DNA of 64,000 bases from Variovorax paradoxus (GTDB lineage Bacteria; Pseudomonadota; Gammaproteobacteria; Burkholderiales; Burkholderiaceae_C), in assembly GCF_018614955.1 (NCBI RefSeq), contig NZ_JAGGNV010000016.1, forward strand, positions 1 to 64,000, read 5' to 3'. The notes beneath the pieces were generated by a model. It did no database searches, was not told the DNA's origin, and worked only from the letters and a program-made list of their open reading frames with translations. The position numbers and the translations under genes are program-made. Of the stretch, positions 1 through 64,000 are shown piece after piece (position 1 is the stretch's first letter; each line of letters starts with the position of its first letter).

Positions 1-151
1 GCCCTGCACGGATAGAAGTTCGTCCGGGCACTGGCTCGAACGCTCGCCATACCCCGACCTCGGATCAGGATGCATCACCAATGCCACGCCACTGTCTCAT
101 CCTCTCAGCAACACAGGTGCCGCGATGAAATGCCGCTCATCGAAACGTTGA

Positions 152-432
152 TCAAGAAGGCTTGACAAACAAGTCCTCATAGAAGCCGACCTTCTCATGA
201 AAAACCAGTTGCGACCGCACCTTCGAGCGGCCAAAGCGGCCCTGATAGTACGCGGCCATCGCCCAAGGACCAGCTCACTGGTCATGCCGGTTGGGGTCAC
301 GGATGGGGAATATAGGTAGGGGATGTCCCCGCGTGCGAGGGGTTGAGGCTCGCCCGCCAACAGGTCGACAATGCAATCTTCGCATCGCGTGGCAATTTGC
401 AGGGATGACGGATTAGGCTGGCACCGGCCCAA
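152..432 (-). pseudogene. possible decayed gene remnant, unknown family
   Basis: This stretch precedes the MCE gene and has no convincing intact gene. On the minus strand, one frame reads plausibly from about 432 down to about 275 (including a segment like GDIPYLYSPSVTPTGMTSEL). The neighbouring frame then continues plausibly (PWAMAAYYQGRFGRS, ending FYEDLFVKPS) to a TGA stop at 152-154. Joining them needs a single frameshift near 270. I do not recognise the family, and no credible ATG start is visible, only TTG. The alternative is that this is non-coding leader for the operon that starts at 482. The remaining bases from 1 to 151 show nothing I can name. Confidence 0.2.
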
Positions 433-481
433 GCGCCTATTTGGCCGGCGATGTTCGGGCTAGCCATGGAGGCAATGCGCG

Positions 482-1309
482 ATGAAAAACGATGTCAACA
501 CGAAGGCGCGGCTCGCGTTCCTGGCGTTCCTGCTTGTGTCGATTCTCGCTGGGGCAATCTGGTATCTAGTTTCCGTAAGCGATTATGTGAACTATCAGAT
601 TTCTACGGAGGAGTCCGTCTCCGGCCTCATTGCCGATGCTCCTGTCGAATTCCACGGCGTTGATGTGGGAAGGGTGAAAAGCGTCAAGCTGGTCGGGTCG
701 AATTCAGTGAGTATCTTGTTGAGTATCGACAAGACCGCTCCGATCACCTCGGCCAGCGTCGCCACGATCACCTCGCGTGGACTCGCTTCGCGAGGATTCA
801 CCGGCTACGTTTACATTGCCATCGAAGACGTCGGCATCGATTCGCGGCCGCTGGCAGCAGGGCCGGGCGAACCTTATCCGACAATACCGACGGCGCCGTC
901 GAAATCAATGACGCTCGATGGGACGCTGACTCAGATGAACGAAAATGTTCAAGCCGTCACTGACCTGCTGCAATCGACATTCGACGAGAAGACGATCGCA
1001 TCGCTGAAGCAATCGGTCGACAGCTTGCAGCAAGTAACCAAGGTACTGGCGGAAAATACCAGGAGGCTGAACTCGATCGTTGCCAATACCGAGCGCGCGA
1101 GTCATCGTCTGGAGCCCCTGCTCGAATCGAGTCATGACACAGTGAGAGCTCTCCAGACGCAAATCCTGCCTGAAGCTCACAGGACTCTGTCCAATCTCGA
1201 TGCTCTGTCCAGCTCCCTCTCCGGCGTGGCGACCAGGATCAATCGAGACCCGTCGATCCTGATTCGCGGCACCAGGCCCCCACCGCTTGGGCCCGGGGAA
1301 GAAAAATGA
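482..1309 (+). CDS. MCE (MlaD/PqiB-like) lipid-transport protein
   Basis: This 275-residue protein has one N-terminal membrane anchor (about residues 10-30). A single MCE domain follows (about 38-115, with the typical GVDVGRVKSVKL segment), and then a long helical, probably coiled-coil tail (about 150-265). MCE proteins form hexameric rings that pass phospholipids between inner and outer membranes and normally work with an MlaE-type permease and MlaF-type ATPase. Neither of those is upstream here; only the auxiliary lipoprotein follows, by an ATGA overlap. The start is supported by GGAGG about 8 nt upstream. Substrate and direction of transport are not deducible. Confidence 0.85.
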   Translation: MKNDVNTKARLAFLAFLLVSILAGAIWYLVSVSDYVNYQISTEESVSGLIADAPVEFHGVDVGRVKSVKLVGSNSVSILLSIDKTAPITSASVATITSRGLASRGFTGYVYIAIEDVGIDSRPLAAGPGEPYPTIPTAPSKSMTLDGTLTQMNENVQAVTDLLQSTFDEKTIASLKQSVDSLQQVTKVLAENTRRLNSIVANTERASHRLEPLLESSHDTVRALQTQILPEAHRTLSNLDALSSSLSGVATRINRDPSILIRGTRPPPLGPGEEK

Positions 1310-1914
1310 AGGGCAGTATGGCGAAGGCGGCGCTGGTTGCGCTATGTGCCATCCTGTTTTCGGGCTGTGCCCTGTTGTCGCCGGTCGATACTGCCGCCAA
1401 GAAATATGTGCTGAGCAGCATCCCACTCGACCTGCCCAACGAACGGACTCGCTCCGCGACCCTGTTGGTTCTGGTCCCCGAGACCCATCCGGTCTATGGC
1501 ACAACGCAAATGGCCTATACCACCCAGGCCAATCAGATCGCGTATTTCAGTCGGAATGAATGGGCGGAAACACCAGCGCAGATGATGCTGCCTCTGATCG
1601 TCAAGACAATTTCGAATACGCACTATTTCAGCGAGGTCCGGTCGCCCCCTCATTTTGGTCGCCACACTTTCGCTCTTCGCACCGAAATCCTGGAGCTCAA
1701 GCAGGACTTCACTTCGGACCCGGCGATACTGCAGCTCACGATACGCTTCTATCTAAGTCGCGAGGCAATGAATCGGGTGATTGCGACCAAGGAAGTGTCG
1801 GTGCGCGAACCCTTGCGGGAGAGAAATCCCTCCGCCGGGGTCGCGGCGGCGAATGAGGCTGCGGTAAAAGTATTGCGGGAACTCGCCAGGTTCGTGGTCG
1901 AGAAAGCGGGTTAG
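1306..1914 (+). CDS. ABC-transport auxiliary lipoprotein (PqiC/DUF330-like)
   Basis: This 202-residue protein begins with a lipoprotein signal peptide whose lipobox FSGC puts the acylated cysteine near residue 21. The rest resembles the ABC_trans_aux family (PqiC and relatives), outer-membrane lipoproteins paired with MCE proteins. It overlaps the MCE gene by 4 bases (ATGA), so translation is probably coupled. A second in-frame ATG lies 12 bases downstream. Its TAG stop interlocks with the TAA stop of the convergent cytochrome b561 gene. Codon choice is less GC-biased than in genes further right. Its role as periplasmic partner of the MCE ring is inferred from family and context. Confidence 0.75.
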   Translation: MKGSMAKAALVALCAILFSGCALLSPVDTAAKKYVLSSIPLDLPNERTRSATLLVLVPETHPVYGTTQMAYTTQANQIAYFSRNEWAETPAQMMLPLIVKTISNTHYFSEVRSPPHFGRHTFALRTEILELKQDFTSDPAILQLTIRFYLSREAMNRVIATKEVSVREPLRERNPSAGVAAANEAAVKVLRELARFVVEKAG

Positions 1915-2462
1915 GGCAGCATTTTGCGCAAAGTATCGTCCTTGAATACGAAATGATGCCTCAGTGCCGCGCCCACGTGGACGAATATGACAAGCACGAG
2001 CACATAAGCGAGCCACTTGTGGACATCGATGAGTCGCTGAAACAGATGCTCGTCGCGAGGAAGGAAATCAGGCAGCGTGAACAAGCCAAAGAACGATACC
2101 GGGATGCCGGCGGCGGAAGACATGAGCCAACCAGTCATCGGCAAGACGAACATCAGTGCGTAAAAGGAGAGATGGACGAATCGGGCTGCGATTTTTTGCC
2201 AATCAGGCAGGTGTGCAACCAGTTGCGGGAGCACATTCGTCAAACGCCAGCCCCAGCGCACCGCGAGTAAGACGAGTACCAGCAAGCCAAGCTCCTTGTG
2301 GTAGAGAATCAGCGTGATCTTTTTTGTATTGAAGCCGACATCGGGAAGCGTGACCATGTAGATGCCCAATGCCAAAAGTCCGATGACAAGAAGAGCCATC
2401 AACCAGTGGAGCAGGATCGCAACGGCGCCATAGCGGTCCTCGGTGTTCTCGATCGGGGTCAT
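1911..2462 (-). CDS. cytochrome b561 family protein
   Basis: This 183-residue integral membrane protein has four predicted helices. Its spaced histidines are typical of the bacterial b561/YodB family: LLHW near residue 18, YHKELG near 55, FVHLSFY, and DVHKWLAY with FVHVG in the last helix. These bind two haems b and let the protein pass electrons from quinol to a periplasmic or membrane acceptor. The length matches the family. It is convergent with the lipoprotein gene and lies immediately downstream of glpK on the same strand, with a 4-bp gap, although a functional link with glycerol metabolism is not evident. The electron acceptor is unknown. Confidence 0.88.
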   Translation of the reverse strand: MTPIENTEDRYGAVAILLHWLMALLVIGLLALGIYMVTLPDVGFNTKKITLILYHKELGLLVLVLLAVRWGWRLTNVLPQLVAHLPDWQKIAARFVHLSFYALMFVLPMTGWLMSSAAGIPVSFFGLFTLPDFLPRDEHLFQRLIDVHKWLAYVLVLVIFVHVGAALRHHFVFKDDTLRKMLP

Positions 2463-2466
2463 GGCA

Positions 2467-3960
2467 TCAAACCAGCGTCGCCCTCCGCACCGCCAGTTCC
2501 CACCGCTCCATCTTCTCCTCCGCCTTCACCCGGCTCAGCATAGGCATGAAGCGCCGCTCGACGCGCCACTGCTTCGACAACTCACCCACGTCGCGGTACA
2601 CGCCGGTGGACAGGCCCGCGAGGTAGGCCGCGCCCAGCGCCGTGGTCTCGATGACTTCCGGCCGCACCACCGGGATCCCCAGCAGATCCGCCTGGAACTG
2701 CATCAGCAGATCGTTGACGGCCGCGCCGCCGTCGACGCGCAGTTCCGCCACCGGCGTGCCGCCCGCAGCCACCGCGTCGCGGCTCATGGCCTGCAGCAGC
2801 GCCGCACTCTGGTACGCAATGCTCTCCAGCGCTGCGCGCGCGATGTGCGCCACCGTCGTGCCGCGCGTCAGGCCAGTGATGGTCCCGCGCGCATCGGCGT
2901 TCCAGTAGGGCGCGCCCAGGCCGGTGAAGGCCGGCACCATCATCACGCCGCCCGCATCGGGCACGCTCTCGGCCAGCGCCTGCACTTGCGCGCTGCCCTG
3001 GATCGCCTTCAAGCCGTCGCGCAGCCACTGCACCACGGCGCCGCCGACGAATACGCTGCCTTCCATCGCGTACTGCGGCTGGGCGCCGGTCTGGGCCGCG
3101 CTGGTCACGAGCAGGCCGTTCTGCGAGGGTTGGAAGGCGCCGCCGGTGTGCATCAACAGGAAGCAGCCGGTGCCGTAGGTGTTCTTGGCCATGCCGGCGT
3201 CGAAGCAGGCCTGGCCGAAGAGGGCGCTCTGCTGGTCGCCGGCCACGCCGCCGATCGGCAGGCTGCGCTCGAACAGGCCTGCGTCTGTGTCGGCGAAGTG
3301 CGCGCTCGAAGGCTTCACCTCCGGCATCAGCGAGGCAGGGATGTCGAGAGACTTCAGCAGGTCGGCATCCCACTGGTTGCTGCGCACGTTGAAGAGCATC
3401 GTGCGCGAGGCGTTGCTGACATCGGTCACGTGCACCTTGCCGCCGGTCAGTTGCCAGATCAGCCAGCTGTCGACGGTGCCGAAGGCCAGCTCGCCGCGCT
3501 CTGCCGCGGCGCGCGCGCCGGGCACGTTGTCGAGCAGCCAGCGCAGCTTGGTGCCGGAGAAGTAGGCGTCGATCACGAGACCGGTCTTGTCGCGGATGGT
3601 GTCGGTCATGCCGTCTTCGCGCAGCCGTGCGCACAGCGGCTCGGCGCGCCGGTCCTGCCAGACGATGGCGTGGTGCACCGGCTGGCCGGTCTTGCGGTTC
3701 CACAGCACGGTGGTCTCGCGCTGGTTGGTGATGCCCAGCGCATGAATGTCGCTCGCCTCGAGCTTGGCCTTGGCAAGCACTTCGCGCGCGGTCGCGAGCT
3801 GGCTGGTCCAGATCTCCAACGGGTCGTGCTCGACCCAGCCGGGCTGCGGGTAGATCTGCGTAAGCTCCTGTTGAGCAATGGCGACGATGCGGCCCTCGCG
3901 ATCGAAGACGATGCTGCGGGAGCTCGATGTGCCCTGGTCGAGGGCGAGCAGGTAAGTCAT
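2467..3960 (-). CDS. glpK: glycerol kinase
   Basis: The 497-residue protein phosphorylates glycerol with ATP to sn-glycerol 3-phosphate, the entry step of glycerol use. The FGGY-kinase start [16 protein letters not shown] and the second-domain segments [11 protein letters not shown] and [16 protein letters not shown] are clear, and the length fits GlpK. I use the ATG at 3960, because a longer frame to 4041 adds 27 Arg-rich residues absent from the family and overlaps glpR. It follows glpR with one base between them, so the two are co-transcribed. The divergent glpD-glpSTPQUV operon supplies transport and oxidation of the product. Confidence 0.97.
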
Positions 3961-3961
3961 C

Positions 3962-4735
3962 TCAATGGTCCTTGGGTGCGATCTCGCAGCGCACCTGTGC
4001 GCGCTCGAGCAGCTCCGGAAACGGCGGCGGCGGTACCGCATCGGTGAAAAGGCAATCGATCTGCGACAGCTTCGCCAGCTCGATCATGGCAGGGCGGTTG
4101 AACTTGCTCGCGTCGGCCGCGAGCCAGACCTCGCGCGCCTGCGCAATGATGGTCTGCGCCACCTTCACCTCGCGCAGGTCGAAGTCGCGCAGCGTGCCGT
4201 CGGCCTCGATGCTGGAGACGCCGATCAGCGCGATGTCGACCTTGAACTGGCGGATGAAATCGACCGTGGCCTCGCCCACGATCGCGCGGTCGCGCAGTCG
4301 CACCGAGCCGCCTGCCACGATCACTTCGCAGTTCGGGTTGTCGCTCAGGATGGTCGCGACATTGAGGTTGTTGGTGATCACACGCAGTCCCGTGTGCTGC
4401 AGCAGCGCCTTCGCGATCGCCTCGGTGGTGGTGCCGATGTTGAGGATCAGCGAGCAGTCGTTCGGCACCCGCGCGGCCACGGCGCGCGCGATGCGCGCCT
4501 TGCCTTCGGCGTTGAGCGTTTCGCGCTGCTGGTAGCCGATGTTCTCGGTGGTCGAGCTCGGCACGCGCACACCGCCATGGAAGCGCGCCAGCAGGCCTTC
4601 GTCAGCCAGGCGCTGCACGTCGCGGCGCACGGTCTGCAGCGTCACTTCGAGCATCTCGGCCAGCTGTTCGACCGTGATCGAGCCGCGGGCGCGGACGGTG
4701 TTGAGCAACTTGAGTTGGCGGGGGTTGGAGTTCAC
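3962..4735 (-). CDS. glpR: DeoR-family repressor of the glycerol regulon
   Basis: This 257-residue protein has an N-terminal DeoR helix-turn-helix (about residues 6-58, [20 protein letters not shown]). A C-terminal DeoRC sugar-phosphate sensor domain follows, with [13 protein letters not shown] and ITNNLNVA. By family and position it represses the glp genes until glycerol 3-phosphate binds. The start codon is GTG. It is divergent from glpD across a 100-bp gap holding a tandem AAAACGAA motif that is the best operator candidate. Co-transcription with glpK implies that the repressor and the kinase forming its inducer are made together. Confidence 0.93.
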
Positions 4736-4769
4736 TGCAAGTGGAAGAGAGCGCGGGGCGCGTTACTTT

Positions 4770-4787
4770 AAAACGAAAGAAAACGAA
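4770..4787. promoter_or_regulatory. candidate GlpR operator (direct repeat)
   Basis: In the glpR-glpD divergent gap, the octamer AAAACGAA occurs at 4770-4777 and again at 4780-4787. The start-to-start spacing of 10 bp would put both on one face of the helix. The run is AT-rich against a GC-rich background. DeoR-family GlpR proteins commonly bind repeated A/T-rich sites containing a CGAA or TTCG core. Assignment to GlpR is inference. Confidence 0.5.
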
Positions 4788-4835
4788 TGGACTTAAGGGT
4801 TAACGCCAAGGAAAATCGCGCCGTAAGGAACCAAA

Positions 4836-6487
4836 ATGAACGAATGCGAAAACGCCTCAGGCGAAATAAGTGAACAAATTCACAGGTCCATCTCTCCGTT
4901 TGCCGTGAGCGCCATCCCCCCATCCACCTCCGCCGCCATCACCCACTGCGACGTGCTCATCGTCGGCGGCGGCATCAATGGTTGCGGCATTGCGCGCGAT
5001 CTCGCAGGCCGCGGCTTTCGCGTGCTGCTGTGCGAGAAGGACGACCTCGCGGCGCACACTTCTTCGTCTTCCACCAAGCTGATCCACGGCGGGCTGCGCT
5101 ACCTCGAGTACTACGAGTTCTCGCTGGTGCGCAAGGCGCTGCAGGAGCGCGAGGTGCTGCTCAAGAGCGCGCCGCACATCATGTGGCCGCTGCGCTTCGT
5201 GATGCCGCACGACCCTTCGATGCGGCCGGCGTGGATGGTGCGCATCGGCCTCTTCATGTACGACCACCTGGCCAAGCGCGAGGTGCTGCCGGGCTCGCGC
5301 GCTATCGACCTGCGCAGCCACGCAGCCGGCGAGCCGCTCAAGCCGCAATTCAAGCGCGGCTTCGTCTACTCCGACGGCTGGGTCGACGACGCGCGCCTGG
5401 TGGTGCTCAATGCGCTCGATGCGCGCGCCAAGGGCGCCGAGGTGCTGACGCGCACGCGCTGCGTGAGCGCTCGGCGCGATGCCGGCGGCTGGACCGCGCT
5501 GCTCGAATCGGCGGACGGCGGCCAGCGCACCGTGCGCGCGCGCGCCGTGGTCAACGCGGCCGGGCCCTGGGCCGAATCCTTCCTGCGTGGCGTGGCTCAT
5601 GCGGCCAAGGGTGAGGCGCTGGCCACGCGGCATCTGCGGCTGGTCAAGGGCAGCCACATCGTGGTGCCGCGCCTCTTCAAGCACGACCACGCCTACATCT
5701 TCCAGAACCCTGACAAGCGGATCATCTTCGCGATTCCCTACCAGGACGACTTCACGTTGATCGGCACCACCGACATCGAGCTCAAGGGCGACGATCCCGG
5801 CGCGGCGCGCATCGGCGCGGACGAGATCGACTACCTCTGCACCCAGGCCAGCCGCTATTTCGAGAAGCCCGTCGTGCCGGGCGACGTGGTGTGGACCTAC
5901 TCGGGGGTTCGGCCGCTGCTCGACGACGACTCGGGCGACCCCTCGGCCGTCACGCGTGACTACATGCTCGAGTCGAACACCGCGGCGGCGCCGCTGCTCT
6001 CGGTGTGGGGCGGCAAGATCACCACCTTTCGCAAGCTCGCCGAAGACGCGGCCGACGAGGTCGGCCGCATGCTCGGCGAGGCGCGGCCGGCATGGACCGA
6101 AGGCGCCTTTCTCGCGGGCGGCGACTTGTCGGACTGGATCGGCACCGCCGCACGGCCCGACGACGACTTCGAGCGCTTCGTGGCGGCGGTGCGCTCGAAG
6201 CACCAGTGGCTCGATGCCGCGCTGGCGCGCCGGCTCGCGCGCGCCTACGGCGCCCGCATCTCGAAGGTGATCGGCGATGCACGATCGATGGCCGAGCTCG
6301 GCGCCGCTGTGGCGCCTGGCCTGCACGAGCGCGAGCTCAGCTATCTGCAGGACGAGGAATGGGCCTGCAGCGCCGATGACGTGCTGTGGCGCCGTTCCAA
6401 GCTGGGCCTGCATTTCACACCGGAACAACGCGAGCGCGTCGGCGCCTGGATGCAGGCCAGCGCCTCGCGGCAGCAAGAGGCGATTTC

Positions 6488-6497
<10 letters not shown>
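4836..6497 (+). CDS. glpD: glycerol-3-phosphate dehydrogenase (FAD)
   Basis: This 553-residue membrane-associated flavoenzyme oxidises sn-glycerol 3-phosphate to dihydroxyacetone phosphate and passes electrons to quinone. A Rossmann FAD motif, DVLIVGGGINGCGIARDL, starts near residue 39. The family signature TKLIHGGLRYLEYYEF follows, then the DAO fold and a C-terminal cap. It has about 30 extra N-terminal residues compared with Escherichia coli GlpD. The start is supported by AAGGA about 8 bases upstream, but an internal start near residue 24 cannot be excluded. It leads the glycerol transport operon and overlaps the next gene by 10 bases. Confidence 0.96.
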
Positions 6498-7564
<1,067 letters not shown>

Positions 7565-7565
7565 C

Positions 7566-8632
7566 ATGGCCCGCATCGAGCTCGACCTCGCCCATGCCTA
7601 CCGCCCCAATCCGAGGGAAGACAGCGACTACGCGCTGCTGCCGCTCAAGATGATCTTCCGCGACGGCGGGGCCTACGCCTTGCTCGGCCCCTCGGGCTGC
7701 GGCAAGACCACCATGCTCAACATCATCTCGGGCCTGCTCGCGCCCTCGCAGGGCAGCGTGCGCTTCAACGGCCGCGACGTGACGCTGGAGACGCCGCAGC
7801 AGCGCAACATCGCGCAGGTGTTCCAGTTCCCGGTGATCTACGACACGATGACGGTGGCGCAGAACCTCGCCTTCCCGCTGCGCAACCGCCAGCTGCCGGC
7901 CGAGCAGATCAAGAAGCGCGTGGGCGAGATCGCCGAGATGCTCGACATGAGCGGCCAGCTCAACCAGCGCGCCGCCGGCCTCGCGGCCGATGCGAAGCAG
8001 AAGATCTCGCTCGGCCGCGGGCTGGTGCGCAGCGACGTCTCGGCGGTGCTCTTCGACGAGCCGCTGACCGTGATCGATCCGCACCTCAAGTGGCAGCTGC
8101 GGCGCAAGCTCAAGCAGATCCACCGCGAGCTCAAGCTCACGCTGATCTACGTCACGCACGACCAGGTCGAGGCGCTGACCTTCGCCGAAGAGGTGGTCGT
8201 CATGACGCGCGGCAAGGCGGTGCAGGTGGGCAGCGCCGAGGCGCTGTTCGAGCGGCCGGCCCACACCTTCGTCGGCCACTTCATCGGCTCGCCGGGCATG
8301 AACTTCCTGCCGGCGCAGTGTGCGGGCGGCGTGCTGGAGATCGCAGGCAACCGGCTCGCGCTGCCGCGGACGCTGCCCGAGGGCGCGCTCAAGCTCGGCA
8401 TCCGGCCCGAATACCTCGCGCTGGCCGAGCTCCAGTCGCCTGGGGCGTTGAGGGCCACGGTCACGCAGCTGCAGGACGTCGGCACGCACCAGATGCTGAG
8501 CGCGCAAATCGGCGAGAGCGTGCTCAAAGCCCGGCTGCATTCCGATGCGCAGGTGCCGTCGGTCGGCGAGCCGGTCTGGCTCAAGGTGGTGGACAAGCAC
8601 ACCTGCTATTACCGCGATGAGGAGCTGGTCGC

Positions 8633-8636
<4 letters not shown>
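7566..8636 (+). CDS. glpT: glycerol ABC importer ATPase GlpT (signature degenerate)
   Basis: This 356-residue second ATPase of the importer has a canonical Walker A (GPSGCGKTT), Q-loop (VFQFP), Walker B (AVLFDEP) and H-loop (YVTHDQ). The ABC signature, normally LSGGQ, reads LAADAKQKIS. It starts one base after glpS and overlaps glpP by ATGA. In a GlpS-GlpT dimer its intact Walker/H-loop half would meet the intact GlpS signature to form one functional ATP site, leaving the other degenerate. The symbol follows the rhizobial glycerol ABC system and is unrelated to the enterobacterial GlpT antiporter. Confidence 0.88.
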
Positions 8637-10332
<1,696 letters not shown>

Positions 10333-10344
10333 GGAGACTGAAAA

Positions 10345-10653
10345 ATGTTCGAGTGGATGGTCTGGACCACCCCGGTGGCCGTTTTCTTCAGCTGCATCGC
10401 GCTGATGCTGGTCGGCATGACCGTGTGGGAATTCAAGTCGCCGACGACCTTGCGCCGCGGCTGGCTGCCGATGGAAACCACGCGCGGCGACCGGCTCTTC
10501 ATCGGGCTGCTCATCGCCGCCTACATCAACCTGGCCTTCATCGGCCTGGCCGGCCAGTTCCAGGAGTGGTTCGGCCTGGAGGTGGAACCGTCGATCTGGA
10601 TCAGCTTCGTGCTGTCGATGCTCGCGCTGGCGCTGATCATGCGCAAGGGCTGA
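10345..10653 (+). CDS. glpU: small membrane protein GlpU (DUF2160-like)
   Basis: This 102-residue protein has two or three hydrophobic helices (about residues 5-25, 52-72 and 80-98) around a short polar loop, and an N-terminus typical of DUF2160 proteins. Such proteins sit between permease and binding-protein genes in glycerol importer operons, and the position here is identical. Biochemical function is unknown; a stabilising or accessory role in the membrane complex is an inference. An RBS-like GGAGA lies about 9 bases before the ATG. An 86-bp gap separates it from glpV. Confidence 0.85.
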   Translation: MFEWMVWTTPVAVFFSCIALMLVGMTVWEFKSPTTLRRGWLPMETTRGDRLFIGLLIAAYINLAFIGLAGQFQEWFGLEVEPSIWISFVLSMLALALIMRKG

Positions 10654-10739
10654 GGCAAATAGTTTTTTCAGCTGCCGGCTCTTCGCTTTCCCGGGGCCGG
10701 GATCTGCACAACACCGGGAAGCATATCGAGGAGACATCC

Positions 10740-12470
<1,731 letters not shown>

Positions 12471-12492
12471 GCGCCTGAAGCGCAAGGCTTCG

Positions 12493-12525
12493 AGGGCTGC
12501 TGTGCGAAAGCGCAGCAGCCCTTTT
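12493..12525 (+). terminator. rho-independent terminator of the glp operon
   Basis: A perfect stem AGGGCTGCTG / CAGCAGCCCT is extended by a T-G wobble and GC pairs and capped by a GAAA tetraloop. It is followed by TTTT. It begins 23 bases after the glpV stop codon and before the phosphatase gene. Confidence 0.85.
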
Positions 12526-12562
12526 GGCTTTGGGGTCGACCGCGCTTTGCTAGCCTCGCGCG

Positions 12563-13117
12563 ATGCTCAGACGCCGTGAATTCGCCTTGCTCGGCACGCT
12601 CGCCGTCGGCTGGGCCCATGCCCAGTCCGAAGCGGATCCGTTCGTCGAGCGGTTGCGCGCCGGCCGGTGTGCGCTGCTGTGGCGGCATGCGCAGACCACG
12701 CCCGGCGTCGGCGACCCGCCGGGCTTTCAGTTGAATGCCTGCAGCAGCCAGCGCAACCTGAGCGAGGAAGGGCGTGCGCAGGCGCGCGCCGCGGGCGAGT
12801 GGTTCAAGGCGCGCGGCCTGCGACCGCGCGCGGTGCGCTCGAGTGCCTGGTGCCGGTGCAAGGACACGGCGGAGCTGGCCTTCGGTGCCTATGAGGTGTG
12901 GACGCCGCTCAACTCCACCTTCGGCCGCGGCGACGTCGCGAGCAGCAGCCGGCAGGCGCTGCTGGAGCGGCTGGGCCGCATTCCGGCCGGCGCCTTCGAG
13001 GTGTGGGTCACGCACCAGGTCAACATCACGGCGCTCACCAGCGAATTCGCCGCCATGGGCGAGGCTGTTGTCGTCGATGCTGCGGGCAAGGTGTTGGCAC
13101 GCAGCAGCTTGCGCTGA
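12563..13117 (+). CDS. secreted histidine-phosphatase-superfamily protein
   Basis: This 184-residue protein starts with a short signal peptide (RRREFALLGTLAVGWAHAQ), giving a periplasmic product. A branch-1 histidine phosphatase core follows. The nucleophile motif is LLWRHAQT near residues 38-45 (RHA rather than the usual RHG). The NLSEEGRAQA and RSSAWCRCKDTA segments and the second catalytic histidine in VWVTHQVNITAL are also present. The length fits small SixA/Ais-like family members. The gene is alone between the glp terminator and a convergent hydrolase gene, with stops directly adjacent. The substrate is unknown. Confidence 0.75.
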   Translation: MLRRREFALLGTLAVGWAHAQSEADPFVERLRAGRCALLWRHAQTTPGVGDPPGFQLNACSSQRNLSEEGRAQARAAGEWFKARGLRPRAVRSSAWCRCKDTAELAFGAYEVWTPLNSTFGRGDVASSSRQALLERLGRIPAGAFEVWVTHQVNITALTSEFAAMGEAVVVDAAGKVLARSSLR

Positions 13118-13735
13118 TCAGCCGATCGCTTTTTGCAGGTTGAGGCGAGCCTGCGTTTCCAGGCGCGCCCGAACGGAAGCGGTGAGATAGAGCGGATCGC
13201 GCGCCAGGAAGCGGCCGAGAATTTCGCGCCGCCGCGGCTCGAAGACTTCGGGTGGCACATGTGCATACTCGACGCGGATCTGCCGCTCGTATTCGGCGAA
13301 ACGCGCGGCCGGCGCACCGAGGATCGAGAGGTCGATGTCGACCAGCAATTGCGCGTCGGTGCCCTCGGGCTGCGCATCGTGGCGCGTGGCCATCACCGGC
13401 GCGTGGACACGCCGGGCCGCATCCTCAGCGACGCCGGCGGCCCGCAGCGCGTGTTGCGCCCAGTCGGCGCTCCGCGCCTCGTTGTCGTGCCGGTGCACGT
13501 CATAGATCGCGTCGTGGAACCAGAGCGCGAGCGCAATCTCGGCCGGGCGCTCTGCATTGCTGCGTTCGCGCGCCAGACCGGCCAGGCATTCGTCCAGATG
13601 CTGCAGCGTGTGGTAGGCGCGATGCGGCCCGCTGTAATGCGCCAGCAATTCGGCCAGGAGCGCCTCGTCGGGCGCAGCAACGCCGAGTTCGCGCCAAGCA
13701 TCGAGCCACGAGGCGCGCCGCGCGCCGGCGTCCAT
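13118..13735 (-). CDS. HD-superfamily metal-dependent hydrolase (COG4339-like)
   Basis: This 205-residue protein has the pattern of predicted HD phosphohydrolases: HRAYHTLQHLDECL (H...H), ALWFHDAIYD (HD) and a later DIDLSILGAP aspartate. These residues would bind two metals, and the substrate is unknown. I use the ATG at 13735; upstream extension reads through the neighbouring gene. It lies 2 bases downstream of mltB on the same strand, so the two are probably co-transcribed. Its stop abuts that of the convergent phosphatase. Confidence 0.8.
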   Translation of the reverse strand: MDAGARRASWLDAWRELGVAAPDEALLAELLAHYSGPHRAYHTLQHLDECLAGLARERSNAERPAEIALALWFHDAIYDVHRHDNEARSADWAQHALRAAGVAEDAARRVHAPVMATRHDAQPEGTDAQLLVDIDLSILGAPAARFAEYERQIRVEYAHVPPEVFEPRRREILGRFLARDPLYLTASVRARLETQARLNLQKAIG

Positions 13736-13737
13736 GG

Positions 13738-14787
13738 CTACTGCTCCATCGCGGCGCGGACTTCGCGGCCGAGATCGATCACCGACATCGCGTAGTAGCT
13801 GCTCCAGTTGTAGCGCGTGATGACGTAGAAGTTCTGCGTGCCGGCCACGTAGCTCGGCGCATCGGCGCCGTTCTGCAGTTCGATCAGCGCGAGCAGGCCC
13901 TTGTGGGTGAGCGCCTCGCCCTCGAGCACGGCGCCGCCGGCCACGAAGGCGTCGGCGCTGAAGCTGGGCAGGATGTCGGGCGCCATCAGCACGTCCTTCT
14001 TGAGCCGAGCATCGTCGAAGCCGACCGGATAGATCGACGGCATGCCCGGCTGCCAGCCGAAGGCCCTGAAATAGCTGGCCACCGAACCGATCACGTCGGC
14101 CGGATTGTTGACCAGGTCGATGCGGCCGTCGCCGTCGAAGTCGATCGCGTACTTGGCGATGCTGCTCGGCATGAACTGCGGCATGCCCATCGCGCCCGCA
14201 TAGCTGCCGACCGGCACCATCGGATCTTCCGCGGTGCGGCTTTCGGTGCTGAGAAAGCTCTCGAGTTCGCCGCGAAAGAAGGCCTGGCGCTCGGCCGCGC
14301 GCGGATGGCCCTGCGGGAAATCGAAAGCCAGCGTGGCCAGTGCATCGATGACACGGAAGTTGCCCATGTTGCGGCCGTAGATGGTCTCGACGCCGACGAT
14401 GCCGACGATGATCTCGGGCGGCACGCCGTACTCGATTTCGGCGCGCGCCAGCGTGTCGGCATTGGCGCGCCAGAAGCGCACGCCGGCCGCGATGCGGATC
14501 GGGTCGATGAAGCGGCTGCGGTACACGCGCCAGTTCTTCGCCGTGCCCTTGGGCGCCGGCAGCATCAGGCGCGGCACGTTGGGCAGCAGCCGTGCGTTGC
14601 CGATGGTCGCGCGCACCCATTTGCGATCGAGGTTGCGCCGTTCGGCCACGTCGTCGGCGAACTGCATCGCATCCTCGCGCGTGGCATAGGGTGTTTCGCC
14701 GCGCACGGTTTTCTGGGCCGATGCGGGGATCGGAGCGGTGAGCAGGAGGAGGGCCAGCGGAAGAGCGGTCGAGAGAAGGCGTCGCAT
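13738..14787 (-). CDS. mltB: lytic murein transglycosylase B-like
   Basis: This 349-residue periplasmic enzyme cleaves peptidoglycan glycan strands, forming 1,6-anhydro ends. A cleavable signal peptide covers about residues 1-24 (PIPASAQ). The SLT_2 family features are the catalytic glutamate region VGIVGVETIYGRNMG and the YAGAMGMPQFMPSS motif. The calcium-type loop DFDGDGRIDLVNN and the C-terminal YVITRYNWSSYY are also present. The absence of a lipobox cysteine suggests a soluble form. I chose the ATG at 14787 because the signal peptide starts there. A separate 53-bp gap divides it from tgpA. Confidence 0.93.
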   Translation of the reverse strand: MRRLLSTALPLALLLLTAPIPASAQKTVRGETPYATREDAMQFADDVAERRNLDRKWVRATIGNARLLPNVPRLMLPAPKGTAKNWRVYRSRFIDPIRIAAGVRFWRANADTLARAEIEYGVPPEIIVGIVGVETIYGRNMGNFRVIDALATLAFDFPQGHPRAAERQAFFRGELESFLSTESRTAEDPMVPVGSYAGAMGMPQFMPSSIAKYAIDFDGDGRIDLVNNPADVIGSVASYFRAFGWQPGMPSIYPVGFDDARLKKDVLMAPDILPSFSADAFVAGGAVLEGEALTHKGLLALIELQNGADAPSYVAGTQNFYVITRYNWSSYYAMSVIDLGREVRAAMEQ

Positions 14788-14840
14788 GGCCCCGATTGTG
14801 CCGCCCGTGCCCTGCGCCCCGGCGCGGGACACATGCGGTT

Positions 14841-16838
14841 TCAGCGCGGCCAGGCCAGGCGGCGGAACTCGGACTTGAGCGCGGCCAGCGCAGGCCCGGG
14901 CGTTCGGGCGTAGCGCTGCGCCTCGAGCTTGAGCAGCCAGTCTGCCGCGCCTTGCGCGCCGGCGCCGAAGCGTTCGGCCAAGCGGGCCGCCATCTGGCGC
15001 GGCGGCATCGCATCGGGCACCTCGATGCCGGCTTTCTTCATGCGCGCACGGGCCTGGCCGAGCAGGCGCAGCCACGGGTCGTGCTGGCTGCGTTCCCACA
15101 GCGTCCACCCGGCGCCCGCCAGGCTGGCCACGACCAGCAGCGCGAGCAGCACGGTGGCGAGATCCTGCAGGCTCGGCGCTTCGAAGCCCAGGTTCTTGAG
15201 CAGGTCGAGCTGGCGGCTTTGCGTGTAGTTGAGCACCCATTGGTTCCAGCCGTTGTTCACGGCCTCCCAGGCGGCGCGCAGATTCTGCGCCAGCGTGGGG
15301 CTCATCACGTTGATCGCGCCGGCGAAGAGGCCCGGCTGCGGCGCCAGGCGCTGGAACTGGCCGACGCGGTCGGGCGAGATCGCGCCGGTCGGATCGACGC
15401 GCACCCAGCCCGCGCCTTCCTGCCACACCTCGGCCCAGGCGTGCGCGTCGCTGTGGCGCAGCGTCCAGAAGTTGTCGACGCCGTTGATCTCGCCACCCTG
15501 GTAGCCGGTGACGATGCGTGCGGGAATGTCGAGCGCGCGCATCAGCACCACGAAGGCAGAGGCGATGTGTTCGCAGAAGCCGGCCTTCCTGTCGAACCAG
15601 AATTCATCGGCGGTGTCGTTGCCGTAGACGCCGGGTTCCAGCGTGTAGCTGTAGCCGCCGGTGCGCAGCCGTTGCATAGCGGCCTGCACGAAGGCTGCCG
15701 TGGCCGCGCCGGCGAGCGCCGGGTCGCGTTTCATTTGCGCGGCCAGTTCGGCCGTGCGCGGGTTCGAGCCCGGCGGCAGCGCGACGTAGGGCTGCAACGC
15801 GGCCGTGCGGCGCTGCGGGCCGCTCTGGAACTGGGTGAAGCTCTCGGCCCGGTAGCGCACCAGGTCGCCGATCGGCCGATTGGCGAACCATTGCAGTTCG
15901 GGCGTGCCGAACAATTCGTAGCCCGGCAGCTCCGGCTTGGCCGGCGCGGCATCGAGAGTCAGCAGCCAGGGCCGGTTGCTGGGCTCGAGCGTGACTTCGT
16001 AGCCGATGGCGTCCCCGCGCACGCGCAGGTTCTGCGGCAGGAAGCCGCGCGAGAAGAGCGGCGGCGAAGTCCATTCGCGGCCGTCGAACTGCGACAGCAC
16101 CGGGCCGCGAAAGTACAGGTCGCGCTGCGCCGGGATGCGGTTGCCGTCGAACCTGATGCGCGCCGCGATGCCATCGTCGAGCGCGAGCTGCGCGATGCTG
16201 CCCACGCGCATCGTGTTCGAGAGGCCGGTGCGGCCGGTCATCGCGTCGTTGGGCGTGCCCCAGAGCGGCGCCATGCGCGGGAACAGCAGGAACAGCACCA
16301 GCATGATCGGCGCGCCGAGCAGCGCCATCCAGCCCGCGGTGCGCGCCGCCTGCATGAGCGGCGGCTTGCCGACCGGCATGTGGGCGTTGACCAGCGCGGT
16401 CAAGAGGCCCAGCAGCGCCAGCAGCATCGCGAAGGCCGTGGGCAGCGACTGCGAGTAGAAGAAGTTCGTGAGCATCGTGAAGAAGCCCAGGAAGAAGATC
16501 ACGAAGGCATCGCGCCGGGCGCGCAGCTCCAGCGTCTTGAGCGCGAGCAGGATCACGATCAGCGTGACGCCGGCGTCGCGGCCCAGCAGCGTGCGGTGGG
16601 TGGCGTAGGTGGCGACCAGCGTGACCGCGAGCAGGCCGGCGCGCCACCATCTGCTGGGCAGCGGCTTGGCCTGCACGGCAAGGGCGCCGCGCCAGAACAG
16701 GACGATGGCGGTGAGGGTGCTGCACCACCAGGGCAGGTTGGGGACCTGCGGCAGCAGGATGAGCGCGATCACGCCGAGCAGGAAGAGGGTGTCCCTGGCT
16801 TCCCGGGGCAGGGATTGAAGCTTGGTTGCGAAGCGCAT
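14841..16838 (-). CDS. tgpA: transglutaminase-like membrane protein (TgpA/DUF3488)
   Basis: This 665-residue protein has about six N-terminal helices (residues 15-190) and a large periplasmic transglutaminase-like domain. The catalytic cysteine lies in AGFCEHIASAF, the histidine in DAHAWAEVW, and the aspartate in VDPTGAI. One more helix (about 560) and a short cytoplasmic end follow. TgpA proteins sit with DUF58 and MoxR genes and are important for viability in Pseudomonas; the substrate is unknown. The three genes occur here in the usual order, but a 648-bp repeat-filled spacer separates this gene from DUF58. A GGAG from the adjacent hairpin repeat serves as its ribosome-binding site. Confidence 0.9.
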   Translation of the reverse strand: MRFATKLQSLPREARDTLFLLGVIALILLPQVPNLPWWCSTLTAIVLFWRGALAVQAKPLPSRWWRAGLLAVTLVATYATHRTLLGRDAGVTLIVILLALKTLELRARRDAFVIFFLGFFTMLTNFFYSQSLPTAFAMLLALLGLLTALVNAHMPVGKPPLMQAARTAGWMALLGAPIMLVLFLLFPRMAPLWGTPNDAMTGRTGLSNTMRVGSIAQLALDDGIAARIRFDGNRIPAQRDLYFRGPVLSQFDGREWTSPPLFSRGFLPQNLRVRGDAIGYEVTLEPSNRPWLLTLDAAPAKPELPGYELFGTPELQWFANRPIGDLVRYRAESFTQFQSGPQRRTAALQPYVALPPGSNPRTAELAAQMKRDPALAGAATAAFVQAAMQRLRTGGYSYTLEPGVYGNDTADEFWFDRKAGFCEHIASAFVVLMRALDIPARIVTGYQGGEINGVDNFWTLRHSDAHAWAEVWQEGAGWVRVDPTGAISPDRVGQFQRLAPQPGLFAGAINVMSPTLAQNLRAAWEAVNNGWNQWVLNYTQSRQLDLLKNLGFEAPSLQDLATVLLALLVVASLAGAGWTLWERSQHDPWLRLLGQARARMKKAGIEVPDAMPPRQMAARLAERFGAGAQGAADWLLKLEAQRYARTPGPALAALKSEFRRLAWPR

Positions 16839-16845
16839 GGCTTTA

Positions 16846-16880
16846 CTCCCTCTCCCTCTGGGAGAGGGTGGGGGTGAGGG
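16846..16880. repeat. REP-like short hairpin repeat
   Basis: A 9-bp perfect stem, CCCTCTCCC (16848-16856) and GGGAGAGGG (16860-16868), with a TCT loop is followed by TGGGGGTGAGGG. Intergenic repeats of this general form are widespread in proteobacteria. It sits 8 bp before the tgpA start, and its complement supplies the ribosome-binding GGAG. Confidence 0.75.
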
Positions 16881-16909
16881 CTCTGGGCCTTTGATCGGGT
16901 AGCATGCTT

Positions 16910-17150
16910 TGCTGAGGCCTGGAGCCGGGAATTCGCCCCGGCAGGCGACTTACTTTCTTTTGCTTCGCCAAAAGAAAGTAAGCAAAGAAAAGGCGACCCC
17001 ACTGTCTGCGACCCCTGCGCTTCGCTCCGGGGCAACCTGCGGTGCTCGCTTTTCGCGGGGTCTCGCTCGAACTCGCCTTCGGCTCAGACAATCGCGAGCC
17101 CTGATCCGCGAAAAGCTGCGCTCCTCGGCGCAGCCAGAGGGGAGTGGCTC
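16910..17150 (-). repeat. left arm of inverted repeat composite (hairpin copy A)
   Basis: About 240 bp align over almost the whole length with the reverse complement of 17231-17462. Shared blocks include GGAGCCGGGAATTCG, AAGGCGACCCCACTGT and GCAACCTGCGGTGCTCGCTT. Inside is a hairpin core with an 11-bp outer stem (17048-17058 with 17106-17116, GCTTTTCGCGG) and an inner stem (17062-17066 with 17094-17098). No gene is supported in 16839-17486: frames crossing it change reading and have no family features. Confidence 0.85.
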
Positions 17151-17197
17151 GGGCCTTCGCTTCGCTCGGCCGTCTGAACCTCCAACAACCCAAAGCC

Positions 17198-17223
17198 CAA
17201 GTACGCGCCATGGCGCGTACTTG
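17198..17223. repeat. 26-bp perfect palindrome at the centre of the composite
   Basis: The half-site CAAGTACGCGCCA is followed directly by its exact reverse complement, with no spacer. It lies in the roughly 80-bp unique centre between the two inverted repeat arms. It could act as a cruciform or a dimeric protein site; function unknown. Confidence 0.9.
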
Positions 17224-17230
17224 TTCAATC

Positions 17231-17462
17231 CCCTCTGGGCGTGCCGAGGAGCGCAGCTTCAGGCGGATAAAGGGCCGCGCGTGTTTGAGCGCAGCGAGTT
17301 TGCGCGGACCCCGCCTGAAGCGAGCACCGCAGGTTGCCCGCAGCGAAGCGGAGGGACACGCACAGTGGGGTCGCCTTCTTTTGCTTACTTTTCTTGGCGA
17401 GACAAGAAAAGTGAGTCGCCCGCCGGTGCGAATTCCCGGCTCCGGCCTCGAGATCAAGCGCA
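17231..17462 (+). repeat. right arm of inverted repeat composite (hairpin copy B)
   Basis: This inverted partner of 16910-17150 ends 24 bp before the DUF58 stop codon. Its core hairpin has outer stem GCTTCAGGCGG at 17256-17266 pairing exactly with 17311-17321. The inner stem is CCGCGC (17275-17280) with GCGCGG (17302-17307). The outer stem differs from copy A on both strands in a compensating way. The element also resembles 35173-35323. Confidence 0.85.
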
Positions 17463-17486
17463 ACGCACAAATCAAAGGCCCAGCGA

Positions 17487-18461
17487 TCAACATAAAGCCA
17501 GCACCTCCAGACACCGCCGCTTGTGCGCCTCCCCCTGAGAAGGCGCAACCACCTTACCGCCCACCCGCAACCCGTAGTCCACGCCCAACCGGTCCGCCAT
17601 CAGCACCCACGCGCAAAGCCGCGACAGCCGCGCTTCCCAACCAGGCAGGCCCGCAGCCTGCGCATCCAGCCACAGTTCCTGCCGCTGTGCCTGCTGCGTA
17701 TCGCGGCTCACGAGTTCTTCCGAGCCCGTGGCCTGCGCCCGCGCCGCGCGCTTCCACACCACGAGCTTCAGCGGGTCGCCGCGCCGGTATGCGCGAACCC
17801 CGTCGTACTCGCCGGCCACGTTCGCACGCAGCATCGACGCCGCCGCCTGCCCGGCCAGGGGTTCGCCGGGCGGCAGCGGCGGCGGGTTCGGCTCGGGCGC
17901 CGGGTAGACCAGCACCTGCGAGGCCGGCCGCCATACCGTCCAGACGCGAAAGGTGCCGAGCGGAAAACGGGTCTCGGCCGTGAGCGTCGGCACCGGATGC
18001 AGGCCGCGCCGTTCGGGCTTGAAGGCGACCTCGACCGTTGCGCTGCCCTCGGCGGGCACGTCGCTCCACGACCATTGCCCGCTGTGACGCACGGCCAGCC
18101 CGATGCCATAGCGCGTGCTGCGCCGCTGGTTGTGCAACATCACGCGGAACACCGCGGCGGCACCCGCGTAGCGCGCATCCGGCGCCATCAGGCGCAGCGC
18201 CAGACCGCGCAGCGTCGCGTGGCACACGTACATGCCGACCGCCACGCAGCCGGCCAGCAGGAAGGTCAGCAGATAGCCGAGGTTGAGCTGGTAGTTGATC
18301 GAAGCGATCAGCAGCAGCAGCAGCGTGCCGGCCAGCATCCAGCCCGCGGGCGTCGGCACGATGTAGACGTTGCGCTGCGTGAGCTCGAGCGTGTCCGAAG
18401 GCGGCCGGCGCGAGAGGAACCAGCCGTCGATGCGCGAGCGAAGCGGCGCCAGCAGTTTCAC
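17487..18461 (-). CDS. DUF58 domain membrane protein
   Basis: This 324-residue protein has two close N-terminal helices (about residues 38-80). A beta-rich domain follows, then the DUF58 core with GEYDGVRAYRRGDPLKLVVWKRAAR around residues 215-240 (the family's typical R-x-Y-x-x-G-D motif). DUF58 proteins are partners of MoxR ATPases and often carry a vWA-like fold. Function is not established. It overlaps the moxR-like gene by 4 bases. Downstream toward tgpA the usual operon continuity is broken by the repeat composite. Confidence 0.88.
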   Translation of the reverse strand: MKLLAPLRSRIDGWFLSRRPPSDTLELTQRNVYIVPTPAGWMLAGTLLLLLIASINYQLNLGYLLTFLLAGCVAVGMYVCHATLRGLALRLMAPDARYAGAAAVFRVMLHNQRRSTRYGIGLAVRHSGQWSWSDVPAEGSATVEVAFKPERRGLHPVPTLTAETRFPLGTFRVWTVWRPASQVLVYPAPEPNPPPLPPGEPLAGQAAASMLRANVAGEYDGVRAYRRGDPLKLVVWKRAARAQATGSEELVSRDTQQAQRQELWLDAQAAGLPGWEARLSRLCAWVLMADRLGVDYGLRVGGKVVAPSQGEAHKRRCLEVLALC

Positions 18462-19390
18462 GGCAAGGGGACTGCGGCGGTCATGGCGCGCACCTGCTCG
18501 ACCGCGCCGCGGCCCGCATCGCCGAGCGGCGTGAGCCGGTGCGCGATGGTCTGCGGCAGCACGGCCTGCACGTCGTCGGGCGCCACGTAGTCGCGGTTGG
18601 CCAGAAGCGCCTGCGCCTTGGCCGCGCGCAGCACCGCGATGCCGGCGCGCGGCGAGAGGCCCTGCAGGAACCAGCGGCCCGAGCGCGTCGCGGCGATCAG
18701 GTCCTGCACGTAGTTCAGGAGCGGCTCGGCCGCATGCACCTGCAGCACGCGCTGTTGCAGCGCCGTGAGTTCACCCGCGGTGAGCAGCGCCGGCAGGCCG
18801 GCAAGCATCTCGCGCCGGTCGGCGCCGGCCAGGAGTTCGCGCTCGGCCGCGCGGTCGGGGTAGCCCAGCGAGATGCGCATCAGAAAACGGTCGAGCTGCG
18901 ACTCGGGCAGCGCGAAGGTGCCCAGCTGGTCGTGCGGGTTTTGCGTCGCGATCACGAAGAAGGGCGTGGGAAGAGGGCGCGTCTCGCCTTCCACCGTGAC
19001 CTGCTTCTCCTCCATCGCTTCCAAGAGCGCGCTCTGGGTCTTGGGGCTCGCGCGGTTGATCTCGTCGGCCAGGAGCACCTGGGCAAAGATGGGCCCGGGG
19101 TGGAACACGAAGGCCTGCTGCCCGCGGTCGTAGATCGCCACGCCGGAGAGATCGCCCGGCATCAGGTCGGCGGTGAATTGAACCCGCGAGAACTGCAGGC
19201 CGAAGGTATGCGAGAGCGCGTGGGCGAGGGTGGTCTTGCCCACGCCCGGCACATCCTCGATCAGCAGGTGGCCGCCGGCCAACAGGCAGGCCACGCAGTC
19301 GCGCACCTGTGCCTCTTTGCCCACGATCACCGTGTTAAGCTGGCCGAGCAAACTGGCGAGCTTCGCGGCAACGTCCATTTTTGTATCCAT
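18458..19390 (-). CDS. MoxR-type AAA+ ATPase
   Basis: This 310-residue protein has Walker A GVGKTTLAHA (near residue 52), Walker B LLADEINRA, and the downstream arginine-containing sensor segments EGETRPLPTPFFVIATQNP and LDRFLMRI, as in MoxR/RavA-type chaperone-like ATPases. Members act with DUF58 and vWA proteins in maturation or envelope stress roles. I use the ATG at 19390; a TTG lies 6 bases upstream and another ATG 12 bases downstream, and no strong Shine-Dalgarno decides between them. It is first in the leftward MoxR-DUF58-TgpA set. Confidence 0.9.
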   Translation of the reverse strand: MDTKMDVAAKLASLLGQLNTVIVGKEAQVRDCVACLLAGGHLLIEDVPGVGKTTLAHALSHTFGLQFSRVQFTADLMPGDLSGVAIYDRGQQAFVFHPGPIFAQVLLADEINRASPKTQSALLEAMEEKQVTVEGETRPLPTPFFVIATQNPHDQLGTFALPESQLDRFLMRISLGYPDRAAERELLAGADRREMLAGLPALLTAGELTALQQRVLQVHAAEPLLNYVQDLIAATRSGRWFLQGLSPRAGIAVLRAAKAQALLANRDYVAPDDVQAVLPQTIAHRLTPLGDAGRGAVEQVRAMTAAVPLP

Positions 19391-19464
19391 ATGCAAACAA
19401 TACCGTAAAGCCCTGCGGCTAGGGTCTGGCCCTACGCTGCATGAGGCTACGACGTGATCGATCC

Positions 19465-20418
19465 ATGGGCAAAACCGGCTATTTCACCCACCGCGACTGC
19501 TGGAAACACGAGATGGGCGCGGGGCATCCCGAATGCCCCGAGCGGCTCGATGCGATCGAGGACCGGCTGCTGGCGACCGGCGTCGCCGATGCGCTCGAAC
19601 GCGCAGAGGTGCCGCTGGCCACGCTGGAGCAGATCACGCGCGCGCACAGCGTCGAACACCTGGAACTCCTCGAGGCGCTGAGCCAGCGATTGATCGCCGA
19701 TGCGCCGGCCGGCGGCCCGCGCTACGCGCAGCTCGATCCCGACACCGCGCTCTCGCGCTTCAGCGTGCTGGCCGCCCGCCGTGCCGCTGGCGCCGCCATC
19801 GCCGCGACCGATGCGGTGATCGCCGGCACGCTGGACAACGCCTTTTGCGCCGTGCGCCCGCCCGGCCACCATGCCTGCCGCGACAAGGCGATGGGCTTCT
19901 GCGTCCTCAACAACGTGGCGATCGCGGCGCGCCATGCGATCGAGGAGCACGGCCTGGAACGCGTCGCGATCGTCGACTTCGACGTGCACCACGGCAACGG
20001 CACCGAAGACATCCTGAGCAACGACCCGCGCGTGCTGATGGTGGGCTTCTTCCAGCATCCCTTCTATCCGTACAGCGGCACCGACCACCCGGCGTCGAAC
20101 ATGCTCAACCTGCCGGTGCCAGCCTACACCAAGGGCATGGACGTGCGCGAGCTGATCGAGGCCTGCTGGATGCCGCGGCTCGAAGACTTCAAGCCGCAGA
20201 TGATCTTCGTGAGCGCGGGCTTCGACGCCCATCGCGACGACGACCTGGGCCAACTGCGGCTCAACGAGAACGACTTCGCCTGGATCACCGAGCGCATCCG
20301 CGACGTGGCGCGGCGCCATGCCGGCGGGCGCATCGTGTCGATGCTGGAGGGCGGCTACAACCTCGATGCGCTCGCGCGCAGCGTCGAAACGCACTTGCGC
20401 GTGCTGGCCGATCTCTAG
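19465..20418 (+). CDS. histone-deacetylase-family amidohydrolase
   Basis: This 317-residue zinc hydrolase belongs to the HDAC/AcuC/AphA superfamily. Catalytic motifs are RPPGHHACRDKAMGFC, DFDVHHGNGTEDI (zinc Asp/His), VSAGFDAHRDDDLG and LEGGYN. Bacterial members deacetylate polyamines or other small acylated amines and sometimes proteins; the substrate here is unknown. I prefer the ATG at 19465 over the frame start at 19441, because family proteins begin near KTGYFTH. It is followed 2 bases later by an MscS channel gene, so the two are probably co-transcribed. Confidence 0.9.
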   Translation: MGKTGYFTHRDCWKHEMGAGHPECPERLDAIEDRLLATGVADALERAEVPLATLEQITRAHSVEHLELLEALSQRLIADAPAGGPRYAQLDPDTALSRFSVLAARRAAGAAIAATDAVIAGTLDNAFCAVRPPGHHACRDKAMGFCVLNNVAIAARHAIEEHGLERVAIVDFDVHHGNGTEDILSNDPRVLMVGFFQHPFYPYSGTDHPASNMLNLPVPAYTKGMDVRELIEACWMPRLEDFKPQMIFVSAGFDAHRDDDLGQLRLNENDFAWITERIRDVARRHAGGRIVSMLEGGYNLDALARSVETHLRVLADL

Positions 20419-20420
20419 GA

Positions 20421-21701
20421 ATGGATTTCAGCGCCTTCACTCAGCGCCTCGGTCAGATCGACGCGCGCAGCCTGTCGATCGAACTTGCTGCCCTGGTCGG
20501 ATGCGTGGCGCTGGCCTGGGCGGTCTGCCGCTGGTTCGGCCGCGACCAGCCCAAGGATTCGATCTGGTTCGGCGAGCGCACCTTCGACGGCCTGCTGTTC
20601 CCGCTGCTCGCACTGCTCCTGACCGACCTGGCGCGCCGCTTCGTGCTCGAGTTCCAGCCGGTGCTGGTGCTGCGCATGGCGGTGCCGGTGTTCCTTTCGC
20701 TCGCGGCCATCCGCCTGTTCGCGCGGGTGCTCAGGGCGGTGTTCCCGACCTCGGCGCTGATCCGCCTGGTCGAGCGCACGATCTCGTGGATCGCATGGAT
20801 TGCGGCGGTGCTCTGGATCGTCGGCCTGCTGCCCGCGGTGCTGGCCGAGCTCGAGAACATCACGCTGGCGTTCGGCAAGACCCGCGTCAGCCTGCGCACC
20901 ATCCTGGAAGGCGTCCTGTCGGCCGGCCTCGTGCTCGTGATCGCGCTGTGGATCGCCTCGACGATCGAGAAGCGCATCCTGCGCACCTCGGTGACCGACC
21001 TGTCGATGCGCAAGGTCGCATCGAACGCGATCCGCGCCTTCCTGCTGCTGATCGGACTGCTGTTCGCCTTGTCGGCGGTGGGGGTCGACCTGACGGCGCT
21101 CTCGGTGCTGGGCGGCGCGCTGGGCGTGGGCCTGGGCTTCGGCCTGCAGAAGCTGGCCGCCAACTACGTGAGCGGCTTCGTGATCCTGCTGGAGCGCTCG
21201 ATCCGCATCGGCGACAACGTCAAGGTCGACGGCTTCGAGGGCCGCATCACCGACATCAAGACGCGCTACACGCTGGTGCGGCAGGGCAACGGGCGCGAGT
21301 CGATCGTGCCGAACGAATCGCTGATCACGAGCCGGGTCGAGAACCTTTCCGTGTCCGACCTCAAGTTCAACATCACGACCAACATCGTGGTCGGCTACGA
21401 CAGCGACGTGGCGCAGGTGCAGGCCATCCTGTGCGATGCGGCCGCCGCGCAGGCGCGCGTGCTGAGCGATCCCGCGCCGGTCGCCTTTCTCGTCAACTTC
21501 GCGCCCGACGGGCTGGAGTTCAGCCTCAACTTCTGGATCGCCGATCCTGACAAGGGCAAGGACAACGTCCGCTCGCCGATCAACATCGCGATCCTCGAGG
21601 GCCTGCGTGCCGCCCGCATCGACATTCCGTACCCCCAGCGCGTGCTGCGCGTCGAGTCGCTGCCGCCCGGCGTTTCGGCGCCGGAGACGGCTCGCCTATA
21701 A
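20421..21701 (+). CDS. MscS-family mechanosensitive channel
   Basis: This 426-residue protein has about five membrane helices. The third-helix-type pore segment is rich in Gly/Ala/Leu (ALSVLGGALGVGLGFGLQ), followed by KLAANYVSGFVILLERSIRIGD. The beta domain comes next (VDGFEGRITDIKTRYTLV, then IVPNESLITSRVEN) with a mixed alpha/beta cytoplasmic end. It opens on membrane tension to relieve osmotic pressure. A longer reading frame exists upstream but runs antiparallel in sense to the HDAC gene, so ATG 20421 is taken. A TATAAT overlapping its stop codon may start etfB transcription. Confidence 0.92.
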   Translation: MDFSAFTQRLGQIDARSLSIELAALVGCVALAWAVCRWFGRDQPKDSIWFGERTFDGLLFPLLALLLTDLARRFVLEFQPVLVLRMAVPVFLSLAAIRLFARVLRAVFPTSALIRLVERTISWIAWIAAVLWIVGLLPAVLAELENITLAFGKTRVSLRTILEGVLSAGLVLVIALWIASTIEKRILRTSVTDLSMRKVASNAIRAFLLLIGLLFALSAVGVDLTALSVLGGALGVGLGFGLQKLAANYVSGFVILLERSIRIGDNVKVDGFEGRITDIKTRYTLVRQGNGRESIVPNESLITSRVENLSVSDLKFNITTNIVVGYDSDVAQVQAILCDAAAAQARVLSDPAPVAFLVNFAPDGLEFSLNFWIADPDKGKDNVRSPINIAILEGLRAARIDIPYPQRVLRVESLPPGVSAPETARL

Positions 21702-21724
21702 TCGCAAAAAAGCACGATCGTTCT
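21697..21724 (+). promoter_or_regulatory. candidate etfBA promoter and palindromic operator
   Basis: A consensus -10 box TATAAT (21697-21702) overlaps the stop of the MscS gene. About 8 bases later is the near-palindrome AGCACGATCGTTCT (21711-21724; one mismatched pair), placed at the expected start site. A TetR-type repressor site linked to fatty-acid or acyl-CoA metabolism is plausible. No strong -35 box was seen. Confidence 0.5.
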
Positions 21725-21839
21725 TTTTCTTCGCGCCCTGCGCCAGGTGATTGAAATGAACAGCTCGCGCGGAGGCCGGCGCCTAAAATCTCCGGTTCCC
21801 CTGCACCCCCCGGTTTCGCAATTCAATGGAGTCAAGCCA

Positions 21840-22589
21840 ATGAAGGTCCTGGTCCCCGTCAAGCGGGTCGTCGATTTCAACGTGAAGGTGCGTGTCAAGT
21901 CCGACGGCACCGGTGTCGACATCGCCAACGTCAAGATGAGCATGAACCCCTTCGACGAGATCGCCGTCGAAGAGGCGGTCCGCCTGAAGGAAAAGGGCGT
22001 GGTCACCGAAGTCATCGCCGTCTCCTGCGGCGATGCCAAGTGCCAGGAGACCCTGCGCACCGCCATGGCCATCGGCGCCGACCGCGGCATCCTGGTCGAG
22101 ACCTCCGAAGAGCTGCAGCCGCTGGCCGTGGCCAAGCTCTTGAAGGCCCTGGTCGACAAGGAACAGCCGCAACTCATCATCCTCGGCAAGCAAGCCATCG
22201 ACGACGACGCCAACCAGACCGGCCAGATGCTGGCGGCGCTGGCGGATCTGCCCCAGGCCACCTTCGCGAGCAAGGTCGAGGTCGAGGGTGACAAGGTCAA
22301 GGTCACGCGCGAAGTCGACGGCGGCCTGGAAACCATCCAGCTCACGCTGCCCGCGGTCATCACCACCGACCTGCGCCTGAACGAGCCGCGCTACGTCACC
22401 TTGCCCAACATCATGAAGGCCAAGAAGAAGCAGCTCGACACCTTCAAGCCCGAAGACCTGGGCGTGGACGTCAAGCCGCGCCTGAAGACCTTGAAGGTCA
22501 GCGAGCCGCCGAAGCGCGGCGCCGGCATCAAGGTGCCCGATGTCGCCACGCTGGTGGACAAGCTGAAGAACGAAGCGAAGGTGATCTGA
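21840..22589 (+). CDS. etfB: electron transfer flavoprotein beta subunit
   Basis: This 249-residue protein is the AMP-binding beta subunit of ETF, which collects electrons from acyl-CoA dehydrogenases and passes them to ETF-ubiquinone oxidoreductase. Family segments are [12 protein letters not shown] at the start, [16 protein letters not shown], and the signature [21 protein letters not shown] with LNEPRY. The length is standard. I use the ATG at 21840; an upstream in-frame ATG at 21747 adds 31 unrelated residues. It is followed 2 bases later by etfA, and an acyl-CoA dehydrogenase gene lies downstream. Confidence 0.96.
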
Positions 22590-22591
22590 CT

Positions 22592-23527
<936 letters not shown>

Positions 23528-23560
23528 TCCGCTTTCGTCGAACAGAGAAAGACAGGTGAA

Positions 23561-23584
23561 GGGCATCGTTCGCGATGCCCTTTT
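23561..23584 (+). terminator. hairpin terminator after etfA
   Basis: A perfect 8-bp stem GGGCATCG / CGATGCCC with a TTCG tetraloop is followed by TTTT. It lies 33 bases after the etfA stop and 25 bases before the acyl-CoA dehydrogenase start. Confidence 0.8.
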
Positions 23585-23608
23585 CGTATCCGCCGCACAG
23601 GAGGCACC

Positions 23609-25399
23609 ATGAGCTACACCGCCCCGATCAAGGACATGCTGTTCGACATCGAGCACCTCGCGAACATCGCGCAGGTCTCGCAGATGCCGGGCCTCGAAGA
23701 CGCCGGGCTCGAAACCGCGCAGGCGGTGCTCGAGGAATGCGCGCGTTTCAACCGCGACGTGATCGCGCCGCTCAACGTCGCGGGCGACCGGCATCCCTCT
23801 TCGTTCAAGGATGGCCATGTCGCGACCACGCCGGGCTTCAAGGAAGCTTTCGCGCAGTACGTCGCGGGCGGCTGGCAGGGCCTGCAGCATCCGGTGGACT
23901 TCGGCGGCCAGGGCCTGCCCAAGATCATCGGCGCGGCCTGCGGCGAGATGCTCAACTCGGCCAACATGAGCTTCGCGCTGTGTCCCTTGCTCAGTGACGG
24001 CGCCATCGAGGCGCTGCTCACGGCCGGTTCCGACGAGCTCAAGGCCACCTACCTCGAGAAACTGGTGAGCGGGCAGTGGACCGGCACCATGAACCTGACC
24101 GAGCCGCAGGCCGGCAGCGACCTCGCAATGGTGCGCAGCCGTGCCGAGCCGCAACCCGATGGCACCTACAAGGTCTTCGGCACCAAGATCTTCATCACCT
24201 ACGGCGAGCACGACATGGCCGAGAACATCGTGCACCTCGTGCTGGCGCGCGTCACCGGCGCGCCGGAGGGCGTGAAGGGCATCAGCCTGTTCGTGGTGCC
24301 TAAATTCCTCGTCGACAAGGACGGGTCGCTGGGCGAACGCAACGACGTGCACTGCGTGAGCATCGAGCACAAGCTGGGCATCAAGGCCAGCCCCACCGCG
24401 GTGCTGCAGTACGGCGACCACGGCGGTGCCGTCGGCTATCTCGTAGGCCAGGAAAACCGCGGCCTCGAGTACATGTTCATCATGATGAATGCGGCCCGCT
24501 ACGCCGTGGGCATGCAGGGCATCGCGATCGCCGAGCGCGCCTACCAGCAGGCGGTGGCCTACGCCAGGGGCCGCGTGCAGAGCCGCCCGGTCGACGGCTC
24601 GATCAACGCCAGCGCGCCGATCATCCATCACCCCGACGTCAAGCGCATGCTGATGACGATGCGCGCCTACACCGAGGGCTGCCGCGCCATGGCCGCGGTG
24701 GCCGCGGCCGCCTACGACGCGGCGCACCACCACGCCGACGCCGACACGCGCAAGCAGAACCAGGCCTTCTACGAATTCATGGTGCCGCTGGTCAAGGGCT
24801 ACAGCACCGAGATGAGCCTGGAGGTCGCCTCGCTCGGCGTGCAGGTGCATGGCGGCATGGGCTTCATCGAGGAGACCGGTGCTGCGCAGTATCTGCGCGA
24901 TGCCAAGATCCTCACCATCTACGAAGGCACGACCGCGATCCAGGCCAACGACCTGGTGGGCCGCAAGACCGCGCGCGACGGCGGCCAGACCGCGAAGGCG
25001 ATTGCCGCGCAGATCGAGCAGACCGAGGCCGAACTCGCGAAGCAGGACAGCGATGCCGCGCGTGCGGTGCACAAGCGCCTCACGGCCGCGCGCCAGGCCT
25101 TCGTCGAGGTGGTCGACTTCGTCGCCGGCCAGACCAAGTCCTCGCCCAATGCGGTGTTCGCGGGCAGCGTGCCCTACCTGATGCTGGCGGGCAACCTGGT
25201 GGCCGGCTGGCAGCTCGCACGCTCGCTGCTGGTGGCCGAAGCGCTCGCCGCGGCCGGCACCGACACCGCCTTCATGAACGCCAAGATCGCCACCGCGCGC
25301 TTCTATGCCGAGCACATCCTCAACAAGGCGCCGGGCTTGCGCGACAGCATCGTCGACGGCGCCGAGAGCGTGACGGCGCTGGCGCTCGACGCTTTCTGA
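23609..25399 (+). CDS. acyl-CoA dehydrogenase, large (DmdC-like) type
   Basis: This 596-residue FAD enzyme forms trans-2-enoyl-CoA from acyl-CoA and gives its electrons to ETF. The core motif MNLTEPQAGSDLAMV lies near residues 155-170. A catalytic-base region, with YEGTTAIQANDLVGRK, is near 445. An extra C-terminal domain of about 120 residues distinguishes the class that includes 3-methylmercaptopropionyl-CoA dehydrogenase and many long-chain enzymes. The exact acyl substrate is not deducible. An RBS (GGAGG) precedes the ATG. The genes for its electron acceptor, etfBA, are directly upstream. Confidence 0.92.
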   Translation: MSYTAPIKDMLFDIEHLANIAQVSQMPGLEDAGLETAQAVLEECARFNRDVIAPLNVAGDRHPSSFKDGHVATTPGFKEAFAQYVAGGWQGLQHPVDFGGQGLPKIIGAACGEMLNSANMSFALCPLLSDGAIEALLTAGSDELKATYLEKLVSGQWTGTMNLTEPQAGSDLAMVRSRAEPQPDGTYKVFGTKIFITYGEHDMAENIVHLVLARVTGAPEGVKGISLFVVPKFLVDKDGSLGERNDVHCVSIEHKLGIKASPTAVLQYGDHGGAVGYLVGQENRGLEYMFIMMNAARYAVGMQGIAIAERAYQQAVAYARGRVQSRPVDGSINASAPIIHHPDVKRMLMTMRAYTEGCRAMAAVAAAAYDAAHHHADADTRKQNQAFYEFMVPLVKGYSTEMSLEVASLGVQVHGGMGFIEETGAAQYLRDAKILTIYEGTTAIQANDLVGRKTARDGGQTAKAIAAQIEQTEAELAKQDSDAARAVHKRLTAARQAFVEVVDFVAGQTKSSPNAVFAGSVPYLMLAGNLVAGWQLARSLLVAEALAAAGTDTAFMNAKIATARFYAEHILNKAPGLRDSIVDGAESVTALALDAF

Positions 25400-25433
25400 A
25401 TCCAGCCATCCACATCGAACCCTCGGAGACCCC

Positions 25434-26396
25434 ATGTCCAAGCTGCCCCCCGTTCTCGCCAATCTTCCGCTGCCGATCATCGGCTCGCCGCTGTTCATCA
25501 TCAGCAACCCCAAGCTCGTGATCGCGCAGTGCAAGGCCGGCGTCGTCGGCGCGATGCCGGCGCTCAATGCGCGGCCCGCGTCGCAGCTCGAAGACTGGCT
25601 GGCCGAGATCACCGAAGAGCTCGCGGCCTACAACAAGGCGAATCCGGACAAGCCGGCCGCGCCCTTCGCCATCAACCAGATCGTGCACAAGAGCAACGAC
25701 CGGCTCGAGCACGACATGGCGCTGGTCGTGAAGTACAAGGTGCCGATCGTCATCACCTCGCTCGGCGCGCGCACCGATGTCAACGATGCGGTCCACAGCT
25801 ACGGCGGCGTGACGCTGCACGACATCATCAACAACGCCTTCGCGAGGAAGGCGATCGAGAAGGGCGCCGACGGCATCATCGCCGTGGCGGCGGGCGCCGG
25901 CGGCCATGCGGGCATCAAGAGCCCCTTCGCGCTGATACAGGAAATCCGCCAGTGGTTCGATGGCCCGATCGCCCTGTCGGGCTCGATCGCGACCGGCGGC
26001 GCGGTGCTCGCGGCGCAGGCCATGGGCGCCGACTTCGCCTATATCGGCACCGCCTTCATCGCGACCGAGGAGGCGCGCGCCAGCGCCGAGTACAAGCAGG
26101 CCATCGTCGACGGCACCTCCGACGACATCGTCTATTCGAACCTCTTCACCGGCGTGCACGGCAACTACCTCGCACCCAGCATCGTGGCCGCCGGCATGGA
26201 CCCGGCCAACCTGCCGCAGGGCGAGCTCAAGACCATGGACTTCGGCGGCGGCGACGGCAGCAAGGCCAAGGCCTGGAAGGACATCTGGGGTTCGGGCCAG
26301 GGCATCGGCGCGGTGACCGAGGTCGCGAGCGCCGCCGCTTTCATCGAGAAGCTCAAGCGCGAGTACGAAGAAGCGCGGCGCCGCCTTGCGCTCTGA
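25434..26396 (+). CDS. nitronate monooxygenase / NAD(P)H-dependent flavin oxidoreductase
   Basis: This 320-residue TIM-barrel FMN protein belongs to the NMO/2-nitropropane dioxygenase family. Visible features are the N-terminal LPIIGSPLFIISNPKL and the phosphate-binding GAGGHAGIKSPF near residue 155. IALSGSIATGGAVLAAQAMGAD comes next, followed by IGTAFIAT. Some relatives oxidise nitronates and others act as NAD(P)H:quinone reductases or trans-2-enoyl-ACP reductases; the sequence alone does not separate these. The gene follows the acyl-CoA dehydrogenase by 34 bp with GGAGA before the ATG, and its end overlaps the acyltransferase gene. Confidence 0.88.
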   Translation: MSKLPPVLANLPLPIIGSPLFIISNPKLVIAQCKAGVVGAMPALNARPASQLEDWLAEITEELAAYNKANPDKPAAPFAINQIVHKSNDRLEHDMALVVKYKVPIVITSLGARTDVNDAVHSYGGVTLHDIINNAFARKAIEKGADGIIAVAAGAGGHAGIKSPFALIQEIRQWFDGPIALSGSIATGGAVLAAQAMGADFAYIGTAFIATEEARASAEYKQAIVDGTSDDIVYSNLFTGVHGNYLAPSIVAAGMDPANLPQGELKTMDFGGGDGSKAKAWKDIWGSGQGIGAVTEVASAAAFIEKLKREYEEARRRLAL

Positions 26397-27528
26397 CGCT
26401 GCCGCGGCCGCCGCGGCGCGCCTGCCGCTGCTCGACGCGGTGAAGGGCCTGGCCTGCGCCGTGATCGTCGGGCATCACCTCGCGCGCTACGGCCCCCTGC
26501 CGGCAGGTGCGTCCTCGCTCGCGCCAGGGCTGTTCGAATGGCTGGCGCAGGATGGCCGGCTCGCGGTGCAGGTGTTCCTGGTGCTGGCCGGTTTCCTGGC
26601 CGCGAGCAGCCTGGCGCCCGACGGCGTGCTGCGGATCGACCGGCCGCTGGTCCGCGTGTTCCAGCGCTATGGCCGGCTCGCCATGCCCTACCTGGCCGCG
26701 CTGAGCTTCAGCGTGCTGGTCGCTGCGCTCGTGCGGCCCTGGCTGAACGACGAGGCCGTGCCCGCGGCGCCCGGCATGGCGCAGCTGCTGGCGCACGGGC
26801 TGCTGCTGCAGGACCTGCTTGGCTACGACGCCTTGTCTACCGGCGTCTGGTACGTGGCCATCGACTTCCAGCTCTTCGTGCTGGCGCTCGCGGCGATCGG
26901 TTTTTCCGAACTGCTGCAGCGGCGCTGGTCGATGCGGCCGGAGCGATCGCGCTGGCTCGCCGTGGTGCTGGTGCTGGTGCTGGCCATCGCCTCGCTGGCG
27001 GTTTTCAATCGCTACGAGGAACTCGACGACACGGCGCTCTACTTCTTCGGCGCGTATGGCCTGGGCATGGGGGTGTTCTGGATCGGCCGCGCGACGCGGC
27101 GCAGCACGTGGCAGTTCGGCATCGCGCTGGTGCTCCTGGTCGGCGCCGCGGCGCTGGCGCTCGACTGGCGCAGCCGCATCGCCACGGCGCTGGTCACGGC
27201 GCTGCTGCTGGCTGTGGTCCAGCGCCGCGCAGGGCCCGAGCCGGCCGCATGGCCGCCGCTCGCGCAGCCGTTGCTGCGGCTGGGGCGCATCTCGTATTCG
27301 CTGTTCCTCATCCATTTTCCGGTGCTGCTGCTGGTGAGCGCAGCGTTCGACCGGCTCGCGCCCGATGGGCCCTGGGTCGACCTGTTCGGCCTCCTGGCCA
27401 CCTTCGCGCTGTCGATCGTCGCGGCGATGCTGCTCTACCGCTGGGTGGAGTCGCGGCCTGCCACCTGGCGCGCCGTGCTGGCCTTGTTCGCGGGCCTGCT
27501 GGTCTGCGGCGCGGTGGCTGCTTCCTGA
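26386..27528 (+). CDS. membrane acyltransferase (OafA/AT-3 family)
   Basis: This 380-residue protein has about ten membrane helices. The AT-3 catalytic motif is in the first helix region (VIVGHHLARYG, near residue 25-35), and the second region LAVQVFLVLAGFL is typical of OafA-like O-acetyltransferases. The late FLIHFPVLLLV segment is also characteristic. Such proteins acylate sugars of O-antigen, exopolysaccharide or lipids. The start is a TTG overlapping the previous gene by 11 bases; no ATG or GTG precedes it in frame, so the exact start is uncertain. It is convergent with a glycosyltransferase gene, a possible functional partner. Confidence 0.82.
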   Translation: MRSDAAAAAAARLPLLDAVKGLACAVIVGHHLARYGPLPAGASSLAPGLFEWLAQDGRLAVQVFLVLAGFLAASSLAPDGVLRIDRPLVRVFQRYGRLAMPYLAALSFSVLVAALVRPWLNDEAVPAAPGMAQLLAHGLLLQDLLGYDALSTGVWYVAIDFQLFVLALAAIGFSELLQRRWSMRPERSRWLAVVLVLVLAIASLAVFNRYEELDDTALYFFGAYGLGMGVFWIGRATRRSTWQFGIALVLLVGAAALALDWRSRIATALVTALLLAVVQRRAGPEPAAWPPLAQPLLRLGRISYSLFLIHFPVLLLVSAAFDRLAPDGPWVDLFGLLATFALSIVAAMLLYRWVESRPATWRAVLALFAGLLVCGAVAAS

Positions 27529-27532
27529 ATTT

Positions 27533-28639
27533 CTAGCGGCCTGCCGCGAGCGCCTGCGCGTAATGCGCCGAGAAGGTCTCGGCGACGACCTCCCAGTCGT
27601 AGCGCTTGGCCCGCTGCTGCGCGGCCATCGACATCGCGGCGCAGCGCTCGCCGTCGAGGCTCGCGACCTCGCGCACCACGGCGAGATCCTTGGCGCCGAT
27701 GTCGAAATCGAGGAAGAAGCCGTTGACCGAGGGCTCGACGAAGCCGTTGATCGGCGTCATGTCGCGGCACAACACGATCTTGCCGGCAGCCATCGCCTCC
27801 AGGATGCCGATGCCGAAGCCCTCGTACTCGCTGCCGGTGACGAAGACCGTGCGCTGCTGCAACTCCCGCAGCAAATCGGCGTCTTCGATGTAGGGATGCA
27901 GCCTGACCGCGTCATCGAGCTGGAGGGCACCGATTTGCGCCTGCAGCGATTCGCCCAGGTTGTCGAAATCGGGCCCGGCGATCAGCAGGTCGATCTTGAC
28001 CCCCTGATCCCTCGCCATGGCGACGGTGTCGATGACCGCGTCGATGCGCTTGTTGCGCGACCAGCGGCCCCAGTAGATCCACTTCGTCGGGTCGGGCGGA
28101 CCGGTGAGGCGCCCGCCCTGAAACTTGGCGTAGGCGATGCCGTTCTCGCATTTCTCGACCCGGTCCGAGAAGCGGCTGAAGTAGGCGGTGTCGGATTCGC
28201 TGCTCGCGAGAATCTTCCGATAGTGGCGCAGCAGGCGGCGCATCAGCATGCGCTCGTGCAGCCACTTGATCGCGCCGTGCTTGGCCGTGTGGCGAAAGCC
28301 GCCGTGCGTACTCAGCACGGCGGGGATGTCGCGGCATTGAAGCAGCACGTTGCCGGTGAGCATCATCAGTTGCGGATCGTGCACGTGCAGCAGGTCGTAG
28401 CCGGCAGCCAGGCGGCCGAGCTCGCGCGCATAGCCAGCCAGGCGGTTGCCCAGCACCGGCACCCGGAACACCTTGATGCCGTCCAGTTCGCGGACCGAAA
28501 ACCCCGTGTGCTCGGCGGACACGTGCGCGATATCGACCTGGCTGCCCTGGCCCGAGCTGCGCACCGCGAGTTCCCGCACGACGGACTCGATGCCTCCGAT
28601 CTCGGGAAAGTAGGTCGGCGTGATGGAAAGAATCTTCAT
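27533..28639 (-). CDS. GT4-family glycosyltransferase
   Basis: This 368-residue GT-B glycosyltransferase (group 1) has an N-terminal domain with YFPEIGGIESVVRELA and VLSTHGGF. The C-terminal nucleotide-sugar site is WIYWGRWSRNKRIDAVI ... SEYEGFGIGILEAMAAG, with the E-x7-E motif. It transfers a sugar to a surface polysaccharide or lipid precursor; donor and acceptor are unknown. ATG 28639 is preferred over an in-frame start at 28666 because the family begins at MKILSITPTYFPEIGG. Base and codon use are somewhat less GC-rich than in neighbouring genes. It is divergent from cydD. Confidence 0.87.
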   Translation of the reverse strand: MKILSITPTYFPEIGGIESVVRELAVRSSGQGSQVDIAHVSAEHTGFSVRELDGIKVFRVPVLGNRLAGYARELGRLAAGYDLLHVHDPQLMMLTGNVLLQCRDIPAVLSTHGGFRHTAKHGAIKWLHERMLMRRLLRHYRKILASSESDTAYFSRFSDRVEKCENGIAYAKFQGGRLTGPPDPTKWIYWGRWSRNKRIDAVIDTVAMARDQGVKIDLLIAGPDFDNLGESLQAQIGALQLDDAVRLHPYIEDADLLRELQQRTVFVTGSEYEGFGIGILEAMAAGKIVLCRDMTPINGFVEPSVNGFFLDFDIGAKDLAVVREVASLDGERCAAMSMAAQQRAKRYDWEVVAETFSAHYAQALAAGR

Positions 28640-28680
28640 GGCGTCGTAGCTTAGCGGGTGCACCATGCCGCTTCGGACGA

Positions 28681-28740
28681 TTGCCAGTGCCGCGTCACAT
28701 CCGCTATCATTATGGTAATTTCAGTAAATACTGAAATTAC
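28681..28740 (+). promoter_or_regulatory. cyd promoter with overlapping palindromic operator
   Basis: A sigma-70-like promoter, TTGCCA (28681-28686), 18 bp, then TATCAT (28705-28710), is followed by an exact inverted repeat. The arms are 11 bp, GTAATTTCAGT (28715-28725) and ACTGAAATTAC (28730-28740), with a 4-bp spacer. The repeat covers the expected transcription start, so a bound protein would repress. A related half-conserved motif precedes the GbsR/MarR-type gene at the other end of the operon. Confidence 0.7.
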
Positions 28741-28754
28741 ACGAATTCAACAAA

Positions 28755-30437
28755 ATGCAGCCTCACGACCCCTCGCTCGCCGGCTTGCGATCCCTGGATC
28801 CACCCAGGCTCGCCGCCTTCGTGCAGGGTGCTGCCGCGCTGATGTGGCTGCCGCAGGCGGCCTTGCTGGCCTGGGCCGTCGAGGGCCTGGCAGCGGACAC
28901 GGGTTTGGCGGCGGTGCTGTGGCCCGCAGGCGGGATCGTGCTGCTCGGGCTGCTGCGCGTTCTCTGCGAGGCATGGGGTGCGCGCCGCGTCTTTGCCGGC
29001 GCGCGCGCGGCGCTGACGGAATTGCGCGCGCGGGTCGCCGCCGCATTGGCGGCGCGCTCGCCGCTGGATCGCGCGCGTCCGGCCTCGGGGCTTGCGGCCA
29101 GCGTGATCGCGGAGCAGGCGGAGGCGGTGGTTCCGTACCTGGTGCGCTACGGGCCCGCGCGCTGGCGTGCGATGGTCGTGCCGCTCGCGATCCTGCCGGT
29201 GGTGGCCGGCTTCTCGTGGGTCGCGGCCATGGTGCTGCTGGTCGCGGCGCCGCTGATCCCGCTCTTCATGGCCATCGTGGGCTGGCGCGCGCGGGCCGCG
29301 AGCGAGGCGCAGCTGGTGGAAGCGGGCGGCATGAATGCCTTCCTGCTCGACCGGCTGCGCGGCCTTCCCACCTTGCGTGCGCTCGATGCGATCGATGCCT
29401 CCGCGCTGCGGCTCGGCGAGGCGGCGCAGGCGCTGCGACGGCGCACCATGGCGGTGTTGCGCATCGCTTTCCTGTCGTCTGCCGTGCTGGAGCTGTTCTC
29501 GGCGCTGGGCGTGGCGATGGTCGCGGCCTATGTGGGTTTCCATCTGCTCGGCACCTTCGAGTTCGGCACCTGGGGCCGGCGCCTGAGCCTGGGCGAGGGC
29601 ATGTTCGTGCTGCTGCTGGCGCCGGCTTTCTTCGAGCCGCTGCGCGAGCTGTCGGCGGTCTGGCATGACCGCGCCGCCGGCGAGGCGGCGCTCGATGCGC
29701 TCGACCGGCTCGCGCGCGCCGATGTGGCGCTGCCCGGCGCGCAGAGCGAGGCAGCGCGCGGCGGCGAAGCCGCGGCCGGCGCGCCCTCGGTGCAGGTGCA
29801 TGGCCTGCATTTCTCCCACGCCGGCGAGGACGCCTTCTTCGAGAACTATGCGTTGCGCATCGCCCCCGGCGAGCATGTCGCGCTGATGGGGCCCAGCGGC
29901 TCGGGCAAGACGGCCTTGCTCTGCCTGATCGCGGGGCTGGTGCCGGCGCGGCAGGGCGAGATCGCGATCGGCGGCATCCCGCTCTCGGACCGGACCGTGG
30001 CTTCGCTGCGCCGGCGCATGGCCTGGATGGGCCAGAAGCCCCATGTGTTCGCGGGCTCGGTGCAGGCGAACGTGGCACTGGGGCGCAGCGGCGCGAGCAC
30101 GGAACGGGTCGAGGTTGCGATGCAGTTCGCACACCTGGACGGCGTGGCGCAAGCCCATCCTGGCGTGGCGCTGGGCGAGGGCGGCAGCGGCTTGTCGGGC
30201 GGCGAGGTGGCAAGGCTCGCGCTGGCGCGGCTGGCCGTGCATTCCGATGCCGATCTGCTGCTGGTCGACGAGCCCACGGCGCACCTCGACACCGAGACCG
30301 CCGAGCGCGTGGCCGATGCGCTGATCGAACTGGCGCGCGGCAAGACCCTGATCGCCGCCACCCACGATCCCGTGCTGGCCGCGCGCATGCACCGCGTGGT
30401 CCGGCTCGATGCCGTGCCCGCGAAGGAAGCGGCATGA
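28755..30437 (+). CDS. cydD: cysteine/glutathione ABC exporter subunit CydD
   Basis: This 560-residue half-transporter has an N-terminal six-helix domain and a C-terminal ATPase: Walker A GPSGSGKTALL, signature LSGGEVARLALARL, Walker B LLLVDEP and H-loop IAATHDP. With CydC it exports reduced thiols to the periplasm, which is needed for cytochrome bd assembly. The ATG starts 14 bp after the operator palindrome. It overlaps cydC by ATGA. The order cydD-C-A-B-X with one promoter suggests one regulated transcript for the oxidase and its assembly factor. Confidence 0.93.
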   Translation: MQPHDPSLAGLRSLDPPRLAAFVQGAAALMWLPQAALLAWAVEGLAADTGLAAVLWPAGGIVLLGLLRVLCEAWGARRVFAGARAALTELRARVAAALAARSPLDRARPASGLAASVIAEQAEAVVPYLVRYGPARWRAMVVPLAILPVVAGFSWVAAMVLLVAAPLIPLFMAIVGWRARAASEAQLVEAGGMNAFLLDRLRGLPTLRALDAIDASALRLGEAAQALRRRTMAVLRIAFLSSAVLELFSALGVAMVAAYVGFHLLGTFEFGTWGRRLSLGEGMFVLLLAPAFFEPLRELSAVWHDRAAGEAALDALDRLARADVALPGAQSEAARGGEAAAGAPSVQVHGLHFSHAGEDAFFENYALRIAPGEHVALMGPSGSGKTALLCLIAGLVPARQGEIAIGGIPLSDRTVASLRRRMAWMGQKPHVFAGSVQANVALGRSGASTERVEVAMQFAHLDGVAQAHPGVALGEGGSGLSGGEVARLALARLAVHSDADLLLVDEPTAHLDTETAERVADALIELARGKTLIAATHDPVLAARMHRVVRLDAVPAKEAA

Positions 30438-32125
30438 AGCTGCTGCACGATCTTCGTCCGGTCATGGGGCTGTTCCTCGGCGCGCAGCCGCGCAGGCTGG
30501 TGCTCGGCGCGGCCCTGGCGGCGCTCACCGTCCTGATGGGCATGGCGCTCCTGGGCCTCTCGGGCTGGTTCATCACCGCCACCGCGCTCGCGGGCCTGCA
30601 TGCCGCGACCGCGATCGTCTTCGACGTGTTCATGCCCTCGGCCGGCATCCGCCTGCTGGCGCTGGGCCGCACCGCGTCGCGCTATGGCGAGCGGCTGATC
30701 ACGCACGACGCGAGCTTCGCCGTGCTGGCCGCGCTGCGCGTGCGCCTGTTCCGCGACTGGGCCCGGCCCGATGCCGCACGCCGGTTGCTGGCGCGGCCGG
30801 CACGGCTCCTGTTCCGCCTGACCGCGGACATCGATGCGCTCGAATCCTTCTACCTGCGCCTCCTGGTGCCCGCCGCTGCGGCGCTCGGCGCGGCGCTGCT
30901 CGCCGGCGTGGTGCTCGGCGTCATGAATCCCTGGATGGGCGGGCTGCTCGCACTCTGGCTGCTGGCCGCGGGCTGGGGCATCGCGCTGATGGTCGCGCAG
31001 CGCGCGCGGCCGGCCGCGCTGCGGCGGGCGCAGGCGATGGAAGGCCTGCGCGCCCGCGCCGTGGACCTGGTCGCCGGCCAGACCGAACTGGTCATGGCGG
31101 GCCGCATCGACGCGCAGCGCGAGGCGCTGGCCGCGGCCGACCGTCACCTGGCCAAGGCCGACCTGGCGCTGAACCGGCTCGAAGCCGGCGCCGGCATGGC
31201 CTATGGCATGGCCGGCACGCTGACCCTGGCTGCAGTGCTGCTCGCGGTGGGCGTGTTGGCAGGCGAGGGCGCGATCGGCGCGCCGGCGGCGGCGCTGGCG
31301 CTGCTGATGGCGCTGACGGCCATCGAACCCTTCGCTGCCTTGCGCCGCGGCGCGCTCGATGCCGGGCGCAGCTGGCTCGCGGCGCGGCGGCTGGCACCGC
31401 GCATGGCGGCCGACCCGCAAGCCCTGCAAGGCTCCGCCGGGCCCGACGAGGGCCTGGCGCTGCAACTGAAAGATGTCGTCGTGGCCCATCCCGGCAGCCG
31501 TGTGCCTGCATTGCAGCTCGGCGCGCTGGCGCTGAGCGCGGGCGAGCGTGTCGCGCTGATCGGCGCGAGCGGTGCAGGCAAGTCGACGCTGCTCGCGGCG
31601 GTCGCGGGTGAACTGGCACCGCAGCAGGGCGAACTCCGCGCGCAAGCTCATTGCCTGCTGACGCAGCGCACCGAACTCTTTCACGACAGCTTGCGCGACA
31701 ACCTGCGGCTCGCCGACCCGGTGGCCGACGACGCGCGGCTGTGGACCGTGCTGCGCGCCGCGGGCCTGGCCGACGAAGTCCGCGCCATGGCCCGAGGCCT
31801 CGATACCGTGCTCGGCGAAGGCGGCTTGGGCCTTTCCGGCGGCCAGTCGCGGCGCCTTGCGTTGGCGCGCCTGCTGCTGCGAAACGTACCCTTTTGGCTG
31901 CTCGACGAGCCCACCGAAGCGCTGGACACTGCGACCGCACACGATGTGCTGCAGCGCCTGCGTGTCAACGCTGCAGGACGAAGCCTGTTGATCGCGACCC
32001 ATCTGCGGCGCGAGGCCGCGCTGGCGGACCGGCTGCTGTGCATGCGGGCCGGCCGTGTCACGGCCGACCTGCGGCGCGGCACCGCTGCCTTCGATGCCGC
32101 CTTGAGCGCGCTGCGGCCCGACTGA
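30434..32125 (+). CDS. cydC: cysteine/glutathione ABC exporter subunit CydC
   Basis: The 563-residue partner of CydD has a membrane domain opening with MGMALLGLSGWFITATALAG (a CydC-typical segment) and a C-terminal ATPase. The ATPase has Walker A GASGAGKSTLL, signature LSGGQSRRLALARLLL, Walker B FWLLDEP and H-loop LIATHLRRE. Both ATP sites of the CydDC pair look intact. Its start overlaps the cydD stop. A 37-bp gap with RBS (GAAAGGA) precedes cydA. Confidence 0.92.
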   Translation: MKLLHDLRPVMGLFLGAQPRRLVLGAALAALTVLMGMALLGLSGWFITATALAGLHAATAIVFDVFMPSAGIRLLALGRTASRYGERLITHDASFAVLAALRVRLFRDWARPDAARRLLARPARLLFRLTADIDALESFYLRLLVPAAAALGAALLAGVVLGVMNPWMGGLLALWLLAAGWGIALMVAQRARPAALRRAQAMEGLRARAVDLVAGQTELVMAGRIDAQREALAAADRHLAKADLALNRLEAGAGMAYGMAGTLTLAAVLLAVGVLAGEGAIGAPAAALALLMALTAIEPFAALRRGALDAGRSWLAARRLAPRMAADPQALQGSAGPDEGLALQLKDVVVAHPGSRVPALQLGALALSAGERVALIGASGAGKSTLLAAVAGELAPQQGELRAQAHCLLTQRTELFHDSLRDNLRLADPVADDARLWTVLRAAGLADEVRAMARGLDTVLGEGGLGLSGGQSRRLALARLLLRNVPFWLLDEPTEALDTATAHDVLQRLRVNAAGRSLLIATHLRREAALADRLLCMRAGRVTADLRRGTAAFDAALSALRPD

Positions 32126-32162
32126 GATCGCACGCCGACCCCAAGAAAACGAAAGGAACCCC

Positions 32163-33779
32163 ATGGACCTCGACATCGTTGCACTTTCGCGCTTGCAGTT
32201 CGCGCTCACGGCGCTCTACCACTTCCTGTTCGTGCCGCTGACCATCGGCCTCGCGGTGCTCGTCGCGATCATGGAGACGGTCTACGTCATGACCGGCCGC
32301 ACCATCTGGCGCGACATGACGAAGTTCTGGGGCCTCTTGTTCGGCATCAACTTCGCGATGGGCGTGGCCACCGGCATCGTGATGGAATTCCAGTTCGGCA
32401 TGAACTGGAGCTACTACAGCCACTACGTGGGCGACGTCTTCGGCGCGCCGCTGGCCATCGAGGCATTGATGGCCTTCTTCCTCGAAGCCACCTTCGTCGG
32501 CCTGTTCTTCTTCGGCTGGGACAAGCTCTCCAAGGTGGGGCACCTGGTCACCACCTGGGCGGTCGCCATCGGCTCCAACTTCTCGGCGCTGTGGATCCTG
32601 ATCGCCAACGGCTGGATGCAGAACCCGGTGGGCGCCGCCTTCAATCCGCAGACCATGCGCATGGAAGTGACCGACTTCTTCGCCGTGCTGACCAATCCGG
32701 TGGCGCAGGCCAAGTTCGTGCACACGGTGTCGGCGGGCTACACGGTCGCTTCCATCTTCGTGCTCGGCGTGTCGGCCTGGTACGTGCTGCGCGGGCGGCA
32801 TCTGCAGCTTGCCAAGCGCTCGATGACGGTAGCCGCCTCCTTCGGCCTGGCGGCCTCGCTCTCGGTCGTGGTGCTGGGCGATGAGAGCGGCTACCTATCG
32901 ACCGAGCACCAGAAGATGAAGCTCGCGGCCATCGAAGCGATGTGGAAGACCGAGCCAGCGCCGGCCGCCTTCACCGCCTTCGGCTTCCCCGACCAGGAAA
33001 CGCGCGAGACGCACTACGCGATCCACATCCCCGCGGTGATGGGCCTGATCGGCACGCGTTCGCTCACCACCGAGATCCCGGGCATCGACGACCTCGTGCA
33101 CCGGGCCGAGCTCAACATCCGCGTCGGCATCTCGGCCTACGATGCCTTGCAGAAGATCCGTGCCGCCGGCAGCGAGGCCGAAGTTCCGGAGTCGGCGCGC
33201 AAGATCTTCGAGGCCAATGGCCATGCCATGGGCTATGCGCTGCTGCTCAAGCGCTACGTCGACGATCCGCGGCAGGCCACGCCCGAGCAGATCGCCCGCG
33301 CCGCGCTCGACACCGTGCCGGCCGTGGCGCCGCTGTACTGGTCCTTCCGCATCATGGTCGGGCTCGGGATGTTCTTCATCCTGCTGACGGCCACCTTCTT
33401 CGTGCTCTCGGCGCGGCGCAGGCTCGATGCGCATCCATGGCTGCTCAAGCTCGCGGTGTTCGCGATCCCGCTGCCGTGGATCGCCGCCGAGTGCGGCTGG
33501 ATCGTGGCCGAGGTCGGCCGCCAGCCCTGGGTGATCGAGGGCGTGCTGCCGACCGCGGTGGCGGTGTCGAACCTCGGCGTTACCACGGTGCTGATCACGA
33601 TCGCGGGCTTCACGCTGATCTACACCGTGCTGTTCCTGATCGAGATGAAGCTGATGCTGAAGACGATCCGCAAAGGGCCCGAGGAGCATCCGGTGCCGCC
33701 GCCCGCGGCCTACCGCGCCGAGGCCGATCCCGAGCTTGCCTCCGCGCTGCCCCGCGCCCCCCTTGCCGCTGCCGACTGA
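32163..33779 (+). CDS. cydA: cytochrome bd ubiquinol oxidase subunit I
   Basis: This 538-residue inner-membrane subunit of the high-affinity bd oxidase binds haems b558, b595 and d and oxidises quinol. It has about nine helices. The start LSRLQFALTALYHFLFVPLTIG carries the b595 histidine. The conserved GWIVAEVGRQPWVIEGVLPT segment is near residue 440, and the quinol Q-loop region lies around 250-330. Length is normal for the family. Ten bases separate it from cydB. The oxidase supports respiration at low oxygen and under thiol or cyanide stress. Confidence 0.96.
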   Translation: MDLDIVALSRLQFALTALYHFLFVPLTIGLAVLVAIMETVYVMTGRTIWRDMTKFWGLLFGINFAMGVATGIVMEFQFGMNWSYYSHYVGDVFGAPLAIEALMAFFLEATFVGLFFFGWDKLSKVGHLVTTWAVAIGSNFSALWILIANGWMQNPVGAAFNPQTMRMEVTDFFAVLTNPVAQAKFVHTVSAGYTVASIFVLGVSAWYVLRGRHLQLAKRSMTVAASFGLAASLSVVVLGDESGYLSTEHQKMKLAAIEAMWKTEPAPAAFTAFGFPDQETRETHYAIHIPAVMGLIGTRSLTTEIPGIDDLVHRAELNIRVGISAYDALQKIRAAGSEAEVPESARKIFEANGHAMGYALLLKRYVDDPRQATPEQIARAALDTVPAVAPLYWSFRIMVGLGMFFILLTATFFVLSARRRLDAHPWLLKLAVFAIPLPWIAAECGWIVAEVGRQPWVIEGVLPTAVAVSNLGVTTVLITIAGFTLIYTVLFLIEMKLMLKTIRKGPEEHPVPPPAAYRAEADPELASALPRAPLAAAD

Positions 33780-33789
33780 GGAGCACGAC

Positions 33790-34944
33790 ATGATCCTGCA
33801 CGAACTCATCTCCTACGAAACCCTGCGCCTCGTCTGGTGGCTGCTGATCGGCGTACTGCTGATCGGCTTTGCCGTGACCGACGGCTTCGATCTGGGCGCC
33901 AACATCCTGCTGCCCTTTGCCGGCCGCAACGATCTCGAGCGCCGCGTCATCATCAACAGCGTCGGCCCGGTCTGGGAAGGCAACCAGGTGTGGCTGATCC
34001 TCGGCGGTGGCGCGATCTTCGCGGCCTGGCCGCAGCTCTACGCGGTGTCCTTCTCGGGCTTCTACCTCGCGATGTTCGCGATCCTGGTGCCGCTGATCCT
34101 CAGGCCCGTGGCCATCAAGTTCCGCAGCAAGAATGACGATGCGCGCTGGCGCGCGCGCTGGGACTGGACGCTGTTCGTCACCGGCCTGGTACCCGCGCTG
34201 ATCTTCGGCGTGGCCATGGGCAACGTGCTGCAGGGTGTGCCCTTCCGGCTCGCGCCGGACATGCACATCTTCTATGAGGGCTCCTTCTTCGGACTGTTGA
34301 ATCCCTTCGCCTTGCTGTGCGGCGGGGTGTCGGTCGCGATGCTGGTGATGCACGGCAGCGCGTGGCTGCAGCTCAAGACCCAGGGGCCGATCGCCGATCG
34401 TGCGCGGGCTTGCGGCAGCGTCGCGGCGCTGCTCACGCTGGTGCTGTATGCGCTGGCCGGCTATGTGCTGTGGAACTGGGTCGACGGCTACCGGGTGACG
34501 AGCGCGCTGCCGACCGGCGGGCCGTCCAACCCGCTGCTCAAGATGGTCGAGGTGCAGCCGGGCGCGTGGTTCGCCAACTACGCGGCGCGGCCGTGGATGT
34601 GGGCCGCGCCGGGCCTGGGACTGGCCGGCGCGCTGCTGGCCTTCGTCGGGCTGCGCCTGCGGCGCGAGGTGCTGGCGCTGCTCGCCAGTGCGCTCGGCAT
34701 CGTCGGCATCATCCTCAGCGTCGGCGCTTCGATGTTCCCGTTCATCCTGCCGTCCTCGATCGATCCGCGCGCCAGCCTCACGGTGTGGGATTCGTCGTCC
34801 AGCCACCTGACGCTCTTCATCATGCTGGTGGTCGCGGGCATCTTCATCCCGTTGATCGTGGCCTACACGAGTTGGGTCTACAAGGTGCTGTGGGGCAAGG
34901 TCGACGCCGACGCCATCCGCGAAGACCGCGGCCACGCCTACTGA
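33790..34944 (+). CDS. cydB: cytochrome bd ubiquinol oxidase subunit II
   Basis: This 384-residue membrane subunit has about eight helices. Family segments include the start LVWWLLIGVLLIGFAVTDGFDLGANILLPF, followed by the pair VGPVWEGNQVWLILGGGAIFAAWP and YAVSFSGFYLA. It stabilises the haem groups of CydA. I use the ATG at 33790, preceded by GAGGAG, rather than an in-frame ATG inside cydA. The small cydX gene follows after 26 bp. Confidence 0.96.
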   Translation: MILHELISYETLRLVWWLLIGVLLIGFAVTDGFDLGANILLPFAGRNDLERRVIINSVGPVWEGNQVWLILGGGAIFAAWPQLYAVSFSGFYLAMFAILVPLILRPVAIKFRSKNDDARWRARWDWTLFVTGLVPALIFGVAMGNVLQGVPFRLAPDMHIFYEGSFFGLLNPFALLCGGVSVAMLVMHGSAWLQLKTQGPIADRARACGSVAALLTLVLYALAGYVLWNWVDGYRVTSALPTGGPSNPLLKMVEVQPGAWFANYAARPWMWAAPGLGLAGALLAFVGLRLRREVLALLASALGIVGIILSVGASMFPFILPSSIDPRASLTVWDSSSSHLTLFIMLVVAGIFIPLIVAYTSWVYKVLWGKVDADAIREDRGHAY

Positions 34945-34970
34945 ATCAGGAAAAGAAAAGGAACCGAACC

Positions 34971-35093
34971 ATGTGGTACTTCGCCTGGCTGCTGGGCCTC
35001 CCTCTCGCCGCGACCTTCGCGGTGCTCAATGCGATGTGGTACGAGCTGATGGACGACGAGGCGATCCGTCGCGACAAGCTCGAGAAGCCCTAG
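34971..35093 (+). CDS. cydX: cytochrome bd accessory subunit CydX
   Basis: This 40-residue single-helix protein begins MWYFAWLLGLPLAATFAVLNA and ends in a charged tail, YELMDDEAIRRDKLEKP. That is the CydX/CbdX pattern, needed for stable haem b595/d in the oxidase. It lies directly after cydB with an AAAGGA ribosome-binding site, as in most cyd operons. It is the last gene of the operon; the downstream spacer is filled by repeats. Confidence 0.93.
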   Translation: MWYFAWLLGLPLAATFAVLNAMWYELMDDEAIRRDKLEKP

Positions 35094-35172
35094 AGGGAGC
35101 AAGACAGCAGCGTGTCCACGGCGGTGGGCGGTGCGTCCTTGACTGGCCGTTGAGGCACCGGCGAGCACCGCA

Positions 35173-35323
35173 GCGCAGGACGGATCAGGGCCGCGCGTGT
35201 GGCCGACGCCGGGCCGCCCCAAGGCGGCCAAGCCTCCCCCTCGGGGGTGGCGAAGCACACGAAGTGGCAAGCCGGGGGGCATTGTTTTCAGCGAAGCGAG
35301 TTTGCGCGGATCCCGTCCTGCGC
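35173..35323 (+). repeat. hairpin element copy C, interrupted by a second element
   Basis: This is the third copy of the element seen at 17 kb. The outer stem is GCGCAGGACGG (35173-35183) with its exact complement at 35313-35323. The conserved interior GGATCAGGGCCGCGCGTGT is followed, after an extra segment of about 84 bp, by AGCGAGTTTGCGCGGATCCCG. The inner stem is 35191-35196 with 35304-35309. The outer-stem sequence differs from copies A and B yet pairs perfectly. The remaining 35094-35395 spacer holds no gene I can support. Confidence 0.8.
35235..35280 (+). repeat. GC-rich dispersed element (copy 1), inside copy C
   Basis: The element reads CTCCCCCTCGGGGGTGG, then CGAAGCACACGAAGTGGC, ending GCCGGGGGGC. 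It matches 41022-41066 closely (TCGGGGG, CACGAAGTG, GGGGGC at the same spacing). A short CCCCCTCGGGGG hairpin at the 5' end competes with pairing of the same C-run to the 3' G-run. It lies within the extra segment that splits hairpin copy C, which suggests insertion. Confidence 0.75.
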
Positions 35324-35395
35324 GAGGAGCAGCAGCGAAGCCCGAAGGGCCGGTGACGTCGGCCGGCCAAGGGCACACCGCCCGCCTCCGCGACC

Positions 35396-35968
35396 CTAAG
35401 CCTCCGTCTTCTTCCCCTTGCTCCCCGTGAGGCGGTCCTTCAGACCAAGCACCTTGGTCACCGTCGCGCCCATGCCCATCAGCTGCATCGCGGTCTCGGG
35501 CGCCAGGCGCTGCACGTCGTCGAACCATTTCATGAGCCGGTCGATCAGGTCGTGCATCTCGCGCATGCGCTGCTGGGCGTGGCGCTCCTCGTCGCTCTTG
35601 GGCTCCTCGAGCAGCGCCATGCGCAGCATCGAGAGCGTGGGCTCGATCTCGCGGCGGCGGCGCTCCTCGGCCAGCACGCGGAAGATCTCCCAGACGTCGG
35701 CCGGCGCCTCGAAGTACTCGCGCCGGTCGCCCGGCTGGTGGCGCAGCTGCACGAGGCGCCAGGCCTGCAGTTCCTTCAGGCCCATGCTCACGTTCGAACG
35801 CGAGAACTCCAGCATCTCGGCGATCTCGTCCGCGTTGAGCGCGCGCTGCGAGATGAAGATCAGCGCATAGATCTGGCCGACAGTGCGGTTGATGCCCCAC
35901 TTGCTGCCCATCTCTCCGAAGTGGGCAACGAACTGACGGTTGAGCGGAGGCAGGGGGTGGGAAGGCAT
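35396..35968 (-). CDS. GbsR/MarR-type transcriptional regulator
   Basis: This 190-residue protein has a winged helix (about residues 18-90): GQIYALIFISQRALNADEIAEML, then FSRSNVSMGLKELQAWRLV as recognition helix. A helical C-terminal region follows. It resembles the GbsR branch of MarR regulators. It faces the cyd operon end-to-end across the repeat spacer, and a site upstream of its own start shares TTCA-N7-CTGAAA with the cydD operator. Control of cyd and of itself is therefore the leading inference. The ligand or signal is unknown, and there is no cysteine cluster for iron-sulfur binding. Confidence 0.82.
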   Translation of the reverse strand: MPSHPLPPLNRQFVAHFGEMGSKWGINRTVGQIYALIFISQRALNADEIAEMLEFSRSNVSMGLKELQAWRLVQLRHQPGDRREYFEAPADVWEIFRVLAEERRRREIEPTLSMLRMALLEEPKSDEERHAQQRMREMHDLIDRLMKWFDDVQRLAPETAMQLMGMGATVTKVLGLKDRLTGSKGKKTEA

Positions 35969-35997
35969 CGGCGCATTTTCGCGCCGAATTGCTGTAG

Positions 35998-36022
35998 CTT
36001 CAAGAAAGACTGAAAATTGAAG
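35998..36022 (-). promoter_or_regulatory. candidate autoregulatory site of the GbsR/MarR gene
   Basis: In the 57-bp gap before the regulator, CTTCAA (35998-36003) and TTGAAG (36017-36022) form an inverted repeat. Positions 35999-36015 read TTCA-N7-CTGAAA, matching 28720-28736 in the cydD operator with the same spacing and 14 of 17 identical bases. Confidence 0.5.
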
Positions 36023-36025
36023 CCA

Positions 36026-36448
36026 CTACTTCCAGGGCGTGGGCGCCGGAACCTCGCAGGCCGGCTCGACGTCGATGCTCTTGAAGTCCGCCGGCGAGAC
36101 GATCTCGAGGTACTCCATGTCGGGCGAGTAGTCGAAGAGGAAATGCCGGATGCCCGGGCGCTGGTGCACCACGTCACCGGCCTCGACCAGCGTCTCCTTG
36201 TCCTCGTACATGAACCTGGCCCAGCCCTTGACCATGATGACGATCTGGAACTCCGCCTCGTGCCGGTGCCAGCCGGTGCCCGCTTCCGGTGCCATGTTGG
36301 CCTTGACCAGGTGCGCGATGACCTTGCCGTGCGTGGCCTCGGCGATGCCCAGGTCGCGGTACAGGAAGAAGTCGCGCAATCCGCCCGAGACGTACTCGGT
36401 GTCGCCGGGCTTGACGTGGGAGAACTTCGTGTCGGTGCGGTCCAGCAT
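36026..36448 (-). CDS. cupin-domain protein
   Basis: This 140-residue protein has a single beta-barrel cupin with a metal-site pattern: GTGWHRHEAEFQIVIMVKGWARF (motif 1, two His and one Glu) and GDVVHQRPGIRHFLFDYS (motif 2). It begins MLDRTDTKF with AAGGAG upstream, so the shorter ATG at 36448 is used. Many such small cupins bind ligands or act as oxygenases; no function can be assigned. It lies directly upstream of the GbsR/MarR gene on the same strand and may share its transcript. Confidence 0.75.
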   Translation of the reverse strand: MLDRTDTKFSHVKPGDTEYVSGGLRDFFLYRDLGIAEATHGKVIAHLVKANMAPEAGTGWHRHEAEFQIVIMVKGWARFMYEDKETLVEAGDVVHQRPGIRHFLFDYSPDMEYLEIVSPADFKSIDVEPACEVPAPTPWK

Positions 36449-36545
36449 GGGGGCTCCTTGTGGCTGTGGGATGCTGCGTCGCAATGCATAAAGCGTTCCT
36501 GCGCGCGGCTTGACAAGGGCGCTGCGCGCTTCGAAACTCAACCGC

Positions 36546-36995
36546 ATGGTTCACTCTGATGCAGACACCCTCGATGCCGTCTTCGCCGCGCTTTCCGATT
36601 CGACGCGCCGCGCGGTGCTCGAAACGCTGGAGGAGGGTGGCGGTCTCACCGCGTCGGAACTCGCGCAGCCGCACGGCATGTCGCTCACCGGCTTCATGAA
36701 GCACCTGCGCGTGCTCGAGAACGCAGGGCTCGTCTCCCGCACGAAAGAGGGCCGCATCGTGCGCTGCGAGCTCTCGCCCCAGCCCATGCAGGAGGCCGCC
36801 GTGTGGTTGTCCCGCTATGAAAAATTCTGGACCGAGCGCCTCGACGCCCTGGCCCGCTTCCTGTACCACCAAGAGGAGACCGCATGGCGAGCCCTGCCAC
36901 CCGAGACGAAGAACGCCCCTCGCTCACCCTCCGCCGGCACTACGAAGTCGACAGCGAAAAAGTCTGGCGGGCGTGGACCGACCCGCAAGCGCTGA
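36546..36995 (+). CDS. ArsR-family transcriptional regulator with basic tail
   Basis: This 149-residue protein has a winged helix in residues 8-85 (FAALSDSTRRAVLETLEEGG, MSLTGFMKHLRVLENAGLV). It belongs to the ArsR subgroup that pairs with SRPBCC (AHSA1) proteins. No metal-binding cysteine motif is present. The core ends near residue 112. A further 37 residues, rich in Pro, Lys and Arg, run through the start of the next gene, giving an unusually long 112-bp overlap. It heads an operon of SRPBCC, ECF sigma, two YCII and MFS genes and probably controls it. Confidence 0.85.
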   Translation: MVHSDADTLDAVFAALSDSTRRAVLETLEEGGGLTASELAQPHGMSLTGFMKHLRVLENAGLVSRTKEGRIVRCELSPQPMQEAAVWLSRYEKFWTERLDALARFLYHQEETAWRALPPETKNAPRSPSAGTTKSTAKKSGGRGPTRKR

Positions 36996-37351
36996 AGCTG
37001 TGGTTCGGCCCGGCCGAGATCGTCTCGGTGCCGGTCTCCGAGATCGACCTGCGCGTGGGCGGCCGCTTTCGCGTGGTGATGCTGGAAGCGAACGGCGAGC
37101 GGCACGAGGTCGGCGGCGTCTACCGCGAGATCGTTCCGAATCGCAAGCTGGTCTTCAGCTGGGCCTGGCACAGCACGCCCGAGCGCGAGTCGCGCGTCAC
37201 GGTATTGATCGAGCCCGTGGGCCGCGGCTGTGAGCTGGAGCTGCGCCACGAGCAGTTCTTCGACGAGGCCGCGCGCGAAGGCCACGAACACGGCTGGACC
37301 GGCTCGCTGGTAAAGCTGGAGGCCTTGCTCGGCAACGCGAAAGCGGCCTGA
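36884..37351 (+). CDS. SRPBCC/AHSA1-domain protein
   Basis: This 155-residue protein has the AHSA1/START-like fold: LRRHYEVDSEKVWRAWTDP, GGRFRVVM, LVFSWAWHS, then a C-terminal helix HGWTGSLVKLEALL. Such proteins have a hydrophobic cavity and bind small ligands. They are often encoded beside ArsR regulators and YCII/ECF genes. A GAGGAGA ribosome site marks the ATG inside the ArsR reading frame. Its TGA overlaps the sigma-factor ATG. The ligand is unknown. Confidence 0.85.
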   Translation: MASPATRDEERPSLTLRRHYEVDSEKVWRAWTDPQALKLWFGPAEIVSVPVSEIDLRVGGRFRVVMLEANGERHEVGGVYREIVPNRKLVFSWAWHSTPERESRVTVLIEPVGRGCELELRHEQFFDEAAREGHEHGWTGSLVKLEALLGNAKAA

Positions 37352-38613
37352 TGGCAACAGCGCCGGCCGCGGTGCGCGAGGCGGTGGACGCGCTCTACCG
37401 CAGCGAGTCGCGCCGCATCTTCGCGACGCTGGTGCGCCTTTTGGGCGATTTCGACCTGGCCGAGGAGGCGCTGCACGACGGCTTTCGCGCGGCGCTCGAG
37501 CAGTGGCCTGCGAGCGGCATCCCGGGCAGCCCGCGCGCCTGGCTGGTGTCGGCCGGACGCTTCAAGGCCATCGACGGCCTCCGCCGCCGCGCACGCTTCG
37601 ACGCCTGGGACGACGCAGGCGGCGCGGTCGAGGCCATCGCCGACCCCGCGCTGGCCTGGGACGAGCGCGATGCCGATGCCGAGGCGCTGGAGGACGACCG
37701 CCTGCGCCTTGTCTTCACCTGCTGCCACCCGGCGCTGGCGCCCGATGCGCAGGTCGCGCTGACGCTGCGCGAAGTCTGCGGCCTCGCGACCGAGGACATC
37801 GCCAATGCCTTCCTGGCGCCCGCGCCGACGATCGCGCAGCGCATCGTGCGCGCCAAGGCCAGGATCCGCGAGGCACGCATTCCCTACCAGGTGCCGCCGT
37901 TGGCCGAACTGGCTGAACGGCTCGATGCCGTGCTGCGCGTGGTCTACCTGGTGTTCAACGAAGGCTATGCGGCCTCGTCCGGCGAGACGCTGACGCGGCC
38001 GGACCTGTCGGCCGAGGCGATCCGGCTCGGCCGGCTGCTGATCGACCTGCTGCCCGAGCCCGAGGCCGTGGGCCTCCTGGCGCTGATGCTGCTGCACGAA
38101 TCGCGGCGTGCCGCGCGCAGCTCGCCGGCGGGCGGGATGGTGCTGCTCGACGAACAGGATCGCAGCCTGTGGAACAAGGCATCGATCGAGGAGGGTTCCG
38201 CGCTCGTGATGCGCGCGCTCGCGTCGCGCCGCTTCGGGCCCTACACGCTGCAGGCCGCCATCGCGGCGGTGCATGCCGAAGCCGCAGACGCGCAATCCAC
38301 CGACTGGGCCCAGATCGCGGGCCTCTACGAGGTGCTGCTGCGCGCCGAGCCTTCGCCGGTGGTGGCGCTCAACCGCGCGGTCGCGATCGCGATGCGCGAC
38401 GGTCCGGCGGCCGGCTTGGCGCTCATCGATGAAATCCTCGCGCGCGGCGAGCTCGCGGACTACCACTTGGCTCACGCGGCGCGCGCCGATCTGTGCCGGC
38501 GGCTCGGCCGCAACGCGCAAGCGAGGGCATCGTACGAACGTGCGCTGGCGCTCGCGCGCCAGGCCCCCGAGCGGCAGTTTCTCGAGCGGCGGCTGGCCGA
38601 ACTTGCATCCTGA
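37351..38613 (+). CDS. ECF-like RNA polymerase sigma factor (DUF6596 type)
   Basis: This 420-residue protein has sigma region 2 near residues 15-80 and region 4 near 125-175 (LTLREVCGLATEDIANAFLAP). The long DUF6596/TPR-like C-terminal domain begins at YLVFNEGYAAS and ends with ERALALARQAPERQFLERRL. This class is unusual among ECF factors because the C-terminal extension probably replaces a separate anti-sigma factor. Members are genetically linked to YCII-domain genes, as here. The start ATG overlaps the SRPBCC stop by one base. Its target promoters are unknown. Confidence 0.9.
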   Translation: MATAPAAVREAVDALYRSESRRIFATLVRLLGDFDLAEEALHDGFRAALEQWPASGIPGSPRAWLVSAGRFKAIDGLRRRARFDAWDDAGGAVEAIADPALAWDERDADAEALEDDRLRLVFTCCHPALAPDAQVALTLREVCGLATEDIANAFLAPAPTIAQRIVRAKARIREARIPYQVPPLAELAERLDAVLRVVYLVFNEGYAASSGETLTRPDLSAEAIRLGRLLIDLLPEPEAVGLLALMLLHESRRAARSSPAGGMVLLDEQDRSLWNKASIEEGSALVMRALASRRFGPYTLQAAIAAVHAEAADAQSTDWAQIAGLYEVLLRAEPSPVVALNRAVAIAMRDGPAAGLALIDEILARGELADYHLAHAARADLCRRLGRNAQARASYERALALARQAPERQFLERRLAELAS

Positions 38614-38701
38614 AACAAATTCGAGCGCACGCGAATGTCGATCGGCGGCCTCTGCGTTCGACCAGTGGTGTCAGCCACCCCATCCTTTTCTGGAGATGCA
38701 T

Positions 38702-39064
38702 ATGAAATACCTCTGCATGGTCTATTTCGACCACAAGCTGCTCGAGACGATGACGCCGAGCGAACGCGCCACGCTGGACGCCGATTCGATGGACTACGAC
38801 AAGGAGCTCGATGCGCGCGGCCAGCTGGTCGTCGCGGAAGCCCTGCAGTCGGTGAAGACCGCCAAGGTCGTGCAGGTGCGCAACGGCAAGCTGTCGCAGA
38901 CCGATGGCCCCTTCGCCGAGACCAAGGAGCAGCTCGGCGGCTTCATCCTGATCGACGTCCAGGACCTCAACGCAGCGATCCAGGTGGCCGCAAGAATCCC
39001 GCTCGCCAAGTACGGCGGCATCGAGGTGCGTCCGGTCGCCAAGGTCGAAAGGATCGCGCCATGA
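38702..39064 (+). CDS. YCII-related protein, first copy
   Basis: This 120-residue protein of the YCII/DGPF superfamily has MKYLCMVYFDH at the start and the core VQVRNGKLSQTDGPFAETKEQLGGF. The DGPF motif defines the group typically encoded beside ECF sigma factors of the type upstream. A ferredoxin-like fold is expected, with unknown biochemical activity. I use the ATG at 38702, where GGAG is 6 bases upstream; an ATG at 38696 directly abuts it. A 4-bp overlap joins it to the second copy. The 88-bp gap before it may hold a separate promoter, but none is obvious. Confidence 0.87.
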   Translation: MKYLCMVYFDHKLLETMTPSERATLDADSMDYDKELDARGQLVVAEALQSVKTAKVVQVRNGKLSQTDGPFAETKEQLGGFILIDVQDLNAAIQVAARIPLAKYGGIEVRPVAKVERIAP

Positions 39065-39417
39065 GATATCTCTGCATGATCTTCGCCACCGGCGAGCAGA
39101 TGGGCGTGCTTTCGCCCGGCGAGATGCGCGACTTCGTCAACGCACATCTCGACTACGACGACGCGCTGCGCGAAAGCGGACATTTCGTCGTGTCGGAGGG
39201 CCTGGAAGCCGCGAGCACTGCCGCCGTCGTGCGCGTGCGCAACGGCAAGCTGTCGGTGACCGACGGCCCCTTCGTCGAAACCAACGAGCAGCTCGGCGGC
39301 TTCTTCCTGGTCGAGGCCGCGAGCGATGAAGAGGCGGTGCGCCTCGCCGCTGGCATTCCGTCCTCGCGGCTCGGCAGCATCGAAGTGCGGCCCGTGGTGG
39401 TCTGGGAGAAGCCATGA
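39061..39417 (+). CDS. YCII-related protein, second copy
   Basis: This 118-residue paralogue of the preceding protein has MRYLCMIF at the start and VRVRNGKLSVTDGPFVETNEQLGGFFLVEA in the core. The two share most core residues, so a tandem duplication is likely. Its middle differs, and its C-terminus ends in VVVWEKP. Start and stop codons overlap both neighbours by four bases, so tight translational coupling with the first copy and the MFS gene is expected. Two copies may form a heterodimer. Confidence 0.87.
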   Translation: MRYLCMIFATGEQMGVLSPGEMRDFVNAHLDYDDALRESGHFVVSEGLEAASTAAVVRVRNGKLSVTDGPFVETNEQLGGFFLVEAASDEEAVRLAAGIPSSRLGSIEVRPVVVWEKP

Positions 39418-40976
39418 ACGCCCCGGCCGCCGGCGCCAGGGCCAGCGCGCGCGAATGGATCGGCCTGGCCGTCATCGCGCTGCCCTGCATGATCTATTCG
39501 ATGGACCTCACGGTCCTCAACCTCGCGGTGCCGCACCTGAGCGCCGCCCTGCATCCGACCAGCGCCCAGATGCTGTGGATCGTCGACATCTACGGCTTCA
39601 TGCTCGCGGGCTCGCTGATCACCATGGGCACGCTGGGCGACCGCATCGGCCGGCGCCGGCTGCTCTTGATCGGCGCCGCCTGCTTCGGCATCGCCTCGGT
39701 GCTGGCCGCCTTCTCGACCAGCGCCGCAATGCTGATCGCCACCCGCGCGCTGCTGGGCATCGCGGGCGCCACGCTCGCGCCCTCGACGCTCTCGCTGATC
39801 CGCAACATGTTCCTCGACGCGCACGAGCGCAGCGTGGCCATCGGCATCTGGGTCGCGAGCTTCTCGGTCGGCGGCACCATCGGCCCGCTGATCGGCGGTG
39901 CGCTGCTCGAGCACTTCTGGTGGGGCTCGGTGTTCCTGATCGGCGTGCCGGTCATGCTGTTGCTGCTCGCGCTCGGGCCCTGGCTCCTGCCCGAGTACCG
40001 CGACACGCAGGCCGGGCGGCTCGACCTGCCGAGCGCGGCGCAGTCGCTGCTGGCGGTGCTTGCCGTCATCTATGGCCTCAAGCGCATCGCCGAAGCAGGC
40101 ATGGGCGTGCTGCCGCTGGCGGCCATTGCGGTGGGCGTCGCGATCGGCATCGCCTTCATCCGCCGGCAGGGGCGGCTGGCCGATCCGCTGATCGAGCTGC
40201 GGCTGTTCCGCGTGCCGGCCTTCAGCGCCGCGCTCGCGATCAATACGCTGGCCTTCTTCATCGCCTTCGGCGGATTCCTCTTCATCGCGCAGTACCTGCA
40301 GCTGGTGCTCGGCCTGTCGGCACTGCAGGCGGGCCTGTGGAGCGTGCCTTCGGGCGTGGCCTTCGCCATCGGGTCCACCATCGCGCCGCGGCTCGTGCGG
40401 GTGGTGCGCCCCGGTTTCGTGGTGGCCGGCGGCCTGCTCGTGGCCGCGGCAGGCTTCGCCTTGCTGAGCACGGTGGACCGCATCGACGGCCTGGTGAGGC
40501 TGGTCGTGGCCTACGGGGTCCTGTCGCTGGGGCTTTCGTTCGCGTTCACGCTGGCGGTCGATCTGATGGTTGGCACAGCGCCGCCCGAGCGCGCCGGTGC
40601 GGCATCGGCCATCTCGGAAACGAGCTCGGAGTTCGGCGGCGCGCTGGGCATCGCGGTGCTCGGCAGCGTGATCGTCGCCATCTACCGCCATGCCATGGGC
40701 GAGGCCCGGATCGACGGCGTCCCGCCGGCCGCCCTCGACGCCGCACGCGCCAATCTGGGAGTCGCTGCGGACACCGCGGCCACGCTTCCGGGGCCTGCAG
40801 GCGCGGCCCTGTTCGATGCCGGGCGCGAGGCTTTCGCGCGGGCCTTCGAGACGACGGCCACCATCAGCGCCGCGGTCGCGCTGGCGGCTGCCGTGCTGGC
40901 CGCGATCATGCTGCGGCGTGTGGGATCGCCACCGGGCCAGCCGTCCGGCAATGTCGAAGTGACTTTGTTGGGATAA
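39414..40976 (+). CDS. DHA2-type 14-helix MFS efflux transporter
   Basis: This 520-residue membrane protein has about fourteen helices. The motif-A loop reads [16 protein letters not shown] near residue 75, and the following [19 protein letters not shown] is typical of the EmrB/QacA drug-proton antiporters. It is the last gene of the ArsR-SRPBCC-ECF-YCII operon and starts in a 4-bp overlap with the second YCII gene. A toxic small molecule as substrate and inducer is plausible, given the operon; the identity is unknown. Confidence 0.9.
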
Positions 40977-41021
40977 TCCGCCGCATGAGCGCAGCGCAGA
41001 ACCGCTTCAAGCAAGCGAAGG

Positions 41022-41066
41022 CCCCCTCGGGGGGCAGCGAGGACACGAAGTGCCGAGTGTGGGGGC
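41022..41066 (+). repeat. GC-rich dispersed element (copy 2) before aroC
   Basis: The element reads CCCCCTCGGGGGGCAGCG, then AGGACACGAAGTGCC, ending GTGTGGGGGC. It ends 4 bases before the aroC start codon and its final G-run serves as the only ribosome-binding-like sequence. It matches 35235-35280. The 5' C-run can pair locally with TCGGGGG or with the distant 3' G-run, giving alternative structures. Confidence 0.75.
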
Positions 41067-41070
41067 TGGC

Positions 41071-42198
41071 ATGAGCGGCAATACCTTCGGCACCCTTTTC
41101 GCGGTCACCAACTTCGGCGAGTCCCATGGTCCCGCGATCGGGTGCGTCATCGACGGCTGTCCGCCCGGCATGGCGCTCAGCGAGGCCGACATCCAGGGCG
41201 ACCTCGATCGCCGCCGCCCCGGCACCAGCCGCCACGTGACGCAGCGCAACGAGCCCGATGCGGTGCAGATCCTCTCCGGCGTGTACGAGGGCAAGACCAC
41301 CGGCACGCCGATCGCGCTGCTGATCCAGAACACCGACCAGCGCAGCAAGGACTACGGTCAGATCGCACAGCAGTTCCGCCCCGGCCATGCCGACTTCGCC
41401 TACTGGAAGAAATACGGCATCCGCGATCCGCGCGGCGGCGGCCGCTCCTCGGCGCGGCTCACGGCGCCGATGGTCGCGGCGGGCGCGGTGGCCAAGAAGT
41501 GGCTCAACGAAAAGTACGGCACCGTGTTCCGCGGCTGCATGGCGCAGATCGGCGACATCGCGATCCCCTTCGAAAGCTGGGAGCACGTGCCGAACAATCC
41601 CTTCTTCGCACCCATCGCCGACGTTTCCAAGCTCGAGGCCTACATGGACGCGTTGCGCAAGGCCGGCGACTCCTGCGGCGCGCGCATCCGCGTGACCGCA
41701 TCGAAGGTGCCGGCGGGCCTCGGCGAGCCGCTGTTCGACAAGATGGATGCCGACATCGCCTGGGCCATGATGGGCATCAACGCCGTCAAGGGCGTGGAGA
41801 TCGGCGCCGGCTTCGCGAGCGTCACGCAGCGCGGCACCGTGCACGGCGACTCGATCACGCCCGAGGGCTTCGAGAGCAACAACGCCGGCGGCACGCTCGG
41901 CGGCATCACGACGGGGCAGGACCTCGAGGTCAGCATCGCGGTCAAGCCGACCAGCTCGATCATCAGCCCGCGCCGGTCGGTCGACGTCAACAACCAGCCG
42001 GTCGAGGTCGTCACCAAGGGCCGGCATGACCCCTGCGTCGGCATCCGCGCGACGCCGATCGCCGAGGCGATGCTGGCGCTGGTCGTGATGGAGCATGCGC
42101 TTCGCAACCGCGCGCAATGCGGCGACGTGCAGGGAGAGCAGGAACAGGGGCAAGCCGCCGGCGACGCGCAGCCGTCGCCGCAGGCGTCCTTCCTCTAG
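41071..42198 (+). CDS. aroC: chorismate synthase
   Basis: This 375-residue enzyme converts 5-enolpyruvylshikimate 3-phosphate to chorismate, the last common step of aromatic amino acid synthesis, using reduced FMN. Signatures are [34 protein letters not shown] and [18 protein letters not shown]. It is slightly longer than Escherichia coli AroC, owing to a polar Gln/Glu-rich tail of about 20 residues. I use the ATG at 41071; an upstream GTG at 41050 lies in the repeat. The stop overlaps the GTG start of the next gene. Confidence 0.96.
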
Positions 42199-43379
42199 TG
42201 CCGTCGCCGTCGTCGCCCTCGACCGGCGGCCGCGGCCACCTGCTGGCCTTTGCGGCGCTCTCGGCCAGCTACTTCGCGCACATCGGCTTCTTCAACCCGT
42301 ACCTGCCGCTTTGGCTGAAGGATCTGGGGCTGCCGATCTTCACCATCAGCCTCTTGACCTCGGTGCAGTCGATCACCCGGGTCTTCGCGCCCTATGCCTG
42401 GGGTGCGTTGAGCGATCACACGGGGCAGCGCGTCCTGCTGCTGCGCATCAGTGCGGCGGTGGCGCTGGTCTCCTCGTTGGGGCTGTGGTGGCACGGCGGC
42501 GCCTGGTGGCTGGGCCTGGTGCTGCTGGTGATGTTCACGCACACCAGTTCGATGATGTCGCTCACCGAAGCGGCCATGGCGCATCTGGTGGCCGGCGATT
42601 GGGGGCGCTATGGCCGCATCCGGCTCTGGGGCTCGGCGGGCTTCCTGGTCACGGTCTTCTTCGCCGGCGAATGGTTCGAGCATTTCGGCATGGGGCACTT
42701 CCCCGCCTGGGCGGGCGGCACGCTCGCCATCGTGCTGATCGCAACGCTGCGCCTGCCCGACGTCCGGGAGCCGGCGGTGGCCCACGCGGAGGCGAAGGAA
42801 CCGGTCGGGCCGGTGCTGCGCATTCCGGCGGTGCGCTGGTTCTTCATCTCGCTGTTCTTCCACGTGATGGCGCACTTCGCGGTCTACGGCTTTCTCTCGC
42901 TGTACCTCGATTCGCTCGGCTACGGCAAGGGGACCATCGGCCTGCTGTGGGCGCTGTCGGTGGTGGCCGAGATCGCATGGTTCTACCTGCAGGGCCGGCT
43001 GCTGGGCTTGTTCGCGATGCCACGCTGGCTCCTGATCTGCGGCGTCGCCGCGGTGCTGCGCATGGGCATCACCGCGGGATGCGGCCCCTGGGTCTGGGCG
43101 CTGGCAGTGGCGCAGGCCCTGCATGCGCTCTCGTTCGCCGCGCACCACACGGCCTGCATCGCGATGGTGTCGCGCCACTTCCCGGGACGGCTGCGCGGGC
43201 GCGGGCAGGCGCTCTTCACCGTGATCGGCTACGGCTTCGGCGGCGTGCTCGGCGTGCTGGCCGGCGGCGCAATCGCGCAGCAGTTCGGCTATGTGGCGAT
43301 GTTCGGCGTGGCGACGCTGCTCGCGGTGGTGGGCAGCGTTTTCGCGTGGCGGGCGCAGCGGCTGGAAGCAGCCGGTTGA
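42198..43379 (+). CDS. MFS transporter (HcaT/MFS_1-like)
   Basis: This 393-residue protein has about twelve helices. It resembles the PPP (3-phenylpropionate transporter-like) branch: ASYFAHIGFFNPYLPLWLKDLG at the start and RVFAPYAWGALSDHTGQR as the motif-A region. WGRYGRIRLWGSAGF and SFAAHHTACIAMVSRHF are also present. The likely start is the GTG at 42198, one base overlapping the aroC stop (TAGTG). A longer frame starting inside aroC adds Arg-rich sequence unlike the family. The substrate is not known. Confidence 0.85.
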   Translation: MPSPSSPSTGGRGHLLAFAALSASYFAHIGFFNPYLPLWLKDLGLPIFTISLLTSVQSITRVFAPYAWGALSDHTGQRVLLLRISAAVALVSSLGLWWHGGAWWLGLVLLVMFTHTSSMMSLTEAAMAHLVAGDWGRYGRIRLWGSAGFLVTVFFAGEWFEHFGMGHFPAWAGGTLAIVLIATLRLPDVREPAVAHAEAKEPVGPVLRIPAVRWFFISLFFHVMAHFAVYGFLSLYLDSLGYGKGTIGLLWALSVVAEIAWFYLQGRLLGLFAMPRWLLICGVAAVLRMGITAGCGPWVWALAVAQALHALSFAAHHTACIAMVSRHFPGRLRGRGQALFTVIGYGFGGVLGVLAGGAIAQQFGYVAMFGVATLLAVVGSVFAWRAQRLEAAG

Positions 43380-43398
43380 CCTCGCGTCGACGAATGGC

Positions 43399-43421
43399 TA
43401 AAGTAAGGAATCCTTACTTTA
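43399..43421. promoter_or_regulatory. palindromic operator of the AbrB-PIN module
   Basis: The 23-bp site has exact 11-bp arms, TAAAGTAAGGA and TCCTTACTTTA, around one central base. It ends 10 bp before the antitoxin ATG. Toxin-antitoxin operons are commonly repressed by their antitoxin through such sites. Confidence 0.7.
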
Positions 43422-43431
43422 GGAATATTCC

Positions 43432-43755
43432 ATGCTCGCCAAGATGACCTCCAAGAACCAGCTCACGCTGCCGCGCAGCGTGACGGACCAGGTCGGCGCC
43501 ACGGAGTACTTCGACGTCGCGGTGCACGAAGGCCAGATCGTGCTGACGCCGGTGCGGATCCAGCGTGGCGATGCGGTGCGTGCCAAGTTGGCCGCGCTGG
43601 GTCTGACCAACGCGGATGTTCGCGATGCCGTCGATTGGGCGCGGCAGGGGGCCGAACCGGCTGCGCTGATGGCCGCCGAACCATCGCCTGCCTATCGCGT
43701 CAAGCGTGCACGCTCGACCGGCAGCGCTCCCGCCAAGACCAAGCGCAAGGCCTGA
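43432..43755 (+). CDS. AbrB/MazE-family antitoxin
   Basis: This 107-residue protein has an N-terminal SpoVT/AbrB swapped-hairpin domain (MLAKMTSKNQLTLPRSVTDQ, residues 1-48). A less structured C-terminal half ends in a basic tail, KTKRKA. It would bind and neutralise the PIN toxin encoded 4 bases downstream and repress the pair through the palindrome at 43399-43421. The length and order (antitoxin first) are normal for AbrB-PIN modules. Confidence 0.85.
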   Translation: MLAKMTSKNQLTLPRSVTDQVGATEYFDVAVHEGQIVLTPVRIQRGDAVRAKLAALGLTNADVRDAVDWARQGAEPAALMAAEPSPAYRVKRARSTGSAPAKTKRKA

Positions 43756-43759
43756 GCGC

Positions 43760-44182
43760 GTGGCTGCCCGGCGGGTGGTGTTCGACACCAATGTGGTTCT
43801 TTCGGCCTTGCTGTTCGGTGGACCGGCGACACGGCGGCTGCGCGAGCTGTGGCAGCAGGGCGCGTGCACGCCGCTGGTCAGCACGGCGACCGCGGGCGAA
43901 CTGGTGCGCGTGCTGGGCTATCCCAAGTTCCGGCTCTCGCCGCAGGAGCGCGAGGAGCTGCTGGCCGACTATCTCCCCTTTGCGCAGGTCGTGACGCTGC
44001 CTGATCCCGCGCCGGCCATACCGGTGTGCCGCGACCCCTTCGACGTGCCCTTCCTGCAACTCGCGGCCGCCGGCAAGGCGACGCTGGTGACGGGCGACCG
44101 CGATCTCCTGGTGCTGTCGGGGACCACCAAGTTTCTCATCCTCGCCATCGAGCCGTTCATCGAGGGATTCGCTTCCCTCTGA
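43760..44182 (+). CDS. PIN-domain toxin (putative RNase)
   Basis: This 140-residue protein has the acidic PIN active-site residues. They are Asp in VVFDTNVVLSALLFGG near residue 8, Glu in AGELVRVLGY near 48, Asp in CRDPFDVPFLQLA near 95, and Asp in VTGDRDLLVL near 113. The last pair is characteristic of the COG1569 toxin group. Related toxins cleave RNA with magnesium or manganese. The probable start is the GTG at 43760, because the frame upstream overlaps the antitoxin. Its stop is 5 bases from that of the convergent sugar kinase gene. Confidence 0.85.
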   Translation: MAARRVVFDTNVVLSALLFGGPATRRLRELWQQGACTPLVSTATAGELVRVLGYPKFRLSPQEREELLADYLPFAQVVTLPDPAPAIPVCRDPFDVPFLQLAAAGKATLVTGDRDLLVLSGTTKFLILAIEPFIEGFASL

Positions 44183-44187
44183 AGGCC

Positions 44188-45114
44188 TCAGTTCAGCTTG
44201 TCCCGCCGCGGCATGTCCGCGCCGCGCCGCGAACAGGTGATCGCGGCGGCGCGGGCGGCAAAGCCCAGCAGGTCGGCGAGCGACGCGCGGTCGAGCGCCG
44301 ACAGCGCCTCGGGCGTGAGCGCGTCGTGTTCGTCCAGCCAGGTCAGGAGCGCGGCCTGGAAGGTATCGCCCGCGCCGACCGTGTCCACCACCTCGGTCAC
44401 CGGCGAGGGCACCTCGGCCTGCGCCGCCCGTGTCCATGCGCTCGCCCCATGGGGACCGCGCGTCACCGCGACCAGGCTCGCGCCGCGCTCGAGCCAGCGT
44501 GTCGCCACCTGCTGCGGTGATTCGGCCGGATAGAGCAGGCCCAGGTCTTCGTCGCTGACCTTGACCAGGTGCGCGATCGACACCATCTGCTCGACCACCG
44601 CGCGCCAGTGCGCGAGGTCGGGCTCGACGTTGAGCCGCACGTTGGGGTCGTAGGCGATCAGCAGCCGCTCGCGCTCGCGCGCCGCCAGGGCGCGCAGCGC
44701 GCTTCCGACCGGCTCCACCGCCAGCGCGTAGGAGCCGAACTGCAGCACGCGCGCCGCTGCAGGCAGCGCCGGCAGCGTGTCGTGCGTGATCTGCCGGTCC
44801 GCCGCGCCCGTGCCGTGGAAGGCATAGCGCGGCACGCCTACAGCGTCGACGCTGATCACGCTGAGCGTGCTCGGCGCGTCGCTGCGCAGCACCAGCGAGG
44901 TGTCGACGCCTTCGGCGCGCAGCGAGGCCAGCAGGCGCTCGCCGCAGGCATCGGTCGACAGGCCGGCCAGGAAGGCCACCGGCCGTTCCAGCCGCGCCAG
45001 GCCTTGCGCCACGTTGAGCGGCGAGCCGCCGATGCGCGCATCGAGCGTCATGCCGGTGGCCGTCCATTCGCCCATGTAGACATCCATCAGGGCTTCGCCG
45101 CAGACCACGAACAT
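44188..45114 (-). CDS. frcK: PfkB-family sugar kinase (fructokinase-like)
   Basis: This 308-residue kinase has the two PfkB signatures: IGGSPLNVAQGLARL near residue 29 and DTVGAGDTFQAALL near 250, with catalytic Asp in the latter. The VCGEALMDVY start is fructokinase-like. It is the last gene of a ribose/fructose-type ABC operon on the minus strand, and phosphorylates the imported hexose, by analogy with the rhizobial Frc system. The sugar (fructose, mannose or ribose) cannot be proved from sequence. Confidence 0.85.
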   Translation of the reverse strand: MFVVCGEALMDVYMGEWTATGMTLDARIGGSPLNVAQGLARLERPVAFLAGLSTDACGERLLASLRAEGVDTSLVLRSDAPSTLSVISVDAVGVPRYAFHGTGAADRQITHDTLPALPAAARVLQFGSYALAVEPVGSALRALAARERERLLIAYDPNVRLNVEPDLAHWRAVVEQMVSIAHLVKVSDEDLGLLYPAESPQQVATRWLERGASLVAVTRGPHGASAWTRAAQAEVPSPVTEVVDTVGAGDTFQAALLTWLDEHDALTPEALSALDRASLADLLGFAARAAAITCSRRGADMPRRDKLN

Positions 45115-45136
45115 AGCCGTACTCCCTGTTGTGCGA

Positions 45137-46075
45137 TCAGCGGGGGGCCTGCCAGCCCTTGTAGTCCTTGACGTTCGTGCGCGTGATCAAGGTCGAGGGC
45201 AGCAGCGTCATCGGATTGGCGGGCTTCTTGCCGTTCATGATGTCGTGCCCGATCTCGACCGCCTTCTGCGCGATCATGTACGGGTCCTGGCTGGCCGAGG
45301 CCTGCACCTGGGTATCGCTCTTGAGCGCCGTCTCGATGTCGGGCGCGCCGTCGACCGAGGTGATGACGATGTTCTTGCGGTTCAGCTGCTTGGCGGCGAG
45401 ATCGGCGCCGATGGCCTGCGGATCGTTGATGGCGAACACGGCGTCGATCTTCGGGAAGCGCGTCAGGTGGTTCTGCATCACGTTGAGGCCGCCTTCGCGC
45501 GAGCCCTTGGCATCCTGGTCGTCCGACAGGATCTTGATGTCGGGGTTCTTCTTCAGCACCGTCTTGCAGCCGTTGACGCGGTCGATCACGGCCGATACCT
45601 GTGGGCCGTTCTGGATGATCACGTTGCCCTTGCCGCCGAGCTTCTCGACGATGTACTGGCAGGCGATCTCGCCGGCCTGCACGTTGTTGGTCTGCACGGT
45701 CGCGTCGGCGCCGTTGGCCGCCACGTCGACGCCCACCACCACGATGCCGGCCTTCTTGGCCTTCTGCAGCGCGGGCTCGATGGCCTTGGCATCGACCGCG
45801 TTGACCAGGATCATGTCCGCGCCGGAGGCGATGAAGCCGTCGATCTGCGAGAACTGCTTGTTGAGGTCGTAGTCGGCCGACAGCGCGTTGACCTTGGCAT
45901 TCGGGCTGAACTGCTTGACCTTGGCTTCGGCGCCCTTGGCGAGCGAGACGAAGAAAGGATTGCCGAGCGAGCCGAGCGTGATGCCGACGCTCTTGATCTG
46001 CTTTTGCTGAGCCTGCGCCGCCGGGGCAGCGAGGGCCGCCGCGATCACGGCGAGTGCGAACAATGACTTGCGCAT
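45137..46075 (-). CDS. frcB: sugar ABC importer periplasmic binding protein
   Basis: This 312-residue class-B binding protein (Peripla_BP_4/RbsB fold) has a signal peptide cleaved after about residue 22 (AAQAQ|QK). The fold begins KSVGITLGSLGNPFFVSLAKGAE and continues NAVDAKAIEPALQKAKKAGI and VFAINDPQAIGA. AGGAG is present before the ATG at 46075. It lies between the permease and kinase genes of the same operon. Fructose- or ribose-type ligand specificity is inferred from overall operon similarity to frcBCAK. Confidence 0.88.
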   Translation of the reverse strand: MRKSLFALAVIAAALAAPAAQAQQKQIKSVGITLGSLGNPFFVSLAKGAEAKVKQFSPNAKVNALSADYDLNKQFSQIDGFIASGADMILVNAVDAKAIEPALQKAKKAGIVVVGVDVAANGADATVQTNNVQAGEIACQYIVEKLGGKGNVIIQNGPQVSAVIDRVNGCKTVLKKNPDIKILSDDQDAKGSREGGLNVMQNHLTRFPKIDAVFAINDPQAIGADLAAKQLNRKNIVITSVDGAPDIETALKSDTQVQASASQDPYMIAQKAVEIGHDIMNGKKPANPMTLLPSTLITRTNVKDYKGWQAPR

Positions 46076-46115
46076 GGAAGAGTCTCCTGGTCGTGGTTGG
46101 GGAAATGAAAGGGGT

Positions 46116-47129
46116 TCAGGTACGAGCCGAGTCCTTGCGGCGGTAGCGGTCGAGCGCGACGGCGCCGATGATCACCAGGCCCTTGACGATGTACTGCCAG
46201 ATGTCCGAGACACCCATCAGGATCAGGCCGTTGGTCAGCACCGCGATGATGAGCGCGCCGATCAGCGTGCCGAGGATCGAGCCGGTGCCGCCGACGAAGC
46301 TGGTGCCGCCGAGGATCACCGCGGCGATGGCGTCGAGTTCGTAGGAGGCGCCGAGCTGCAGCCCGTTGGCCGCGTAGAGCCGCGCCGAGGCCATGACCCC
46401 GCCCAGGCCCGAGAGCAGCCCCGAAGTGCAGTAGACGAAGAGCAGCACCGCCCAGACCTTGATGCCCGCCAGGCGCGCGGCCTCCGGGTTGCCGCCGACC
46501 GAGTAGATGTTCAGGCCCAGCACGGTGCGGCGCAGGATGAACCACGACAGCGCCACCACCGCGAAGGCGATGATCACCAGCCAGGGCACGCCCAGCACCT
46601 CGCCGTTGCCGATGAAGGCGAAGGGCAACTGCGGGTTGAACACGGTGGTGTCGTTGCCGACCAGCCGCGCGATGCCGCGCACCGCGGTCAGCGAGCCCAG
46701 CGTCACGATGAAGGGTGGCAGCTTGACGAAGGCGATCAGCACGCCGTTGATCAGGCCGAACAGCAGCCCGCAGGCCAGGCCTGCGGCGATGCCGAGCATG
46801 CCGAACTCCGGCACGTTCGACACCAGCATCGCGACCACCGCCGAGGCCGCGAGGATCGAGCCCACCGACAGGTCGATGCCGCCGGTGAGGATCACGAAGG
46901 TCATGCCGGCGGCCAGCACGATGTTGATCGACGCCTGCTGCGTCATGATCGACAGGTTCTGCAGGCTGAAGAAGTTGTCGCTCGCGAAGCTGAAGCCGAT
47001 GCACAGCAGCACCAGCACCGGCAGCATGCCGAGGGCACGCATGATCTCCTTGCCGGAGGCGCCGCGCAGCGCGCGGGGCAGGGCGGAGTTGTCCGGTGCC
47101 GGGATGGCGGGGGAGGTCTGCTTGGTCAT
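46116..47129 (-). CDS. frcC: sugar ABC importer permease
   Basis: This 337-residue permease of the RbsC/FrcC class has about ten helices. Family segments are LAAGMTFVILTGGIDLSVGSILA, LTVGSTLTAVRG-like NDTTVF context, and AAVILGGTSFVGGTGSILGTLIGALI. It pairs with the double-domain ATPase upstream and the binding protein downstream. AGGAGA precedes the ATG. A 30-residue polar N-terminus precedes the first helix. Confidence 0.88.
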   Translation of the reverse strand: MTKQTSPAIPAPDNSALPRALRGASGKEIMRALGMLPVLVLLCIGFSFASDNFFSLQNLSIMTQQASINIVLAAGMTFVILTGGIDLSVGSILAASAVVAMLVSNVPEFGMLGIAAGLACGLLFGLINGVLIAFVKLPPFIVTLGSLTAVRGIARLVGNDTTVFNPQLPFAFIGNGEVLGVPWLVIIAFAVVALSWFILRRTVLGLNIYSVGGNPEAARLAGIKVWAVLLFVYCTSGLLSGLGGVMASARLYAANGLQLGASYELDAIAAVILGGTSFVGGTGSILGTLIGALIIAVLTNGLILMGVSDIWQYIVKGLVIIGAVALDRYRRKDSART

Positions 47130-47157
47130 GGGGATGTCTCCTGTTGCGCCGTCTGTC

Positions 47158-48705
47158 TCAGTGCAGAACGGGTGCGTGGATGGCGGCCGCGCCGGTGGCC
47201 AGCGCGACGATGTTTTCCTGGGTGATGGGCAGGCCGCTCGCGCCGCCCACCTCGCCGACGAGGTGGCCTTCGCGCATCACGATCACGCGGTCGCAGATGC
47301 CGACCACCTCGGCCAGCTCGCTCGAGATCACGAGCACCGCGACGCCGCGCCGGGCGAGCTCGTCGATCAGCCGGTAGATCTCGCTCTTGGCGCCGATGTC
47401 GACGCCGCGCGTCGGTTCATCGAGGATCAGCACCTTGGGCGCCAGTTCGAGCAGCCGGGCCAGCAGCACCTTCTGCTGGTTGCCGCCGGACAGCGAGCCG
47501 ACGTTGACCCGCGCCGAGGGCACGCGGATCGACAGCTGTGCGATCGCGTCACGCGCGCGTTGCGCGGCGCGCTTGCCGTCCATCACGCCGCCGGCGTTCG
47601 CGTCGCGCGGGCACACCATCACGTTGATGTTGTCGCGCACCGATTGGTCGAGAAACAGGCCCTGGCCCTTGCGGTCCTCCGTGAGGTAGAGGATGCCCGA
47701 GCGGATCGCGTCGATCGGCTTGGCGATCTTCAGCAGCGCGCCACTGCCATTGAGGGAGATCTCGCCGCCGGTGCTCGGATCGGCGCCGAAGATCAGTCGT
47801 GCCAGCTCGGTGCGGCCGGCGCCGACCAGCCCGGCCAGGCCGAGCACTTCTCCCGCATGCAGCTCGAAGCTGCAGTCGTGCACACGCCGGCCGTCGCTGA
47901 GGCCGCGCACCGTTAGCGCGCGGTCGCCGGTGTGCTGGCCGTGGTGCTCCTTGCGGTAGAAGCCCGAGAGATCGCGGCCCACCATCATCTTCACCAGCTT
48001 GTCGCGCGAGAGCTCGGCGCGCGTGAGCGTGCCGACGTAGGCACCGTCGCGCAGCACGGTGACCTCGTCGGCGAGTTCGTCGATCTCGTCCATGCGGTGG
48101 CTGATGTAGAGAATCGCCAAGCCTTCGTCGCGCAGGCGCTTGATCAGCGCGAAGAGGCGGTCGGTCTCGTGCGTCGACAGCGGCGTGGTCGGCTCGTCCA
48201 TCACCAGGATGCGGCAGTCGAAGTGCACCGCGCGCGCGATCTCGACCAGCTGCCGCTGCGCGATCGAGAGCGTTGCGACACGCGTCGCCGGGCCGAAGTC
48301 GGCGCCCAGGCGCTGCAACGTCGCCTCGCAGGCTGCGGCCATGCCGGCGCGGTCGACCAGGCCGCCGCGGCGCAGCGCTCGGCCCATGTAGATGTTCTCG
48401 GCCACGCTGAGGTTGGCTGCGAGGCTCAGTTCCTGGTAGATCACCGAGACGCCGAGCTGCTTGGCCGCGAGCGGGCCGTCGATATGGACCTGCTTGCCGT
48501 CGATCAGGATCTCGGCGCCGGGGTCGGGCATGTAGGCGCCCGACAGCACCTTCATCAGCGTCGACTTGCCGGCGCCGTTCTCGCCCATCAGCGCATGCAC
48601 GTGGCCGGCGCTGGCTCGCAGCCGCACATCCTGCAGCGCCTTGACGCCGGGGAAGGTCTTTGAAATCTTGCGCAGCTCCAGCAGCGCGGTGGGTGCTTCA
48701 TGCAT
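47158..48705 (-). CDS. frcA: sugar ABC importer ATPase, two-domain
   Basis: This 515-residue fused ATPase is of the RbsA/MglA type. The first cassette has Walker [12 protein letters not shown], signature [15 protein letters not shown] and Walker B ILVMDEP. The second has a degenerate Walker A ([12 protein letters not shown]) and signature [15 protein letters not shown] with [12 protein letters not shown]. Such asymmetry is usual for this family. It overlaps the ROK regulator gene by 8 bases, so regulator and transporter share one transcript. Confidence 0.9.
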
Positions 48706-49942
48706 TCGCTGTCTCCGGGTGGCGGGGGCGTGAACGTCCGCGCAGCACGTCCGCGCGCGGCGAGAAGTTGAAGAACATCGGCAGGCTGGCCGCGCCGATC
48801 GCGCCGGCGTCGGCGCGGAAGCTGCCGCGCAGGATTCGCGGGGTCTGGCGCGCCTCCGGCGCGATTGCGCGCAGGCCTTCGTCGAGGCGCTTCATGAGCT
48901 CGTCGATCAGGCCGCTGTCGATGTCGCAGTCGATCACCACCACCGGCAAATCGAGCACGGCCAGCGATGCGCGCGTCGAAGGCACCAGCGCGTCGATGCA
49001 GTCGTCGATCCATTCGCGCACCTCGGACCGGCCGGACTTGACGCAGGCCTCGAGGTCGGCGTGGCCGCGCACTGCGATGCCGTGGTGGCGCAAGTGGCGC
49101 GTCAGCGCGTTGAGCGAGGCGCGCGACAGCAGGATGTCCCAGCGCCGGTCCGACACCGGGGCCGAGGCCAGGCGGCTGGGCGGCACCGGCATCAGGCCGA
49201 GGTCGGCAGCGTTGCCGGTGGGGCCGCGCAGGCTTTCGCCGCCGATCACCGCACCTGCGCCGAGCGCCGCGCCGATGAAGATGTAGAGGAAGTCGTTCTC
49301 CTCGCGGCCGACACCGAAGAACAGTTCCGCGATCGCGGCCGCGTTGCCGTCGTTTTCCTTGAAGACGGGCTGGTCCACGGCGCGTGCCAGCATCGCGCCG
49401 AAGTCCACCTCGTCCCAGATGCGGAAGTCTGCCTTGAGGTCCAGTTCGCGCAGCCAGCTGCCGAGGTTGTAGGGCTGCGCCAGGCCGACGCCCATGAGCC
49501 GGCGGTGCTGCGCCGCGTCGAGCGTGGCCATCATGCGGCTCACGTCCTTCTGCACCAGCGCCAGCGCGCGGTCGGGGTGGGGCAGCAGCAGGTCGTGCGC
49601 CGCGCGGGCCAGGATCTTGCCGCCGAGGTCGATCATCACCGTCTCGATGCTGGTGCGGTCCAGCCGCACGCCGATGCCGTAGGCGCCCTCGGGATTGATG
49701 CGGTAGAGCCCGGCGGGCTGGCCGCGCTGGCCTTCCTGCCGGCGGCCGGCGGCTTCGATCAACCGGGATTCCTCGAGCGACTGCACGATGCTGCCGACGG
49801 CCGTGTTCGTGAGCTGGGCCCAGCGTGCCAAGTCGGCCTTCGATGCCTCGCCGGCCCGGCGCAGCCGTTGCAGCAGGCTGCGCTCGTTGTAGAGGCGCAG
49901 GTTGACCGAGTTGGTGCCCCGACCGGGACCGGCTGTCGTCAC
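48698..49942 (-). CDS. ROK-family transcriptional regulator, zinc motif absent
   Basis: This 414-residue protein has an N-terminal winged helix (about 15-75, [22 protein letters not shown]). A ROK sugar-kinase-like domain follows, with [21 protein letters not shown] and [29 protein letters not shown]. The usual CxCGxxGCxE zinc motif that follows this segment in most ROK proteins is not seen. The start is a GTG at 49942 with AGGAGA upstream. It leads the frc-like operon and is the likely sugar-responsive repressor, with a possible operator just upstream. Confidence 0.87.
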
Positions 49943-49974
49943 TTGGCTGTCTCCTGGCCCGGTGTCGGGCTCAA

Positions 49975-49998
49975 TTAATTAATTCAAGTTGAATAAAT
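49975..49998. promoter_or_regulatory. candidate ROK-regulator operator
   Basis: This AT-rich stretch in a GC-rich gap contains TTCAA-G-TTGAA (49983-49993), extended by AATT and ATAA on either side. It sits about 40 bp upstream of the ROK gene start. The site fits the A/T-rich palindromes bound by NagC/XylR-type ROK regulators. In the rest of the 327-bp gap (49943-50269) only the IclR-type palindrome listed separately is evident. Confidence 0.4.
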
Positions 49999-50176
49999 AG
50001 TAGAAGCAAGCCTTGGCGCGGCAGCCAGGGGTTAACCCGGAAAAATGCAAGAAAGTATTTGTTCGAGCGGTTTCGCACCCGTGCGAACGGCCGCAAGAGC
50101 AAGACGGTATCGGCCGCGCAGCGCCGCCCGAGGACTGGGGACAAACCCCGATTCCGCGCGAAAGTCGCACGAGATT

Positions 50177-50191
50177 GATCGATGATCGATC
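50177..50191. promoter_or_regulatory. IclR-type palindrome before the MHS permease
   Basis: GATCGAT-G-ATCGATC is a perfect 15-bp palindrome 79 bp before the MHS start codon. A 15-base stretch, TCGATGATCGATCGC (50179-50193), recurs exactly at 52513-52527 beside the IclR regulator. The form resembles the PcaR/PobR-type IclR box of protocatechuate and hydroxybenzoate regulons. Confidence 0.6.
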
Positions 50192-50269
50192 GCAGCCCTG
50201 TTCCGCTGCATTGCCGGAGCTCCGGGGGCACACCTACAGTCGCCTCGCCCCATTCCAACGGAGACACAC

Positions 50270-51679
50270 ATGAGCAAACCCCAGGCGCACGAGCCGCAAG
50301 GCCGGCACCAGTCGAAGAAGGCCGCCGCCAGCGGCTGGATCGGCTCGGCCCTCGAGTACTACGACTTCTTCATCTACGCCACCGCGGCAGCGCTGATCTT
50401 TCCGCAGATCTTCTTTCCCAAGGGCGATCCGAATATCGCCATCGTCGCCTCGCTCGCGACCTATGGCGTCGGCTACGTGGCGCGGCCGATCGGCGCCTTC
50501 TTCCTGGGCCACTGGGGCGACACCCACGGCCGCAAGCAGGTGCTGATCCTGTGCATGTTCCTGATGGGCTTCTCGACCATCGCCGTCGGCCTCTTGCCCA
50601 CCTACGACCAGGTCGGCCTCTTGGCGCCGGTGCTGCTCGTGATCTGCCGCCTGGTGCAGGGCTTCGCGGTCGCCGGCGAGATCTCTGGCGCCAGTTCCAT
50701 GATCCTGGAGCACGCGCCCTTCGGGCGGCGCGGCTTCTTCGCCAGCTTCACGCTGCAGGGCGTGCAGGCCGGCCAGATCCTGGCTGCGGCGATCTTCCTT
50801 CCGCTCGCGCACTACATGCCGGAGGATGCCTTCAACAGCTGGGGCTGGCGCATTCCCTTCCTGCTGAGCTTCATCGTCATCGTCGCCGGCTACATCATCC
50901 GGCGCGAGGTCGACGAAACGCCCGCCTTCGCCGATGAAGGACAGCGGCAGAAGCTTCCGCGCTCGCCGATCGTCGACGCCTTCAAGTACAGCTGGAAGGA
51001 CATGCTGCGTGTCGTGCTGATGGCGCTGATGAACGTGATTCCAGTGGTCGCGACCATCTTCGGCGCGGCCTACGCGGTGCAGGCGGCCTACGGCATCGGC
51101 TTCGCGAAGGACATCTACCTGTGGATTCCGGTGCTGGGCAACATCCTGGCGGTGGTCGTGATCCCCTACGTGGGCAACCTGTCGGACCGCATCGGCCGCA
51201 AGCCGCCCATCGTCTTCGGCGCGCTGGCCTCGGGCCTGCTGGCCTTCGGCTACCTCTATGCGATCAGCATCAAGAACGTGCCGCTCGCGATCTGCATGTC
51301 GCTTTTGATGTGGGGCGTGGTCTACCAGGGCTACAACGCGGTGTTCCCGAGCTTCTACCCCGAGCTGTTCCCGACCCGCACCCGCGTCTCGGCGATGGCG
51401 ATCTCGCAGAACATCGGCACGGCTGCCACCGCGATGCTGCCGGCGCTGTTCGCGACGGTAGCGCCTCCCGGCGCGGCCAACATCCCGCTGATCGTGGGCT
51501 CGCTGGCCTTCGGCATCACGGTCATCTCGGCACTCGCCGCGCTGAGCGCCCGCGAGACCTACCGCGTCCACATGAACGACCTGGGCAATCCCGACGCGGT
51601 GCCGGTGCCCAAACAGGAGTACGAGCGCTTGCGCGAACAGACGCTGGCGGAGGCGAGGCTGGTGAAGGCGGCGGTCTGA
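50270..51679 (+). CDS. MHS-family MFS permease (shikimate/quinate-type)
   Basis: This 469-residue protein has twelve helices and belongs to the metabolite:H+ symporter family that contains ShiA, KgtP and ProP. Motifs are SALEYYDFFIYATAAALIF, GHWGDTHGRKQVLILCMF and RLVQGFAVAGEISGASS. The ShiA-like branch imports shikimate, which fits the catabolic cluster to the right. An exact IclR-type palindrome lies upstream of it and a related one beside the regulator gene. The substrate is inferred. Confidence 0.85.
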   Translation: MSKPQAHEPQGRHQSKKAAASGWIGSALEYYDFFIYATAAALIFPQIFFPKGDPNIAIVASLATYGVGYVARPIGAFFLGHWGDTHGRKQVLILCMFLMGFSTIAVGLLPTYDQVGLLAPVLLVICRLVQGFAVAGEISGASSMILEHAPFGRRGFFASFTLQGVQAGQILAAAIFLPLAHYMPEDAFNSWGWRIPFLLSFIVIVAGYIIRREVDETPAFADEGQRQKLPRSPIVDAFKYSWKDMLRVVLMALMNVIPVVATIFGAAYAVQAAYGIGFAKDIYLWIPVLGNILAVVVIPYVGNLSDRIGRKPPIVFGALASGLLAFGYLYAISIKNVPLAICMSLLMWGVVYQGYNAVFPSFYPELFPTRTRVSAMAISQNIGTAATAMLPALFATVAPPGAANIPLIVGSLAFGITVISALAALSARETYRVHMNDLGNPDAVPVPKQEYERLREQTLAEARLVKAAV

Positions 51680-51704
51680 AGCCTTGATGCAGGCGAGGGC
51701 GCGA

Positions 51705-52490
51705 TCAGATCAGATTGCGCATCGCCTGCGCCGTCTCGCGCAGCACCGGGAGGACGCGGGCAACCGCGTCCTCGCTGCCTTCGTGGCCCATGGGCATCGT
51801 GATGTTGAGCGCGCCCACCAACTCGCCGTGCCGGTCGCGCAGCGGCACGGCGATGCCGCGCGAATTGAGGTCCAGCTGCTGCTCCGAGAGCGCCCATCCC
51901 TGCGCGCGAATGCGCGCGAGCTCGAGCTTCATGCGCTCCTTGCTCGAAATGGTGTGCGAGGTGAAGACGGTGAGCTCGTGCGTGGCCAGCCAGTGGTTGA
52001 GCTCCTCGTCGCCGCGCATCGCCAGCATCAGCATGCCGGAGGCCGTGACCTGCGCCGGCACCCGCGCGCCCAGCACGTAGCCCGTGCTCATGCTGCGGTT
52101 GGGGCCGTTGCGCGCGATGTAGACCACCTCGTCGCCGTCCATCACGCTCAGATACGCGATCTCGTGCGTGCCGGCCGCCACCCGCTGCAGAAAGGGCTGC
52201 ACGATGCGCGGCAGCCGCGCCGACTCCAGGTAGGACTGGCCCAGGCGCAGCACCCGCGGCGTGAGCCAGAACAGCTTGCCGTCGCCCGCCACGTAGCCCA
52301 TGTGCTGCAGCGTGAGCAGGTAGCGGCGCGCGGCGGTGCGCGTCATGCCGGTGCGCTGGCCGGCCTCACTCGCCGTCATGCGCGGATGCGCGTCGTCGAA
52401 GGCCTCGATGACGGACACACCGCGCTCCAGGCCGGCGATCCAGTCGCGCTTGTCGAGTTCGGGCGGGGCGGGGCGGGTATCGATGCTCAT
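51705..52490 (-). CDS. IclR-family transcriptional regulator (PcaR/PobR-like)
   Basis: This 261-residue protein has an N-terminal winged helix (about 15-85): GVSVIEAFDDAHPRMTASEAGQRTGM then TRTAARRYLLTLQHMGYV. The IclR effector domain is in the remainder (DGDEVVYIARNGPNRSMSTGYVLG, LDLNSRGIAVPLRDRHGELVGALNI). The alternating order resembles PcaR/PobR-type regulators of aromatic acid catabolism. The ATG at 52490 is preferred; the frame also extends to a TTG at 52541. Its own site at 52511-52525 would allow autoregulation and control of both neighbours. Confidence 0.87.
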   Translation of the reverse strand: MSIDTRPAPPELDKRDWIAGLERGVSVIEAFDDAHPRMTASEAGQRTGMTRTAARRYLLTLQHMGYVAGDGKLFWLTPRVLRLGQSYLESARLPRIVQPFLQRVAAGTHEIAYLSVMDGDEVVYIARNGPNRSMSTGYVLGARVPAQVTASGMLMLAMRGDEELNHWLATHELTVFTSHTISSKERMKLELARIRAQGWALSEQQLDLNSRGIAVPLRDRHGELVGALNITMPMGHEGSEDAVARVLPVLRETAQAMRNLI

Positions 52491-52510
52491 TGAGGACAAA
52501 CCCTGGAATC

Positions 52511-52525
52511 GTTCGATGATCGATC
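52511..52525. promoter_or_regulatory. IclR-type site between iclR gene and catabolic operon
   Basis: GTTCGAT-G-ATCGATC matches the 15-bp palindrome at 50177-50191 in 14 positions. It is 21 bp upstream of the IclR start and 126 bp before the first operon gene. The form GTTCGAT-N-ATCG is close to the pca/pob IclR box. Confidence 0.6.
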
Positions 52526-52650
52526 GCTCCGGCGCGATCAACGCGCTATTCTCGTGCCACTAACTTGGATCGCGCAAGCGGGAACTCTACATTAGCCACC
52601 GTTCCTGCCGAATTGCGCGATAGCCGAACAACTCCGAGCGAGACAGCACC

Positions 52651-53574
52651 ATGTTCCCCTCCATTGCTGGCAGCACCGACCTCTACTTGATCCCCGGCGA
52701 TCCGGTGACCAATGTCCGCCTGCCTCGCATGTTCAACAGCGTCTTCGAGCGCTTCGGAATCGACGCGGTGATGGCGCCGGTGCACGTGGCGACGCGCGAC
52801 TTCGCCGTTTTCGTCAAGGCCGCCTTCCTCGCCAGGAACGTGCGCGGCATGGTGATCGCGCCGCCGCACAAGCCGCGGGTGGTGGACCTGCTCGACGGCG
52901 CCGGCTTGTTCGGCCGCGTCGCCGGCTCGGTCAACGTGGTGCGGCGCATCGCCAACGGCGAGCTCGAGGGCGATCTCTTCGACGGCGAGGGCCTGCTGGG
53001 CGCGCTGGACCACTACAACATCCCGTTCCGCGGCAAGCGGGTGCTGATCCTCGGCGCCGGCGTCAGCGCCGCGGCCATCGGCGTCGCGCTGGCCGAGGGC
53101 GGCACGGTCAACGGCGCCGAGCACATCGCTTTCCACGACATCTCGGCCGGCCAGGCGGCAGGGGTCGCTGCCAAGCTCGACGCCTTCTTCGACGCGACCA
53201 CGGTCGCGGTCGACAACAGCAATCCCGAAGGCTACGACCTGGTCATCAACGCTACGCCGCTGGGCCTGAAGGACGGCGATGCCCTGCCGGTGGACGTGGC
53301 CCGCATGGAGGCGCACGCGGCGCTGTTCGACATCCTGCTGCGCAACCAGCCCACGCCGCTGGTGCGCGCCGCCCGCGCGCGCGGGCTCAACGCGCAGGCC
53401 GGCTTCGAGATGCTGATCCAGCAGATGCCGTACTACCTCGACTACTTCGGCCACACGGCCGCGGCGCATGGCGTGCGCGACGACGCGCGCTTCCTGCGCG
53501 AGCTGATCTATCCGGACGCAATGGCGGCGGAGATCGACGCGCCCTTGCGCTACCACTCCGACAGCGTCGCCTGA
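52651..53574 (+). CDS. divergent shikimate-dehydrogenase-family enzyme (copy 1)
   Basis: This 307-residue oxidoreductase keeps the AroE-type catalytic lysine (APPHKPRVVDL) and aspartate (EGDLFDGEGLL). Rossmann motif VLILGAGVSAAA and NATPLGLKDGD are present. The N-terminal carboxylate-binding Ser-x-Ser (normally HSLSP) reads NVRLP, so both serines are absent. The strand after the Rossmann motif ends in FHDIS, with Asp rather than the Asn-Arg-Thr of NADPH enzymes, which favours NAD. It is the first gene of a catabolic operon; oxidation of a quinate/shikimate-like cyclitol is the leading proposal, and a true AroE role is unlikely. Confidence 0.8.
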   Translation: MFPSIAGSTDLYLIPGDPVTNVRLPRMFNSVFERFGIDAVMAPVHVATRDFAVFVKAAFLARNVRGMVIAPPHKPRVVDLLDGAGLFGRVAGSVNVVRRIANGELEGDLFDGEGLLGALDHYNIPFRGKRVLILGAGVSAAAIGVALAEGGTVNGAEHIAFHDISAGQAAGVAAKLDAFFDATTVAVDNSNPEGYDLVINATPLGLKDGDALPVDVARMEAHAALFDILLRNQPTPLVRAARARGLNAQAGFEMLIQQMPYYLDYFGHTAAAHGVRDDARFLRELIYPDAMAAEIDAPLRYHSDSVA

Positions 53575-53582
53575 AAGGGCGC

Positions 53583-54476
53583 GTGCAAAGCATCATGGCC
53601 ATTCCGCTCGACCGCTTCGGCTTCAACACCGTCACCATGGGCGGCGACCTCGGGCACAAGCTCGAGTGCATGAAGGCCGCGGGCTTTTCCGGCGTCGAGC
53701 TGTGGGCGCGCGACCTGATCGCGCATCCGGCCGGCGTCGAGAAGGCGGCCGAGCTGGTCAAGGCCAGCGGCCTCAAGGTGACCGACTTCCAGCCGCTGCG
53801 CGATTTCGAATGCGCGCCCGACGCCATGCGGCCGCACCGGCTCGAGATGGCGCGCGAGCAGCTGCGCCAGATGGCGCTGGTCGGCGCCGACCTGCTGCTG
53901 GTGTGCTCCACCACCTCGCCGCTGGCCATCGACGATCCGGAGCGCGCGGCCGAGGACTTGCGCACGCTCGCCACGCTGGCCACGCCGCTTCGCATCCGCA
54001 TCTGCTACGAGGCGCTGTCCTGGGGCCGCCACGTCAACCGCTGGCACCAGGCCTGGGACATCGTGAAGCGCTGCAACCGAGAAAACGTCGGCCTCAATCT
54101 CGATTCCTTCCACATGTCGGTGCACGGCGACGACACGCCCGAGACGCTCGCGCAGCTGGCCGAGGTGCCGGTCGAGAAGATCTTCCTGGTGCAGCTGGCC
54201 GACTACTTCTTCGAATACAGCGACCGCCAGGCCGACATGATCGAGCTCGCGCGCCACCAGCGCCTGTTTCCGGGCGAGGGCCTGCACGACGTGCGCGACC
54301 TGGTGCAGCTGCTCGAGGATAAGGGCTACCGCGGCCACTACACCTTCGAGGTGTTCAACGACGACTATGTGAATTCCGACCCCATGGTGGTCGGCCAGCG
54401 CGCGATGAAGAGCGCGCGCTGGATCAGCGAGAGCCACGTGAGCACCAGCAATTCAACCCCAAGGAGACAAGCATGA
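53583..54476 (+). CDS. 3-dehydroshikimate dehydratase-like TIM-barrel enzyme
   Basis: This 297-residue protein is an AP-endonuclease-2-type TIM barrel. The segment CYEALSWGRHVNRWHQAWDIVKR, with the metal-ligand Glu, is characteristic of QuiC/AsbF-like dehydratases that turn 3-dehydroshikimate into protocatechuate with loss of water. NVGLNLDSFHMSVHGDD and FEVFNDDYVNSD carry further metal ligands. The expected fusion partner of QuiC1 (an HPPD-like domain) is missing, so it is a single-domain form. The start is GTG 53583 or ATG 53595; neither has a clear Shine-Dalgarno sequence. It overlaps the next gene by 4 bases. Sugar isomerase is the main alternative. Confidence 0.75.
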   Translation: MQSIMAIPLDRFGFNTVTMGGDLGHKLECMKAAGFSGVELWARDLIAHPAGVEKAAELVKASGLKVTDFQPLRDFECAPDAMRPHRLEMAREQLRQMALVGADLLLVCSTTSPLAIDDPERAAEDLRTLATLATPLRIRICYEALSWGRHVNRWHQAWDIVKRCNRENVGLNLDSFHMSVHGDDTPETLAQLAEVPVEKIFLVQLADYFFEYSDRQADMIELARHQRLFPGEGLHDVRDLVQLLEDKGYRGHYTFEVFNDDYVNSDPMVVGQRAMKSARWISESHVSTSNSTPRRQA

Positions 54477-55639
54477 CCATCGTTCCATCGCGTCGCTTCG
54501 CGATCCAGCTCATCGCCGCCTGCGCCGTGGCCGCGGGCGCTTCCGGCGCCTTCGCGCAGAACACGATCAAGATCGTCAACATCGTGGAGCTCTCGGGCGG
54601 CGGCGCAACCGCCGGCACCAACTTCAAGAACGGCGTCGAGCTGGCGGTGAAGGAGATCAACGCCTCGGGCGGCATCCTCGGCAAGAAGATCGAGTCGAGC
54701 ACCAGCGACACGCAGAGCAACCCCGGCGTCGCCAAGGGCCTGACGCAGAAGGCGGTGGACAACGAAGTCTTCGCCATCTTCGGCCCCGTGTTCTCGGGCT
54801 CGATCATGGTCAGCATGGCCGAGAGCCGCCGCGCCGAGATTCCCAACTTCACCGGCGGCGAGGCGGCCAGCATCACGCAGCAGGGCAACAAGTACATCTT
54901 CCGCACCAGCTTCACGCAGACCACCGCGATGCCGAAGGTCGCGCGCTACATCGACCAGCAGATCAAGGCGAAGACGCTGGCCGTGATCTACGTCAACAAC
55001 GACTTCGGCAAGGGCGGCCTCGATTCGATGAAGAAGGCGCTGGCCGCCACGCCGGTGAAGATCGCGGCCGAGATCTCGACCGAGCCGGGACAGATCGACT
55101 TTTCCGCCGCGGTGCTGCGCGCCAAGCAGAGCAATGCCGATGCGCTCTTCGCCTACAGCAACGAGGAAGAGTCGGCGCGCCTGCTGCGCGAGCTGCGCAA
55201 GCAGGGCTGGAGCAAGCCGATTGTGGGCGAGACCACGCTCACCGGCCAGAAGGTGATCGACCTCGCGGGCGAGGCGGCCAACGGCGCGATCGCGCACGTG
55301 GGGCTCACGGTCGACGCGCCGAACCCGGCCATCCGCGCCTTCCGCGCCAAGTTCGAGAAGGAATACAAGTACGTCTCGGACCACAACGGCATGAAGGGCT
55401 ACTCGGGCGTCTACCTGCTCAAGGCCGCGATCGAGAAGGTCGGCAAGCTCGACCGCAAGGCCGTTGCCGCCGCACTGCACGGCCTGAAGGTAAGCACCGC
55501 GCAGCAGCCCGGCGTGCTGATGGACGTCAGCGTCGACGCCAACGGCGACCTCGACCGCGAAAGCTTCATGGTGGAAGTGAAGAACGGCAAGCAGGAAGTG
55601 ATCGCCACGCTGCCGGCCCTGGGCGCAGCCGCCAAGTAG
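54473..55639 (+). CDS. HAAT-type ABC importer binding protein
   Basis: This 388-residue periplasmic protein of the LivJ/Peripla_BP_6 class has a signal peptide cleaved after about residue 28 (GAFAQ|NT). The mature fold starts TIKIVNIVELSGGGATAGTNFKNG and contains DTQSNPGVAK and GPVFSGSIMVSMAESRRAEIPN. It begins in an ATGA overlap after the dehydratase-like gene and precedes four other transporter genes. Family members bind branched amino acids, aromatic acids or amides. The operon suggests a hydroaromatic or aromatic carboxylate. Confidence 0.87.
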   Translation: MTIVPSRRFAIQLIAACAVAAGASGAFAQNTIKIVNIVELSGGGATAGTNFKNGVELAVKEINASGGILGKKIESSTSDTQSNPGVAKGLTQKAVDNEVFAIFGPVFSGSIMVSMAESRRAEIPNFTGGEAASITQQGNKYIFRTSFTQTTAMPKVARYIDQQIKAKTLAVIYVNNDFGKGGLDSMKKALAATPVKIAAEISTEPGQIDFSAAVLRAKQSNADALFAYSNEEESARLLRELRKQGWSKPIVGETTLTGQKVIDLAGEAANGAIAHVGLTVDAPNPAIRAFRAKFEKEYKYVSDHNGMKGYSGVYLLKAAIEKVGKLDRKAVAAALHGLKVSTAQQPGVLMDVSVDANGDLDRESFMVEVKNGKQEVIATLPALGAAAK

Positions 55640-55645
55640 CCTCGC

Positions 55646-56521
55646 ATGACGGACTTCATCCAGCTCTTCCTGAGCGGGCTGGCCACCGGCAGCATCTATG
55701 CGCTGGCCGCGCTGGGCTTCACGCTGCTGTGGCAGGCCAGCGGCACCATCAACTTCGCGCAGGGCGAGTTCGTGATGCTGCCGGCCTTCGCGATGCTCGC
55801 CTTCATGTCCTTCGGCGCGCCGCTGTCGCTCAGCTTCGTGCTGACGATCGTGGTGGCGGTCTTCGTGCTGGGCTGGCTCTTCAAGCGCGGCCTGGTCGAT
55901 CCGCTGTTCAAGTTCGGGATGATGCCGATCGTGGTGGCCACCATCGGCCTGTCGATCGCGCTGCGCAACGGCGTGCGCGCCGGCTACAGCGCCGAGGCGC
56001 ATCCCTTCCCCAGCCTCTTTGCCGACAAGCTCTTCAACGTGGCGGGGGTCACCGTCACGATGGCCGACCTCGGCACCTTCGGGCTGGCGGTGGCGATCGT
56101 GCTGGCCACGCAGGCCTTCATCTCGAAGACCGTGACCGGCCGCGCGATGCAGGCTGTGGCGCAGAACACCGAGAGTGCCAGCGTGCTGGGCATCAACGTG
56201 CCGCGCATGATCTTCTACACCTTCGCCATCAATGCAGCGCTGGCGGTGGCGGCGGCGCTGCTGGTCACGCCCACCTACCTCGCCAAGTTCGACATGGGCG
56301 AGGGCCTGGGCACCAAGGCCTTCTTCGCGGCCATCATCGGCGGCTTCAACAATTCGCGCGGCGCGCTGCTCGGCGGCCTGATCGTCGGCGTGGCGGAGAA
56401 CCTGGCCTCGGCCTACATCTCGCCGGCCTACAAGGACGCGGTGGCGCTGGTCATCTTCATGGTCGTGATCCTGTTCAAGCCGCAAGGCCTGCTGGGCAAG
56501 AAAGAGGAGCGCAAGGTATGA
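55646..56521 (+). CDS. HAAT-type ABC importer permease, LivH-like
   Basis: This 291-residue membrane protein has about eight helices. LivH family segments are LAALGFTLLWQASGTINFAQGEFVML, KTVTGRAMQAVAQNTESASVLGIN and FAAIIGGFNNSRGALLGGLIVGV. The start follows the binding-protein gene by 6 bases, and its end overlaps the LivM-like gene by ATGA. The two permeases form the pore. Confidence 0.88.
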   Translation: MTDFIQLFLSGLATGSIYALAALGFTLLWQASGTINFAQGEFVMLPAFAMLAFMSFGAPLSLSFVLTIVVAVFVLGWLFKRGLVDPLFKFGMMPIVVATIGLSIALRNGVRAGYSAEAHPFPSLFADKLFNVAGVTVTMADLGTFGLAVAIVLATQAFISKTVTGRAMQAVAQNTESASVLGINVPRMIFYTFAINAALAVAAALLVTPTYLAKFDMGEGLGTKAFFAAIIGGFNNSRGALLGGLIVGVAENLASAYISPAYKDAVALVIFMVVILFKPQGLLGKKEERKV

Positions 56522-57513
56522 AGAAGACGCATCTCGCGCTGATGGCCGCGGCTGCCGCCGCACTGCTGATCGCGCCCAACTTCCTCAAGAACTACGGCAT
56601 CTACCTGCTGAGCTACTGGCTGGTGTTCATCATCGCCACCATGGGACTCAACCTGACGGTGGGCTATGCAGGCCAGAAGTCGCTGGGGCATGCCGCCTTC
56701 TTCGGCATCGGCGCCTACACGGTGGCGATCCTCATGAAGGCCGGCATCAGCTTCTGGCTGGGCCTGCCTGCGGCGGCGCTCTTGTGCTTCGCGGTCGGCC
56801 TGGTGCTGGGCTTTCCGGCGCTGCGCGTGCAGGCGATCTACCTCGCCTTTGCCACGCTGGGCTTCAACACCGCGATCTGGCTCTTGATGCGCAACGAGGA
56901 GTGGCTGACCGGCGGCACCTTCGGCATCAACAACATCCCGCGGCCCGAGCTGGCCGGGCTGTCGCTGGAGGGCAACCTGGCCTACTACTACTTCGTGCTG
57001 GCCGTCGCCGTGCTGCTCGCGCTGCTGCTGTGGGGCCTCTTGCGCTCGCCCTGGGGCAAGGCCTTCACCGCGCTGCGCGACAACCCGATCCGCGCCGAAA
57101 GCCTGGGTATCAGCGTGCGCAGCTACACCTTGCTGAGCTTCGCCATCGGCGCCGCCTACGCGGGCGTCGCCGGGGCGCTGTTCGCCTCGCTGGTGCAGTT
57201 CATCGAGCCGGCGCCCTTCAACGTGGCGGCCTCGATCATGATGTACCTGATGGTGGTGGTCGGCGGCCCCGGCTACTTCTGGGGGCCGGTGCTGGGCGCG
57301 GCCGTCGGCGTGATCGTGCCCGAATGGCTGCGCGACGTGCCGGGCGTGGCCGACTGGTACCTGCCGCTGTTCGGCGCCGCCGTGGTGGTGCTGATGGTCT
57401 GGCTGCCGGACGGATTGCTCTCGATCCCCGATCGCATTCGGGCACGCCGCGAAGCGCGCGAAGCCTCGGCCGCGCGCTCCGCTGCTGCCGCGAGCATGGG
57501 AGCTGCGACATGA
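56518..57513 (+). CDS. HAAT-type ABC importer permease, LivM-like
   Basis: This 331-residue membrane protein has about eight to ten helices. LivM-type segments are GLNLTVGYAGQKSLGHAAFFGIGAY and LRDNPIRAESLGISVRSYTLLSFAIGAAYAGVAG. A conserved GGPGYFWGPVLGAA loop is near residue 245. The C-terminus ends in a short Ala/Arg-rich tail. Both ends overlap neighbours by ATGA. Confidence 0.88.
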   Translation: MKKTHLALMAAAAAALLIAPNFLKNYGIYLLSYWLVFIIATMGLNLTVGYAGQKSLGHAAFFGIGAYTVAILMKAGISFWLGLPAAALLCFAVGLVLGFPALRVQAIYLAFATLGFNTAIWLLMRNEEWLTGGTFGINNIPRPELAGLSLEGNLAYYYFVLAVAVLLALLLWGLLRSPWGKAFTALRDNPIRAESLGISVRSYTLLSFAIGAAYAGVAGALFASLVQFIEPAPFNVAASIMMYLMVVVGGPGYFWGPVLGAAVGVIVPEWLRDVPGVADWYLPLFGAAVVVLMVWLPDGLLSIPDRIRARREAREASAARSAAAASMGAAT

Positions 57514-58295
57514 ACGCCGTACTTGCAGAGGCCATCGTGCCCGAGCAGCAGGTGGTGCCGGTTCTTCGCGTGAGCGATCTCAGCAAGGCCTACGGCGCCA
57601 TCCAGGCCGTCGGCGGCGTGAGCTTCGAGGTGCGCCCCGGCGAGATCTTCGGCGTGATCGGCCCCAACGGATCGGGCAAGACCACGCTGTTCAACAGCAT
57701 GCTCGGCCAGATCACGCCCGATGCCGGCCGCATCGAGCTCAAGGGCGAGGACGTGACGAAGCTGGGTCCGCTCGAGCTCAACCGGCGCGGCGTCGGCCGC
57801 ACCTTCCAGACGCTGCAGGTTTTCGGCAAGATGACGGTGCGCGAGAACCTGATCGTCGCGGCACAGGAGCACCAGGGCAGCATGTTCAGCCGAATGTTCG
57901 CGCCCGGCGACTCGGGCCTGGGGCCGAAGGCCGACGCGCTGATCGACCAGTTCCGCATCCGCCACGTCGCGAACAAGAAGGCCGGCACGCTCTCCTACGG
58001 CCAGCAGAAGCTGGTGGACATCGGCATGGCCTTCATGAGCGAGCCCGACCTGGTGCTGCTCGACGAGCCCTGCGCAGGCGTCAATCCCAGCCTGGTCGGC
58101 GGACTCTCGACCCTGCTGAAGGATCTGAACCGCACGCGCCGCGGCAGCTTCGTCGTGATCGAGCACAACATGGACTTCGTGATGGACCTGTGCCACCGCA
58201 TCATGGTGATGGTCGAGGGCAAGGTGATGGCGATCGGCACGCCGGCCGAGATCCGCGCCAACAAGCAGGTGCTGGACGCCTATCTCGGGAATTGA
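57510..58295 (+). CDS. HAAT-type ABC importer ATPase, LivG-like
   Basis: This 261-residue ATPase has Walker A GPNGSGKTTLFN, signature LSYGQQKLVDIGMA, Walker B LVLLDEP and the LivG-specific CAGVNPSLVGGLS segment. The H-loop reads VIEHNMDFV, with histidine present. It overlaps the LivM-like gene by ATGA and is 2 bases from the LivF-like gene. The two ATPases form the engine of the importer, and both ATP sites look intact. Confidence 0.89.
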   Translation: MNAVLAEAIVPEQQVVPVLRVSDLSKAYGAIQAVGGVSFEVRPGEIFGVIGPNGSGKTTLFNSMLGQITPDAGRIELKGEDVTKLGPLELNRRGVGRTFQTLQVFGKMTVRENLIVAAQEHQGSMFSRMFAPGDSGLGPKADALIDQFRIRHVANKKAGTLSYGQQKLVDIGMAFMSEPDLVLLDEPCAGVNPSLVGGLSTLLKDLNRTRRGSFVVIEHNMDFVMDLCHRIMVMVEGKVMAIGTPAEIRANKQVLDAYLGN

Positions 58296-58297
58296 TC

Positions 58298-59053
58298 ATG
58301 ACCACCACCGACACCTGCATCGAATTCGACAACGTGCTGGCGGGCTACAAGGATTTCATGATCCTCAACAACCTGTCCTTCAAGGCCAGGCGCGGCAAGA
58401 TCACGCTGCTGCTCGGGCCCAACGGCGCGGGCAAGTCGACCGTGCTCAAGACGCTGTTCGGCCTGCTCAAGGTGCGCAACGGACGGGTCCTGCTCGATGG
58501 CGAGGACATCACCGGCGCCAGTCCGAAGGATCTGCTGGTGAAGCACGGCATCGCCTTCGTGCCGCAGGGGCGCAATCTGTTCGGCCAGTTGACGGCCTAC
58601 GAGAACCTAGAGCTCGGCGGCATCACGCTGGGCATGAAGACCACGCATGAGCGCATCCCCGAAGTGCTCGAGCTGTTCCCGCGCGTGAAGGAGCGCATGA
58701 ACAGCGCGGCTTCTTCGCTCTCGGGCGGCGAGCAGAAGCAGCTCGAGGTCGGCCGTGCGCTGCTGCTGCGGCCCAAGGTGCTCTTGATCGACGAACCCTC
58801 GATCGGCCTGTCGCCGATGGTGGTGCAGGACGTGTTCAGGCTGCTGCGCAAGCTTGCCGACCAGGGCACCACGGTGCTGATGGTCGAGCAGAACGTGAAG
58901 AGCGCGCTGAAGATGGCCGACGAGGCCATCGCGCTCGAATCGGGCCGGCTGGTGCTGCACAAGCCGGCCTCCGAACTGCTGGCCGATCCGAACATCGAGC
59001 GCCTGTTCCTCGGCGGCGCGCATGCCGCCGCGGCGCCGGCCGCCACGGTCTGA
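58298..59053 (+). CDS. HAAT-type ABC importer ATPase, LivF-like
   Basis: This 251-residue ATPase has Walker A GPNGAGKSTVLK, signature LSGGEQKQLEVGRALL, Walker B VLLIDEPSIGLSP and H-loop MVEQNVKSAL, with Gln in place of the usual His as in many LivF proteins. The C-terminus ends in an Ala-rich tail. It is followed after 12 bp by the Gfo/Idh gene with GAGGAGAG as ribosome site, so the operon continues. Confidence 0.89.
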   Translation: MTTTDTCIEFDNVLAGYKDFMILNNLSFKARRGKITLLLGPNGAGKSTVLKTLFGLLKVRNGRVLLDGEDITGASPKDLLVKHGIAFVPQGRNLFGQLTAYENLELGGITLGMKTTHERIPEVLELFPRVKERMNSAASSLSGGEQKQLEVGRALLLRPKVLLIDEPSIGLSPMVVQDVFRLLRKLADQGTTVLMVEQNVKSALKMADEAIALESGRLVLHKPASELLADPNIERLFLGGAHAAAAPAATV

Positions 59054-59065
59054 GGAGAGGGTGCG

Positions 59066-60112
59066 ATGGACAGGAAGCTGCGTCTCGCGATCGCCGGCGC
59101 CGGCCTGATCGGCCGGGCGCATTGGATGCGCATGGTCGCGAACAGCGCCTGCGAATTGATCGGCTTTGCCGACCCGTTCCCGAGCGCGACTGCGCTGGCG
59201 GCCGAGGCCGGCGTGCCGCTGTACCCGGACCTCGACGCGCTGCTGGCCGCGGCGCGGCCCGACGGCGTGGTCCTGGCCACGCCGAACGCGCTGCACGTGC
59301 CCGGTGCGCTGGCCTGCGTGCAAGCCGGCGTGCCGGCGCTGGTCGAGAAGCCGGTGGCCGATTCCCTGGCGGAGGCCGAGCGGCTGGCCGCGGCGGTGGA
59401 AGCCTCGAAAGTACCCGTGCTGGTGGGCCACCACCGGCGCCACAGCGCCGTTCTCGAAGCCGCGCGCGAGACGATCGCCAGCGGCCGCCTCGGCAAGTTG
59501 GTGGCCGTGACGGCCAGCGCCACCTTCCACAAGCCCGACGAGTACTTCGAGGCCGCATGGCGCCGGCAGAAGGGCGGCGGGCCGATCCTGATCAACCTGG
59601 TGCACGAGATCGACAACCTGCGCGCGCTGGTGGGCGAGATCGTCGAAGTGCAGGCCTTCGCTTCCCATGCGGCGCGCGGCTTCGAGGTGGAGGACACGGT
59701 CGCCATCAACCTGCGCTTCGCCAACGGCGCGCTCGGCACCTTCATGCTGTCGGATGCCGCGGCCAGTCCGCGCAGCTGGGAGCAGACCTCGGGCGAGAAC
59801 AAGTCCTACGACCACCATGCGGACCAGGACTGCTACATCATCGCCGGCACGCACGGCTCGCTGCAGGTGCCCACCCTGCGCGTCTTCGAGTACGCCGGTG
59901 CGGCCTCGTGGTTCAACCCTTTGGCACGCGGCAAGATCGATATGCACGAAAGCGATCCGCTCGCGCGCCAGCTCGCTCATTTCTGCGCCGTGGTGCGGCG
60001 CGAAGTGCCGCCCCGTGTCACCGTGCGCGATGCCATGCGCACGCTGGCTGTCACCCTTGCGGTCGCCGAGGCCGCGCATACCGGCCTTCGGGTCGCGATT
60101 CCACCAGGATGA
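59066..60112 (+). CDS. Gfo/Idh/MocA-family oxidoreductase
   Basis: This 348-residue NAD(P)-dependent dehydrogenase has Rossmann motif AIAGAGLIGRAHW, the signature EKPVADSLAEAE with catalytic Lys, and VGHHRRHSAVLEAAR. A second region, INLVHEIDNLRALVG, contains the catalytic His. The family oxidises or reduces sugar and cyclitol ketone/alcohol groups, such as myo-inositol. Its place between the importer and the second shikimate-dehydrogenase homologue suggests that it oxidises a ring hydroxyl of the imported compound. The cofactor and substrate are not evident. It ends in an ATGA overlap with the next gene. Confidence 0.85.
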   Translation: MDRKLRLAIAGAGLIGRAHWMRMVANSACELIGFADPFPSATALAAEAGVPLYPDLDALLAAARPDGVVLATPNALHVPGALACVQAGVPALVEKPVADSLAEAERLAAAVEASKVPVLVGHHRRHSAVLEAARETIASGRLGKLVAVTASATFHKPDEYFEAAWRRQKGGGPILINLVHEIDNLRALVGEIVEVQAFASHAARGFEVEDTVAINLRFANGALGTFMLSDAAASPRSWEQTSGENKSYDHHADQDCYIIAGTHGSLQVPTLRVFEYAGAASWFNPLARGKIDMHESDPLARQLAHFCAVVRREVPPRVTVRDAMRTLAVTLAVAEAAHTGLRVAIPPG

Positions 60113-60951
60113 AGAAGATGATTTCCGGAAAGACCACCCTCATCGCCCACCTCGGCTATCCGACCGAGAGCTTCAAGGCGCCGATGATCTACAACCCCTG
60201 GTTCGAACAGCAGGGCATCGACGCCGTCGTGGTGCCGATGGGCATCAAGGCCGAGGACTATGCGGCTGCCTTCGCATCGCTGTTCCAGCTCACCAACATC
60301 CGCGGCGCGCTCGTCACCATGCCGCACAAGATCACGACCATGGACCTGGTCGACGAGCTGACGCCGGCCGCCCGGATCGCGGGTGCCTGCAACGCGGTGC
60401 TGAAGCGCGCCGACGGCACGCTCGTGGGCGACCAGTTCGACGGCGCCGGCTTCGTGCGCGGCGTGCTGCGCAAGAGCCGCGCGCTCGAAGGCGCGCGCGT
60501 GCTGGTGTCGGGCTGCGGCGGCGTCGGCTCGGCCATCGCCGCCTCGCTGGCCGCGGCCGGTGTCGCGCAGCTCTCGCTCTTCGACGCCAACGCGGCGTCG
60601 GCCAAGGCGCTCGCGGGCCGGCTCACCACGCACCATCCGAAATTGGGCGTAGCCACCGGCTCCAGCGACCCCGCCGGCTACGACGTGGTGGTCAATGCCA
60701 CGCCGCTCGGCATGAAGGAGGGCGATCCGCTACCCTTCGACATCGACCGCATCGCGCCGTCCACCTTCGTCGGCGAGGTCGTGATGAAATCCGAGTACAC
60801 CCCGCTGCTGCGGGCCGCGCGCGACAAGGGCTGCGCGGTCCAGGTCGGCACCGACATGCTGTTCGAAATGATCCCTGCGTACCTCGAATTCTTCGGCTTC
60901 GGCACCGCGACGCCTGAAGACCTGCGGGCCGTCGCGAAGATCGCCTATTGA
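60109..60951 (+). CDS. divergent shikimate-dehydrogenase-family enzyme (copy 2)
   Basis: This 280-residue second AroE homologue has catalytic Lys in TMPHKITTMDL and Asp in VGDQFDGAGF. The Rossmann motif is VLVSGCGGVGSAIA, followed by LFDANAAS with Asp, as in NAD-preferring enzymes. NATPLGMKEGDPLPFD is conserved. As in copy 1 the carboxylate-binding Ser-x-Ser is lost (ESFKAP for the usual HSLSP). The start at 60109 gives an ATGA overlap; an internal ATG lies at 60118. It is only distantly similar to copy 1, so a different step or substrate is likely. Confidence 0.8.
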   Translation: MKKMISGKTTLIAHLGYPTESFKAPMIYNPWFEQQGIDAVVVPMGIKAEDYAAAFASLFQLTNIRGALVTMPHKITTMDLVDELTPAARIAGACNAVLKRADGTLVGDQFDGAGFVRGVLRKSRALEGARVLVSGCGGVGSAIAASLAAAGVAQLSLFDANAASAKALAGRLTTHHPKLGVATGSSDPAGYDVVVNATPLGMKEGDPLPFDIDRIAPSTFVGEVVMKSEYTPLLRAARDKGCAVQVGTDMLFEMIPAYLEFFGFGTATPEDLRAVAKIAY

Positions 60952-60962
60952 GCAAGACGGCC

Positions 60963-62174
60963 ATGAGTATCTTCGAAGGCTTCCTCTCCACATCCGAAAC
61001 CCTGGCCGCGTTCAGCGACCACAACTTCGTCGGCGCGATGCTGCGCTTCGAGGCCGCGCTCGCGCGCGCGCAGGCGGCCGAGGGCCTCATTCCCGAATCG
61101 GCAGCGCATTCGATCGCCGGCAGCTGCAAGGTCGAGTTGTTCGATGTTGCCAAGATCGTGCGCGACAGCGGCCGTGCCGGCAGCGTGGCGATCCCGCTGG
61201 TCAAGAGCCTCAAGGAAGCGGTGGGATTGTTCAATGCCGAGGCGGTGCCCTACGTGCATTTCGGCAGCACCAGCCAGGACGTGATCGACAGCGCGATGGC
61301 GCTGGTCACGCGCGAGGCGGTGGCGCTGGTCGAGGCCGACCTGGTGAAGGCGGCGCAGGCGCTGCTTGCGCATGCCAAGCGCCACGCCGCGACGCCGATC
61401 CTCGCGCGCACGCTGATGCAGCCGGCGTCGGTCACGAGCTTCGGGCTCAAGTGCGCCGGCTGGGCCGCGCCGCTGGTGCGCAGCCGTGCGCGGCTGGCCG
61501 ATGCCGCGCGCCGCGCGCTGCAGCTGCAGCTCGGCGGGGCCGTGGGCACGCTGGCGCAGATGAAGGGGCAGGGGTCGGCGGTGCGGCAGCGCATGGCCGA
61601 GGAGCTGGGCCTGGGCGACCCGGGCGCGACCTGGCACACCCAGCGCGACGAATGGGTCGCGCTCGGCTGCGAGCTGGGCCTCATGGTCGGCAGCCTCGGC
61701 AAGATCGCGAAGGACATCGCGCTCATGGGCCAGTACGAAGTCGGCGAACTGGCCGAGCCCAGCGAGCCCGGGCGCGGCGGCTCCTCGGCGATGCCGCACA
61801 AGCGCAACCCGGTGGCCTCGATGGTGGCGCTGGCGGCCGCGCAGCGCGCGCCGCAGCGCGTGGCCGCCTTGCTGGCCGCGATGCCGCAGGAGCACGAGCG
61901 CGCGCTCGGCGCCTGGCAGGCCGAGCTGGGCGAGTGGCCCCAGCTGCTGATGTCCGCCCACGGCAGCGTGCGCGCGCTGGCCGGCGCCTTGCCCGGCCTG
62001 CAGATCGATGCGGCGCGCATGCGTGCCAACATCGACCGGCTGCGTGCGGAACTTCCGAGCGAAGCCGCGGACGAATGGTTTGATCCGGCACTCGCCGAGC
62101 CGGCCGGCACGATCGCGCTGGCGCAGGTCAAGGCCTTGCAATCTCAACTCGACACACGAAATACTGCACGATGA
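60963..62174 (+). CDS. pcaB: 3-carboxy-cis,cis-muconate cycloisomerase-like lyase
   Basis: This 403-residue protein belongs to the fumarase/aspartase superfamily with the signature GRGGSSAMPHKRNPVA near residue 275 (catalytic Ser loop). HFGSTSQDVIDSAMALV and LARTLMQPASVTSFG are also conserved. CMLE enzymes cyclise 3-carboxymuconate to 4-carboxymuconolactone; the adjacent pcaC- and pcaD-like genes make this the best call. ATG 60963 is preferred to an upstream TTG. The stop overlaps pcaC by ATGA. Confidence 0.85.
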   Translation: MSIFEGFLSTSETLAAFSDHNFVGAMLRFEAALARAQAAEGLIPESAAHSIAGSCKVELFDVAKIVRDSGRAGSVAIPLVKSLKEAVGLFNAEAVPYVHFGSTSQDVIDSAMALVTREAVALVEADLVKAAQALLAHAKRHAATPILARTLMQPASVTSFGLKCAGWAAPLVRSRARLADAARRALQLQLGGAVGTLAQMKGQGSAVRQRMAEELGLGDPGATWHTQRDEWVALGCELGLMVGSLGKIAKDIALMGQYEVGELAEPSEPGRGGSSAMPHKRNPVASMVALAAAQRAPQRVAALLAAMPQEHERALGAWQAELGEWPQLLMSAHGSVRALAGALPGLQIDAARMRANIDRLRAELPSEAADEWFDPALAEPAGTIALAQVKALQSQLDTRNTAR

Positions 62175-62584
62175 CTTCCCCCGACTACGAAGCCGGTCTT
62201 CTCAACCGCCGCCGCATCCTCGGCGACGCCTGGGTCGACAAGTCGCTGGCCAACCGCAATGCCTTCAACAGCGAGTTCCAGGAGCTGATCACGCGCCATG
62301 CATGGAACGACATCTGGGGCCGCCCGGCGCTGGGCGACAAGACACGCCGCTTCATGGTGCTGTCGATGATGCTGGGCATCCACGCGTATGAAGAATTCGC
62401 GATGCACGTGCGCGCCGCGCTCGACGGCCCGCCCGAATCGCGGCTCTCGCCCGAGGAGATCAAGGAAGTGATCATGATGGCCGCCATCTACTGCGGCGTG
62501 CCGGTGGCCAACCACGCCTTCGGCATCGCCACCGGCATCCTGCGCGAGAAAGGCCTGCTCGAAGAACCCAAGGGAAAGCCATGA
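62171..62584 (+). CDS. pcaC: 4-carboxymuconolactone decarboxylase
   Basis: This 137-residue alpha-helical protein has the CMD family core: FQELITRHAWNDIWGRPALGDKTRR, SMMLGIHAYEEFAMHVRAAL and EVIMMAAIYCGVPVANHAFGIA. It decarboxylates 4-carboxymuconolactone to 3-oxoadipate enol-lactone in the protocatechuate branch. The length matches PcaC. It overlaps pcaB and pcaD by ATGA on either side. Confidence 0.92.
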   Translation: MTSPDYEAGLLNRRRILGDAWVDKSLANRNAFNSEFQELITRHAWNDIWGRPALGDKTRRFMVLSMMLGIHAYEEFAMHVRAALDGPPESRLSPEEIKEVIMMAAIYCGVPVANHAFGIATGILREKGLLEEPKGKP

Positions 62585-63345
62585 CCCGACTGAATGTCAT
62601 TCGCGAGGGCGAAGGCCCGATCGTCGTGCTCAGCCATGCGCTGGGCTGCGACCTGCACATGTGGGACGAGGTGGCGGCCGTGCTGGCGCGCGCCCACACC
62701 GTGCTGCGCTACGACCACCGCAACCATGGCGGCTCGGAAGTGGTGCCCGGCCCGTTCAGCCTGCAGGCGCTGGCCGAGGACGCGGCGGCGCTGATCGAGC
62801 GCGAGGCCGAGGGCGAGCCGGTGCACTTCGTCGGCCTCTCGATGGGCGGCATGACCGCGCAGGCGCTGGCGCCGAAGTATCCGCAGCTGCTGAAGAGCGT
62901 CGTGATCGCCAATTCGTCGGCCTACTACCCCGACCAGACACCCTGGCGCACACGCGTCGAGACCGTGCAGGCCCAGGGCGTGGCCGCGATCGCGCCGGGC
63001 GCCTTGGCGCGCTGGCTGACGCCGGCGTACGTGGCCACGCCGGAAGGCACCGAGGCCGCGCGTCGGCTGAACGACACGCTGGTCGGCACCGACGCCGCCG
63101 CCTACATCGCGAGCTGCAACGCGGTGAGCGCGATCGACTTTCGCGAGAGCAACCGTGCGGTCACCACGCCCACGCTGGTGATCGCCGGCCTGCGCGACGA
63201 GGCGACCCCGCTCGCGATGTCCGAGGCGATGGTCGCCGCCATCCCCGGCGCGCGCCTCGCCACCATCGATGCGGCGCACCTGAGCGCGGTCGAGCGGCCG
63301 GTGGAATTCAGCCAGTTGCTGATCGATTTCTGGCGCAGCCTCTGA
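62581..63345 (+). CDS. pcaD: 3-oxoadipate enol-lactonase
   Basis: This 254-residue alpha/beta hydrolase has nucleophile elbow GLSMGGMTAQALA near residue 85, the oxyanion region LSHALGCDLHMWD, and catalytic His in IDAAHLSAVERP near the end. It hydrolyses enol-lactone to 3-oxoadipate. The start overlaps pcaC. No pcaIJ or pcaF genes follow within the window. Confidence 0.9.
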   Translation: MTRLNVIREGEGPIVVLSHALGCDLHMWDEVAAVLARAHTVLRYDHRNHGGSEVVPGPFSLQALAEDAAALIEREAEGEPVHFVGLSMGGMTAQALAPKYPQLLKSVVIANSSAYYPDQTPWRTRVETVQAQGVAAIAPGALARWLTPAYVATPEGTEAARRLNDTLVGTDAAAYIASCNAVSAIDFRESNRAVTTPTLVIAGLRDEATPLAMSEAMVAAIPGARLATIDAAHLSAVERPVEFSQLLIDFWRSL

Positions 63346-63361
63346 CGATGAAGGACCCTTC

Positions 63362-64000
63362 ATGACCGCCCGCCTCAAGATCGATTTCGTATCCGACGTG
63401 TCCTGCCCCTGGTGTGCCGTCGGCCTCGGTGCGCTCGAAGCCGCGCTCGAACACGTGGCGCCCGAGATCAGCGCCGAACTGCATTTCCAGCCCTTCGAGC
63501 TCAATCCGCACATGCCGCCGGAAGGCCAGGATGCATTCGAACACCTGAACCAGAAATACGGCTCCTCGCGCGAGCAGCAGGCGCAGGCGCGCGCAGCGAT
63601 CCGCGCCCGCGGCGCGGCGGTGGGCTTCGAGTTCCGCGAAGAAGGCCGCTCGCGTGTCTACAACACCTTCGATGCGCACCGCCTGTTGCACTGGGCCGAG
63701 CTCGAGGACGGAGCCAAGCAGGTTGCGCTCAAGAAGGCGCTGCTCAAGGCCTGCCACACCGACGGCGAGAACCCCTCCGACCCCGAGCTGCTGGTGCGCC
63801 TGGCCGCCGAAGCGGGCCTCGACCCGCAACGGGCGCGTGCCATCCTGGAGAGCGACGAATACGCGGCGGAAACCCGCGAGCGCGAGCGCCTCTACACCGA
63901 TGCCGGCATCCACTCGGTTCCCGCCATCATCATCAACAACAGGCACCTGATCTCGGGCGGCCAGCCGGTGGAGGTGTTCGAGCGCGCGCTGCGGCAGATT
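63362..64000 (+). CDS. DsbA/FrnE-family thiol oxidoreductase, truncated by window end
   Basis: This frame has no stop before base 64000, and 213 residues are visible. The protein has a thioredoxin-fold N-terminus with SDVSCPWCAVGLGALEAAL (CPWC active site, residues about 15-18). A long helical insertion follows, and the cis-proline region reads GIHSVPAIIINNRHLISGGQP. It resembles FrnE-type DsbA proteins of the cytoplasm and 2-hydroxychromene-2-carboxylate isomerase relatives. AAGGA precedes the ATG. A link to the aromatic operon is suggested only by position, 16 bp after pcaD. Confidence 0.8.
   Translation, partial: MTARLKIDFVSDVSCPWCAVGLGALEAALEHVAPEISAELHFQPFELNPHMPPEGQDAFEHLNQKYGSSREQQAQARAAIRARGAAVGFEFREEGRSRVYNTFDAHRLLHWAELEDGAKQVALKKALLKACHTDGENPSDPELLVRLAAEAGLDPQRARAILESDEYAAETRERERLYTDAGIHSVPAIIINNRHLISGGQPVEVFERALRQI

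Follow-up and report, generated by a model that had tools for sequence, protein, structure and literature searches.

The Ser-x-Ser-Pro motif is the accepted carboxylate grip of shikimate dehydrogenases (SDHs), and a common catabolic class that breaks this motif probably acts on the same acids. The locus described here raises the question of what two such enzymes do, and of how they hold their substrates. The window, that is, the whole stretch of DNA that was analysed, comprises 64,000 nucleotides of Variovorax paradoxus (GCF_018614955.1, contig NZ_JAGGNV010000016.1, positions 1-64,000, forward strand) and encodes two SDH homologues, copy 1 and copy 2. We consider that both probably act as NAD-dependent dehydrogenases in a cluster for quinate/shikimate catabolism and belong to a divergent class of the SDH family that resembles RifI2, with copy 2 acting on quinate, copy 1 on shikimate, and the substrate carboxylate kept.

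Copy 1, the proposed NAD shikimate dehydrogenase, occupies 52651..53574 on the forward strand and has 307 amino acids, while copy 2, the proposed NAD quinate dehydrogenase, lies at 60112..60951 on the same strand. Copy 2 has 280 amino acids when read from the ATG at 60109 and 277 from the ATG at 60118; the latter, which is the start in its orthologues, is probably the correct one, failing which the ATG at 60109 would serve. Its residues are numbered here from base 60112. The interval 52651-60951 holds both SDH genes and seven intervening genes.

Both proteins score above the cut-off of 27 bits for the Shikimate_dh_N domain (PF08501; 41.3 and 60.6 bits for the two copies). Structure prediction, proposed earlier as a check, gave a confident two-domain SDH fold for each: the AlphaFold model of copy 1 has a pLDDT of 91.5 and a best Z of 33.7 (3tnl), and that of copy 2 has a pLDDT of 93.3, with Z 34.0 to YdiB (1npd) and 33.5 to 4k28. 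Both models superpose on 1npd, 3t4e, 3tnl and 4k28 across 262-274 residues. The view that they are AroE duplicates was rejected, since a separate AroE carrying HSRSP is encoded on contig C54 of the same genome, the motif is absent from both copies, and the NCBIfam cut-offs are not reached. Specifically, with the NCBIfam models for AroE or quinate/shikimate dehydrogenase, the best score for copy 1 is 120.1 bits (cut-off 200.2; 0 of 17 rows pass), and for copy 2 it is 153.5 bits (cut-off 252), with none passing among the 25 of 30 matches listed. Orthology to YdiB or QsuD was also rejected because 4K28 matches both copies better, being the nearest solved sequence to each (E 1.6e-34 for copy 1 and 3.4e-46 for copy 2). 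4K28 is a 'shikimate dehydrogenase family protein' of Pseudomonas putida KT2440 crystallised with a ligand; we take it to be RifI2, and the ligand is presumably NAD+.

The original prediction held that both copies lack the serines that bind the carboxylate in AroE, and this is seen directly in the translations and in an alignment to E. coli AroE and YdiB that is ungapped at this site. The corresponding segment is NVRLP in copy 1 (residues 21-25, 52711..52725, forward strand) and SFKAP in copy 2 (residues 20-24, 60169..60183, forward strand), so that AroE S14-K15-S16 becomes V22-R23-L24 and F21-K22-A23, respectively. The catalytic Lys and Asp are retained as predicted (K74 and D111 in copy 1, K73 and D110 in copy 2), together with the Asn (N95 and N94). 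The loss of Ser-x-Ser is not the only change in the pocket. AroE Tyr215, which we take to be the third carboxylate ligand, is replaced by Leu or Met, and Asn59 and Asn100 are also substituted in both copies. At AroE Tyr215-216, copy 1 has Leu230-Arg231 (53338..53343, forward strand) and copy 2 has Met225-Lys226 (60784..60789, forward strand), in which Arg231 and Lys226 are candidate new anchors.

These changes extend well beyond the two genes. In the tree, the 110-member node that includes 4K28 has a support of 0.0, which leaves the position of 4K28 uncertain, and a 104-member node without 4K28 has a support of 0.988. Across the class of 110 members, Ser14 occurs in none of the 108 that cover the motif, Tyr215 in none of the 110, and Ser16 is retained in 16 of 108; the replacement of Asn59 is near-total. 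Lys65, Asn86 and Asp102 are invariant (110/110), and Asp149 is present in 105/110. Position 15 is basic in all 108 rows having the motif. A basic residue at 216 is found in 97 of 110 class rows, the exceptions being 4K28 and 12 others, versus 0/31 for AroE. The AroE rows all (31/31) carry Ser14, Ser16, Tyr215 and Asn149-Arg150, although 30 of the 31 are the best-scoring N-domain matches, a choice that favours canonical motifs. A search for close relatives of 4K28, intended to reveal the genes around it, found 0 in 369 class-level genomes, but it had no positive control and is therefore uninformative.

Within orthologous groups the substitutions are fixed, with F14 and K15 in 80/80 copy 2 orthologues and V14 and R15 in the 38 copy 1 orthologues (of 39) that cover the motif. 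An ungapped codon comparison of equal-length sequences gave dN/dS of about 0.14-0.32 for both genes in 8 comparisons, which indicates purifying selection. Fixation and selection together argue that the motif change is not due to chance, and decay of the genes was rejected on the grounds of dN/dS well below 1. The strong change of the pocket could still suggest that one copy is a sensor or a decayed paralogue that is no longer an enzyme; we regard this as highly improbable in view of the same dN/dS values, the invariant catalytic residues and the confident SDH models.

What the enzymes may do is suggested by their neighbours, all of which lie on the forward strand unless stated otherwise. Upstream are an MFS metabolite/H+ symporter related to shikimate transporters (50270..51679; TIGR00883 360.8 bits and NF007414, the shikimate transporter model, 261.6 bits, both below cut-off) and, divergent from copy 1 on the reverse strand, an IclR regulator of the PcaR/PcaU/PobR type (51705..52541; TIGR02431 270 bits, below the cut-off of 284.75). 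Copy 1 is followed by a QuiC-like 3-dehydroshikimate dehydratase, a single-domain TIM barrel (53595..54476; NCBIfam QuiC E 5.6e-59, PF01261, PDB 5hmq E 3.6e-46) predicted to convert 3-dehydroshikimate to protocatechuate; it scores 200.2 bits with the QuiC model, whose cut-off of 1200 was made for a longer, two-domain protein. Then come a branched-chain-type ABC uptake system (54473..59053) with a binding protein (54473-55639, PF13458 E 3e-66), permeases and two ATPases, the permeases and ATPases being assigned by eye from their sequences, and a Gfo/Idh/MocA oxidoreductase (59066..60112; PF01408, PF02894 and PF22725; iolG model 128.2 bits, cut-off 355), the end of which overlaps the possible copy 2 start at 60109. 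Downstream of copy 2 are PcaB, 3-carboxy-cis,cis-muconate cycloisomerase (60948..62174; TIGR02426 368.9 bits, above the cut-off of 355.75), a PcaC-like 4-carboxymuconolactone decarboxylase (62171..62584; TIGR02425 133.2 bits, below 155.7, with PF02627 over its cut-off) and a PcaD-like 3-oxoadipate enol-lactonase (62581..63345; TIGR02427 231.3 bits, below the cut-off of 255.85). A dehydroshikimate dehydratase and pca genes thus adjoin the dehydrogenases, as in a catabolic cluster. A search of the genome for type II dehydroquinase (DHQase) found none in the window cluster and two elsewhere, on contigs C90 and C71. For PQQ quinate dehydrogenase the genome gave three sub-threshold matches and none above the cut-off, and the dioxygenase family to which PcaGH belongs is matched 8 times.

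The Asp after the second Rossmann strand had led to the prediction that both enzymes use NAD and work in the catabolic direction. That residue is confirmed (D163 in FHDIS of copy 1 and D158 in LFDAN of copy 2, equivalent to Asp149; AroE has Asn-Arg there) and fits NAD use; with the quinate/shikimate-to-protocatechuate cluster, the sequence evidence gives the predicted cofactor and direction good support. Since 4K28, which we take to be RifI2, is the solved protein closest to both copies, the altered pocket and the NAD preference would belong to a class already described. In the proposed pathway, the cluster would serve both to take up and to degrade quinate and shikimate; copy 2 would most likely oxidise quinate to 3-dehydroquinate with NAD, and a dehydroquinase from another locus of the genome would convert this to 3-dehydroshikimate. 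Copy 1 would most likely form 3-dehydroshikimate directly from shikimate, also with NAD. Dehydration of 3-dehydroshikimate by QuiC would then give protocatechuate, whose ring-cleavage product would pass to PcaB, PcaC and PcaD. Hydride transfer would rely on the retained Lys65/Asp102 pair, and the carboxylate would be held without Ser14, Ser16 and Tyr215. In this scheme the residues, their conservation among orthologues, the fold and the neighbouring genes are what the data show, and from them the substrates, the split of roles, the cofactor and the new anchor are inferred.

Is there a carboxylate to be held at all? A substrate that lacks one, as was originally suggested, would make the anchors unnecessary, and all three are indeed missing in both copies; it might be a quinate ester or amide, a cyclitol or a keto sugar. 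The Gfo/Idh/MocA neighbour resembles inositol dehydrogenases. Furthermore, T. morbirosei has a 5-ketofructose reductase that had been annotated as a putative shikimate dehydrogenase; this enzyme acts on a carboxylate-free substrate, although it is specific for NADPH, in contrast to the NAD use proposed here (PMC7954740). The Gluconobacter 5-ketofructose reductase 7cok shares the SDH fold and is structurally close, with Z 33.0 and 32.6 to the two models. We know of no link between 5-ketofructose reductases and aromatic catabolism. Nevertheless, a carboxylate-free substrate is not favoured and appears quite unlikely, because QuiC, PcaB and PcaC act on carboxylates, as does AroQ, which 13 of the 80 copy 2 loci encode directly 3' of that gene; basic residues also adjoin the lost anchors. 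The other half of that suggestion, a novel mode of carboxylate binding, is plausible, and the basic residues at 15 and 216, the leading candidates, may substitute for the Ser/Ser/Tyr anchor. More tentatively, and with some doubt, we propose that catabolic quinate/shikimate dehydrogenases of a widespread class grip the carboxylate by Lys/Arg 15 and 216 instead of Ser/Ser/Tyr; if so, many 'shikimate dehydrogenase' genes in such clusters would encode a mechanistically distinct quinate-degrading enzyme.

Gene linkage in other genomes bears on the substrates. We compared 80 copy 2 loci with 20 AroE control regions, mostly from other genomes. With QuiC relatives counted by the TIM-barrel half alone, 49 of the copy 2 loci contain a QuiC relative, 17 a DHQase, 41 pcaB/C/G/H and 59 any of the three; since the loci taken were those most similar to copy 2, with many from Variovorax, the counts are not independent. 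The corresponding control counts are 1, 2, 1 and 3, and the sole QuiC match lies in a region (L200) that itself holds a copy 2 relative. Among 40 further regions, 19 have a QuiC relative, and none of the three is in reach in 21 of these 40 and in 21 of the 80 copy 2 loci. Ten regions were labelled distant, a label given with their neighbours already known; six of them form deep branches of the tree, and four are outside it, with 42-43% identity to copy 2. In Pseudogulbenkiania, QuiC1, copy 2 and AroQ are consecutive, their families having been checked.

The division of labour is less certain. It is possible, though we lean against it, that the roles are swapped or that both enzymes use both substrates, like YdiB. 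Alignment to AroE shows that copy 2 keeps Thr61 and lacks Gln244, while copy 1 keeps Gln244 and lacks Thr61; these residues, which we take to contact the ring hydroxyls of the substrate, are different parts of the AroE hydroxyl-binding set. Copy 2 also occurs without copy 1 in reach in 43/80 loci. The distribution of DHQase points the other way. Of the 37 copy 1 loci, 36 have QuiC and 36 have pca genes, but 2 have DHQase, against 15 of the 43 loci without copy 1 (Fisher p 0.002, inflated by relatedness), which ties DHQase to copy 2 and is consistent with copy 2 as the quinate enzyme.

The Gfo/Idh/MocA dehydrogenase next to copy 2 could instead be the quinate dehydrogenase. The SDH homologues would then lead from another alicyclic acid (a quinate stereoisomer, an amino analogue or dihydroshikimate) to 3-dehydroshikimate or protocatechuate. 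Three dehydrogenases do lie within one cluster, and a Gfo match is present in 6 of the 40 further regions. RifI2, the subject of Peek et al. 2013, reportedly prefers NAD, is weak on shikimate and is nearly inactive on quinate, so the substrate of the class may be something else. We still regard another acid as unlikely, because copy 2 occurs with AroQ and QuiC1 without any Gfo match in four loci (L025, L034, L049 and L086), and the Gfo type of the window is found in just 3/80 loci. A substrate for the RifI2-like class would sharpen the annotation of 'shikimate dehydrogenase' in soil and plant-associated bacteria. The literature searched, which covers few subscription journals, gave no account of this cluster among the matches listed, and no RB-TnSeq data on quinate and shikimate.

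Among known systems, 4K28 is the closest: like both copies, it has no Ser14, a basic residue at 15, no Tyr215, and Asp149. It differs in keeping Ser16 and in having Ser at 216, where the copies lack Ser16 and carry Arg or Lys at 216. RifI2 is also said to have a C-terminal truncation; 4K28 has 269 residues and copy 2 has 277-280, whereas copy 1, with 307, has a longer tail and no truncation. YdiB of E. coli shares the fold and the Lys/Asp catalysis and binds NAD (1npd), and aroD comes after ydiB in the way that aroQ comes after some relatives of copy 2; however, YdiB keeps Ser14, Ser16 and Tyr215, and its Asp is at 152 rather than 149. QsuD of Corynebacterium glutamicum (3jyo, 2nlo), an NAD quinate dehydrogenase by structure title, also shows the SDH fold (3jyo, Z 29.9 and 30.5), but the copies are less similar to it in sequence than to 4K28. 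AroE shares the fold and Lys65/Asn86/Asp102 with the copies, and has the Ser14, Ser16, Tyr215 and Asn149-Arg150 that they have replaced.

Where the SDH proteins AroE and YdiB of E. coli have HSKSP and HSLSP, respectively, copy 1 (an open frame at 52651-53574) reads NVRLP and copy 2 (an open frame at 60112-60951) reads SFKAP, and the alignment is free of gaps at this place. The absence of the two carboxylate-binding serines from both homologues (Ser14 and Ser16 in AroE numbering) is thus borne out. The alignment likewise agrees with the original prediction in that both copies retain the catalytic Lys and Asp and carry an Asp after the second Rossmann strand. Taken together, these features confirm the earlier observation, which reaches further than the serines: positions 14, 16, 59, 100, 101, 149, 150, and 215, among others, are changed in both copies relative to AroE, while Thr61 is absent from copy 1 and Gln244 from copy 2. 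Tyr215 of AroE is a third ligand of the carboxylate.

Both copies match PF08501 above its cut-off, and among the matches listed (25 of 30 for copy 2) no NCBIfam model for AroE or quinate/shikimate dehydrogenase reached its cut-off. The top solved relative of both by sequence is 4k28, an SDH family protein of P. putida KT2440, which is a PDB entry separate from the AroE (4omu) and Ael1 (3pwz) of P. putida. The AlphaFold models (pLDDT 91.5 for copy 1 and 93.3 for copy 2) overlay SDH structures over almost their full length, with Z scores of 33.7 (3tnl), 33.0 (3t4e), and 31.2 (4k28) for copy 1, and 34.0 (1npd), 34.0 (3t4e), and 33.5 (4k28) for copy 2. A phylogeny of 144 sequences, built with FastTree and rooted on an AroE, places both copies in one group (node of 104, support 0.988) that is separate from AroE, YdiB, and 5-ketofructose reductase. 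Within it, copy 1 belongs to a clade of 40 (support 0.984) and copy 2 to a clade of 58 (support 0.996); the node bringing in 4K28 has a support of 0.0, so its placement of 4K28 is tentative.

The altered residues were counted in a class set of 110 sequences, gathered by similarity to the copies (both copies, their orthologues, distant relatives, and 4K28), and in an AroE set of 31, which is tilted to canonical motifs because it comprises E. coli AroE and the 30 loci scoring best for the N-terminal domain. Ser14 occurs in none of the 108 class rows covering the motif and in 31/31 AroE sequences; position 16 is Ser in 16 and Thr in 3 of these 108 rows, compared with Ser in 31/31 AroE sequences. 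Tyr215 is found in 0/110 class and 31/31 AroE sequences, and Asp149 in 105/110 and 0/31, whereas Lys65, Asn86, and Asp102 are invariant in both sets (110/110 and 31/31). The AroE of the genome holding the window has the motif HSRSP. A basic residue (Lys or Arg) stands at position 15 in 108/108 class rows versus 25/31 AroE sequences (Fisher p 8e-5, kinship ignored), and at position 216 in 97/110 versus 0/31. The pocket changes are fixed among the orthologues of each copy. For copy 2, F14, K15, and M215 are each found in 80/80 and K216 in 79/80, with Ala (70) or Ser (10) at position 16; for copy 1, V14 and R15 are present in all 38 orthologues covering the motif, with Leu (36) or Ala (2) at position 16, and position 216 is Arg in 37 and Lys in 2.

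The copies lie in a gene cluster (50270-63345) that begins with a shikimate-type MFS symporter, a PcaR/PcaU-type IclR regulator, and copy 1, continues with a QuiC-like dehydroshikimate dehydratase (53595-54476) and an ABC uptake system, and ends with a Gfo/Idh/MocA oxidoreductase (59066-60112), copy 2, PcaB, and PcaC- and PcaD-like proteins; seven genes separate the two copies. Among the matches listed for the ten proteins scanned, PcaB alone reached an NCBIfam cut-off. QuiC-type enzymes convert 3-dehydroshikimate to protocatechuate. The dehydratase here comprises the TIM-barrel half only, and an HPPD-like stretch lies apart from but near QuiC in several relatives (L009, by annotation; L201, L212, L214, L215, L216, and L239, judged by tblastn positions), which looks like a QuiC1 divided in two. 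In the QuiC-related QsuB, the dehydratase activity resides in the N-terminal domain (PMC7442255). The Gfo/Idh/MocA gene overlaps a possible start of copy 2: the ATG at 60109 overlaps its stop codon, and the ATG at 60118 is the start used in orthologues. Its type is found in 3/80 copy-2 loci, and Gfo-like genes occur near copy-2 relatives in distant genomes (L202, L205, L213, L220, L222, and, weakly, L215). The genome is a close relative of Variovorax, copy 2 sharing 97% identity with its counterpart in Variovorax sp. CF079.

For the dioxygenase family to which PcaGH belongs, the genome holding the window gives eight matches; the PQQ glucose/quinate/shikimate dehydrogenase model finds three, all short of its cut-off. 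The genome also encodes two type II dehydroquinases (AroQ). The second of these (contig C71, 57016-57426) is flanked, as judged by eye, by putative TRAP-transporter binding-protein genes, and may therefore be the catabolic one.

Linkage was examined by tblastn within up to 10 kb on either side of the best 80 of at least 493 copy-2 relatives in named genomes, with 20 AroE regions (1 from the same genome and 19 from others) scanned in the same way as a control. A relative of the QuiC TIM barrel was in reach in 49/80 copy-2 loci versus 1/20 AroE regions (Fisher p 6e-6, kinship ignored), and the sole control match has a copy-2 relative of its own. The corresponding counts were 17/80 versus 2/20 for dehydroquinase, 41/80 versus 1/20 for pcaB/C/G/H, and 59/80 versus 3/20 for any of these markers. 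AroQ directly follows copy 2 in 13/80 loci. QuiC1, copy 2, and AroQ are consecutive in Pseudogulbenkiania ferrooxidans, with the families confirmed; a Rhizobium plasmid (L008) carries quiC1, aroQ, an ABC system, Gfo, copy 2, and pca genes; and a Comamonadaceae plasmid groups pcaGH, 3-oxoacid CoA-transferase, pcaF, copies 1 and 2, pcaB/C/D relatives, and quiC1. Copy 1 is present in 37 of the 80 loci, alongside QuiC in 36, pca genes in 36, and dehydroquinase in 2, whereas dehydroquinase is found in 15/43 loci without copy 1.

Considering the cluster content and this linkage, the likely substrates are quinate and shikimate, both of which are free acids. The tie of copy 2 to AroQ, and thus to 3-dehydroquinate, argues for quinate, and that of copy 1 to QuiC, but seldom to dehydroquinase, fits shikimate; the two copies would accordingly divide the labour. 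However, 21/80 copy-2 loci have no QuiC, dehydroquinase, or pcaB/C/G/H within up to 10 kb by tblastn, an MFS or ABC transporter adjoining copy 2 in some of them, and a Ponticoccus alexandrii plasmid region (L010, 20.8 kb) holds a 69% identical copy-2 relative amid TRAP transporter genes, a TIM-barrel protein, and an SDR, with no annotated pca genes. These loci count against quinate and shikimate. Among 40 further regions, whose copy-2 relatives are 33-81% identical and whose organisms may overlap with the 80 loci, a QuiC relative occurs in 19, a dehydroquinase in 5, and pcaB/C/G/H in 2, and 21 lack all of them; of the ten most distant, chosen after their neighbours were known, none has a marker (0/10).

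The original prediction is partly supported as an interpretation. The catabolic direction it proposed holds up in the cluster and linkage context, and the strand-2 Asp of both copies, shared as Asp149 across most of the class, points to the predicted use of NAD. It had also raised a substrate without a free carboxylate, for which 5-ketofructose reductase is a precedent in the SDH family (PMC7954740), but the gene context lends this no support and we consider it unlikely. It is more plausible that a carboxylate is present and gripped in a new way, because conserved basic residues, at positions 15 and 216, adjoin the lost hydroxyls; these Lys/Arg residues, K22 and K226 in copy 2 (numbered from base 60112) and R23 and R231 in copy 1, are plausible candidates for replacement anchors.

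With regard to known systems, we take 4K28 to be RifI2, which reportedly has unusual substrate- and cofactor-binding motifs and prefers NAD; its activity on shikimate is said to be far below that of AroE, with only traces on quinate. If this identity is right, the altered pocket and NAD use would be traits of an already described class. Unlike the copies, 4K28 carries Ser at position 216. What this locus would add to that class is the loss of all three anchors together with the catabolic context.
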